Source: a virus
IMG/VR virus record: IMGVR_UViG_3300042309_002224
Coordinates: 1-36,863 of that record
Reading direction: 5' to 3' (one strand)
DNA length: 36,863 nucleotides
Shown in pieces: positions 1-36,863 of the stretch. The notes beneath the pieces were generated by a model that made no database searches, was not told the DNA's origin, and worked only from the letters and a program-made list of their open reading frames with translations. The position numbers and the translations under genes were made by a program. The first letter of the stretch is position 1. Each line of letters opens with the position of its first letter.

Positions 1-100
1 CCGATCCAAAGCTCTCGCCCTCAGCGAAGCCGAACGCCTCACCGCCGAGCATCATCGGCAAAACCTGGGCTGATCCGGCCAGGCTGTTCGCGGCCCACAT
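1..100 (-). CDS. Partial hypothetical phage protein, N-terminus only
   Basis: An open frame starts with ATG at 100-98 (complement) and stays open to the left edge, so only about 33 residues are visible, beginning MWAANSLAGSAQ. A GGGG tract lies about nine bases before the ATG; an in-frame GTG at 118-116 is an alternative start. It follows the tail-fibre gene and a small unknown gene in the same direction and looks like the next gene of the late operon. The visible residues, rich in Ala, Gly and Met, do not identify a family. It could be another tail-fibre accessory protein or the start of the lysis region, but nothing here decides that. Confidence 0.4.
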   Translation of the reverse strand, partial: MWAANSLAGSAQVLPMMLGGEAFGFAEGESFGS

Positions 101-128
101 GCTATGGCCCCGAAACACCGCTTACGCT

Positions 129-398
129 TCATCCATTCCCTCGTTGCGCCTTGATCCGCGACTTCGACCGAAGGCCGATCATCACCGGCCCGCGCAGGAT
201 CTCGACTTCTGCGGTCGGACGCCCATGCTCGTCCACGACGTACCGCCCGGCCTCGCCGAGCGTATCGTCGGCGTAAGCCAGCACCTCGGCCGGCACTTCG
301 ACGCCGTCCACCTGGACCATGGCGCGCTCCACCTCCTCGCGCGTGTAGTCCTCCGGCGGCGGCTCGCGGCCTGCCATCATCGCTGCTGTGATGCGCAT
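129..398 (-). CDS. Small hypothetical protein of the phage tail operon
   Basis: An 89-residue acidic protein with ATG at 398 and a GGGAG ribosome-binding site about eight bases upstream. It begins 14 bases after the tail-fibre stop and reads in the same direction, so it is almost certainly co-transcribed. No family is recognised. The middle (residues 20-70) is rich in Glu, Val and Asp and contains the stretch VDEHGRPTAEVEI, which suggests a small beta-rich fold. The position directly after the fibre gene would suit a fibre chaperone or accessory protein, but this is inferred from position only. Confidence 0.6.
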   Translation of the reverse strand: MRITAAMMAGREPPPEDYTREEVERAMVQVDGVEVPAEVLAYADDTLGEAGRYVVDEHGRPTAEVEILRGPVMIGLRSKSRIKAQRGNG

Positions 399-412
399 CC
401 CGTATCTCCCGA

Positions 413-2827
413 TCAGAGGGTCAGCCCGGCGCAGAGCTGGTCGATGTAGGCCTCGACGCTGGCCTGGACGGCCGTGGTGGCATCCCAGACGCCAGCCGCC
501 GCAACGTCCGTCGCCTCCAGGAACCGCGACGGCGATCCCGGCAGGCCGAACATCGTGGGGTGGCGCGTCGTCGACAGCTTCTGCGTGATGCCGGCGATGC
601 TGGCGCTTCCGACCGCCGTCACCTCCGTGTTCGCCCCGCCGATCGGCGCGTACCAGCAGCGGACGGTGCCGGCCGCCTTGCTGTACAGGAACGTGATGCG
701 CTTCGGGTAGTAGGCGAGGCCCGGGATGACGAAGTCGACGGAGATCGCGGCGCCGTCACCGTTCGTGCGTACCTGAAAGCGCACAGTCGTCGCGCTGACG
801 ATGGAGCAAGCCCAGCCGTAATAGGTCGTGTCGAGCGGGCTGCCGTCACCGATGACGTAGCAGGACTGCGACGGCGTGCCGGTGACGCGGACCACCATGC
901 AAGCCAGCAGCTCGTTGGTGTTGTTGCGATCCGGCGGGGTCGGGACGGCAACGCGAACCAGCATGCCGAGGGCGGGCTTGGAGACGATGTGGAAGTTGCC
1001 GTCGACGCCGTAGGTCAGCACCATGCCGTTGGCCGTCTGCCTCCAGAAGTGACCCTCGATCGCCTCGGCATATGGCAGGCCGCTGTGGCGGGTGACGAGA
1101 CTGCTGGTCTCTGGATCGCGCAGATCGACGGTCCCCGGCGAGCCATTGTTGCCATAGCTCACGCTCAGATAGCCGTTCACCCAGGACAGGTGGTCGGTGG
1201 TCGACGGGATGATAGTCGTCGCCAGCTCGGAGCCGGTGGTGGCAGAGAACAGGCGGGCCTCCGCGACACCCTCATTCGACACCCAGAAGGCATCCTGCGC
1301 GGCGTCATAGGCCACGCCATTGGGCGTGATGGACGAGAGGTCGATAGTGGTTCCGCTGAGCGTGCCGGTCAGGCTCAGCTCGCGCAGCAGCTTGGCCGAC
1401 TTGTCATTGTACCAGATCATTGAAACGCCGCCGACCGTGCGAACGGCCACGCCCTGGATGGACCCTGTGCCGGTTGTGGCCGACTGGTTGTACTCGGCCA
1501 GCTTCACGCGCCCGTCGACCGGCGCCAGGATGATAATCGACGCATTGGAGGTCGGGTCGGCCTCATTGGCTCGGCCATGATTGGCCGCCACGATACAGCC
1601 GGCCCAGGTCGCGGCGGTCGACGGGATCTCGGCGTAGCCGGTGCCGGCGAAGCCGCCGTTCGGCGGGACATCCGCGGCCGAGTTCGGCAGGACCGTGACG
1701 CCCAGCAGCTGAGCGGCCTGGATACCGGTGCTGGCGCTTGCAAGGCGCGCGGCCGCGCTGCCGGCGCCCAGGCCGCGCTTGTCGCGGATGCCAGCCGTCC
1801 CGCCGGCTGGGATCAGCCGAGCGGTGCGGGTCTGGTTGTAGAGTTCGGCGACCTTGTCGGAGACCGACAGCGCGTCGCGCATCGACCAAACCGACTTGGT
1901 GCCGGCCAGGACGCACGGGCCATCGGCGCTCGATGCGACAACGCCGCCATCCCGCCAGGCGCCGTTCGAGTAGGCGCAGCGCCGCAGTCCGGCGAGGCCG
2001 CCGATCAGCTTGGCCGACAGGTCGCGCGGCTTGAAGATGCCGGCCGGCGACAGGTTGCTGACCAGCAGCAGCGAACGCGGCGGGAACCGGGCGAAGGTGC
2101 CCGTGGTGCCATGGCCGAACTGGACCCGGACAATTCCTGAGCCGGCCGGGATCGCGACGCCGGTGATGCTGAACGCCTCCCAGGCCGTGCCCGTGGTCGA
2201 CTTGTTCTCCACAATCGTGGTCTGCACGCCATTGACGTCCAGATACCGGATCGACACAGGCGCGTTGAAGGTGCCCGCCGCGCCGACGACGTCGGACTTG
2301 CGCAGGCCGCTGAAGGTCGGGACGGCGCCGACCGCGAATTCGCCCTCGACCTTGAAGTCGTAGATGTTGTTCGTGCCGGACGTGGTGAAGCTGATGATCG
2401 GCTGCGCATCGCCGTCGATCGTCTCGTGGGTGCGGACGCCGTCCTTGTTCTGGCTGCCAAGGCCCAGCCCTTCCGGGTCGGGGAACCGGTTCTGCAGGCC
2501 GACAGGAAGGCGGAGATCTTTCACGTCCTCCAGGTCGGAAATGCGATCGACGCCCGCGATCCACTCGGCGCCGCCGTCGTCCCAGATCCAGACCGTCGGG
2601 TAGTTGTTCTCATCGACCGGGTCGGCATAGAGAAGCGCCGGCTGCCCGTCGGCCTGTGACGTGTCGGCATCCATCGTCGCCTTGTCGAGATAGACGTTCA
2701 TCCCGGCGGCGCTGGCGACGGCCCACAGCGCATTGAGGTTCTGGCGGATTTCGAGCTTGTGCGGCTCCTTGATCGCCCCGGTGCCGGTGAAATCAGCCCA
2801 TATCTCGTCGATGGTCTTATAGGCCAT
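413..2827 (-). CDS. Tail fibre / receptor-binding protein
   Basis: An 804-residue protein, the last large structural gene of the tail module, immediately downstream of the tail-tip gene. The first ~110 residues (starting MAYKTIDEIWADF) look like a compact attachment module with Trp- and Asp-rich motifs such as NYPTVWIWDDGG. The centre (about 150-260) is beta-rich. Residues ~420-620 carry repeated beta-strand patterns typical of a propeller or phage spike, for example NGVAYDAAQDAFWVSNEG. The C-terminus (~640-800) resembles a concanavalin-like domain and ends in a helix. Start ATG 2827 has GGAGAG about eight bases upstream. The receptor-binding role is inferred from position, length and beta-rich composition; no enzymatic motif such as a depolymerase active site was seen. 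Confidence 0.7.
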   Translation of the reverse strand: MAYKTIDEIWADFTGTGAIKEPHKLEIRQNLNALWAVASAAGMNVYLDKATMDADTSQADGQPALLYADPVDENNYPTVWIWDDGGAEWIAGVDRISDLEDVKDLRLPVGLQNRFPDPEGLGLGSQNKDGVRTHETIDGDAQPIISFTTSGTNNIYDFKVEGEFAVGAVPTFSGLRKSDVVGAAGTFNAPVSIRYLDVNGVQTTIVENKSTTGTAWEAFSITGVAIPAGSGIVRVQFGHGTTGTFARFPPRSLLLVSNLSPAGIFKPRDLSAKLIGGLAGLRRCAYSNGAWRDGGVVASSADGPCVLAGTKSVWSMRDALSVSDKVAELYNQTRTARLIPAGGTAGIRDKRGLGAGSAAARLASASTGIQAAQLLGVTVLPNSAADVPPNGGFAGTGYAEIPSTAATWAGCIVAANHGRANEADPTSNASIIILAPVDGRVKLAEYNQSATTGTGSIQGVAVRTVGGVSMIWYNDKSAKLLRELSLTGTLSGTTIDLSSITPNGVAYDAAQDAFWVSNEGVAEARLFSATTGSELATTIIPSTTDHLSWVNGYLSVSYGNNGSPGTVDLRDPETSSLVTRHSGLPYAEAIEGHFWRQTANGMVLTYGVDGNFHIVSKPALGMLVRVAVPTPPDRNNTNELLACMVVRVTGTPSQSCYVIGDGSPLDTTYYGWACSIVSATTVRFQVRTNGDGAAISVDFVIPGLAYYPKRITFLYSKAAGTVRCWYAPIGGANTEVTAVGSASIAGITQKLSTTRHPTMFGLPGSPSRFLEATDVAAAGVWDATTAVQASVEAYIDQLCAGLTL

Positions 2828-2879
2828 GGCCGGGTCTCTCCGTCAGATTGTCGTGGCGAGCCGCCGGGGCGGCGAAGGG

Positions 2880-5800
2880 TCAGGCCGCGCCGACCGCGAC
2901 CAGGTAGGCGCGCAGGGCGGTGTGGTAGTCGCCCTCTTGCGTCGGCGTCAGGGCGCTGCCCCAGGACGCGGCCGAGACCTGGGCGTCGCTGTAGGTCGTC
3001 GTGCCGCGACGCAGCAGGGTGAAGGCGTCGCTGAACACCGACGTGCTGGCCTGCGCCAAGGCGCCCAGCGAGGTACCGTTGTGGTAACGGTCATACGTTC
3101 CGGCGGCGGCCCGGCTGATGCAGAAGAACTCGGTCGAATTCGGGGCCCCGGCCGCGATGCCGGTCGAGATGTTGTCGTTCAGCCTGGTGATGATGGTGCC
3201 GGCCGTCGCATTCTTGGAGCTGATGAAGGCAAGGCCGTTGCCGACCTCGGACATCGCGCTGTTGACCGTCGAGCTCGACGCCGTCCGGACCCACACCGCC
3301 AGATGCGCGTCGTTGAGCGCATAGAGGCCGCCGGCGGTGGCCGGGTTGAAGCCGCTGGTCAGGTAGCCGCCTGGCGTGACGCCGTTGCCAGTGCCGGTGT
3401 AGCCGCGGTCGACCGTGAAGGTCGGCGACGACACCGCCGTCAGCGCGAACGTCGCCGGCGCCTTCGCGTTCAGCCGCGCGGCCTGCGCGTCATGCGCCGC
3501 CAGCAGGTACAGTGCGTCCAGCTTGGTCCACACCCCGGCCGTCTTCAGGCTGTCGACCAGGGTCTTGATCAGCGTCTGGCGAACGAACGGCGGCCGGACC
3601 GTCATGGCCGCGATAAAGGCCCAGGCGTCGGGGTCGATCGCCGTGACATTGAGCGTCACCGCGCCGGAAGGAAGGCTTTCGTTGCCGCCGACTACCTGGG
3701 TCGCGGTCATCATGTCGGCGCCGATGGCGAGATCGGAAGACGGGGTGACGGACCATGTGCCGTCACCGGCCGCCGTGGACGTGCCGACCTGCACCCCGTT
3801 CGAATAGAGCTTGATCGGCGCGCCGGGTGTGGCGCCGTCGCCGCTGACGGGCTGACGGCGGTCATAGGTGCTGACAGGGCCGGGCGGCGCTGGAGACAGG
3901 ATGACGATGGTCGCCGGCGACACCTCCGCCAGCACTCCGCCCGCCGGTGCACTGGCCACGTTGCTTGAGTTCGAGCTCGTCGCGAAATACCACCAGTCGC
4001 CGGCCGCGGGCGCGTCGACATAGGTCTGCGCCGACAAGGGAGCGCAGTAGAGCGGCCCGTCGATCAGCGTCGCCCCGGCGAAGCTGCTGCTGCTGTTCCG
4101 GTAGAAGCGGAGCGACAGATGCCGCGGATCGTTCGGCGCTATGGCGGAAACCGTCACCTGCCCGGTGGCCGGCGCGTTCGCCTGGGCCGTCAGGTTGGTC
4201 GGCGATGCCGGCGCCACCGGGTCAGCCACCGCGGTGACCGGCGTCGCCGCCACCCAGTCCGACGCGGTGTTACGCGACCCGACGAAGCGCACCTCGCCGC
4301 GATAGGCCTTGCCGTCCTCGAGCGGCGGCGTCTCGAAGCTGGTGGCGTCCGGCTCCACCCGCACCATCTGCAGGGCGCCGCCGGGGTTCTCGCGCCACCG
4401 GCCCTGCGCCTGAAGCGACGCGCTGGGCGGCGCATCCCACGACACCGCCATGGTGGCCACCATGGTCTGCGCGTTCTGCTGCCGGTGCATGATTGTGGCT
4501 ACAACGCCCGTCGGCTCCGGCGTGTCCGGCACCGGCGGGGGCGGCAGCGGGATGTCGGCCTTGTCGCGCTCGTCCTCCTCCGGGTCCCAGTCCCACCAGC
4601 TGTCATAGCTGGTCAGGTCCATCTCCACCGTCAGGTTCGCCGGGTTGAAGCGCAGGCCGGTCACCTCGAAGATCTGGTCGACGTCCATCTCGGTCAGCAC
4701 CAGCCGAATCCAGCGCTCGCCCCATGCGTCCAGCAGCTTCAGCGAACCGGTGATCTTGCCGGCCAAGGTCGGGTTGCCGCGCAGCAGCCCGGCCCGCGCC
4801 ACGCGCTGCGCTTGGCCTTCCGCCGGCACGAAGCGCAGCTTGATCGCGCTGCTCTCCAGCCCGTTGCGGTCGATGGCGTCCTGGTCACGGTGGATGCCGG
4901 CCTCGACCTCGGCCCAGGCCTGATCCGCCGACACATAGGTCGCACGCACCTCGTTCACCCGGTCCAGCGCCGTTACGCCGGGCCCGAAGTCGAAGCCGAT
5001 GATATGGTCTTCGGTCACCGTCACGGCCGCCGTCGGCATGCCCGCCACGTCGGCTCCGGCCACCTTGCCGGCGCCTACCGAAAGGCCCAGCCGCCCGTCC
5101 GGCCCCTGGGTCAGGCGGCCGGCGCAGGCGTCCAGCAGGTCGGACAGGACCGACTTGCGCTCCTCGGTCAGCTCATAGGCGCCGCAGGACCGCCAGCGCT
5201 TCTCGGTGCCGCCGGCTTTCTTGGGGATCAGCTGGTCCGACACGTCGGCCGCTTCGGCGAAGCTGTCCAGGTTCATGCGGGTGAAGGGCAGGCCGAATCC
5301 GACCGGCACCCCGAACTCCGTCCGGGTCAGGTAGTCCAGGATCACCAGCGCCGCATTGTCCGACCATGTCCAGGTCGCCTCGTCCTCCGGGTCATGCTGG
5401 CCCGGGCCGGTCCCTTCCAGCCGCGGGTCGAAGACCTTGGCGCCGCGCAGGGTCACGCGATAGGGCGGCGCGCCGTTGGCGAACACCTTCTGCTGCAGCT
5501 CCGCCTTCATGTCGGAATACTGCACATAGGTGCAGCACAGGCCGCGGCCGCGGTGATCCACCGTCCATTCGTCGGCGATGCCGGCGATGCTCTGGTCCGG
5601 CGTTCCCAGATAGTTCACCACCTTCACCGGCAGGATCGGGTCGTAGTTGTCGTAGACCCCGCTGTCGACGAAGCCGCTGCCGTTGATGGTCACCGGCTCG
5701 TCGGCCAGCCAGTGCTCGACGAACGCATCCACCTCATGCGCGCAATGGCAGGTGATCGCCTTCAGGTCGCCTTCGTCGGTGCTGATGAAGTAGACATAGG

Positions 5801-6071
5801 CCCCGGCCAGGCGATAGGTGCCATAGCAGCGGACGCGCGGCGGCACGGCCTGCTTCACGCTGGCGCTGCCATCCGCGAATTTCGGCTTCGGCGGCTTCGG
5901 TGCCAGCAGCATGCCGGCCAGGGTACCGGCGATCGACAGGCCGGCGCTGATCGCACCCAGCGTCCCCGCGCTCAGGGCGACGCCGGCGATGGTCAGGCCC
6001 ACACCGGCGGCGGCAAGGCCGCCGGTGAAGGTCGCCCCCGCCACCAGCACGAGCGGAATGGCCACTGGCAT
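2880..6071 (-). CDS. Tail tip / host-specificity protein (J-like) with FN3 and lectin-like C-terminus
   Basis: A 1063-residue protein occupying the place of lambda gpJ, directly after a DUF6950-type tail-assembly gene. The N-terminus (residues ~5-65) is a Gly/Ala-rich hydrophobic stretch followed by PKPPKPKFADG, typical of siphovirus tip proteins of this class. Residues ~80-500 form the hub-like core (motif YRLAGAYVYF). A proline hinge near 505-515 (PLPPPPVPDTPEP) precedes two fibronectin-III-like modules (~520-700). The last ~200 residues form a lectin/LamG-like domain (motifs GGYLTSGFNPATAGG, LNDAHLAVWVRT). The protein should plug the tail end and contribute to host recognition. ATG 6071 follows the upstream stop by three bases and has a GGAGG site. 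Assignment to the exact J family rests on architecture. Confidence 0.82.
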   Translation of the reverse strand: MPVAIPLVLVAGATFTGGLAAAGVGLTIAGVALSAGTLGAISAGLSIAGTLAGMLLAPKPPKPKFADGSASVKQAVPPRVRCYGTYRLAGAYVYFISTDEGDLKAITCHCAHEVDAFVEHWLADEPVTINGSGFVDSGVYDNYDPILPVKVVNYLGTPDQSIAGIADEWTVDHRGRGLCCTYVQYSDMKAELQQKVFANGAPPYRVTLRGAKVFDPRLEGTGPGQHDPEDEATWTWSDNAALVILDYLTRTEFGVPVGFGLPFTRMNLDSFAEAADVSDQLIPKKAGGTEKRWRSCGAYELTEERKSVLSDLLDACAGRLTQGPDGRLGLSVGAGKVAGADVAGMPTAAVTVTEDHIIGFDFGPGVTALDRVNEVRATYVSADQAWAEVEAGIHRDQDAIDRNGLESSAIKLRFVPAEGQAQRVARAGLLRGNPTLAGKITGSLKLLDAWGERWIRLVLTEMDVDQIFEVTGLRFNPANLTVEMDLTSYDSWWDWDPEEDERDKADIPLPPPPVPDTPEPTGVVATIMHRQQNAQTMVATMAVSWDAPPSASLQAQGRWRENPGGALQMVRVEPDATSFETPPLEDGKAYRGEVRFVGSRNTASDWVAATPVTAVADPVAPASPTNLTAQANAPATGQVTVSAIAPNDPRHLSLRFYRNSSSSFAGATLIDGPLYCAPLSAQTYVDAPAAGDWWYFATSSNSSNVASAPAGGVLAEVSPATIVILSPAPPGPVSTYDRRQPVSGDGATPGAPIKLYSNGVQVGTSTAAGDGTWSVTPSSDLAIGADMMTATQVVGGNESLPSGAVTLNVTAIDPDAWAFIAAMTVRPPFVRQTLIKTLVDSLKTAGVWTKLDALYLLAAHDAQAARLNAKAPATFALTAVSSPTFTVDRGYTGTGNGVTPGGYLTSGFNPATAGGLYALNDAHLAVWVRTASSSTVNSAMSEVGNGLAFISSKNATAGTIITRLNDNISTGIAAGAPNSTEFFCISRAAAGTYDRYHNGTSLGALAQASTSVFSDAFTLLRRGTTTYSDAQVSAASWGSALTPTQEGDYHTALRAYLVAVGAA

Positions 6072-6074
6072 GGG

Positions 6075-6476
6075 CTATAGCCTCCAGGCCGCGGTCGCCG
6101 ACGGGCACTTCCACAGCCCGTCGCCGGTCTTGGCCAGCCAGGACAGCTGGCCGCGGATCGCCATCGCCGGCCCGTCCGTCGTCTCGATGATGCCGACATC
6201 GCCGGGCTGCGCCGCGGCCGGGTCCACCGGCCTGGCGCCGACGCCGGCCAGGCCGCGGGCGGCAGCACCCGCGAGCCCGTCCGGCTCGCGCCGTAGCAGT
6301 CGCCGATAGCCTGCCCGGCTACGGTAGCGGCCACGCCAGGCGGCCATCGCGTCCCGGCCGGTGCGGGCCAGCACCCAATCCGCCACCCAGCTGGTGCAGT
6401 CCATCCGGCCGCAGGCGAAGGCGGTCGACGCACCGACGCGGCAATGGATCGCCAGCGCGGTCAGAATCTCGGCCAT
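6075..6476 (-). CDS. DUF6950-type tail assembly protein (NlpC/P60-like position)
   Basis: A 133-residue protein starting MAEILTALAIHC, between two tail-tip genes where lambdoid phages place the NlpC/P60-like gpK. Around residue 27 it has the motif RMDCTSWVADWV, a Cys preceded by Asp in an aromatic context, as in the DUF6950 family of phage tail proteins. A later segment, QPGDVGIIE, resembles the turn that precedes the histidine of NlpC/P60 enzymes, but a clear catalytic His was not found. ATG 6476 overlaps the end of the upstream gene by 16 bases, which suggests coupled translation. The frame stays open far upstream, but that part is an antisense-like shadow of the neighbouring tail gene. Confidence 0.72.
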   Translation of the reverse strand: MAEILTALAIHCRVGASTAFACGRMDCTSWVADWVLARTGRDAMAAWRGRYRSRAGYRRLLRREPDGLAGAAARGLAGVGARPVDPAAAQPGDVGIIETTDGPAMAIRGQLSWLAKTGDGLWKCPSATAAWRL

Positions 6477-7066
6477 GTCACCGTCCGGTCCACCATGGTC
6501 GGCACGAACTCCAGCGCCTTGTCGCCCGGATAGCGCCGCTGCTGGTCGCGGTCGGTCAGCATCCCGAACGGCGCCCGGCTGCGCTGCGCGAAGATCGTCT
6601 CGCAGGGCAGGCTGATGGTGCGCAGGGTGCGGCCCTGGCCGACGAAGCTGGGGCGCTGCATGGTCCATTCCCCCAGCACCACCAGGTCGTCCAGCGGCAC
6701 GTCGCCCATCACGTCGGCCAGCATGAAGCCGATCCAGATCGTCAGCCGGTGCCCCTCGATCTCGCCGGCCGCCAGGTCCTCGCGCGCGGCGTTCACCACG
6801 CGGCTGTCGACGCCGGACATGGTGAGGGTCATCAGCGGGGCTGTGCCGTTCATCGCCTGCTGCAGCCCTTCGATCGATTGCAGCGGGCTGCCGCTCTGGT
6901 CGACCCGGCGGCCGATGCCGTGCCACAACTCGGCCTCGCGGGTCAGCGGCCCGTCGCCGGTCCACACCCGGATCGGCGCAGTTGCGAAATCGAACAGGAC
7001 ATACAGGTTGCACTTGACGTGGAAGCGCCAGTCCTGCGCCCGCACCGTCTCCGGAAACAGCGGCAT
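6461..7066 (-). CDS. Phage tail assembly protein of unknown family
   Basis: A protein of about 201 residues starting MPLFPETVRAQDWRF. ATG 7066 shares its A with the upstream TGA (TGATG), the strongest sign of the true start; an in-frame GTG one codon earlier is possible. It is beta-rich with several Trp residues (FDFATAPIRVWTGDGPL, WIGFMLADVM, TVTWPRF), as expected for a tip or baseplate component. It lies between a distal-tail-like gene and the DUF6950 gene, inside an unbroken chain of overlapping tail genes. Phages and gene-transfer agents with this gene order have one or two beta-rich proteins here that join the tape-measure/tube complex to the tip. No named family is recognised. Confidence 0.72.
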   Translation of the reverse strand: MPLFPETVRAQDWRFHVKCNLYVLFDFATAPIRVWTGDGPLTREAELWHGIGRRVDQSGSPLQSIEGLQQAMNGTAPLMTLTMSGVDSRVVNAAREDLAAGEIEGHRLTIWIGFMLADVMGDVPLDDLVVLGEWTMQRPSFVGQGRTLRTISLPCETIFAQRSRAPFGMLTDRDQQRRYPGDKALEFVPTMVDRTVTWPRF

Positions 7067-7752
7067 CACCAGACCTCGACGAAGCTGAGGTTGACGCTGC
7101 CGGTGTTGTCGAGTTGCCGGTCATAGGCACCGACGTCGTCGGCCACGAAGCGCATCGGCGCCACCGGCTTTTCCCACTCGACCGGCGTCCCGATCGGCGC
7201 CGCCTCGCGCAGCTTCGGCCGCACGGTCAGCAGCCATTCATCGTTCGGAAGGGCCTCCGCCACCATGACTCGGTGCAGCCATGTGCCGATGCCGACGAAC
7301 ACGCCGCGCGCGATCGGCACATTGGCCGACCCGACGAAGACGCGGACCTGCGTCGCCCCCGTGGCGGCGTCGAGCACGACGGCGGATGGGATGCCGCCCT
7401 GCTGGAAGCCGGCACCGTCGCTGTGCAACGCATGGTCGGGGGCATAGGGGATGCCGCCGGTCAGCCCGGCCAGCCCCTGCCCGTTCAGCGTGTCCCAGGG
7501 GCCGATGAAGGTGTAGTTGGCCCGGCCCTCCATGTCGTCCACGAAGGCCCGCATCTCGCGGTTGGTGACGGGGCTGTAGACCATGAAGTTCATGTCGGCC
7601 AGCCAGCGCCCGGCGCCGACCGTGACGGCCAGTTCGCCGCCCGTCAGCGTCTCGCCGCCCCCCACCGTGCGCGGGGCGATGCGCCATTTCTCCGTCTTCG
7701 GCGCCAGGATCGTGGCCGGAAACGGCACCAGCAGCATGTTCGCGATGATCAT
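7066..7752 (-). CDS. Probable distal tail protein
   Basis: A 228-residue beta-rich protein directly downstream of the tape-measure gene. Its ATG overlaps the tape-measure stop in an ATGA arrangement at 7752-7749, and its own TGA overlaps the next start, so it is translationally coupled on both sides. Notable stretches are FMVYSPVTNREMRAFVDDM and YTFIGPWDT near residues 60-85, and the C-terminal VGAYDRQLDNTGSVNLSF. Position and composition match distal tail or adaptor proteins that connect the last tube ring to the tip. This is inference from gene order; no hallmark motif is available. The frame runs open far upstream in the shadow of the tape-measure gene, and that extension should be ignored. 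Confidence 0.7.
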   Translation of the reverse strand: MIIANMLLVPFPATILAPKTEKWRIAPRTVGGGETLTGGELAVTVGAGRWLADMNFMVYSPVTNREMRAFVDDMEGRANYTFIGPWDTLNGQGLAGLTGGIPYAPDHALHSDGAGFQQGGIPSAVVLDAATGATQVRVFVGSANVPIARGVFVGIGTWLHRVMVAEALPNDEWLLTVRPKLREAAPIGTPVEWEKPVAPMRFVADDVGAYDRQLDNTGSVNLSFVEVW

Positions 7753-10097
7753 GCGAAGCGGGCCTCGTTCACCAGCACCGCGTGCGGCGCTTCCGCGATG
7801 GCGCGCTTGGCCGCGGCATAGGCGGCATCGGCAATCGCCCTGTCGCCGTTGGCGCCGGCCAGGCTGATGCTGACATGCCGCACGCCGCCATCGGCCCCGT
7901 TCGGGATGATCTGGCCGGACCGGGTCGGGGTGAACACCTCCGGTCCCTCCTCGCCCACCACATAGCTGCGGCCGGACGCCACGGGGCCGCCATCGGCCCG
8001 GAAGCCCAGGCTGCCGATCAGGCTGACCACGCTGCTCAGGATGCCGCCCCAGCCGCCGCCACCGCCACCGAAGCCACCGCCACCGAAGCCGCCCGTCCCG
8101 CCGGCTTGACCGGGCGACAGCAAGGTGGCCAGCGTGCGCCCGAAATCCTCGGCCAGGCGCAGCAGGGACGAGAAACTGATCTTGCCGCTGGACTGCAACT
8201 CGTCCAGCACCCCGCCGACGCTGTCGGCCAGGCCGGAGAAGGCCCGCTCCGTTTCGCTGGCCGCGGCCTGGGCCGGCTTCACCATGGTGTCGCCCAGCTT
8301 CGCCATCTCGTCGCCGATCGCGGTCACCATGTCCGGCACCCAGGAATGGCCGACCACGGCGTCGTACATGTCGGCGAAGAAGCCGGTCACCATGGCCAGC
8401 TTCTCGCCGACGGCGGTGACGATTTCGCCCAGCCGGTCGACCAGCCACGTGCCGACCGCCGTGATCGTCTCGCCGACGATGCGGACGACCTCGGCCCCCC
8501 AGGCCTTCAGCGTCTCCAGGAACTGCGGCAGCAGGGTGTCGAGGAACGTCTTCGCCGTGTTCCAGCCGTTCTGCCAGACCTGCACGAAGCTGTTCACCGC
8601 GCCCGTCAGGTCGCCGCTGAACAGCTGCACCAGCATCTGCACCACCAGGCGGATATGCTCCAGGAACCCGGTGAACAGCACCTTGACCGCATCGATCGCG
8701 ACCGTCAGTCCGCCGCCCAGGCTCTGGTCGATCGCGGCCACCACGCCGGCCAGCAGCGTCACCAGCTGCGCGCCCCAGGCCCTGATCGCTTCGATGAAGG
8801 TCGGCAGGAATGCATCCATCAGGCCCTTGGCCGCTTCCCACCGGCTGGCGAAGATGGCCAGGAAGCTGTCCATCGCCCCCGCGAAATCGCCGGAGAACAG
8901 CTGGCCGATCCCCTGGATCACCAGCTTCAGGTCCTCCCACATCTGCTGGCCGATCGCCTTCACCGCCTGGACGGTCTTGGTCAGGCCGCCGCCCAGCCAC
9001 TCGTCCACCGCCCGATAAGCCTTCTCCGCCGCCTCCTTGATCTGGTCGCCATACATGATCCAGGCCGCAGCCAGTGCCGCGATGGCGGCGACGACGATGG
9101 TCACGGGGCCGCCCATCATGGCGATGGCCAAGCCCACGGCCCGGCCCGCGGCGACGATCGCCGGCACGATCTTCAGGAACCCGGCAAAGCCGGTCAGCAT
9201 GAGCCCGATCCCGGCAACGATCGGCCCGACCGCGGCCGCAACGGCCAGCGCGACGACCACGAATTTCTGGGTTTCGGGCGACAGCTGGGTGAAGGCGTCG
9301 ACCACGCCCTTCAGCCACGTCACCAGGTCTCGCACCAGCGGCAGCAGGATCTGTCCGACCTGCACCGACATCTCCTGCCACGCCGCCGCCAGGGCCCGCT
9401 GTTCGTTGGCGGCCGAATTCGACGTCCGCGCCAGGTCGCCCTGGGCGTCCTTGGTCTGCTCCATGATGATGGCCGCGCGGGCCATTATCTTGTCCTGTTC
9501 GCTCAGCTTGCCGTTGGCGTCGCCGAGCCCAAGCTCGAGGGCCTTGGCCTGCACCGCGGCCTCGCTCAGGAACACGCCGAAGGCCCGCAGCGGCTCGGCC
9601 TCGCCGACCAGGCCGGCGCGCAGCTTTTCCAGCGCGTCCGACTCGCTGACGTTGAAGAACGAAGACAGGTCGTTGGCCAGCAGCGTGAACTGCTTCGACA
9701 TGTCGGCCGCCAGCTCCGGCGTCGGCGCCGCGGCCTTGAACAGCTGGTTGAAGCTGAACGCCTGCTGCTGCAGCGACTGGGTCGACCGGCCCATGGCGTC
9801 GCCGGTCGTCCGCGCCCATTCGTTCATCTGCCCGGCCATGTCGCCGAACGAATAGTTGAAGGCGCTCTGCAGCTCCTCGGCCTCGACGGCCGCGCTGACC
9901 GCCTGCTTTCCGAACAGCACCAGCGGTGCCGTGACGGCCAGCGACATGGTGGCGCCGACCCGCTGCATGCTGTCGCCGACCTTCTCGAACCGGCCGGCAA
10001 ACTTCTGCACCTCGCGCGCCGCCTTGCCCAGGTCGTCGGCGAACTCGGCGATCGACGCCGACAGTTCCGCGCGCAGCGCGCCGATCACCGCCGCCAT
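7749..10097 (-). CDS. Tail tape measure protein
   Basis: A 782-residue protein that sets tail length and lies in the tail lumen until DNA ejection. The N-terminus (1-60) is helical and resembles the conserved tape-measure start (MQRVGATMSLAVTAPL). Residues 230-345 hold hydrophobic helices (VVVALAVAAAVGPIVAGIG, then a second near 315-347), usual for this family. Residues 368-459 and 460-551 are a tandem duplication. A Gly-rich stretch near 667-684 is followed by a C-terminal domain with the motif VVGEEGPEVFTPTRSG, which recurs at tape-measure C-termini. ATG 10097 has GGAGGG seven bases upstream. The protein is short for a siphovirus tape measure, so if the usual length rule holds the tail should be modest. 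Confidence 0.92.
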   Translation of the reverse strand: MAAVIGALRAELSASIAEFADDLGKAAREVQKFAGRFEKVGDSMQRVGATMSLAVTAPLVLFGKQAVSAAVEAEELQSAFNYSFGDMAGQMNEWARTTGDAMGRSTQSLQQQAFSFNQLFKAAAPTPELAADMSKQFTLLANDLSSFFNVSESDALEKLRAGLVGEAEPLRAFGVFLSEAAVQAKALELGLGDANGKLSEQDKIMARAAIIMEQTKDAQGDLARTSNSAANEQRALAAAWQEMSVQVGQILLPLVRDLVTWLKGVVDAFTQLSPETQKFVVVALAVAAAVGPIVAGIGLMLTGFAGFLKIVPAIVAAGRAVGLAIAMMGGPVTIVVAAIAALAAAWIMYGDQIKEAAEKAYRAVDEWLGGGLTKTVQAVKAIGQQMWEDLKLVIQGIGQLFSGDFAGAMDSFLAIFASRWEAAKGLMDAFLPTFIEAIRAWGAQLVTLLAGVVAAIDQSLGGGLTVAIDAVKVLFTGFLEHIRLVVQMLVQLFSGDLTGAVNSFVQVWQNGWNTAKTFLDTLLPQFLETLKAWGAEVVRIVGETITAVGTWLVDRLGEIVTAVGEKLAMVTGFFADMYDAVVGHSWVPDMVTAIGDEMAKLGDTMVKPAQAAASETERAFSGLADSVGGVLDELQSSGKISFSSLLRLAEDFGRTLATLLSPGQAGGTGGFGGGGFGGGGGGWGGILSSVVSLIGSLGFRADGGPVASGRSYVVGEEGPEVFTPTRSGQIIPNGADGGVRHVSISLAGANGDRAIADAAYAAAKRAIAEAPHAVLVNEARFA
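8445..8996 (-). repeat. Tandem 92-residue duplication inside the tape measure gene
   Basis: Residues 368-459 and 460-551 of the tape measure align without gaps. Both begin LGGGLT and share QLFSGD at the same offset, followed by an SF..........W..AK motif and then KAWGA or RAWGA. The DNA copies have diverged, so this is an old in-frame duplication rather than a recent repeat. Confidence 0.8.
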
Positions 10098-10100
10098 GCT

Positions 10101-10436
10101 TTAGCCCTCCGTCTTCTTGCGATGGTCGGCGCCGCCGAACGCGGCGTTCAGCATCTCGGCGATGCGCAGTAGCTGTTCCGGCGTCTTCCTCGGCGCCGGC
10201 TTCAGCTTGCCGATCCTGCGCATCAGCTTGTCCAGGCCGGGGATCTTCTTGGCCCGCGCGAACTGCGCCGCGTGCCAGGCGCCGAATAGGGCTCGGCGCC
10301 ACTCCATCTCGTCCCGCCGCCGCACCCCGGCGGCAAAGGCGTCGATCTCCCGGACGGTCATGTCCAGCACCTCGGCCGGCTTCAGGCCGAGGAACCCGCC
10401 CTCCTCGTAGAGAAGGTCGACCGTCCAGGCTACCGA
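10101..10436 (-). CDS. Tail assembly chaperone, downstream (-1) cistron read by frameshift
   Basis: The frame ending at 10101 encodes the C-terminal half of the tail-assembly chaperone pair (lambda gpT / GTA gp10-like). From the slip site it reads SVAWTVDLLYEEGG, then GLKPAEVLDMTVREIDAF, which resembles the conserved chaperone motif G(L/W)xPAEFxxxTPxE. This segment starts upstream of any good start codon: the first in-frame starts (GTG at 10370, ATG at 10361) lie inside the conserved motif. The real product is therefore probably only the fusion made by -1 frameshifting from the upstream gene, about 229 residues in total. The Lys/Arg-rich C-terminal part (KTPEQLLRIAEML) would contact the tape measure. 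It sits between the tube-side chaperone and the tape-measure gene, as expected. Confidence 0.78.
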   Translation of the reverse strand, partial: SVAWTVDLLYEEGGFLGLKPAEVLDMTVREIDAFAAGVRRRDEMEWRRALFGAWHAAQFARAKKIPGLDKLMRRIGKLKPAPRKTPEQLLRIAEMLNAAFGGADHRKKTEG

Positions 10437-10789
10437 GGGCCCGTTCCCGCTACGGCCCCGCTCTGGCCTTCGGCATTGGCCGGCGGCGAACCGGCGTCAA
10501 AGGCCTTGCCGATCACCTCCTGCACCTCGTCGAGGCCCATGCCGTCGACCAGGTCCATCGCGTCATCCATGGTCAGGTCGCGGTGATGGGTGCGCAGCCC
10601 CGCCCACAGGATCGCCACGATGTCGCCGGCACCGAAGGCCTTCGGGTTGCCCAGGCGCTGCCCGACCTCGTCGAACGACGCCAGCTTGTAGTGGTCCTGC
10701 AGCGCCGCCATGGCGCGGACGCCGTAGCGCAGGGTATAGGTCAGGTCCCCGACCACCATCTGGCGGTCGGTCGATGCGGATTTGGTCAA
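10430..10789 (-). CDS. Tail assembly chaperone, upstream cistron (gpG / GTA gp10-like)
   Basis: A 119-residue protein between the tail-tube and tape-measure genes. Its N-terminal half (VGDLTYTLRYGVRAMAALQDHY) matches the style of GTA gp10-like tail assembly chaperones. Such proteins coat the tape measure during tube assembly and are not in the virion. The start appears to be TTG at 10789, with GAGGAG about ten bases upstream; ATG 10759 is a weaker alternative that would remove conserved-looking residues. The last residues (GTGPR, then TAG) contain the slip sequence, so a fraction of ribosomes should continue in the -1 frame into the following cistron. The length and C-terminal Gly/Pro/Ala tail are usual for the short form. 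Confidence 0.82.
   Translation of the reverse strand: MTKSASTDRQMVVGDLTYTLRYGVRAMAALQDHYKLASFDEVGQRLGNPKAFGAGDIVAILWAGLRTHHRDLTMDDAMDLVDGMGLDEVQEVIGKAFDAGSPPANAEGQSGAVAGTGPR
10436..10442 (-). other. Programmed -1 ribosomal frameshift slip site GGGCCCT
   Basis: On the minus strand the heptamer reads G GGC CCT in the frame of the upstream chaperone, an exact X XXY YYZ slippery sequence. One codon later (CGG) comes the TAG stop. Slipping back one base gives GGG CCC TCG and opens the 111-residue downstream frame with no stop. Tail-assembly chaperone genes of siphoviruses are a classic place for such a signal (lambda G/GT uses GGGAAAG). A stimulatory hairpin was not modelled. Confidence 0.8.
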
Positions 10790-10818
10790 GGTCGATCGCT
10801 CCTCGAGGAAAGGTCGGA

Positions 10819-11253
10819 TCAGGTCAGGGTCGGCTTGCCAGCCACCTTGAACGTGGCCGACAGGGTGGCCTTGTCGTCCAACGGAAGGTCGGGCTCGAAG
10901 GCCGACACGATGATCGGCAGGATCCAGAACACCGCCGGCGTCACCGGGAACGTCATCTTGACGTTGGTCTTGGCGCCGCTGACGAACAGGCCCAGCAGGC
11001 CGTCGGCAAGGTCATGCGTCGCGTTGCCGGGAAGGTGGTTCAACTCCACCGTCAGCTCGCCGCCGTCCTTCAGCCCGGCGATGAACTCGCGCCATCCCTC
11101 CGGGCTGGCCATGTGGGTCACGTCCGGCGTATCCCGCGACATGCCGGGGCCGGAGATGTTGACCACCTCAGCCAGGGCGGTGAACGCCTCGGTCGGGGTG
11201 GCGCCGTCGCCGATCCCCAGGATGGTGCCGTGGCCGATGAATGCTTCGCTCAT
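10819..11253 (-). CDS. Major tail tube protein
   Basis: A 144-residue protein with the composition and position of a siphovirus tail-tube subunit, between the DUF3168-type terminator and the assembly chaperones. Typical features are the N-terminal MSEAFIGHGTILGIG, the motif DTPDVTHMASPEGWREF near residues 42-58, and a C-terminal beta strand with ATLSATFKVAG. The subunit would stack in rings round the tape measure to form the non-contractile tube. ATG 11253 overlaps the upstream stop (ATGA) and has GGGAGAG six bases upstream, so both starting context and coupling support it. Confidence 0.88.
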   Translation of the reverse strand: MSEAFIGHGTILGIGDGATPTEAFTALAEVVNISGPGMSRDTPDVTHMASPEGWREFIAGLKDGGELTVELNHLPGNATHDLADGLLGLFVSGAKTNVKMTFPVTPAVFWILPIIVSAFEPDLPLDDKATLSATFKVAGKPTLT

Positions 11254-11666
11254 GTGTAGCTCTCCCGATGCCAGATCTCGAAGTCGATGGTCTTGCGCCG
11301 GACCTTCGGCCCGGCCTTGTCCAGGTCGCTCTGAAAGGCGTTCACTTCCATCACGCGGAACGCCCCCTGGATCTGGACCGGGGGCGACCCCACGGTCCCA
11401 CGGAAGCCGCTGACGGCCGCCATGAACGCCTTCTCCAGCGCGACCCCGTCGGCCTTGCGCTGGGTGAACAGGTCGAATTGCACGCGGATGCGGGCCAGCC
11501 CGGATGGCGCCTGCATGGCGTAGTGGCTCTCGCCGGTGACGACCGTATAGGTGATCGCCGGATAGGTCGGCGCCTGCGGCAGCACCTCCGGATACATCCG
11601 GGTCGCGATCAGCGCGGCGACGCCGGCATTACCGGTGACCAGGGCGAACAGCGCCGGCTCAATCAT
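11250..11666 (-). CDS. DUF3168-family tail terminator / completion protein
   Basis: A 138-residue protein starting MIEPALFALVTGN. The pattern of an N-terminal helix, then LIATRMYPEVLPQAPTYPAI and a central strand with RIRVQFDLFT, is that of DUF3168 (HK97 gp10-neighbour, lambda gpU-like) proteins that cap the finished tail and join it to the head. ATG 11666 overlaps the upstream stop (ATGA). The open frame extends 21 codons further upstream to 11729, but that part is inside the preceding gene and lacks the coupling, so the shorter start is preferred. It lies between the HK97-gp10-like gene and the tube gene, the usual order. Confidence 0.87.
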   Translation of the reverse strand: MIEPALFALVTGNAGVAALIATRMYPEVLPQAPTYPAITYTVVTGESHYAMQAPSGLARIRVQFDLFTQRKADGVALEKAFMAAVSGFRGTVGSPPVQIQGAFRVMEVNAFQSDLDKAGPKVRRKTIDFEIWHRESYT

Positions 11667-12178
11667 CGCTTCGCCGCCCGCACGGCCTGCGCCGCCAAGC
11701 GCTTGGCCGATCTCGCGATTTCGTCCCACAGCATCCGGCCGAAATCCTCCAGCGCCTGCATCTTCCCGCCCTCCCAGGCCGGCCGCATGAACGGTTCTGC
11801 GCGCGCCGACCCGGTCGACGATCCATCCTTGTGTGCGCGAGGGCCGGTGCCAAACTCGACCAGATGGGCCTGCCGCGCGGGGCCGGCGCCCAGGAACACC
11901 TCGACTGCCTTCCTGTCGGCACCGCGGGCGCGGCTGCGGCGCTGCCGGCGCGACAGGGTGGTGGCCACGTTGATGACCCGCTCCAGCCGGCCGGTGCGCG
12001 TGCTGTTCGCCTTCACCCGGGCCTTGGCGTCCTGCACGATCGGCCCCGCGGACTTGATCAGCGCCCGGCGGATCGCCGCCTTGCGCACCCGCTTCGGCAA
12101 GGCCAGCAGCGCGGCCTCCAACTCCTTGGCGCCCTTCAGCTCCATTCGGAAGGTCCGGCGGCCGCCACCCCGAGCCAT
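11663..12178 (-). CDS. HK97 gp10-family head-tail joining protein
   Basis: A 171-residue basic protein starting MARGGGRRTFRMEL. The segment MELKGAKELEAALLALP, followed by KSAGPIVQDAKARV, the VEFGTG motif and the C-terminal EPFMRPAWE, is the recognisable signature of HK97-gp10 / minor-tail proteins. The protein is expected at the head-tail interface. ATG 12178 shares its A with the upstream TGA (TGATG), which fixes the start; a longer frame to 12415 is a shadow of the head-closure gene. The Arg-rich insertion around residues 80-95 (RRQRRSRARGADRK) is somewhat longer than usual. Confidence 0.88.
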   Translation of the reverse strand: MARGGGRRTFRMELKGAKELEAALLALPKRVRKAAIRRALIKSAGPIVQDAKARVKANSTRTGRLERVINVATTLSRRQRRSRARGADRKAVEVFLGAGPARQAHLVEFGTGPRAHKDGSSTGSARAEPFMRPAWEGGKMQALEDFGRMLWDEIARSAKRLAAQAVRAAKR

Positions 12179-12534
12179 CAGCGGAACGCCGCTTCGCCCC
12201 GCGCCGCGCAGGCGATCTCGATTTTGTTCCGGCGGCCGATCTCGGTCACCCCGTGGATGTTGTAGATCCGGCCGCGATAGACCAGCCGATGGGTGTCGGG
12301 TTGGATTTCCTCGAAACCGGGTGCCCAGCGCGCAGTGAACACGGTGTCGATCTCGGCGACGGTCTGCTGCGCCGCGAAGCGCTCGGCGGCCCGCACGTCG
12401 CGCTTGCCCATCCACACCGCATGGTCGCCCGTCGCGATCGCCGGCGCCCAGGCATCAACCTCCTCGCCGGTGCCGTCCTGCGGCGATGTCTTTCTCTCGA
12501 TCACCACCCGGCAATCCAGCAGCCCGGCGCGCAT
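12178..12534 (-). CDS. Phage head closure protein (SPP1 gp16 / HK97 gp7-like)
   Basis: A 118-residue beta-barrel-like protein that closes the portal channel below the adaptor ring. Family features are the start MRAGLLDCRVVIER, the central GKRDVRAAERFAAQQT with a following FTARW, and the C-terminal YRGRIYNIHGVTE, close to the conserved G-x-x-Y-x-I motif of the Phage_H_T_join family. ATG 12534 overlaps the stop of the preceding small gene (TGATG), and its own stop overlaps the next start. It sits in the canonical place between connector and gp10-like genes. Confidence 0.9.
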   Translation of the reverse strand: MRAGLLDCRVVIERKTSPQDGTGEEVDAWAPAIATGDHAVWMGKRDVRAAERFAAQQTVAEIDTVFTARWAPGFEEIQPDTHRLVYRGRIYNIHGVTEIGRRNKIEIACAARGEAAFR

Positions 12535-12740
12535 CAGCGCATCTCCTCCGGCCGCCGGCCCGCCATCTTGTGCTCGTTCACCCAGGGCAGCTTCGGCCCC
12601 ACGATGAAATACTGGACGCCAGGCGGGATCCGCGGGCGCAGCATCCGGCCGTTGCGATGGCGCAGGAATGGCAGCGCCTCACCGGGCTTGAACTCCGGCT
12701 CCGGGCCCCAGATCAGGTTCAGAAACCAGCCCACCGTCAA
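12534..12740 (-). CDS. Small hypothetical protein in the head-tail connector block
   Basis: A 68-residue protein rich in Pro, Trp and Arg (MTVGWFLNLIWGPEPEF at the start), wedged between the gp6-like connector and the head-closure gene. It overlaps the former by four bases and the latter by one, so it belongs to the same translational chain. No family is recognised. The hydrophobic N-terminus (WFLNLIWG) is too short for a confident membrane segment. Its retention in so tightly packed a block suggests a function in head completion, but that is only inferred. Confidence 0.65.
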   Translation of the reverse strand: MTVGWFLNLIWGPEPEFKPGEALPFLRHRNGRMLRPRIPPGVQYFIVGPKLPWVNEHKMAGRRPEEMR

Positions 12741-13318
12741 ACCCTCAACACGCGGTGCTGGCCAAGGAAGAACTGCACGCTCAGCGGCAGCTCATTGACG
12801 ATGTTGCCGATGTTGACGGCCTCGCGGTTTTCGAACAGGTGGCCGACCATCAGGAGCAGGCCAGTGCGGATGGAGTCCGGCATCGGCAGTCCGTCGTCAT
12901 AGCCGGCGTCGAACTCGACTGCGATGCTGTTCAGCTGGCAGCGGACGGAAGGGGCCGACACGCCATGGGCCAGGCTGATCAACGACGGTGCCGGGCCGCG
13001 CTCGATGATCCGGTAGTCAGTGTCGGGCATTGTCTGCCCGGCGCCGTCCTCGTCGACGTAGCGCAGCGCCGTGATGGCCCGGACCGGGGGCGGCGACACT
13101 TCGATCGGCCGGCATGGATAACTGCCGTCCAGCCGCCCGACAAACGCCTGACGCCCCAGCGCGCGACCGAGCCAGCCCGCCACGCCCGAGACGGCGCCGA
13201 CAATGCAGCGCTCGATCAGAGCGTCTTCGCCCGCGTGGTCGACGCGCAGATGCGCCTTGGCCTCCTCCAGCGTCAGGACGGGCTCGGCTGGGCCGATCGC
13301 GTAGGAGCGCAGGCGCAT
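12737..13318 (-). CDS. Head-tail connector protein (HK97 gp6 / phiE125 gp8-like)
   Basis: A 193-residue protein. The N-terminal half has the connector signature LTLEEAKAHLRVDHAGEDALIE within an all-helical bundle start, then a beta insert with DTDYRIIERG. The C-terminus has the helix IRTGLLLMVGHLFENRE with the usual motif of a long helix followed by NRE(A/S). Such proteins form the first adaptor ring under the portal. ATG 13318 follows the upstream stop by one base. Its position after the Ig-like gene and before the closure gene is standard. Confidence 0.88.
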   Translation of the reverse strand: MRLRSYAIGPAEPVLTLEEAKAHLRVDHAGEDALIERCIVGAVSGVAGWLGRALGRQAFVGRLDGSYPCRPIEVSPPPVRAITALRYVDEDGAGQTMPDTDYRIIERGPAPSLISLAHGVSAPSVRCQLNSIAVEFDAGYDDGLPMPDSIRTGLLLMVGHLFENREAVNIGNIVNELPLSVQFFLGQHRVLRV

Positions 13319-13319
13319 G

Positions 13320-13667
13320 TCAGGCGATCACCGCGGTCGTCGCCGCGCTGGTTGCCGAGGCCGCACCCTTGTTGTTCGTTGCCGTCACCGCGACGGTGAT
13401 GACCTTCCCCACGTCGCCGCCGACCGGCGTGTAGGTCGTCCCAGTCGCGCCGCCGATGTTGACGCCGGCCGCCTTCCACTGGCGCGCGTAAGTCGCGCCC
13501 GGCCGGGCGGTCCAGGTGCCGGTGGTGGACGTCAGCACCTGACCCACCTGCGCCGTTCCGGTGATGGCCGGCAGCACGGTGTTAGACGGCGCGACCGGCA
13601 CGCCACCGATCGAGCCGACATAGCCGGCGAAACTGCGCTGCCGCTGCTGCTTGGTCGTGATCGCCAT
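13320..13667 (-). CDS. Ig-like small protein next to the capsid gene, possible head decoration protein
   Basis: A 115-residue protein with a short basic N-terminus (MAITTKQQRQRSF) and a single Ig-like/beta-sandwich module from about residue 32: LPAITGTAQVGQVLT, then GTWTARPGATYARQW and GKVITVAVTATNN. This module recurs in phage and surface proteins, often fused to capsid or tail proteins. Here it is free-standing, between the capsid-associated small gene and the connector. A capsid-decorating or fibre-like head protein is a reasonable guess from position; Ig-like domains on phage heads are known to bind surface glycans. ATG 13667 has GGAGAG six bases upstream. Confidence 0.75.
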   Translation of the reverse strand: MAITTKQQRQRSFAGYVGSIGGVPVAPSNTVLPAITGTAQVGQVLTSTTGTWTARPGATYARQWKAAGVNIGGATGTTYTPVGGDVGKVITVAVTATNNKGAASATSAATTAVIA

Positions 13668-13681
13668 GCTGGCCTCTCCGT

Positions 13682-13864
13682 CTAAGCCTTCGCGCCCTTG
13701 TTCTTCGGCGGCTCCTCGGCCTTGTTCTTGGCCGGGCCTTCCGCCTTCTCCAGAACGCCGAGTTCGACCAGATGCTTGGCATCGGCCTCGGACAGTTCCC
13801 GTATGTCGCCCTCGTGGTACGGTTTCTCGCCGTCATGCCGGCGCATCACCTTGTAAGTGGCCAT
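13682..13864 (-). CDS. Small hypothetical head-module protein
   Basis: A 60-residue protein starting MATYKVMRRHDGEKPY. The first 40 residues form a compact unit with DIRELSEADAKHLVELGVLE, a pattern of small phage proteins lying after the capsid gene, and a Lys/Ala/Glu-rich tail follows (to KNKGAKA). ATG 13864 has a strong GGAGGAG site five bases upstream. A longer frame to 14107 overlaps the capsid gene in a different frame and is rejected. The function is unknown; neighbours suggest head assembly or a link between capsid and connector. Confidence 0.72.
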   Translation of the reverse strand: MATYKVMRRHDGEKPYHEGDIRELSEADAKHLVELGVLEKAEGPAKNKAEEPPKNKGAKA

Positions 13865-13928
13865 TGGCTCCTCCATCGGTTCACAGAGCGGGCAGCCCGC
13901 AGGCTGCCCGCCTTGGTGAGCCGACGGC

Positions 13929-15131
13929 TCAGGCGACGCGCCCGAAGTCGCCGTAGATGAAAGCCTCGGGCCGGTAGACGGCCAGCGCGACCCGCTCCTC
14001 CGCCAGGACGGTGAGCAGGTTCTTGATGAAGTCGTCCTCGTTCTCGGTCGCGATTTCGACCCGGGCCTGCCAGCGGTCGAACAGTTGCGCGCCCAGGCGG
14101 AAGGCACCGGTCAGGAACTTGTCGACGCTGATGGACTGCGTCTGCACCACCGGCAGCCCCCAGAGGCTCGCCGGGATGTTGCCCTGCGGAACGCCGATGA
14201 TGTAGTTGCCGCCGGCGTCCTTCAGGGTCTCGATGTAGGTCCAGTCGATCGGATTCATGACGTGGCCGGTCGCGGGGTATTCGGCGAGCACCGCCTGCAG
14301 CATGGCCAGGCGGATCCGGTCGATGCTCGTCTCGCCCGCCAGGACGATCGGCGCCGCATAGGCGGTCGCCTGCGGAATGATGCCGAGCAGGTTCTGGCCA
14401 GTGCCATCGCCATTCAGCAGCTGGGTCTCCTCCTTGAAGGCGAGGCCGTACAGCAGCCGCTCGTCGATGATCGAGCGCAGCTGGGCGATGTCCTCCAGCA
14501 CCTGGCGAGAGGCCTTCATCCAGTGGGCGATGACTTTGGCGGTCGTGCTCTTCATCGCCAGCTTGATGTCAGACCCGGGCTTCGCCGCGGCCTCTGCCAC
14601 CGTTCCGGCGTTGTTGGTGAAGCCAGTTTCCTGGACGTACTCCAGGGTGCTGCCGTCCATCTGGCCCGGCGACAACAGATCTCGCACCGTCATGCGGCGC
14701 TGCGGGAGCGGCAGGATACCCGGCAGTCGGGTCGGCTGAACGCCGGCGCCGACCGCGCCGGCAGCATCAGCGGTCGCGGAAGTGAGGGTCGCCTTGACCT
14801 GAATGTCGACGCGGCCGCGGGGCTGCGCCTGGCCAAGGAACTCCTTGACCTTCTCGTCGTCGACGAAGCGCTGGCCGACGGTCTTCTCAGCCTCCTTCGT
14901 GCCGTCGCCGGCGCGGGCCAGCTTCTGCTCGACCTCGGCCAGTTGCTCCTGCAACCCATTCATCTTCAGGAGCGCCTCGTCGGCCTTCTCCTTCACGCTC
15001 TGGGTCAGGGTCTCGCCACTCTTGGCCTTGCCAAGGGCCTCCTCGGCGATGCCCTTGACCGCGTCCAGGGACTCCTTGAACGCGGTCTTTACTTCGCCGG
15101 CAAGCTGCTCGGCGGTCTTTGTCTCGGACAT
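13929..15131 (-). CDS. HK97-family major capsid protein with N-terminal scaffold domain
   Basis: A 400-residue protein. Residues 1-~105 are a Lys/Glu-rich coiled coil (delta domain) that acts as internal scaffold and is normally cut off by the prohead protease encoded next door. The mature part shows the HK97 fold signature: RMTVRDLLSPGQMDGSTLEY near 145-165, a strand block with AHWMKASRQVLED, the helix FKEETQLLNGDGTGQNLLGI near 230-250, and the C-terminal ERVALAVYRPEAF. ATG 15131 has GGAGGA upstream. It lies directly after protease and portal, the canonical order. Confidence 0.95.
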   Translation of the reverse strand: MSETKTAEQLAGEVKTAFKESLDAVKGIAEEALGKAKSGETLTQSVKEKADEALLKMNGLQEQLAEVEQKLARAGDGTKEAEKTVGQRFVDDEKVKEFLGQAQPRGRVDIQVKATLTSATADAAGAVGAGVQPTRLPGILPLPQRRMTVRDLLSPGQMDGSTLEYVQETGFTNNAGTVAEAAAKPGSDIKLAMKSTTAKVIAHWMKASRQVLEDIAQLRSIIDERLLYGLAFKEETQLLNGDGTGQNLLGIIPQATAYAAPIVLAGETSIDRIRLAMLQAVLAEYPATGHVMNPIDWTYIETLKDAGGNYIIGVPQGNIPASLWGLPVVQTQSISVDKFLTGAFRLGAQLFDRWQARVEIATENEDDFIKNLLTVLAEERVALAVYRPEAFIYGDFGRVA

Positions 15132-15157
15132 TGCGTCCTCCGGAACTGTGTTGGGGG

Positions 15158-15850
15158 TTACCCGGCCAGCAGCGTCTGCAGGAACCGGGTCGCATCATCC
15201 GCCTTGGCCTCGGGCTCCCCCCGAAGATGCGGAGCCGCCTTGCCGGCGATGGCCGCGGCAAGGCTCTTTGAGAAGCCGCCTGCATCCCGCAGGAACTCCT
15301 CGAACTCCCGGACGGACGGCATGCCGCCGCCCTCCAGAATTGCTTTCACGCTGGTGACCCGGGCCCGGATGTTCATGGGCATGGTCACCAGCGAAATCTC
15401 GCGCAGGTCGATCTTCTTCAGCCGGCTGACGCCGGGCCGCTTCTCGTCCTCGGCGATGCCGCCGGCCGGGATGCGGTAGCCGATCGACATGCCGCCGATT
15501 GACTTAGCCTTCAGGTGGGCATGGGCGCGCAGCGCTAGCGGGTCGCTCTCGATCAGCAGCCGGCCGCGGACCTTCAGGCCCTTCTTGTCCTCGGTGATAT
15601 CCTGCCACACCCCGATCGGCTCGCTCTGGTCGTGCTGCCACAGCATCGGGATCGTGCGGCCGTCCTTCTTTGCCTGCTCGACGCTCTCGACGAAAGCGCC
15701 GGGCTCGACGATGTCGCCGCCCAGGTCGACGTTGCCAAAAGTCGAGGCGTAGCCCTCGAATTCGCCATCCTCTCCCACCGCCTTGGTGTCGAGCATGTAG
15801 TCGTAGTGCTGGGTCATGAAGCACTCCGCGGTCTGGAGGGACGACGCCAT
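15158..15850 (-). CDS. HK97-family prohead protease
   Basis: Serine protease (about 230 residues) that matures the capsid. Recognised from the N-terminal GYASTFGNVDLGGDIVEPGA motif, the histidine in LWQHDQSEPIG (residue ~73) and the serine motif IGGMSIGYR (residue ~122), which fit the His/Ser arrangement of the family. The C-terminal ~40 residues are helical. The start is ambiguous: ATG 15850 lies one base after the portal stop, while ATG 15817 has a better GGAG site and gives MTQHYDYMLDTK; the longer frame to 15925 overlaps the portal and is not supported. It sits between portal and capsid genes. Confidence 0.92.
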   Translation of the reverse strand: MASSLQTAECFMTQHYDYMLDTKAVGEDGEFEGYASTFGNVDLGGDIVEPGAFVESVEQAKKDGRTIPMLWQHDQSEPIGVWQDITEDKKGLKVRGRLLIESDPLALRAHAHLKAKSIGGMSIGYRIPAGGIAEDEKRPGVSRLKKIDLREISLVTMPMNIRARVTSVKAILEGGGMPSVREFEEFLRDAGGFSKSLAAAIAGKAAPHLRGEPEAKADDATRFLQTLLAG

Positions 15851-15851
15851 G

Positions 15852-17066
15852 TCAGGCGTTTCCGCCGGCGGGCACTTGCCCCGCCTCGGTGATAGGGACG
15901 TTCTGGCTCTGCATCCGCGGGACATCGCCGCCGGCGACGCTGGGCAGGTTCTCCAGCGCCCGGACCTCGTTGATCGTCATCCAGCCGTTGGTCAGAGCCG
16001 ACTGGTAGAAGGTCGCGCGCGCGGCGCTGTCCCCCCGCAGGAGGCCCTGGATGTTGAATTCGATGGTCAAGCCGGCGGCGCGGTCAGCCGCGGTCAGTAA
16101 CTGCTTCTCCAGCGCCTGCTCGATGCGGTTGAGGCGACGCCGCAGGGTGAACTTCTGCAGGATCAAACCCTGCTGCTCGACCCCGGTTGGCCAGCTCGTC
16201 GTCTTGCTCGTGTGGCCGATCATGACGGGCGGGACGCCGAAGAACCGACAAATCTCCTCGATCGAGAACGCCCGCGACTCCAACATCTGCGCGTCTTCGG
16301 GAGTGAGGCTCAACTGCTCCCATTTGCTGCCGCCCTCAAGCAGCATGGGCCGGCCGGCATTCATGGCGCCGGTGAACTTCTCGATCAGCAGCGGCTCCAG
16401 CTCGTCCCGCTGCTCCTTGGTCAGGAACTTGTCGAACGTCAGAACGCCCGACGGGCGTAGCCCGTTGGAGTACATGCCGCCGGCCGTCCGATCCGCAGCC
16501 TGGGCCAGGCCGAAGGTGTGCCGACCGAAATGCAGAGTCGACAGCCCGCCAATAGGGTCGCCGCCGAAGCCACGGATATGCAGGACGCCGGCTTCGGTCT
16601 CGACATAGGAAACCCCGTCCTGCGTCCACCTGTATTCGATGCTGCCGCTGGGCAGGCGCCGCACCGACGGAAGCCGGGGATCGATCGGCGCCAGAGCAAT
16701 CACGCGGTCGCCGGACTTCACCTTCCGGGCATAGGTGTTGCCGCGGAGCTCCAGCGCGGCCGCCATGAACTCCCAGAAGTCCGAAGCCGTCTGGTCGGCG
16801 TTCGGGCTGTCATGCAGCACCCGGTACAGCGGATGATCCTTGACGACTTGCTTCGTGCCGTCGGGCAACGTCCGGTAGACCATCAGCGGCAGCGAAGCGA
16901 TGGTGCCGGCCAGCAGGTTGACGCAGGCCCACACCGCCGACAGCGCGAGGGCGCTGGTGTCCGTCACCGCCTCGCCGGCGTGCGCCCGATCGACCGGCCA
17001 GCCTTCCGGGTCCTTGATGTCCAGCCACCGCTTCACCACCGTAGCCATCTTGTGGCGCAACTTCAT
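15852..17066 (-). CDS. HK97-family portal protein
   Basis: A 404-residue portal subunit that forms the dodecameric DNA channel at one capsid vertex. Recognised from ALALSAVWACVNLLAGTIAS near residues 40-60, the HPLYRVLHDSPN motif, FWEFMAAALELRGNTYA near 107-125, and IEEICRFFGVPPVMIGH in the C-terminal third followed by a clip/stem-like helix region. ATG 17066 overlaps the terminase stop (ATGA), which implies coupling. The length is normal. The order TerS-TerL-portal-protease-capsid is the HK97 order. Confidence 0.95.
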   Translation of the reverse strand: MKLRHKMATVVKRWLDIKDPEGWPVDRAHAGEAVTDTSALALSAVWACVNLLAGTIASLPLMVYRTLPDGTKQVVKDHPLYRVLHDSPNADQTASDFWEFMAAALELRGNTYARKVKSGDRVIALAPIDPRLPSVRRLPSGSIEYRWTQDGVSYVETEAGVLHIRGFGGDPIGGLSTLHFGRHTFGLAQAADRTAGGMYSNGLRPSGVLTFDKFLTKEQRDELEPLLIEKFTGAMNAGRPMLLEGGSKWEQLSLTPEDAQMLESRAFSIEEICRFFGVPPVMIGHTSKTTSWPTGVEQQGLILQKFTLRRRLNRIEQALEKQLLTAADRAAGLTIEFNIQGLLRGDSAARATFYQSALTNGWMTINEVRALENLPSVAGGDVPRMQSQNVPITEAGQVPAGGNA

Positions 17067-18859
17067 GCCGCCCTCTTCAGGCTGGCCAGGTAGCCCTCGA
17101 AGCCATCATCGGGCGTAGGCGGCTTCACCATCGGCGCGATCGCATTCACCGCGGCGTCGATGCCATCGATCTTCTGCGGCGACATCGGCGCCTCCTTCTT
17201 CGGAATGATCGATCCGTCGACGCGCCGCGAAACCACGACGTTGCTCGCGCACCAGTCCATGACGGGGTTGCCGTCGTGCCGGAGGCGCTTCGGACCCGCC
17301 TTCACCCGGGCTTCGAGATCCTTGGCCGGGTCCGTGACGTTCGGTGCCGACTTGTGCAGGATCCCCGCGATCGGCGTGTCCGGGCTGGCCAAGTCTTCGT
17401 TGAGCCGGCTGGCCATCGCCTGGCCGGCCGCGAACTGGTCGAACGTGACCTGCCGTACCCCGAGGCTGCCAATCCACTCGCGGATCAGCTTCTCGACCTC
17501 GTTGTGGTCGACCCAATCGCCCGGGGTGAGGATCAGGTGGCCCTGCTTCTGCCAGGTCCGATAAGGCGCCGGCCCCTTCCCTTCCGCGTGGTCGGCATGT
17601 TCCAGCACCGCCTCGGGAAGGAAGAAGCGAGGCTTGATCAGCAGCTGTCCGGCCTGATTGATCGCCGCCAACACCAGCGCGGTCAGGTCGTCCTTGTCCG
17701 CCAGGTCGCCGCCGACGTAGCAGTCGAGCCCCTTGAAATCGTCCCAGGTCAGCGTCGGATCGGCGCAGGCCTTCCACTGCGCCATGTTCAGCCAGGCGCC
17801 GGCCGCGTTCATCCAGACGTTCAGACGCTTGGTCTTGAACTCGCCCTCGGCGCTCGGCGACTGCCGGGCATCCTTGGCGTATTCCGTCATGCTCCGCAGC
17901 GTCGGCGTGATCCCCAGCATGGGGTTCGCCTTAACCCAAACCTTCGGGTCGAACGGGTCGTCTGCCGGCCGGATCACCTTGCCGGCCTCGTCCACCTCCT
18001 CCTCGTCGAGGGTGAAGATGATCCCGAAGAAGTGGTCGGCTTCGAAGATGCCTTGCAGCACCTTCGTCAGGTAGGTCCGCTGCTCGTAACAGACGCCGTG
18101 CAGGTTGTAGCCGGCGGTCGTGATCGACCACATGAGCGGGTTCTTGCGGGCGCCGAAGGCAGACTTGATGACGTCGAACAGCCCCCGATCCTTGTGCGCG
18201 TGCAGCTCGTCGAGGATGCCGACGTGCGGGTTCCAGCCGTCCTGCGTCGACGCCTTGGCGTTGATGGTCTGAATGAAACCGTCGGTCTCCGCACAGGTGA
18301 TGGACCTGGCCCAGGCCGAGACCCCGAAAGCCTCCCGAAGGTCGGGCGTCTTCCTGACCATCGACTGCGCCGGCTTAAACACCTTCTGGGCCTGCGCGCC
18401 GGTCGTCGCGCCGATGATGACCTGCGGCCCGGGCTCGCCCTCGCAGCACAGGCAGTACAGCGCGACGCCGGCGGTGAGCGTGCTCTTGGCGCCTTTCCGC
18501 GCCATCTCGATGTAGACGTCCGAGAACCGCCGCAGGCCGTCCTCGTGCCGGCGCCAGCCGAAGACCGACACCAGGATGAAGATCTGCGGCGGCTCCAGAT
18601 GCAGCGTGGGCTCAGTCCAGACGCCCTCGACGTGCGGCAGCTTCTCGATGAAGTCGCAAACGTCGTTGCCGTGCCAGGGATCGAAGTAGAATTCCCAGCC
18701 GCCGGCCGCTCGCTTCAGATCGTCCAGATGGCGTTTCGCCGCCAGCCGGACCCATTTACAGAACTGCTCGCCCTTTCGGTCGGCGACCGCCTCGCGAGCA
18801 TAGGCATTCGCAACGCCGACGTAGTCGCGGGCGTGCGTCAGCTTCTCAACGGTGGCCAT
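17063..18859 (-). CDS. terL: Terminase large subunit (HK97 gp2-like, Terminase_1)
   Basis: A 598-residue DNA-packaging motor. The ATPase part shows a Walker A-like ARKGAKST (residues 120-127) and Walker B VGILDE (213-218) followed by LHAHKDRG. The nuclease part carries acidic metal ligands in YVGGDLADKDDLTALV (about 380-395) and near the C-terminus in KIDGIDAAVNAIAPM. It is a full-length member of the family whose small subunit is P27-like and whose portal/capsid are HK97-like; such systems usually cut at cos. ATG 18859 lies 14 bases inside the small-subunit gene. Confidence 0.95.
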   Translation of the reverse strand: MATVEKLTHARDYVGVANAYAREAVADRKGEQFCKWVRLAAKRHLDDLKRAAGGWEFYFDPWHGNDVCDFIEKLPHVEGVWTEPTLHLEPPQIFILVSVFGWRRHEDGLRRFSDVYIEMARKGAKSTLTAGVALYCLCCEGEPGPQVIIGATTGAQAQKVFKPAQSMVRKTPDLREAFGVSAWARSITCAETDGFIQTINAKASTQDGWNPHVGILDELHAHKDRGLFDVIKSAFGARKNPLMWSITTAGYNLHGVCYEQRTYLTKVLQGIFEADHFFGIIFTLDEEEVDEAGKVIRPADDPFDPKVWVKANPMLGITPTLRSMTEYAKDARQSPSAEGEFKTKRLNVWMNAAGAWLNMAQWKACADPTLTWDDFKGLDCYVGGDLADKDDLTALVLAAINQAGQLLIKPRFFLPEAVLEHADHAEGKGPAPYRTWQKQGHLILTPGDWVDHNEVEKLIREWIGSLGVRQVTFDQFAAGQAMASRLNEDLASPDTPIAGILHKSAPNVTDPAKDLEARVKAGPKRLRHDGNPVMDWCASNVVVSRRVDGSIIPKKEAPMSPQKIDGIDAAVNAIAPMVKPPTPDDGFEGYLASLKRAA

Positions 18860-19253
18860 TCCGACTGAAGGGGTTCTTGCTCTTGCCGTCCTCGGCCGCG
18901 CCGCCCTGCAGCCGGCTCTTGGCGCCGAAGATGCCGAACTGCTCGGCCATGCGGCGGGCCTCGGTCAGCGCGGCCACCGGGGGGCACTCGCCTTGACGCC
19001 AGGCCTTGTTGATCGCGCCCTGCAGGTTGCAGTAGTTAGCGAACTGCGTGCTGTCCTTCTCGGTCGCCATCCGGGACGCGGTGACGCGCCCGATGTCGTC
19101 CATCCAGACTTCCTCGCCTTCGGCCGTGAGCCAGTCCGGCTGGGCCGGCATGGCGTTGGGCTCGTACAGGTTGACGGACGGCGCAGCGCTGCGAGACAGG
19201 GTTCCGCGCGCGATGCGCTCGGTCGGGAGATCGGGTTTCGGCCCTCGCTTCAT
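18846..19253 (-). CDS. terS: Terminase small subunit, P27 family
   Basis: A 135-residue protein starting MKRGPKPDLPTERIARGTL. The basic RGPKP opening, PDWLTAEGEEVW near residue 40, and the region with a conserved Gly/Phe tail (EQFGIFGAKSRLQG) are typical of P27-like small terminases, which bind the packaging site and regulate the large subunit. ATG 19253 has a strong GAGGAGGGCGGG site. The non-coding stretch just upstream holds repeats that could be its binding site. Confidence 0.9.
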   Translation of the reverse strand: MKRGPKPDLPTERIARGTLSRSAAPSVNLYEPNAMPAQPDWLTAEGEEVWMDDIGRVTASRMATEKDSTQFANYCNLQGAINKAWRQGECPPVAALTEARRMAEQFGIFGAKSRLQGGAAEDGKSKNPFSRNGHR

Positions 19254-19463
19254 CCCGCCCTCCTCTGTTCAACCGATTTCGATTTTACTGGGCCGCCAAG
19301 TTTTATTCACAAGCGCGAAAATCTGACGAAGGGCGCCGGTTTCGGACGGCCAGGGGCGCAACTTTCTTTCGCCCCCCGGGGGAGTGTCATTTCTGCAACA
19401 CATGCGCGTGGGTCATGCATGTTGCAGCGCAGCATGCGTTGCCAGACCTGCGAGTGCTTCGCA
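19254..19463. other. Gap between HNH and terminase genes; candidate cos region
   Basis: This 210-base stretch has no convincing gene. It holds a 10-bp GC palindrome CCCCCGGGGG (19373-19382) and, 12 bases on, three related repeats: GCAACACATGC (19395-19405), GCATGTTGC (19417-19425) and GCATGCGTTGC (19432-19442), the last two inverted relative to the first. A nicking site plus repeats for the small terminase is how cos regions are built, and HNH-next-to-P27-terminase gene order is usual for cos phages. The assignment is inferred; the cleavage position cannot be read from sequence alone. Confidence 0.4.
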
Positions 19464-19862
19464 TCACGCGGGGCGCCGCGTCCGCGCCAGGGCCGCAGCC
19501 TCGATCCGCTGCTTCACCCGGTTGTGGTGGGTGATGCAAAGGGTCTGCTTCGGCCCGTGGAAGAACAGCTGCGGATCCCCGCGATGCGGCTGCTCATGGT
19601 CGACGATCAGGCCGCGCATGTTCGGGTTCGTCTCGGGCGATCCGTCCACCTTCCGGCCGCCATCGTTCAGGATGCCGTTGGCCCGGCACATACGGCAGAC
19701 GGGCTCCAGGGCCAGATGCTCTGCCCGGATCCGTCTCCAGGCGGCTGTCCGGTACCAAGCCCGATAGTTCCTGCTGCTGCGCTTGGCATCGTGCCTGCGG
19801 TCACCCGCGCGCTGCGCCGCTCCCTTCGCCGCCATCTGCATCCGAGGCGGACGAGACGGCAT
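19464..19862 (-). CDS. HNH endonuclease adjacent to terminase
   Basis: A 132-residue protein. After a basic start (MPSRPPRMQMAAKG) comes the HNH core: AWRRIRAEHLALEPVCRMC with a Cys pair, LIVDHEQPHRGDP carrying the metal-binding His, and QTLCITHHNRVKQR with the closing His-His-Asn. The His residues in VDHE and HHN fit the ββα-metal fold. Phage HNH proteins beside P27 terminases stimulate terminase nicking at cos. ATG 19862 overlaps the stop of a tiny upstream ORF (TGATG), which favours this start over the longer frame to 20054, whose N-terminal 60 residues look out of frame. Downstream internal ATGs at 19841 and 19835 are alternatives. Confidence 0.88.
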   Translation of the reverse strand: MPSRPPRMQMAAKGAAQRAGDRRHDAKRSSRNYRAWYRTAAWRRIRAEHLALEPVCRMCRANGILNDGGRKVDGSPETNPNMRGLIVDHEQPHRGDPQLFFHGPKQTLCITHHNRVKQRIEAAALARTRRPA

Positions 19863-19972
19863 CAGACGCCAGCCCCGGTGCTGCCGTGGTCCTCCGCGCC
19901 TGCTGGCGTGTCGCCGTAGACTAGGACCCGGGTTGGGGCCGGCGGAGGGTTGTCGATGGTCTGATACAACAT
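19862..19972 (-). CDS. Tiny ORF coupled to the HNH gene
   Basis: A 36-codon frame starting MLYQTIDNPPPAPTR, whose TGA overlaps the HNH ATG (TGATG). Third codon positions are mostly G or C, as in neighbouring genes. A GGAG lies rather far (about 14 bases) before the ATG, so the translation signal is weak. It resembles the short leader-type ORFs of packed phage operons. It may be a real small protein or a device coupling translation into the HNH gene; no family is recognised. Confidence 0.42.
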   Translation of the reverse strand: MLYQTIDNPPPAPTRVLVYGDTPAGAEDHGSTGAGV

Positions 19973-20007
19973 GCCGACACCGCCACTCCGGATGCCAGTC
20001 TCTGGGT

Positions 20008-20035
20008 TTGCGCCCCCAGAGCGCTGCGTTATAGT
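20008..20035 (+). promoter_or_regulatory. Predicted promoter of the Cas2-like moron
   Basis: TTGCGC (20008-20013), a 16-base spacer and TATAGT (20030-20035) form a sigma-70-like promoter reading rightward, against all adjacent late genes. Transcription would start near 20042, about 32 bases before the ATG. This supports independent expression from the lysogen. Confidence 0.6.
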
Positions 20036-20073
20036 AGCGAGTTTTGTACCGCACTAATTTCAGGAGAAGAATA

Positions 20074-20355
20074 ATGACTTCCTACCTAGTCAGTTATGAC
20101 CTTATGAAGGAAGCATCGTCCAAAGATTACCAACCATTGTGGAATGAATTCAAACGTCTCGGCGGCTTCAAAACCCAGTACTCAGTATGGCTCGTCGCAG
20201 TGAACAATACCGCCGAGGAGTTGCACGATCATCTAAAGAAGTTCGTTGACGAGAATGATCGTCTACTGGTCCTTGAACTGGTAAAGAACCACCATTACAG
20301 CAACGCGATCGGCGGAACTAACAAGTGGATCGAGGGCAATCCGCCTGCCCGGTGA
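20074..20355 (+). CDS. Stand-alone Cas2-fold protein (SinR-like family), moron
   Basis: A 93-residue protein starting MTSYLVSYDLMKEASSKDY. The pattern of a first strand YLVSYDL with Asp at its end, a helix WNEFKRLGG, a second strand SVWLVAV, a helix and a third strand RLLVLELV is the ferredoxin-like Cas2/VapD fold, as in the orphan proteins often labelled SinR-family or Cas2-like. The strand-1 Asp is the position of the Cas2 metal-binding Asp. No cas1, other cas gene or repeat array is present. ATG 20074 has an AGGAG site seven bases upstream. The gene is visibly more AT-rich than its neighbours, runs on the opposite strand and has its own promoter and terminator: a moron. Whether it is a nuclease, toxin-like or structural is unknown. 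Confidence 0.8.
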   Translation: MTSYLVSYDLMKEASSKDYQPLWNEFKRLGGFKTQYSVWLVAVNNTAEELHDHLKKFVDENDRLLVLELVKNHHYSNAIGGTNKWIEGNPPAR

Positions 20356-20381
20356 CGCGAGCACGATTGCCAAAATGATAT

Positions 20382-20409
20382 AGCCCGCCTCGGTCTCCCG
20401 GGGCGGGCT
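20382..20409. terminator. Bidirectional-looking terminator hairpin
   Basis: AGCCCGCC (20382-20389) pairs with GGCGGGCT (20402-20409) over a 12-base loop. It lies 26 bases after the moron stop. Reading rightward it is followed by GTCTTC; reading leftward by ATATCATTTT, a better U-rich tail, so it could also stop leftward early transcripts coming from the replication genes. Confidence 0.65.
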
Positions 20410-20489
20410 GTCTTCGGGCGCACGACGTCACCCTGCATATCGGTAATGGAACACATCTCAGGCGAGAGAGCAAGCCTCACCTGCGATGT

Positions 20490-21098
20490 CTACGCCGCCT
20501 CCTTCATTGCCTCCGCCGCGGCACGCCCAGCGGCTTTGATCTTCGGCGCCGCCCGCACGAGAGCATCCAGAGCATCCCGGATCAGCGCGGCCGCCGCAAT
20601 GGCCTTGGGCAGCAGCGCATCCACATCGGCCGCTGGATCCGGACAGGCCAGCGAGAGCGCGATGCGGCAGCGGAAGTCGAGCCGGCTGAGCGCGTCGAGC
20701 GTCTCGCGGTACTGCGCCATGGTCCGGGCGAAGCCTTCGGCGTCGTCGGCCGAAAGTGAGCGGCCTTGCTGCTTCTGCACCATGCCGCGCGGTGCGGCGA
20801 TGTTTCGGCCAACGCGGTCCATCAGGCCGCCATAATCGAGCCCGGCAAGGTATCGGCCGGTGGCGAGCCCTGGCGCCTCTTGCTCGTTGGTGGCCAGCGC
20901 GCCGCGGCGGTAGAGCGCGCCCAGCACAGTACCGCCGAGCTGATCGCGCCAGGCGTCACCGTCGCCGCCCGTGGCGCTGGCACGCCTCGCCGCCAGCTCC
21001 GGCGTCACGGCCTCGACCTGCTGCCGCACGACCTGGCCGCCGGGGTGCCGCGGCTTGATCGACCGCGGCCGCCCTGCCCTCCTCCGATGCTTCGGCAT
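20490..21098 (-). CDS. Hypothetical phage protein, Ala-rich C-terminus
   Basis: A protein of about 202 residues starting MPKHRRRAGRPRS, with a GGGGAG site seven bases before ATG 21098; a longer start at 21122 is less well supported. It has a strongly basic N-terminus (to ~residue 20), a central region with GGLMDRVGRNIAAP and YRETLDALSRLDF, and a predicted long helical Ala-rich C-terminus (AALIRDALDALVRAAPKIKA). It is the last gene of the early leftward block before the moron. A basic N-terminus plus helices would suit a nucleic-acid-binding regulator such as a late-gene activator, but there is no motif to support this. Confidence 0.68.
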   Translation of the reverse strand: MPKHRRRAGRPRSIKPRHPGGQVVRQQVEAVTPELAARRASATGGDGDAWRDQLGGTVLGALYRRGALATNEQEAPGLATGRYLAGLDYGGLMDRVGRNIAAPRGMVQKQQGRSLSADDAEGFARTMAQYRETLDALSRLDFRCRIALSLACPDPAADVDALLPKAIAAAALIRDALDALVRAAPKIKAAGRAAAEAMKEAA

Positions 21099-21131
21099 CA
21101 CGCACTCCCCAGTTTGCAGCAAAGCATCCGA

Positions 21132-21578
21132 TCAGTCCTCGATCGGCAAGGCGCCGTGGACCTTGAGCAGCGTGATCGCCCAGCGCTGCCCGTTGATCTT
21201 CGCGAACTCCGCGAGCGCTCGGACCTCGACCTCTCGCGACTGGAAGCGGTCGACCGTCGCCATCCAGAGGAAGATCCCGATGGGCGTGTTCAGCGGATCA
21301 CCGTCGAGCCAGGAGGCATCACAGACGCCGCGGGAGCAGGCGAAGCGGTACGGGTCGTTGTTCTCGCGATCGTCCTGGCGGCCGACGGCGGCGTCGGTTA
21401 CGCCATCGCCCTGGCGTCGGTTCCACAGGATCATCGCCTTCGCCACAGGGATGGTCCCGAACGAGCTCGGATCGATCGTGGCCGGCAGGCCCTCCTTGAC
21501 TCGACCGGCGTTCCTCTGCGCCTCGTCCCAGCTCATCAGCCGGAACGGGCCGCGCGTGATGCCTTCCAAGTCGCTCAT
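21132..21578 (-). CDS. Hypothetical phage protein
   Basis: A 148-residue protein starting MSDLEGITRGPFRLMSW. ATG 21578 overlaps the stop of the upstream initiator-like gene (ATGA), which fixes the start; the frame continues upstream only as a shadow. It holds two Cys (in FACSRGVCDASW) and a C-terminal segment ending INGQRWAITLLKVHG. No family is recognised. Coupling to the replication gene suggests a replication or early accessory role; this is inferred. Confidence 0.7.
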   Translation of the reverse strand: MSDLEGITRGPFRLMSWDEAQRNAGRVKEGLPATIDPSSFGTIPVAKAMILWNRRQGDGVTDAAVGRQDDRENNDPYRFACSRGVCDASWLDGDPLNTPIGIFLWMATVDRFQSREVEVRALAEFAKINGQRWAITLLKVHGALPIED

Positions 21579-22450
21579 GCTGCTTCTCCGAGGTAGGTTG
21601 CCGCCAATCGCTCGGCGTCCGGCATGGACGTCTCGGCGAGGCGGTAGATCTCTGTCGCCTTGGCTTTCTCCAGGCGCGTCAGGGCTCGATCGATTGCCCT
21701 GGCGATCGTGCTGCCCGGCGGAAATCTGGTGTCCTGCGGGCTCGGCTCTTCGGGCGCGGGGTCGGCGTCGCCGGCGGCGTTTATGAGCCACTTCCTCATG
21801 AACGCCAGCGCGTCCTTGTGCCGGTGCTCTTTCGAACGGGTCCAGACTCTCGCCTTGGCCAGTTCTCTGCCGACGTCGACGTTCGGCGCCTCTTTCCTGG
21901 CCCATTCCTCCAGCGCCGGCACGTCGATCTCGTCGAGAGAGGTGACGCGTTTGGTACGGGGGACTTTAGGGGGAATAGTAGTAGGAGTAAGAGTAGGCTT
22001 AGATTTGCTTAGATTTTGCTTTCCGGTTTGCTTGGGCAATTGCTCTAGCAAACCATCTTTTCCCCAACGTTTTGAGGCACTTACGAGACCACCCTTTTTG
22101 CCAGCAACTCGGCGCTTCTCGGATAAGCAAATTGTAAGCAAATCCTGTTTTGCTTGCCGCGTCATCCGGCGGCTGAAGATCGTGCCTTGCCTGGTCAAGC
22201 TGTACACGCCCGCCCGATCAAGCTCGCTCAGAAGGCCGTTGATCGTCTCTTCGCTCTCGCCGACCAAACGGGCCAGGTCGAAAGCGGTGCACGATTTCGG
22301 GCCAACCTTGACATGCCCTACGGGGTCGGCCTTGGCGGCCAGACACAGCATCCGCATCCACAGCCCCTGCGCGGCTAGACTGCACACGCGCAGGCATGGA
22401 TCGTTCTCGTAGTCGTTCCAGTAGAAGGTGACCGATGGATTGGCCGCCAT
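21575..22450 (-). CDS. O-like replication initiator / DnaB-loader candidate
   Basis: A 291-residue protein. The N-terminal ~100 residues (FYWNDYENDPCLRVCSLAAQ, then GLWMRMLCLAA and a winged-helix-like stretch with LARLVGESEETINGLLSELD) match the DUF1376/phage replication-protein style DNA-binding domain. A Lys/Gln/Ser/Thr-rich linker (~145-170) follows, then a C-terminal helical part (~175-290) that could contact the helicase. This domain plan, with the DnaB-like gene just upstream, parallels lambda O or DnaT-like initiators. ATG 22450 overlaps the helicase TGA (TGATG); a GTG at 22462 is possible. The linker-coding DNA is AT-rich and full of AAGCAAA repeats, so the origin may lie inside the gene. 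Confidence 0.75.
   Translation of the reverse strand: MAANPSVTFYWNDYENDPCLRVCSLAAQGLWMRMLCLAAKADPVGHVKVGPKSCTAFDLARLVGESEETINGLLSELDRAGVYSLTRQGTIFSRRMTRQAKQDLLTICLSEKRRVAGKKGGLVSASKRWGKDGLLEQLPKQTGKQNLSKSKPTLTPTTIPPKVPRTKRVTSLDEIDVPALEEWARKEAPNVDVGRELAKARVWTRSKEHRHKDALAFMRKWLINAAGDADPAPEEPSPQDTRFPPGSTIARAIDRALTRLEKAKATEIYRLAETSMPDAERLAATYLGEAA
22004..22155. repeat. Six AAGCAAA/TTTGCTT iteron-like repeats, candidate origin
   Basis: TTTGCTT occurs at 22004, 22015, 22027 and 22149, and its reverse AAGCAAA at 22125 and 22136. Spacings within the two groups are 11, 12 and 11, 13 bases, about one helical turn. The intervening DNA is the most AT-rich part of the replication block and includes the palindrome GCAATTGC near 22036. 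The heptamer falls in different codon frames (AAG CAA A, CTA AGC AAA, CAA GCA AAA), so it is not simply a repeated peptide. Confidence 0.55.
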
Positions 22451-23856
22451 CAGCGCTGCCACCCCATGTCACTGAAGCGCTGGCGCTGCCCGTCCCAATG
22501 CGACCGGACGGTGCACTCGCGCCCGTGCCGGTTCTTGGCGACGATCAACTCAGCGAGGCCGCGGATCTCCTTGGCCTGTTGCTCAAAGGCAGTCTGCCGC
22601 GCCATGAACTTGACGCCGTCCTCTCCCTCCTTTCGCTCCGGTTCCCGGAGGTAGTAGTCCGGCCGGTAGATGAACACGATCTGGTCGGCATCCTGCTCGA
22701 TCGACCCAGAGTCGCGCAGGTCGCTCTTCAACGGCCGCTTATCGTCGCGGCTCTCGACCTGGCGGGAAAGCTGGGACAAGGCGATGATCGGCACGTCGAG
22801 ATCCTTGGCCGCCAGCTTCAGGTCGCGGGTGATGCGGCTCACCTCCTCCACCCGGTTCCTGCTGTCGCCACCGACCAGCAGCTGGATGTAGTCGACCACG
22901 ATCAGCGCCAGGCCGCGGCGGCGCTGCAGGCGCCGGGCGCTCGCCACCATCGAGGCGACGGTCTTGTGGCGACCGTCGTCGATCTCCATCGGGAGTTCTG
23001 CGATCTCGGCGCCGACGGCACAGATGCGCCGCCAGTCCTCGTTCGTGAGCGGTCCGCTCTGTTGCTTGTCGATCGGGATGCCGGTGCGGGCCGCGATGAT
23101 GCGCTGGCCGATCTGCTCGCGGGACATCTCGTGGCTGTAGAATGCGACGAAGCCGCCGGCTCGGGCCGTGGCCTCGGCCGCGTTGATCGCGAGCGCGGTC
23201 TTGCCCATGCCCGGCCTCGCAGCATAGACGATCAGGTTGCCGTTCCGGGCCCCGCCCAGCGCCTTGTCGAGATCGCCCACGCCGGTCGGCTTGCCGGCGA
23301 TCGCCGCATCCCCGCGCATCACCGCCTCGAGGTGATGCAGGGTTGAGCGCATCACGGCGCCCATGTCACGCAGACCCTTGTCGCCGCCGCCGCGCTGCTC
23401 GAGGTCGGCGAGCGCCGCTTCGGTGGTGCGCAGCACGGCCCCCGCGTCCTCGCCAGCAACGGCCTGCTGGCCGAGGTCGCGCGACACCCTGATGAGGCCG
23501 CGGCGCAGCGAGGAGTCGGCTACCTTCTTGGCGTAGCCGGCCAGGCTCCGGAAGTCTGTCGCAACGAACGATGCCGCGCGCATGGCGGTGATGGCGAGGC
23601 GCCATTCCTCCGCCTTCTCGTGCGCACCCATCAGATTGATCAGATCGGCGACCGTCACCGGCGTGCCGCGGGCGTCGTTCTCGACCAGGGCCCGGAACAG
23701 GGTCGCATAGCCCTCATCGTGGAAATCATCGGCGCGCACGATATCGGCGCAGTCGGCGACGTGAGCCGGCGCTTGCAGCAGCCCCTGCAGCAGCCACAGC
23801 TCTGCTTCGGTGTCCTGCGGGACTGCCCCGTCCGGGCGGATCTGAATGACGGTCAT
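22450..23856 (-). CDS. dnaB: Replicative DNA helicase, DnaB-like
   Basis: A 468-residue helicase that would unwind the fork during phage replication. The N-terminal domain (1-~110) includes DTEAELWLLQGLLQAP near residues 15-30. The RecA-like core has ARPGMGKTALAINAAE (Walker A), FYSHEMSREQIGQRI (motif H1a-like), LALIVVDYIQLL (Walker B) and LSQLSRQVESR, DLRDSGSIEQDAD (H3/H4 region). It is slightly shorter than chromosomal DnaB, usual for phage versions. ATG 23856 lies after a two-base gap from the preceding stop and has GAGG upstream; a longer frame to 24129 is a shadow. The gene immediately precedes the initiator-like gene and overlaps its possible GTG start. Confidence 0.94.
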   Translation of the reverse strand: MTVIQIRPDGAVPQDTEAELWLLQGLLQAPAHVADCADIVRADDFHDEGYATLFRALVENDARGTPVTVADLINLMGAHEKAEEWRLAITAMRAASFVATDFRSLAGYAKKVADSSLRRGLIRVSRDLGQQAVAGEDAGAVLRTTEAALADLEQRGGGDKGLRDMGAVMRSTLHHLEAVMRGDAAIAGKPTGVGDLDKALGGARNGNLIVYAARPGMGKTALAINAAEATARAGGFVAFYSHEMSREQIGQRIIAARTGIPIDKQQSGPLTNEDWRRICAVGAEIAELPMEIDDGRHKTVASMVASARRLQRRRGLALIVVDYIQLLVGGDSRNRVEEVSRITRDLKLAAKDLDVPIIALSQLSRQVESRDDKRPLKSDLRDSGSIEQDADQIVFIYRPDYYLREPERKEGEDGVKFMARQTAFEQQAKEIRGLAELIVAKNRHGRECTVRSHWDGQRQRFSDMGWQR

Positions 23857-23858
23857 GC

Positions 23859-24347
23859 TCAGCCTCGATCCAGCGCCAGGCACCAGAGGAGCGCGTCCGC
23901 ATGGACACGCGTGATTTCGCCGCTTTCCATCGCCTCCCCGATTGCCTCCTTGGCCGCGGCCGGCCCGAGGCCAGCGGCGATTTCGTAGATCCGGACGGAC
24001 ACGGGATCGGTCGGCGGGACCGCCTCCTCGATCGCGGCGAGGCGTGCGTTCAGATCGCCGGCCGGGCGAGCGGGTTCGATCGGGCCGGGCGGATCCTGCC
24101 CCTCGGGCGCAGCCGTGACTGGTCCCCAAGCCGCCGCGTCGAGCGGCCAGCCCATGATCTTGGCGATCTCGGACATCGCCGCCGCTTCGATCTGCTGCAG
24201 CGTCGGGTCGATGCCACGGGCGATGCTGTCCAACGCTCGCGCCAGAGCGTCGCCGACGTGCTCGAAGCAGCCGGCGCCTGAACTCACACCCCCTCCCTTA
24301 CCAAGGGAGTGTTCCTCGGGCGGATCCTCAACGTCGCGGGGCGTCAT
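23859..24347 (-). CDS. Hypothetical early phage protein
   Basis: A 162-residue acidic protein starting MTPRDVEDPPEEHS. ATG 24347 has GGAGGG seven bases upstream and shares its A with the TGA of a tiny upstream ORF; a longer start at 24413 is possible. It is predicted mostly helical, with ARALDSIARGIDPTLQQIEA (about 40-60), a Pro-rich hinge (GQDPPGPIEPARP) and a C-terminal AKEAIGEAMESGEITRVHAD. The coding DNA includes CTCCCTT-ACC-AAGGGAG (24294-24310), a tight hairpin. It lies directly before the helicase gene in the early operon; no family is recognised. Confidence 0.65.
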   Translation of the reverse strand: MTPRDVEDPPEEHSLGKGGGVSSGAGCFEHVGDALARALDSIARGIDPTLQQIEAAAMSEIAKIMGWPLDAAAWGPVTAAPEGQDPPGPIEPARPAGDLNARLAAIEEAVPPTDPVSVRIYEIAAGLGPAAAKEAIGEAMESGEITRVHADALLWCLALDRG

Positions 24348-24490
24348 CACCGAACCCTCCGGGTCCGGCGCCAGCGCGTCCTGCGCATCAGGCGGAGGCG
24401 ATAGGCCTTCCATCTCCGCCCGCGCACGAAGAACCAGTCCGAGAGTCCGGCGCAGGTCCACTGCATGGCGGCGGCGATCAGACGGCGCAT
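24347..24490 (-). CDS. Tiny basic ORF between two early genes
   Basis: A 47-codon frame starting MRRLIAAAMQWTCAG and ending in an Arg-rich tail (LMRRTRWRRTRRVR). Its ATG overlaps the end of the preceding gene by 13 bases and its TGA overlaps the next ATG (TGATG), so it exactly fills an otherwise unexplained gap in a coupled operon. The first 20 residues resemble a short hydrophobic or amphipathic helix. It may be a real small protein; the strong overlap on both sides is the main evidence. Confidence 0.5.
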   Translation of the reverse strand: MRRLIAAAMQWTCAGLSDWFFVRGRRWKAYRLRLMRRTRWRRTRRVR

Positions 24491-24843
24491 CGATCCTCGC
24501 GTTGTTGGAGGGCGGCGCGCTTGGCGCGGACCATCTCGAGCTTAAGATCAGCGGCAGCCTCGACCTCGAGGAGGACGACTGCAGCGCGCCGGCGGATTTC
24601 ATCGGCCTCGTGCGCCATGATGGCTGCACGGTTGCCGTACCAGAGGCGTCGGGCCTGCGTGAACGAGATGCGCAGGCGACGCGACGCCCTGCGGATGGCG
24701 CCCTTCACCGTCTCCCCGGGCTCTTCCGGGTAGGCTGCTAGGCGCACCAGCTCGCGCATCTCATCGACGATGCCGTCCGCCGCTGTCATTTCGGAGGGAC
24801 TCGGAACGGATTGTTCCGCGAGGCGGAACGAGACGGTTCGCAT
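24478..24843 (-). CDS. Hypothetical early phage protein, helical and basic
   Basis: A 121-residue protein starting MRTVSFRLAEQS, with AGGAG about ten bases before ATG 24843; the internal ATG 24789 lacks a site. The centre reads VKGAIRRASRRLRISFTQAR followed by RLWYGNRAAI, which resembles a helix-turn-helix region, then a long Ala/Glu helix (RRRAAVVLLEVEAAADLKLE). Proteins of this layout (conserved RLWYG-type motif) recur early in alphaproteobacterial prophages. A DNA-binding regulatory role is plausible from composition but not proven. It is the first clear gene of the leftward early operon after the Cro-like gene. Confidence 0.68.
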   Translation of the reverse strand: MRTVSFRLAEQSVPSPSEMTAADGIVDEMRELVRLAAYPEEPGETVKGAIRRASRRLRISFTQARRLWYGNRAAIMAHEADEIRRRAAVVLLEVEAAADLKLEMVRAKRAALQQREDRCAV

Positions 24844-24911
24844 GTCGGAACGGCTCCTGCGCTATCGATTGAAGCGCTGGAGACGTGAGGATCATCGTGA
24901 ACATCGGAACG
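24802..24911. repeat. Cluster of CGGAAC(G) motifs at the start of an early gene
   Basis: CGGAACG occurs on the plus strand at 24802, 24824, 24846 and 24905, and its inverse GTTCCG at 24813. Two of the steps are exactly 22 bases (24802, 24824, 24846), about two helical turns. The cluster spans the start region of the 24843 gene. It may be a protein-binding site; codon bias alone does not explain the copies outside the gene. Confidence 0.35.
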
Positions 24912-25319
24912 AAGCAGATCGGAGCCGAAGGCGAGGGCGGTGAGACGCCCTCCCCTCATCCCAGCAGAGATCGACCGGCGGCGTCCGCCGGAGAGATCGG
25001 GAGCGTGCTCAGGGTGGCCTCCCCAGGCCCGGCACCCTCCCGGTGCGGCCGGGGTCGGACGGGATGGATCCGACCCCGGCGCGAGGTGGATGAAGGAGCG
25101 CAAGCGATGCCGAGCCCGATGCGGAAGATTGCCGAAGCCCTCCGGCGCCTCTGCGCCGAATTCACCGCGCTGCCGCCGCGCTGGAATCGTGAGATGATTG
25201 TTGTGTGACACGTGGCATGCACCGCGGCCCTCGCTTCCTTCGCCGATCGTCTGCGACGGGGTTGGCATGATGGTCGCCGCGCTCACCATCTGAGTGTCGA
25301 CACAACGCAGGGGGGCGCG
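24844..25319. other. Immunity-region gap with strong hairpins and no certain gene
   Basis: No convincing minus-strand gene fills this stretch. A plus-strand frame (GTG 24885 to 25208, 107 codons) starts plausibly (MRIIVNIGTKQIGAEGEG) but becomes Pro/Arg-rich, and its last 33 codons could start on their own at ATG 25106 behind an AAGGAG site; neither is certain. At 25048-25080 a perfect 12-bp stem (GCCGGGGTCGGA and its inverse) encloses a 9-base loop, and GCACC/GGTGC forms a small hairpin just before it. The region may make a structured leader or a small RNA in the early transcript. Confidence 0.35.
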
Positions 25320-25613
25320 GTGGACGAAGAAGCAGCTGCTGGAAGAGCGCTGACGGCGCAGATCTTCGGCACGATCACTACACAGCGGTTCATGATCGAG
25401 CTGCTGCTGATGAGGTACTTCTTGGATTTCCCCGATCCGATCGCAACGTGCGACGAGACGGAGGATGCGCTGCTGACGAGCCGCCCGACTGGAGACCCCG
25501 GTGCCGACCCCGACATGGCGTATGCAATTCTGCAAGCAAGCGAGGCGGAGATCGAAAGAACGATGTCCGCCGTCCGGTCTCGCCTGAGAGCGAGACTCGA
25601 CCTGCCGGAATGA
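25320..25613 (+). CDS. Hypothetical protein encoded against the lytic operon
   Basis: A 97-residue acidic protein starting at GTG 25320 (MDEEAAAGRALTAQIFG), behind an AGGGGGG tract. Codons are strongly G/C-ended, in keeping with a real gene. The segment RFMIELLLMRYFLDFPDPI is hydrophobic, and the C-terminus AEIERTMSAVRSRLRARL is helical. It runs rightward inside the leftward early arm, so leftward transcripts would be antisense to it. Such placement next to the switch is typical for genes expressed in the lysogen, such as exclusion or accessory functions. No family is recognised. Confidence 0.55.
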   Translation: MDEEAAAGRALTAQIFGTITTQRFMIELLLMRYFLDFPDPIATCDETEDALLTSRPTGDPGADPDMAYAILQASEAEIERTMSAVRSRLRARLDLPE

Positions 25614-25654
25614 ACCAGCGGCGGCCGCACTCGCTTGGCAGGACCAGCGTGCAA

Positions 25655-25873
25655 TCATGCGGCGCATTTCTCACCCCGCCCCTGCTGCCGAAAGTCACTG
25701 ACCGTGACAGCGCCAGCTGTTTCATCGACGATCTTCAGCAGCGTCGGAACCGACGGCGTCTGCTTGCCTGTCTCGATCCTTGAGAGAGAGGCAGTGGAGA
25801 TGCCGATCCGCGACGCGAGCGTCTGCAGCGACAATCCCGTGGACCTGCGATATAGCCGAAGGGCGTGAGGCAT
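25655..25873 (-). CDS. Cro-like XRE-family regulator
   Basis: A 72-residue protein with one helix-turn-helix: LRLYRRSTGLSLQTLASRIG then ISTASLSRIETGKQTPSVPT, the XRE/Cro pattern with the recognition helix around ISTASLSRIE. There is no other domain. It is divergent from the CI-type gene and is the first gene behind the leftward early promoter, the usual place for Cro. ATG 25873 is preceded one codon earlier by an in-frame GTG; no strong Shine-Dalgarno is seen. It would compete for the same operators as the repressor. Confidence 0.85.
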   Translation of the reverse strand: MPHALRLYRRSTGLSLQTLASRIGISTASLSRIETGKQTPSVPTLLKIVDETAGAVTVSDFRQQGRGEKCAA

Positions 25874-25879
25874 CACTCG

Positions 25880-25907
25880 TTATTACGCCAAACGGAAATT
25901 TGCGCAA
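25880..25907 (-). promoter_or_regulatory. Leftward early promoter with embedded operator
   Basis: Reading leftward, TTGCGC (25907-25902), a 16-base spacer and TAATAA (25885-25880) form the predicted promoter of the Cro-like gene and the early operon. The spacer and -10 contain AATTTCCGTTTGGCGTAA (25900-25883), an imperfect TTACG-N5-CGKAA palindrome. Repressor binding there would block polymerase. Confidence 0.65.
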
Positions 25908-25927
25908 GAGATTTTCGGCTCGCGATA

Positions 25928-25956
25928 GCGACAAACCTTTACGTATTCCGTAAAAT
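25928..25956 (+). promoter_or_regulatory. cI promoter with palindromic operator
   Basis: A weak -35 (GCGACA, 25928-25933), a 17-base spacer and TAAAAT (25951-25956) precede the repressor ATG at 25964 by only seven bases, so the cI transcript should be leaderless, as from lambda PRM. The spacer carries the perfect palindrome TTTACG-TATTC-CGTAAA (25938-25954), which suggests autoregulation. Confidence 0.6.
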
Positions 25957-25963
25957 AGGCATC

Positions 25964-26668
25964 ATGCCAGTGCCAAATCGATCAGCAGCCGAACGTGAGC
26001 GCCACTTCATCCGCGAGTGGCGCAAATTCCGTGGCCTTACCCAGGGCCAGTTGGCCGAGATGGTCGGCACTTCAATCGCCAATATCTCTCGGATTGAAAG
26101 CGGTCAGCAGGGCTATACACAGGACATGCTTGAGGCGATCGCCCGCGCGCTTGGCGTGTCACCCGGTCTGATTATTGGCGCCCCTCCTACAGGAAGGCGA
26201 AGGCCCGGCGCCGATTCCAAATGGCCTGAAGACGCGTATTACGTCCTTCTCACCGGCTATGTGGGGGGAGGCGCAGATGTTCATTTTTGGGACCCCCGCG
26301 ACCGCCAGGGAGAAACAAGGATTGCTGTCGCGGACGCCACCCCTGACATGAAGGCACTAGCCGTGGACGGGGATGGTCTTGCGCCGACGATGCGAGACGG
26401 AGACATACTGATTTATAGTGAAAACCCGCCTGAGTACGCTAAATTATTTGGAGAAGAATGCGTTGTTGTGCTGACTGATGGGCGCGCTTTTGTAAAAACT
26501 TTAATGCCAGGGTCAGTCGACGGCCGCTTTAACTTGCTCAATGCCAATCCCGCTTGGCCGGCGATGGTCGATGTCGCAATCTCGCTTGCCATGCCGATCC
26601 TCGGGAAGCTGAGAGGCAAGTGGCGAAAGGATGATTGGTATTACCCTGGCCGTAAAACCGCTGATTGA
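25964..26668 (+). CDS. CI-type prophage repressor, S24 fold without catalytic Ser
   Basis: A 234-residue repressor. Residues ~15-65 are an XRE helix-turn-helix (LTQGQLAEMVGTSIANISRI). Residues ~90-230 are a LexA/S24-like domain, but the nucleophile motif GDSM reads GDGL (Gly138 in place of Ser) and the cleavage-site region reads VGGGAD instead of VGAGA. The lysine in GRAFVKTL (Lys178) is kept, 40 residues after the lost Ser. RecA-stimulated self-cleavage is therefore unlikely; the domain may serve only for dimerisation. The frame is open from 25865, but ATG 25964 fits the leaderless promoter. It should hold the lysogenic state by binding the operators around the gene. Confidence 0.9.
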   Translation: MPVPNRSAAERERHFIREWRKFRGLTQGQLAEMVGTSIANISRIESGQQGYTQDMLEAIARALGVSPGLIIGAPPTGRRRPGADSKWPEDAYYVLLTGYVGGGADVHFWDPRDRQGETRIAVADATPDMKALAVDGDGLAPTMRDGDILIYSENPPEYAKLFGEECVVVLTDGRAFVKTLMPGSVDGRFNLLNANPAWPAMVDVAISLAMPILGKLRGKWRKDDWYYPGRKTAD

Positions 26669-26693
26669 CGATAATTTCCGTTTGGCGTAAATT
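26665..26693 (+). promoter_or_regulatory. Second rightward promoter with duplicated operator
   Basis: TTGACG (26665-26670), a 17-base spacer and TAAATT (26688-26693) form a good promoter for the rightward arm. The spacer contains AATTTCCGTTTGGCGTAA (26673-26690), identical over 18 bases to the reverse complement of 25883-25900. The 57 bases to the next start hold GTCAGC/GCTGAC and GCCC/GGGC small hairpins. Confidence 0.7.
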
Positions 26694-26750
26694 CTTTCTC
26701 GTCAGCCATCGCTGACCGCCCTGCGGGGCGCCCACCTGGGGAGGTAAGAA

Positions 26751-27476
26751 ATGTCATTCGGCGCAATCGCCATCCACCCGAGCAGCTTCACCCTTGACGC
26801 CACTGACGGCGGCGCCGCTATCGCCGGCGCCCTCGTGCGCAGCTGGCGCGAGGGCGGCGCGGCCGCCGATCCGTTCCTCGCCGCGCACGCAGCATGGAAG
26901 GCCGCCTCGGAAGTCCACACGGCCGCTGAGAGCCGCATGAGCGAACGCGAAGAGGCGGCGGTAGCAAAGTATGGCATCGATGCGCTGTGGGCCAAGGTCC
27001 AGATCGGTATCAACCGGTCCAACGGCGAGCCGCGGTTCGCATTTTCCGATGATCAGATCGACGCACTGATCGCGGACCGGATCAAGGGCTTCCAAGCTGT
27101 GGCGTCGAAAGGCGGCACCGTCGTCTCCACCGAGAATGGCCTCGTCCCGCTAGCGGACGTCATTCAGCGCCTGCACGCCAAGGGCGAAAAGATGCGGGCC
27201 GAGCTCAAGGCCGACGAGCAGCGAGTCGCGGCCCTTCGAGCAGAGTTCGGCATCGACGTGGAGAGCGCCGCGGTCAAACAAGCAACGGACGCACTGGGGA
27301 TCGCGGAGGGCGCCCTCTATGCCTGCCCGGCGACCACGCCGGCGGGTATCGCCCTGAAGCTGGCCACGCTGGCCGAGTGCTTCGGCTGGGCTGAGGGGGA
27401 AGTCGCTCCCGATTTCGAGCGCTCCGCCTTCGCCGGCATCCTCGCCGACCTGCAGCGCTTGGGAGGGCGGAACTGA
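26751..27476 (+). CDS. Hypothetical protein, first gene of the rightward arm
   Basis: A 241-residue protein starting MSFGAIAIHPSSFTLDA, with a strong GGGGAGG site. It is mostly helical; a likely coiled coil lies around 120-160 (DVIQRLHAKGEKMRAELKAD), and the N-terminal part has WKAASEVHTAAESRMSERE. No family is recognised. It overlaps the next gene by one base (TGATG). Being the first gene behind the repressor-controlled promoter, it is probably made early after induction or infection. Confidence 0.72.
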   Translation: MSFGAIAIHPSSFTLDATDGGAAIAGALVRSWREGGAAADPFLAAHAAWKAASEVHTAAESRMSEREEAAVAKYGIDALWAKVQIGINRSNGEPRFAFSDDQIDALIADRIKGFQAVASKGGTVVSTENGLVPLADVIQRLHAKGEKMRAELKADEQRVAALRAEFGIDVESAAVKQATDALGIAEGALYACPATTPAGIALKLATLAECFGWAEGEVAPDFERSAFAGILADLQRLGGRN

Positions 27477-27793
27477 TGGCCCCGCTCGACTTCGTACAAC
27501 CCGCTCCGACGCAGCCGGCCTATTCGCCCACCGACGTCACGGACGCAGGCGCGTGTGTGGACCGCCTGCTGGCTCTCGGATGGCGGCTGCATCTCGCCAT
27601 CCACTCCGACGGCCAGTTTGGCCTGCATGAGCAATACGCCGAGACCCAGGAAGCGAACGCGGAGGGTCATTCGATCTCCGCCTTCTTGAGGGAGACCGCT
27701 CAGCGCCGCACTGCGGTTAGGCAGGCCCTGATCGAGCGCGGCCTGTTCTTCCATACCGGGCCGGCGCCGAAGATCTGGCGCGAAACCGACTGA
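27476..27793 (+). CDS. Hypothetical early protein
   Basis: A 105-residue protein starting MAPLDFVQPAPTQPAYS, coupled to the preceding gene by TGATG. It has an N-terminal Pro-rich arm, then CVDRLLALGWRLHLAIHSDG and the C-terminal FLRETAQRRTAVRQALIERG. The fold looks alpha/beta; no family is recognised. It shares its first five residues (MAPLD) with the gene at 27889, perhaps a trace of duplication, although the rest does not align. Confidence 0.68.
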   Translation: MAPLDFVQPAPTQPAYSPTDVTDAGACVDRLLALGWRLHLAIHSDGQFGLHEQYAETQEANAEGHSISAFLRETAQRRTAVRQALIERGLFFHTGPAPKIWRETD

Positions 27794-27888
27794 CAGCCGC
27801 CTCACGCGGGCACGGGCCCGCGCATGCACGTGACGCGCCGCGCGCCCCGCGCGCGACGCACCATCCACAGCCTCACGAGGAAATCATC
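27794..27888. other. GC-rich spacer with hairpin
   Basis: This 95-base spacer has a 7-bp GC stem, CGCGGGC (27805-27811) with GCCCGCG (27816-27822), but no T-run follows. Its tail (GGGCCCG, GCGCATGC, TGACGCGCC) echoes the 3' end of the gene ending at 28682, which has GGGCCCG, GCGCATGC and TGAGGCGCGCC. Confidence 0.4.
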
Positions 27889-28254
27889 ATGGCCCCTCTC
27901 GACGGCGCAAACGCCACATCCCAGCCGAGCAGTGACGACATCGACATCCTGTCCCTCGCGCAGATCGTGTGGCGCGAAGGCGCCAACCTCGATGCGTCCC
28001 AGGACGTCGACCAGATGACGTTCAATCGAAGCTGTGACCGGCTCAACCGGATGCGCGAACAGATCCTGGCGATCCCCGCGCACACCCCCGCCCGCGCGGC
28101 CGCAAAGCTCCGCGTTGGGCTCTGGCCCGACCTCCTGTCCAGCGATGGCGCACCCGTCGATCTCGGCCGGGAGTTGGACCCGAGCGAGCGCATGGCGCTC
28201 CAGGTCCTCTCCGACCTCGACGCCATGGCCGCGGCGCAGGGAGGCGCGTCGTGA
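27889..28254 (+). CDS. Hypothetical early protein
   Basis: A 121-residue acidic protein starting MAPLDGANATSQPSSDD, with a GAGGAAA site. The first 30 residues are Ser/Asp-rich; LAQIVWREGANLD and CDRLNRMREQILAI follow, then PAHTPARAAAKLRVGLWPD near residues 63-82. The pattern of IPAxTPAGxAAKL in the second half is common in unclassified prophage proteins of Rhodospirillales and Rhizobiales. The gene at 27476-27793 has no such segment; the 26751 gene has a related CPATTPAGIALKLATLAE. This hints at a shared small motif in the operon. Stop and next start overlap (GTGA). Confidence 0.7.
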   Translation: MAPLDGANATSQPSSDDIDILSLAQIVWREGANLDASQDVDQMTFNRSCDRLNRMREQILAIPAHTPARAAAKLRVGLWPDLLSSDGAPVDLGRELDPSERMALQVLSDLDAMAAAQGGAS

Positions 28255-28682
28255 CCGCCGCCCTGGCCAGCAGCCGCGAGACCCGCTTCCCGCCGCTCGC
28301 CCAGCCTGCGCGGCCGCGCGGCGCCCCGGTAAGCATCGCCGGCATCGTACACCGCGCCTACGACGCGGAGCATGGGCGAAAGTTGTTCCGGCTCCCGACC
28401 CGCGAGGAGTTCGACGCTACCGCCTGGATCGCCGAAGCCCGCGCCGCCGGTATCGGAATCAGCATCGGACCGCTGGAGGAGATGAAGTTCGATCTGTCCA
28501 GCGCCGCGCCCGGCGCCTTCCGTCGGCTGATGGCCGTCGGGATCGATCTGTGGGGCGAGGCGGTGAAGATCGAGTTGCGTCGGGAGATGGCCGGCCAGGG
28601 GTCGGGCGCGGGCCCGTACGTGCACGCGCATGCGCGTGAGGCGCGCCACGCGCCAGGCGGGCGCGAGGCAGCTGACTCTTAA
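28251..28682 (+). CDS. Hypothetical early protein, GTG start
   Basis: A 143-residue protein. GTG 28251 overlaps the preceding stop, which fixes the start. N-terminal Arg/Pro-rich (ASSRETRFPPLAQPA); a central block TREEFDATAWIAEARAAGIG and GAFRRLMAVGIDLWGEAVK; a low-complexity His/Ala/Arg tail (YVHAHAREARHAPGG) encoded by a GC palindromic stretch. No family is recognised. It is the last gene before a strong terminator, so the first rightward transcription unit has four genes. Confidence 0.65.
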   Translation: MTAALASSRETRFPPLAQPARPRGAPVSIAGIVHRAYDAEHGRKLFRLPTREEFDATAWIAEARAAGIGISIGPLEEMKFDLSSAAPGAFRRLMAVGIDLWGEAVKIELRREMAGQGSGAGPYVHAHAREARHAPGGREAADS

Positions 28683-28696
28683 TCAGCGGTTCAGCA

Positions 28697-28733
28697 AGCG
28701 TGGCCCAGGGCGACCGGGGCCACGCTCTTTCTT
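28697..28733 (+). terminator. Intrinsic terminator inside the rightward arm
   Basis: AGCGTGGCCC (28697-28706) pairs with GGGCCACGCT (28717-28726) over a ten-base loop, followed by CTTTCTTC. This is a textbook rho-independent terminator. It separates the four unknown early genes from the zinc-finger/excisionase/integrase group, so antitermination or a second promoter is needed to express the latter. Confidence 0.8.
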
Positions 28734-28757
28734 CATCCGCCTAGGAGCCCACAGAGA

Positions 28758-29234
28758 ATGAGCGAGATCGAGAACCTATCGCCCGACTGGATCCGAGACG
28801 TGCTATCGCGCGTCCGGAAAGCCAACACCGATCGCGCTGATGTGGCGCCGCACCACAGATTCGGCAACGTCGTAGCGCTATGTCCCTTCCACGAGGAGCG
28901 GACGCCCAGCTTTTTGGTCAATGGCGTTACCGGCGCCTATCACTGCCTCAGCTGCGGCATCAGGGGCAGCATGGAGGTCCTGGCGAAGGCCGCCGGCGTG
29001 CCCATGCCTGCCGGCTTCTCGCGCAAGCGTGTGATGACCAACTTCCGCTTCGGCGAAATCGTCGGCGCGATGGCGAATGCGCTCCACGCGTACTCGGCAG
29101 AGGAGCGGGCGGAGTTGCTGGAGCGCTGGCATGAAGCAGGGCGCGCGCTGCCGGTCGCGATCGACATTGTCGCCGAGGTGCGGGCAGGCATCGGCTATTC
29201 CGGCAGATCCATCCCCAGGGCCGGCCGCGCCTAA
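28758..29234 (+). CDS. Stand-alone CHC2 zinc-finger protein (DnaG N-terminal-like)
   Basis: A 158-residue protein. Residues 42-66 form the primase zinc ribbon: CPFHEERTPSF then YHCLSCGIRG, i.e. C42-x2-H45-x17-C63-x2-C66. The N-terminus (LSPDWIRDVLSRV) resembles the DnaG start. After the finger there is only a ~90-residue helical tail (NFRFGEIVGAMANALHAYSA); the TOPRIM polymerase and helicase-binding domains of DnaG are absent. It may recognise priming sites for a host primase, or act as a regulator using the finger. AGGAG lies about eleven bases before ATG 28758. It follows the terminator directly. Confidence 0.85.
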   Translation: MSEIENLSPDWIRDVLSRVRKANTDRADVAPHHRFGNVVALCPFHEERTPSFLVNGVTGAYHCLSCGIRGSMEVLAKAAGVPMPAGFSRKRVMTNFRFGEIVGAMANALHAYSAEERAELLERWHEAGRALPVAIDIVAEVRAGIGYSGRSIPRAGRA

Positions 29235-29266
29235 TGTCGCGAGGACACTTCTATCGAGGATGAGCG

Positions 29267-29455
29267 ATGAGCGTCATCGACTTCGAGGCTCGACGGATCG
29301 CTCGCCGGTACGAGCGCATGGCCGAGGCGATCGAGCGCGGCGACGCGCCCGTGCTGCAGAGTGGGCTTCTCGACCGGAACGAGAGCAGGGAAATAGCGGC
29401 CGCCTTCCGCGAGATCGCGGAGCTCGTCCGCGGCACGGGCCCGGAGGATCGATGA
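29267..29455 (+). CDS. Small hypothetical protein
   Basis: A 62-residue charged helical protein starting MSVIDFEARRIARRYERMA, with a GAGGATGAG site. Its TGA overlaps the next start (ATGA). No family is recognised. Predicted as two helices joined near the Gly-Asp of IERGDAP. Coupling to the putative excisionase suggests co-expression with the recombination genes. Confidence 0.62.
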   Translation: MSVIDFEARRIARRYERMAEAIERGDAPVLQSGLLDRNESREIAAAFREIAELVRGTGPEDR

Positions 29456-29727
29456 GCGAAAGGCGCAAGCCCCGCCCGACCGTGACGCCGCGGATCTGGA
29501 CAGAGGAGCAGGTCGCCTGGCGGCTCGGCATGTCCGTCGAGACGATGCGCCGGCGGATGGCTGAGCTGAAGCGGCAGGGCATGCCCGAGCCCGATCCCCT
29601 CTTCCTGGACCGCTGGGACATCAACGCCGTCGAGCATTGGCTCGACGTGCGCGCCGGCCTGGCCCCCGTCGCCGGCGCCGTCCAGGCCAGCGACTACGAG
29701 CGCGCCCTGCAGAATGGCGAAATTTGA
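29452..29727 (+). CDS. Putative excisionase / winged-helix DNA-binding protein
   Basis: A 91-residue basic protein. Residues ~15-45 (RIWTEEQVAWRLGMSVETM, then RRRMAELKRQGMPEPDP) form a MerR/excisionase-type helix-turn-helix, and the rest has FLDRWDINAVEHWLDV, a common ending of small recombination directionality factors. The gene overlaps the integrase start by 14 bases and is itself coupled to the upstream small gene. Position and fold make it the best excisionase candidate. It could instead be a regulator of integrase expression. Confidence 0.72.
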   Translation: MSERRKPRPTVTPRIWTEEQVAWRLGMSVETMRRRMAELKRQGMPEPDPLFLDRWDINAVEHWLDVRAGLAPVAGAVQASDYERALQNGEI

Positions 29728-30859
29728 GGTCCGCCACCTGCGGATCCGCGGCGGCCGCTGCTTCTTCCAACCCTCGAAGTCCATGCGCGGCGCCGGCTTC
29801 CTCCCGCAGCCGCTCGGCGACGACGAGGTCGAGGCGGCACGGATCGTCAAGGCGCTCAACGAGGATTGGGACCGGTTGCAGGCGGAGCGGAAACAGGCGC
29901 GTCGCACCGGCCGGCCCGACCCCGCGGGCAAGACGCCCCCTGCCCCGCGCGGCACGTTCGAATGGCTGATCCAGGAACACAAGAAGGCTGACGCCTGGAA
30001 GAAGCGGCCGAAGAAGACCAAGGCCGAGTTCGACTACTACACCGGCCTGCTCGTTCAGACCCGGAAGCAGCAGGCGGCCACGCTGCAGCGCCCGCACATT
30101 CGGCAGCTGGTCCAGAACATGCGCGAGCAGGGCTTCAGCCAGGACAAGGCCAACCGCGTGGTGAAATGGCTGCGATTCCTGCTGTCCGAGGCGATCGAGC
30201 ATGGGCTGCGGAAGGACAACCCGGCGTTCAACCTGAAGCTGTCGAAGGGCAAGCCGCGCCAGGTCGTGTGGTCGGAGGAAGAGGTCTGGCAACTCGTGAA
30301 GAAGGCGATCGAGATGGGGCGCGCTTCGATCGCGCTGGCCGTCCTGGTCGCCTTCGACATGGGGCAGCGCCGCGGCGACATCCTCGGCATGACCTGGGGC
30401 CGCTGGGACGGCGAGCGCCTGCTGGTCCATCAGAGCAAGACGCAGACGCTCGTTTCGGTGAAGGCGCTCCCGGAGCTGCGCGATGCCATCGAGATGACCA
30501 GGGACGCGGACGAGGTCTACCGGATGACCAACGACCCGGAGCTGCGAGACGCCCGGGCGATGGTGATCAGCGAAGAGACGGGTCGGCCCTACAAGGGCGA
30601 CAACTTCAGCCACCTGTTCCGCGAGATCGCCGACGCCGCCGGCTTCAAGACCAAGCAGTTCATCGACCTGCGCCGCAGCTCGGTCGTCCGGCTGTCGCTG
30701 GCCGGCTGCACGCCGCAGCTGATCAGCGCCATCACGGGCCACAGCATCGAGTCGGTGGTCCGGATCCTGCGCGTCTACAACCCGACCACGAAGGAACAGT
30801 CCGACCGGGCGATCACGATGCTCCAGGCCTGGCGCGAGCGTCAGAAGTTGGAAAGCTAA
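29714..30859 (+). CDS. int: Tyrosine-recombinase integrase
   Basis: A 381-residue phage integrase. The N-terminal arm-binding part (1-~80) is basic, the core-binding domain spans ~80-170, and the catalytic domain ~180-381. Catalytic residues seen: Arg219 in GQRRGDIL, Lys242 in SKTQT, Arg320 in FIDLRRSS, His343 in ITGHS and Tyr355 in RVYNP. The first His of the HxLR box is Ile here, a variation that is tolerated in this class. The gene ends 20 bases before the tRNA-Arg 3' end, so this tRNA is the attachment target. ATG 29714 overlaps the excisionase gene. A downstream promoter was not identified. Confidence 0.94.
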   Translation: MAKFEVRHLRIRGGRCFFQPSKSMRGAGFLPQPLGDDEVEAARIVKALNEDWDRLQAERKQARRTGRPDPAGKTPPAPRGTFEWLIQEHKKADAWKKRPKKTKAEFDYYTGLLVQTRKQQAATLQRPHIRQLVQNMREQGFSQDKANRVVKWLRFLLSEAIEHGLRKDNPAFNLKLSKGKPRQVVWSEEEVWQLVKKAIEMGRASIALAVLVAFDMGQRRGDILGMTWGRWDGERLLVHQSKTQTLVSVKALPELRDAIEMTRDADEVYRMTNDPELRDARAMVISEETGRPYKGDNFSHLFREIADAAGFKTKQFIDLRRSSVVRLSLAGCTPQLISAITGHSIESVVRILRVYNPTTKEQSDRAITMLQAWRERQKLES

Positions 30860-30882
30860 AAAGCAACCAGTTGGAAAACTGG
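30857..30882 (-). terminator. tRNA-Arg terminator overlapping CCA and int stop
   Basis: On the minus strand CCAGTT (30882-30877) pairs with AACTGG (30872-30867) over TTCC and is followed by TTGCTTTTTA. The stem starts with the encoded CCA end of the tRNA, and the T-run overlaps the integrase stop codon, so the terminator is at least partly phage-derived DNA. Confidence 0.6.
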
Positions 30883-30925
30883 CGACCCCGGCTGGACTCG
30901 AACCAGCGACCGTCCGCTTAGAAGG
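30880..30925. other. Inferred right attachment site (attR) in tRNA-Arg 3' half
   Basis: Integrases of this class recombine in the T-arm or anticodon-arm part of a tRNA 3' half. Integrase adjacency and orientation place the phage/host junction here. The other copy of the core lies outside the window, so the exact core cannot be defined; the limits given are the 3' half of the tRNA. Confidence 0.5.
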
Positions 30926-30956
30926 CGGGTGCTCTATCCGGCTGAGCTACGGGGCC
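30880..30956 (-). tRNA. tRNA-Arg (anticodon TCT)
   Basis: A cloverleaf with acceptor GGCCCCG/CGGGGTC, D-arm GCTC..GAGC, anticodon loop CTTCTAA (anticodon TCT, decoding AGA), T-loop GGTTCGAGTCC and an encoded CCA. The anticodon stem has one C-A mismatch at its outer pair. Its 3' end faces the integrase, so the prophage is inserted at this 3' end. The gene is whole, so the attachment core must have restored it. AGA is rare in GC-rich genomes, but this prophage uses AGA several times in its AT-richer genes. Confidence 0.95.
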
Positions 30957-30998
30957 GTATTCGGCCGGGCGCACGGCGCCCGGGGCCGGCGTCCACGC

Positions 30999-31289
30999 TC
31001 AGCGCGGCCGCGGGCGGAAATTGTCGGCATAGTTGCGCGGCACCACCCGGCGCTCCTGCTCCGGCAGCACCGAATAGGCGATGCTCTTGCGCTCGGCGAA
31101 GGCGATCGCCTCCTCCTTGCTCGGGAAATTCAGCTGCACCTGGTTCAGCGTGTCGCCCGAGGCGACCCAGCCCATCAGCGGCTCCGGCCGGCGCGGGGTC
31201 GCGGGCTCGTATTCCAGGACCCAGTCATGGACCTTGCCGCGGCCGCTCTGCATCGCGGATTTGGAACGACGGTAGATGCGCGCCTGCAT
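30999..31289 (-). CDS. Complex I accessory subunit, NDUFS4-like
   Basis: A 96-residue protein starting MQARIYRRSKSAMQSG. The N-terminal ARIYRRSKSAMQSGRG, then WVLEYEP and MGWVASGDTLNQVQLNFPSK, and the C-terminal IAYSVLPE, are the conserved ETC_C1_NDUFA4/NDUFS4 family motifs. This family assists assembly and stability of NADH:ubiquinone oxidoreductase in alphaproteobacteria and mitochondria. ATG 31289 is preferred; a longer frame to 31445 would run into the tRNA-Pro gene. It is a host gene, the first protein gene right of the prophage. Confidence 0.9.
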   Translation of the reverse strand: MQARIYRRSKSAMQSGRGKVHDWVLEYEPATPRRPEPLMGWVASGDTLNQVQLNFPSKEEAIAFAERKSIAYSVLPEQERRVVPRNYADNFRPRPR

Positions 31290-31412
31290 GCCTCGGCCGA
31301 CCCTCTGACTGATCCCTGCGGCCGCGAGGATTCGCCGGCCGCCGCCCGGCCTCCTCCTACCATCATGCTCGATCGATGGGAACAGCGCTGTGGCCCGGGG
31401 GTGCGGACGGGA

Positions 31413-31489
31413 TGGTCGGGGCGGAGAGATTCGAACTCCCGACATCCTGCTCCCAAAGCAGGCGCGCTACCAGACTGCGCTACGCCCCG
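31413..31489 (-). tRNA. tRNA-Pro (anticodon TGG)
   Basis: A cloverleaf with acceptor CGGGGCG/CGCCCCG, D-arm GCGC..GCGC, anticodon loop TTTGGGA (anticodon TGG, decoding CCA and probably other Pro codons), T-loop GAGTTCGAATC and encoded CCA. It is upstream of the complex I subunit gene in the same direction. No recombination signature is seen next to it. Confidence 0.96.
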
Positions 31490-31837
31490 TCACCCAAACA
31501 CCGCAGTTTTCCTAGAGGGAACGCCTCGGTTTTGCAAGCGGCATCGAGGGATCGCTTCCAGCGCGGGACCAAACCGACCATCGCGTTGACGCGATGGATC
31601 GTATCAGTCGCGGCGCCCTCTTGACACGGGCGGCGGCGCCAAGCTGTCGCACCCCAAGAGTGGCGCGGCCCTTGTGCATGGCGCCCGGCTCGCGTATCGA
31701 TGCGCGAGCGATCCAGAGATCTTCTGCCATGGGACCGGCCCGCAGCAATGCGGCGGCCGCTTCTTTGCGTTTCGGAAGGTCGGGATTCCCATCAGGAGCG
31801 GTGTCCGCCACGGCTCGAAACAAGGGTCACGTGCGAC
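31490..31837. other. Gap upstream of the DEAD-box helicase, no clear gene
   Basis: A 348-base region between tRNA-Pro and the helicase. An open minus frame (31512-31823) has no ribosome-binding site and its codons and composition are not persuasive. A TTGACA (31622-31627) lies in the middle but no good -10 follows at 16-18 bases. It may hold the helicase promoter and a long 5' leader, as is common for DEAD-box genes. Confidence 0.35.
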
Positions 31838-33493
31838 ATGCCTTTCTCTCCCGCCCCCGCCAGCCTGCTGCGCGCCCTGTCCGAGCGGGGCTACGCCGAA
31901 CCCACGCCGGTCCAGGCTGCGGTGCTGCAATCCGAGAACGCGGATCGCGACCTGCTGGTCTCGGCCCAGACCGGATCGGGCAAGACGGTGGCCTATGGCC
32001 TGGCCCTCGGCAGCACGCTGCTCGGCGATGCCGAGCGTCTCGCACCGGGCGGAGCGCCGGTCGCCCTGGTGATCGCCCCGACCCGCGAGCTGGCGCTGCA
32101 GGTGCAGCGCGAGCTGGAATGGCTGTACCAGCCGGCGGGAGGCCGTGTCCTCGCCTGCGTCGGCGGCATGGACGCCCGGCGCGAGCAGCGCCTGCTCGCA
32201 GCCGGCTGCCACATCGTCGTCGGCACGCCTGGGCGCCTGCGCGATCATATCGAGCGCGGCCAGCTCGACCTCTCGGCGCTCCGCGCCGTGGTGCTGGACG
32301 AGGCCGACGAGATGCTCGACCTCGGCTTCCGCGAGGATCTCGAGGCGATCCTCGACGCCGCCCCGACGGAGCGCCGGACCCTGCTGTTCTCGGCCACGCT
32401 GCCGAAGGAGATCATCGCCCTCGCCCGGCGCTTCCAGCACGATGCCCAGCGCATCGCCATGTCGTCGCGCGACGAGCCGCATCGCGACATCGAATACAGG
32501 GCCATGCCGGTCGCGCCGCACGAGGCGGAGCGCGCCGTCGTCAACATCCTGCGCTTTTTCGAGGCGAGCGGCGCCATCGTGTTCTGCTCCACTCGCGAGG
32601 CGGTCCGCCGCCTTCAGGGCAACCTGCTCGAACGCGGCTTCGCCGTGGCCGCGCTATCGGGCGAGCTGAGCCAGGTCGAGCGCAACCGGGCGCTGCAGGC
32701 CCTGCGCGACGGTCGGGCGCGAGTCTGCGTCGCCACCGACGTCGCGGCACGCGGGCTCGACCTGCCAGATCTCGGCCTGGTCATCCATGCCGAGCTGCCG
32801 CGTGACGGCGAGGTCCTGCAGCATCGCAGCGGCCGCACCGGCCGGGCCGGGCGCAAGGGCGTCAGCGTCGTGCTGGTGCCATACAACCGCCGCCACCAGG
32901 CCGAACGGCTGCTCGGCGCCGCCCGGATCGAGGCGGTCTGGTCGCCGCCACCGGCCGCGGACGAGATCCGGGCCCGCGACCAGGCGCGGCTGGCCCAGGA
33001 CACGATCCTGGCCGAGCCGGCGACGGAAGAGGATCTGGCCGGCGCTCGCGCCCTCCTGGCCGAGCGCAGCGCCGAGGATCTCGCCGTCGCCCTGGTCCGA
33101 CTGCATCGCAGCCTCCTGCCCGCGCCCGAGGAACTGTCGCCGCCGCCGGAGCGGGCCGCCTCGGCGGAGCGGCGCCCGTCCCGTCCATCCCAGGAGGGCG
33201 GCGACGAGTCGGTCTGGTTCCGGATGAATGTCGGCCGCGCCAACAACGCCGATCCCCGCTGGCTGCTGCCCTTCCTGTGCCGCCGCGGCCATGTCACCAA
33301 GGCCGAGATTGGCCGGATCGAGATCGCTGAGCGGCAGAGCCGGGTCGAGATCGCCCGCCACGCCGCCGGCCGCTTTGCCTCCTCGATCCGCCGCCCGGAT
33401 TCGCAGGATCGGCACATCCGGATCGAGGAGGATCGTCCTCACCGCCCCTCCCCGAAGCACTCGGCGCCGCGGGCGAAACCGCCGCGTCACTGA
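31838..33493 (+). CDS. DEAD-box RNA helicase, DbpA-type
   Basis: A 551-residue ATP-dependent RNA helicase. Motifs in order: Q motif (ERGYAEPTPVQAAVL), motif I AQTGSGKT, Ia PTRELALQ, GG doublet region, Ib TPGRL, motif II DEAD in VLDEADEMLDLGF, motif III SATLP, IV VFCSTRE, V ARGLDLPDL, VI HRSGRTGRAG. The C-terminus (~460-530) with WFRMNVGRANNADPRWLLPF is the DbpA-type RNA-binding domain that targets 23S rRNA hairpin 92 in known members, followed by a basic tail. ATG 31838 is the start; upstream in-frame extension is not supported. It is a host gene for ribosome assembly or cold response. Confidence 0.93.
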   Translation: MPFSPAPASLLRALSERGYAEPTPVQAAVLQSENADRDLLVSAQTGSGKTVAYGLALGSTLLGDAERLAPGGAPVALVIAPTRELALQVQRELEWLYQPAGGRVLACVGGMDARREQRLLAAGCHIVVGTPGRLRDHIERGQLDLSALRAVVLDEADEMLDLGFREDLEAILDAAPTERRTLLFSATLPKEIIALARRFQHDAQRIAMSSRDEPHRDIEYRAMPVAPHEAERAVVNILRFFEASGAIVFCSTREAVRRLQGNLLERGFAVAALSGELSQVERNRALQALRDGRARVCVATDVAARGLDLPDLGLVIHAELPRDGEVLQHRSGRTGRAGRKGVSVVLVPYNRRHQAERLLGAARIEAVWSPPPAADEIRARDQARLAQDTILAEPATEEDLAGARALLAERSAEDLAVALVRLHRSLLPAPEELSPPPERAASAERRPSRPSQEGGDESVWFRMNVGRANNADPRWLLPFLCRRGHVTKAEIGRIEIAERQSRVEIARHAAGRFASSIRRPDSQDRHIRIEEDRPHRPSPKHSAPRAKPPRH

Positions 33494-33494
33494 C

Positions 33495-33710
33495 CGCCGG
33501 TTGGTGCTGGGGGTCGATCCCGCCGAAACCTGGATGGTCGGTGACAATCTGGAATGGGAGGTCGCGGCGCCGCAGCGCCTTGGCATCCATGCGATCTGGG
33601 TCGACGGAACCGGCGAAGGATTGCCGGCCGGCTCGATGGTCCGGCCGGACCGCATCATCCGGACCGTGACGGATCTGCTGCACGAGACGCCGGCCGTCAC
33701 CGCGGCCTGA
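33495..33710 (+). pseudogene. Truncated HAD-superfamily hydrolase remnant (C-terminal part)
   Basis: About 71 codons in one frame read LVLGVDPAETWMVGDNLEWE then VAAPQRLGIHAIWVDGTGEG, and end near LLHETPAVTAA. The motif MVGDN is HAD motif IV and GIHAIWVD is the following strand; motifs I-III (nucleophile Asp, Ser/Thr, Lys) are missing because the frame begins straight after the helicase stop with no start codon or ribosome site. The 5' part was evidently lost, perhaps by a deletion that fused the helicase end to this fragment. Confidence 0.75.
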
Positions 33711-33815
33711 CGCACCACTCCACTCCGGCCCACCCTGCCCGCCCCGGCGCGCATCCTGTATGATCGCCGGCAGGGCGCGATCGAACGCGCCGCCTTTCAT
33801 CTCAGGGAGGAGGCC

Positions 33816-34289
33816 ATGGCCGCTCAGGTGAAGCCGATTCCGGACGGCTATCCCGCCGTCACCCCGTATCTCATCGTTCGCGGCGCCGCCGCGGCGATCG
33901 ACTTCTACCGCACCGCCTTCGGCGCCACCGAGCGCCTGCGCATGGATGCGCCGGGCGGCACCATCGGCCATGCCGAGCTGCTGATCGGCGGCAGCCTGGT
34001 CATGGTGGCCGACGAGATGCCGGAGATGGGCTGGTCCAGCCCGACCGCGATCGGCGGCACGCCGGTGTCGCTGCATCTCTATGTTGAAGATGTCGATGCT
34101 GTGGTGGAACAGGCCCTGGCCGCCGGCGCCGCGCTGTCGCGGCCGGTCGCCGACCAGTTCTACGGCGACCGGCTCGGCACGGTGGTCGACCCCTTCGGCC
34201 ATGTCTGGAGCATCTCCAGCCATATCGAGGACGTGCCGCCGGACGAGATGAGGCGGCGGGTCGAGGCGCTGTTCGGCGGCAAGGCATAG
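33816..34289 (+). CDS. VOC-family protein, PhnB-like
   Basis: A 157-residue glyoxalase/bleomycin-resistance-fold protein. Typical PhnB-type features: AVTPYLIVRGAAAAIDFYRT near residues 15-35, AFGATERLRM, GHAELLIGGSLVMVADE and DRLGTVVDPFGHVWSIS near 120-135. The family includes small-molecule-binding and dioxygenase-like proteins; the substrate cannot be told. A GGGAGGAGG site precedes ATG 33816. It is a host gene and converges on the second phage-type module. Confidence 0.9.
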   Translation: MAAQVKPIPDGYPAVTPYLIVRGAAAAIDFYRTAFGATERLRMDAPGGTIGHAELLIGGSLVMVADEMPEMGWSSPTAIGGTPVSLHLYVEDVDAVVEQALAAGAALSRPVADQFYGDRLGTVVDPFGHVWSISSHIEDVPPDEMRRRVEALFGGKA

Positions 34290-34302
34290 CGACCCGGCCC
34301 GA

Positions 34303-34500
34303 TCACGGCTTCCGTTTGCCGTACAGCCGGTCGGCCTCGTTCACGATCGCCTGGCGGATCCAATCGTCCTCGACATCCTCCGGCCGGATCACGACGACGC
34401 CCTGCCCCTGCCAGGCCGCGGCCCGCATCCGGCGCAACCGCTCGGTCTCCGTCGGCGGACGCGGCTGGCGGCGTGACAGGCTGCTTCGCAGCTCGCTCAT
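34303..34500 (-). CDS. Small hypothetical protein of the second phage-type module
   Basis: A 65-residue basic protein starting MSELRSSLSRRQPRPP. ATG 34500 overlaps the upstream TGA (TGATG), which fixes the start. The motif RLRRMRAAAWQGQGVVVIRP followed by VEDDWIRQAIVNEAD recurs in small prophage proteins located after Cro-like genes. The function is unknown. It is the last of three coupled leftward genes. Confidence 0.7.
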   Translation of the reverse strand: MSELRSSLSRRQPRPPTETERLRRMRAAAWQGQGVVVIRPEDVEDDWIRQAIVNEADRLYGKRKP

Positions 34501-34760
34501 CACAGCCACCCCGTCGCGTCAGTTGCTTGGCCGCCAGCGAGCCGGATGACCGGCCCGCCGCTGCGCAGCGCAAGCGCGGCCGCGATCGCCGCCTGCAGCC
34601 GGCGGCTGTGCTCGACCAGCACGACCAGGTCGTCGACCAGCTGCGCCAACGCTTCGGCCGGCAGCGCCGCGATGGCCGCGACCGGCATGCCCTCGATCTG
34701 GTCGAGGGTCGGCAAAGTGCTCATGCGGGACTCCATGTCGGGTTGGATCGAAGGGGTCAT
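34500..34760 (-). CDS. Small hypothetical protein of the second phage-type module
   Basis: An 86-residue protein. It overlaps the Cro-like gene by four bases (ATGA) and the next gene by one. An internal ATG 34724 (MSTLPTLDQIEGM) is a possible shorter start. It is mostly helical (LAQLVDDLVVLVEHSRRLQA) and rich in Ala and Leu. No family is recognised. Its place behind a Cro-like gene is where phages put short early genes. Confidence 0.65.
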   Translation of the reverse strand: MTPSIQPDMESRMSTLPTLDQIEGMPVAAIAALPAEALAQLVDDLVVLVEHSRRLQAAIAAALALRSGGPVIRLAGGQATDATGWL

Positions 34761-34987
34761 TGCGGTTCCTCCGGGATATGCAGCCGGACCAGCAGCTCGT
34801 AATCGACGCCGGTGATGCCGCGCTGGGCGGCGGCGGCGACGAAGCGGGGCCAGAAGCGCACCGGGACCGACCGGCGCACCCGCATCATCCGCAGATGCTG
34901 CGGCGAGACGCCGATATCGGCGGACAGGTGCCCCTGCCTCGGCCAGCGGGTGAAGAGGTCGTCCAAGCTCGTGATGGCGTGTTCCAT
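34757..34987 (-). CDS. Cro-like helix-turn-helix regulator of the second module
   Basis: A 76-residue protein starting MEHAITSLDDLFTRWP. The helix-turn-helix is ADIGVSPQHLRMMRVRRSVP, followed by FWPRFVAAAAQRG and VDYELLVRLH; this type of small Cro-like protein with an R-x-S-V/I-P motif is known from proteobacterial prophages, where it opposes a CI/S24 repressor. It is divergent from that repressor gene, with operators in the 73-base gap. Confidence 0.8.
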   Translation of the reverse strand: MEHAITSLDDLFTRWPRQGHLSADIGVSPQHLRMMRVRRSVPVRFWPRFVAAAAQRGITGVDYELLVRLHIPEEPQ

Positions 34988-34995
34988 GAGCCGAC

Positions 34996-35034
34996 GATAC
35001 GTTTCGTAGCCTATTAAGGCAATACGAAACGAAT
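34996..35034. promoter_or_regulatory. Operator pair between divergent cro- and cI-like genes
   Basis: GATACGTTTCGTAG (34996-35009) and the inverted ATTCGTTTCGTATT (35034-35021) share the core CGTTTCGTA, giving 9-bp arms (35000-35008 and 35023-35031). Leftward, TTGCCT-N17-TATCGT overlaps the first copy and probably drives the Cro-like gene. Confidence 0.6.
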
Positions 35035-35060
35035 TGTCACTGGATTACAAAACGTGCTAA

Positions 35061-35675
35061 ATGCCGCGCATGCTGGAACCCCACCAACGCCTGGTGCTGG
35101 CGCGGACCAAGGCCGGATACGAGACCGCGGCCGATGCCGCCCGCGCCTTTGGCTGGAGCCCGATCACCTATCGCGCCCATGAGTCCGGGCTGCGCGGGCT
35201 GCGCCGTGACGCCGCCGGGCGCTATGCCGTCGCCTTCGGCGTCTCCGAGGCCTGGCTGTTGACCGGCGAGGGCGCGCCGGCTGGCCTGCGCCCGATGGTG
35301 CCGGTGGTGGGCCATGTCGGCGCCGGGGCCGAGATCCACATGTTCGAGGGCGACCAGTCGACCGAGCGCATTGACGAGGCGGACGCCCCGCCGGCCGCCG
35401 ACGAGCATACCGTCGCCGTCATCGTCCGCGGCGATTCGATGGCTCCCGCCTTCCGCGACCGCGACATCATCTACTACCGCAATGTGCAGGCCGATCCGGA
35501 CCAGCTGATCGGCCGGGAATGCGTGATCCGCCTTGCCGACGGTCGGACCTTCGTCAAGATCCTGATGCGCGGTGGCGCCCCCGGCTTCTTCACCCTGTTC
35601 AGCTACAACGCGCCCCTGATCTCCGACGTCGCGATCGAATGGGCCGTGCCGGTCAAATGGGTGATGCGCGACTAA
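35061..35675 (+). CDS. CI-type repressor with intact S24 peptidase dyad
   Basis: A 204-residue repressor. The N-terminal domain (~10-60) with ARTKAGYETAADAARAFGWS and YRAHESGLRG is a helix-turn-helix of the S24 phage-repressor family. The C-terminal domain keeps the Ser-Lys dyad: Ser126 in VRGDSMAP and Lys166 in RTFVKIL, 40 residues apart, and has a cleavage-type region VGHVGAGAEI (about 83-92). It should therefore be able to self-cleave on DNA damage. ATG 35061 starts close to the operators with no clear ribosome site, so the message may be leaderless. No integrase or structural genes accompany it; this is a remnant or a domesticated switch. Confidence 0.88.
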   Translation: MPRMLEPHQRLVLARTKAGYETAADAARAFGWSPITYRAHESGLRGLRRDAAGRYAVAFGVSEAWLLTGEGAPAGLRPMVPVVGHVGAGAEIHMFEGDQSTERIDEADAPPAADEHTVAVIVRGDSMAPAFRDRDIIYYRNVQADPDQLIGRECVIRLADGRTFVKILMRGGAPGFFTLFSYNAPLISDVAIEWAVPVKWVMRD

Positions 35676-35681
35676 GATATC

Positions 35682-35726
35682 GATACGTTACGTGTTGACT
35701 CACAAGAGAATAATACGTAACGTATC
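35682..35726. promoter_or_regulatory. Operator pair around a rightward promoter toward the hydantoinase gene
   Basis: GATACGTTACGT (35682-35693) and its exact reverse complement ACGTAACGTATC (35715-35726) flank a -35-like TTGACT (35695-35700); 17 bases on is TAACGT (35718-35723), a weak -10. The half-sites match the operators at 34996-35034 (GATACGTTWCGT). The promoter points rightward to the gene at 35905. The rest of the 229-base gap holds no gene. Confidence 0.6.
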
Positions 35727-35811
35727 CATTGGCTCCGCGTGAGCCGCTTTCCTCCCTGACCTTGCCGGGGCCGTCAGGCCCTGGCCTCTTTTTGCCCGCC
35801 GATCGGCCTGA

Positions 35812-36863
<1,052 letters not shown>

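Follow-up and report, generated by a model that had tools for sequence, protein, structure and literature searches.

We analysed a 36.9-kb virus sequence (the window) in which a cI repressor gene lies between two sets of genes transcribed in opposite directions, and asked whether a single repressor could silence both. The cI gene and a Cro-like gene are divergent, with candidate operators in between. The leftward arm runs from the Cro-like gene through a DnaB-like helicase and a replisome-organiser-like gene to terminase, portal, head and tail genes, while the rightward arm leads to an integrase. The genes around the switch and along the rightward arm are the following:

25655-25873, minus strand: Cro-like HTH gene (HTH_3/HTH_31 matches), first gene of the leftward arm
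25964-26668, plus strand: cI repressor gene (234 aa), with N-terminal HTH and S24-like C-terminal domain
26751-27476, plus strand: gene opening the rightward arm; its 241-aa product matched no family and is conserved in the relative L003 described below
28758-29234, plus strand: protein with a DnaG-type zinc-binding domain by domain match, called a zinc finger in the first-pass annotation
29077-29727, plus strand: excisionase-like or DNA-binding protein, weak match to phrog_66 and phrog_597
29714-30859, plus strand: tyrosine integrase at the end of the rightward arm, adjoining tRNA-Arg at 30880-30956

The tRNA-Arg(TCT) starts 20 bp past the integrase end (30859-30956) and is probably the attachment site. 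Beyond it we noticed a tRNA-Pro and a DEAD-box helicase, in DNA that has a host-like appearance.

The first-pass annotation had reported one 18-bp site on both flanks of cI and a third, related palindrome in the cI promoter, all fitting TTACG-N5-CGKAA. These observations were borne out. AATTTCCGTTTGGCGTAA occupies 26673-26690 on the plus strand and its exact reverse complement 25883-25900 on the minus strand, and no exact inverted repeat in the immunity region is longer. Allowing up to three mismatches added no further match anywhere in the 36.9 kb, the shuffled expectation being 0.00. The third site, TTTACGTATTCCGTAAA, is a 17-bp perfect palindrome in the spacer of the predicted cI promoter, and it fits the motif as claimed. 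The count of three proved too low, as a motif scan revealed a fourth match, TTACCCTGGCCGTAA, with one mismatch to the motif and located inside the 3' end of cI. Both flanks of cI carry one common dyad-symmetric operator type:

25883-25900, minus strand: candidate operator 1, inside the leftward promoter, exact inverted partner of 26673-26690
25938-25954, plus strand: candidate operator 2, the 17-bp palindrome in the cI-promoter spacer, in an oR3-like position suited to autoregulation
26641-26655, plus strand: candidate operator 3, in the cI 3' end, 35 bp upstream of operator 4
26673-26690, plus strand: candidate operator 4, inside the rightward promoter, second copy of the 18-bp repeat

Candidate operators 3 and 4 form a second cluster downstream of cI, set at a promoter that runs parallel to cI and faces the integrase arm. 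Operator 3 is credible because relatives repeat a downstream spacing of 33-35 bp. A further palindrome resembling the operator motif, TTCCGCGAGGCGGAA, was seen at 24814-24828 in the leftward arm just past cro, and may be there by chance.

The first-pass annotation had also placed each copy of the repeat between a -35 and a -10 element. A promoter scan returned only two promoter-like matches in 1.2 kb, TTGACG-17-TAAATT and GCGACA-17-TAAAAT; the former encloses the right-hand copy, for which the claim holds. The promoters considered here are:

25880-25907, minus strand: predicted leftward early promoter (PR-like), -35 TTGCGC at 25902-25907, 16-bp spacer, -10 TAATAA at 25880-25885
25928-25956, plus strand: predicted cI promoter, GCGACA-17-TAAAAT
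26665-26693, plus strand: predicted rightward early promoter (PL-like), TTGACG at 26665-26670, 17-bp spacer, TAAATT at 26688-26693

The -35 of the rightward promoter overlaps the cI stop codon, and operator 4 fills its spacer and the first half of its -10. The leftward promoter was missed by the scan, and TTGCGC-16-TAATAA is poor compared with the consensus. On this side the claim leans on homology, in that relatives suggest a promoter here: TTGACA or TTGACG occupies the equivalent place in most of them. A gap of 7 bp separates the -10 of the cI promoter from the ATG, and no clear ribosome-binding site was seen; the cI mRNA is thus probably leaderless or nearly so. The lambda PRM message is likewise leaderless.

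Relatives were obtained only by a genome scan, tblastn of phage and plasmid records, and alignment-based scans; scans of IMG/VR with single proteins (CI, integrase and DnaB) were empty, and blastn against phages gave no matches. The genome scan yielded one close CI relative (47% identity) in L003, a prophage of Inquilinus limosus (NZ_NHON01000013). There, Cro is 92% identical to that of the window and occupies the same place, and the first right-arm protein is 45% identical. L003 shares three strong sites and the rightward promoter with the window, and its own versions are as follows: TTGCGCCAAACGGAA in the cro promoter, near-identical to operator 1 and in the same place; TTTACGCATTCCGTAAA in the cI promoter, the counterpart of operator 2; and TTACGTTTAACGTAA within TTGACC-18-TAAATT downstream, the counterpart of operator 4. 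Unlike in the window, the right operator TTACGTTTAACGTAA lies 147 bp after the cI stop. It is the one strong downstream site, and the flanking sites match at 12/15 positions without being identical. The integrase-sized protein of L003 was unrelated to the window integrase by BLAST.

Alignment-based IMG/VR scans added L009-L013 and L025, and the phage and plasmid records added the Rhizobium phages RHph_I1_23 and RHph_N2, the Sinorhizobium phage PBC5 and a Devosia plasmid. The HTH-only repressor phages among these (L009-L012, L025, PBC5, RHph_I1_23 and the Devosia plasmid) share a homologous DNA-binding domain and flanking operator pairs, which are weaker in PBC5 and L025 than in the others. They differ from the window in having no S24 domain, and several have genes between cI and the right-hand operators. 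Such genes follow the short HTH-only cI in L009 (6280-6730), L010 (6277-6740) and L012 (6343-6585), where lambda has rexAB; the encoded protein starts like a lipoprotein in L010 and like an exported protein in L012. We consider these three loci to hold candidate lysogen-expressed exclusion genes.

A class-wide search brought in more distant S24 repressors, L036-L042. L036 (read as reverse complement), which has an intact GDSM, carries the palindromes TTGCATTATGTGCAA and TTGCAATACGCGCAA at 1408 and 1466, 58 bp apart upstream of the repressor gene, with no copy downstream, that is, the upstream half of the layout alone. L040 has a flanking pair matching at 13/15, and L037, L038, L039, L041 and L042 showed nothing convincing.

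Among the relatives, the flanking dyads differ between loci but tend to match across cI within each locus. L010 has an exact 18-bp flanking pair, GTTACGGTAGACGCAACT, and pairs matching at 15/16 but of other sequences were found in L012 (TTACACTAGTTGCAAG), L030 (TGAAATTCAGTCAAG), L033 (TTAGCACCACTAATAT) and L009. To score this, we compared every upstream region with every downstream region and took the best inverted 15-mer match. Same-locus matches exceeded cross-locus matches to a degree that none of 100,000 permutations reached. Taken individually, five of the 11 loci were clearly above shuffles (window, L009, L010, L030 and L033), L012 was borderline, and the other five (L003, L011, L025, L031 and L032) were not above shuffles.

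The dyads also follow the repressor. A motif scan of relatives placed clusters of the form TTVC-N7-GBAA at both cI flanks in six loci whose CI has an SRIE-type recognition helix (window, L003, L009, L010, L012 and L025), while L011, with a TRLE helix, has a variant dyad. SRIE-type CIs go with TTRC half-sites, and SQLE-type CIs with other, unrelated dyads. The positions of the sites are conserved as well as their type. Upstream pairs are 56-60 bp apart in the window, L003, L010, L012 and L025, and downstream pairs 33-35 bp apart in seven loci (window, L009, L010, L011, L012, L025 and L033), L011 and L033 being counted with their own dyads. In L003, L009, L010, L011 and L012 the downstream sites lie in TTGACN promoters that point away from cI. 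The sites can be seen directly in these DNAs, as can their placement, conserved positions and covariation within loci.

A GC-rich hairpin would open the rightward transcript in several loci (window 26696-26745, L009 6791-6818, L010 6797-6824). Its z-score was -3.6 in L010 and -2.7 in L009, while the same test was not significant in L011 or L012 and weak in the window and L003. We dropped the idea of a conserved RNA leader after the rightward promoter, since the signal was strong in L010 and L009 only.

These results support the proposal of the first-pass annotation that one repressor acts at both flanks, given that the dyads covary between phages yet match within each, and that they lie in the predicted divergent early promoters as well as in that of cI. 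We consider it highly probable (about 0.9) that the window holds the immunity region of a temperate tailed prophage built on the plan of lambda and 16-3, with one CI silencing both arms; the host is probably an alphaproteobacterium. CI would be expressed from its own promoter, where the operator would make it autoregulatory. CI dimers would occupy dyads of about 15-17 bp in two clusters, the upstream one comprising the sites in the cro and cI promoters and the downstream one those in the cI 3' end and the integrase-arm promoter. Operators between -35 and -10 would exclude RNA polymerase, so that a single protein would shut both the leftward arm (cro, replication and structural genes) and the rightward arm (unknown genes, primase-like, xis-like and int). 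CI binding and promoter activity are what we infer from the DNA sequence, and any cooperation or looping across the approximately 0.7 kb between the clusters would likewise be deduced from it.

The repeat could in principle have arisen by chance or serve a non-regulatory role, for instance as a recombination or replication element. With no copies expected in shuffled sequence, placement in promoters, and both positional conservation and covariation in relatives, this can be practically dismissed. A more serious challenge comes from Cro, because Cro binding to the same sites would produce the same covariation, which counts against the CI reading. The flanking dyads might then be mainly Cro sites, or sites shared by Cro and CI, with a late lytic turn-down of both early promoters as their main role. 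The Cro-like HTH gene adjoins the candidate operators, its product is 92% identical between L003 and the window, and lambda Cro and CI do use common operators. One operator, however, sits in the cI promoter at a conserved position, and operator type tracks the CI recognition helix; sharing between the two proteins is also compatible with use by CI. We therefore regard a mainly Cro-directed role as improbable.

It is also conceivable on paper that the rightward arm stays unrepressed in the lysogen and int is expressed, operator 4 being a weak site for looping or for tuning cI. Distant operators that tune a promoter are known, as lambda oL contributes to PRM repression via looping (PMC3708714). 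In the window, however, operator 4 extends across the spacer and into the -10 of one of the best-scoring promoters in the region. Relatives show this placement too, as does 16-3, whose OL2 sits between the -35 and -10 of PL. An unrepressed rightward arm thus appears very improbable, and we retain repression of both arms by CI as the preferred reading.

The first-pass annotation had further described the position of the rightward promoter, downstream of cI, as unlike the lambda layout. This was wrong. On the minus strand of the lambda record (NC_001416), the transcriptional order is cI, rexA, rexB, oL1-3 and N, and oR3-oR1 and cro flank cI on its opposite side. Lambda PL is therefore likewise downstream of and parallel to cI, and the claimed contrast fails. 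Our inverted-pair script, run on lambda as a positive control, recovered oR1/oL1 as an inverted pair matching at 14/15. Both systems have oR and PR-cro (or their counterparts) on one side and oL and PL on the other, and in each the two clusters share an operator family in inverted orientation. Lambda differs from the window in having rexAB between cI and oL, three sites per cluster and clusters 2.3 kb apart rather than 0.7 kb, and in its repressor: lambda CI cleaves itself, whereas the window CI is without the catalytic Ser.

The immC region of Rhizobium phage 16-3 (NC_011103) is nearer to the window than lambda. Here, OR1/OR2 lie in Pc/Pr upstream of the c repressor gene and OL1/OL2 in PL directly after the repressor stop, PL faces xis-int and there is no rex-like gene between. 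It differs in its ACAA...TTGT operator types and in OL sites 17 bp apart (35 in the window). A comparison with the 16-3 C repressor gave no full-length homology (E about 0.001, 25-36% over short stretches). With the repressors nearly unrelated in sequence, the two phages share a plan and not a repressor family. The layout is the textbook one of lambda and 16-3, and the novelty claimed for it is absent.

What the locus does offer is a low-cost way of finding operators from sequence, by looking for a dyad upstream of a repressor gene that recurs inverted downstream. It provided candidate operators for several alphaproteobacterial phages whose records have no annotated binding sites. A study of Sinorhizobium prophages found no operators by matching to those of lambda or 16-3 (PMC12429752). 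When run with 14-mers, our script failed to pick up the operators of 16-3, which are short (12-14 bp) and variable, so such systems are missed by the inverted-pair method.

The repressor itself suggests how this switch may depart from lambda. CI matched both PF01381 (HTH) and PF00717 (S24-like) above cut-off, and the catalytic Ser of the S24 domain is replaced, with GDG for GDS (26363-26402, CI residues about 134-146). In the L003 CI (8405-8450), GGT replaces GDS and the Ser column holds T where the window has G. Lys178 is retained in CI and the Ser of the GDSM motif is absent, leaving the Ser and Lys pair of self-cleaving repressors incomplete. As the catalytic Ser is replaced in both the window and L003, self-cleavage is not expected. 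From its sequence, CI is probably not RecA-cleavable, and an anti-repressor may be required for induction. None of the IMG/VR, Rhizobium, Sinorhizobium and Devosia relatives has the S24 domain. We tentatively suggest, as a possibility that we hold to be somewhat doubtful, that some alphaproteobacterial phages form a group in which a two-cluster switch of the lambda style is retained, the upstream sites being 56-60 bp and the downstream ones 33-35 bp apart, but the repressors have lost either self-cleavage or the whole C-terminal domain. In lambda, that domain gives CI its cooperativity. If the suggestion is true, induction and any long-range cooperation in these phages would need another route, be it through an anti-repressor or a partner protein, or by doing without a loop.
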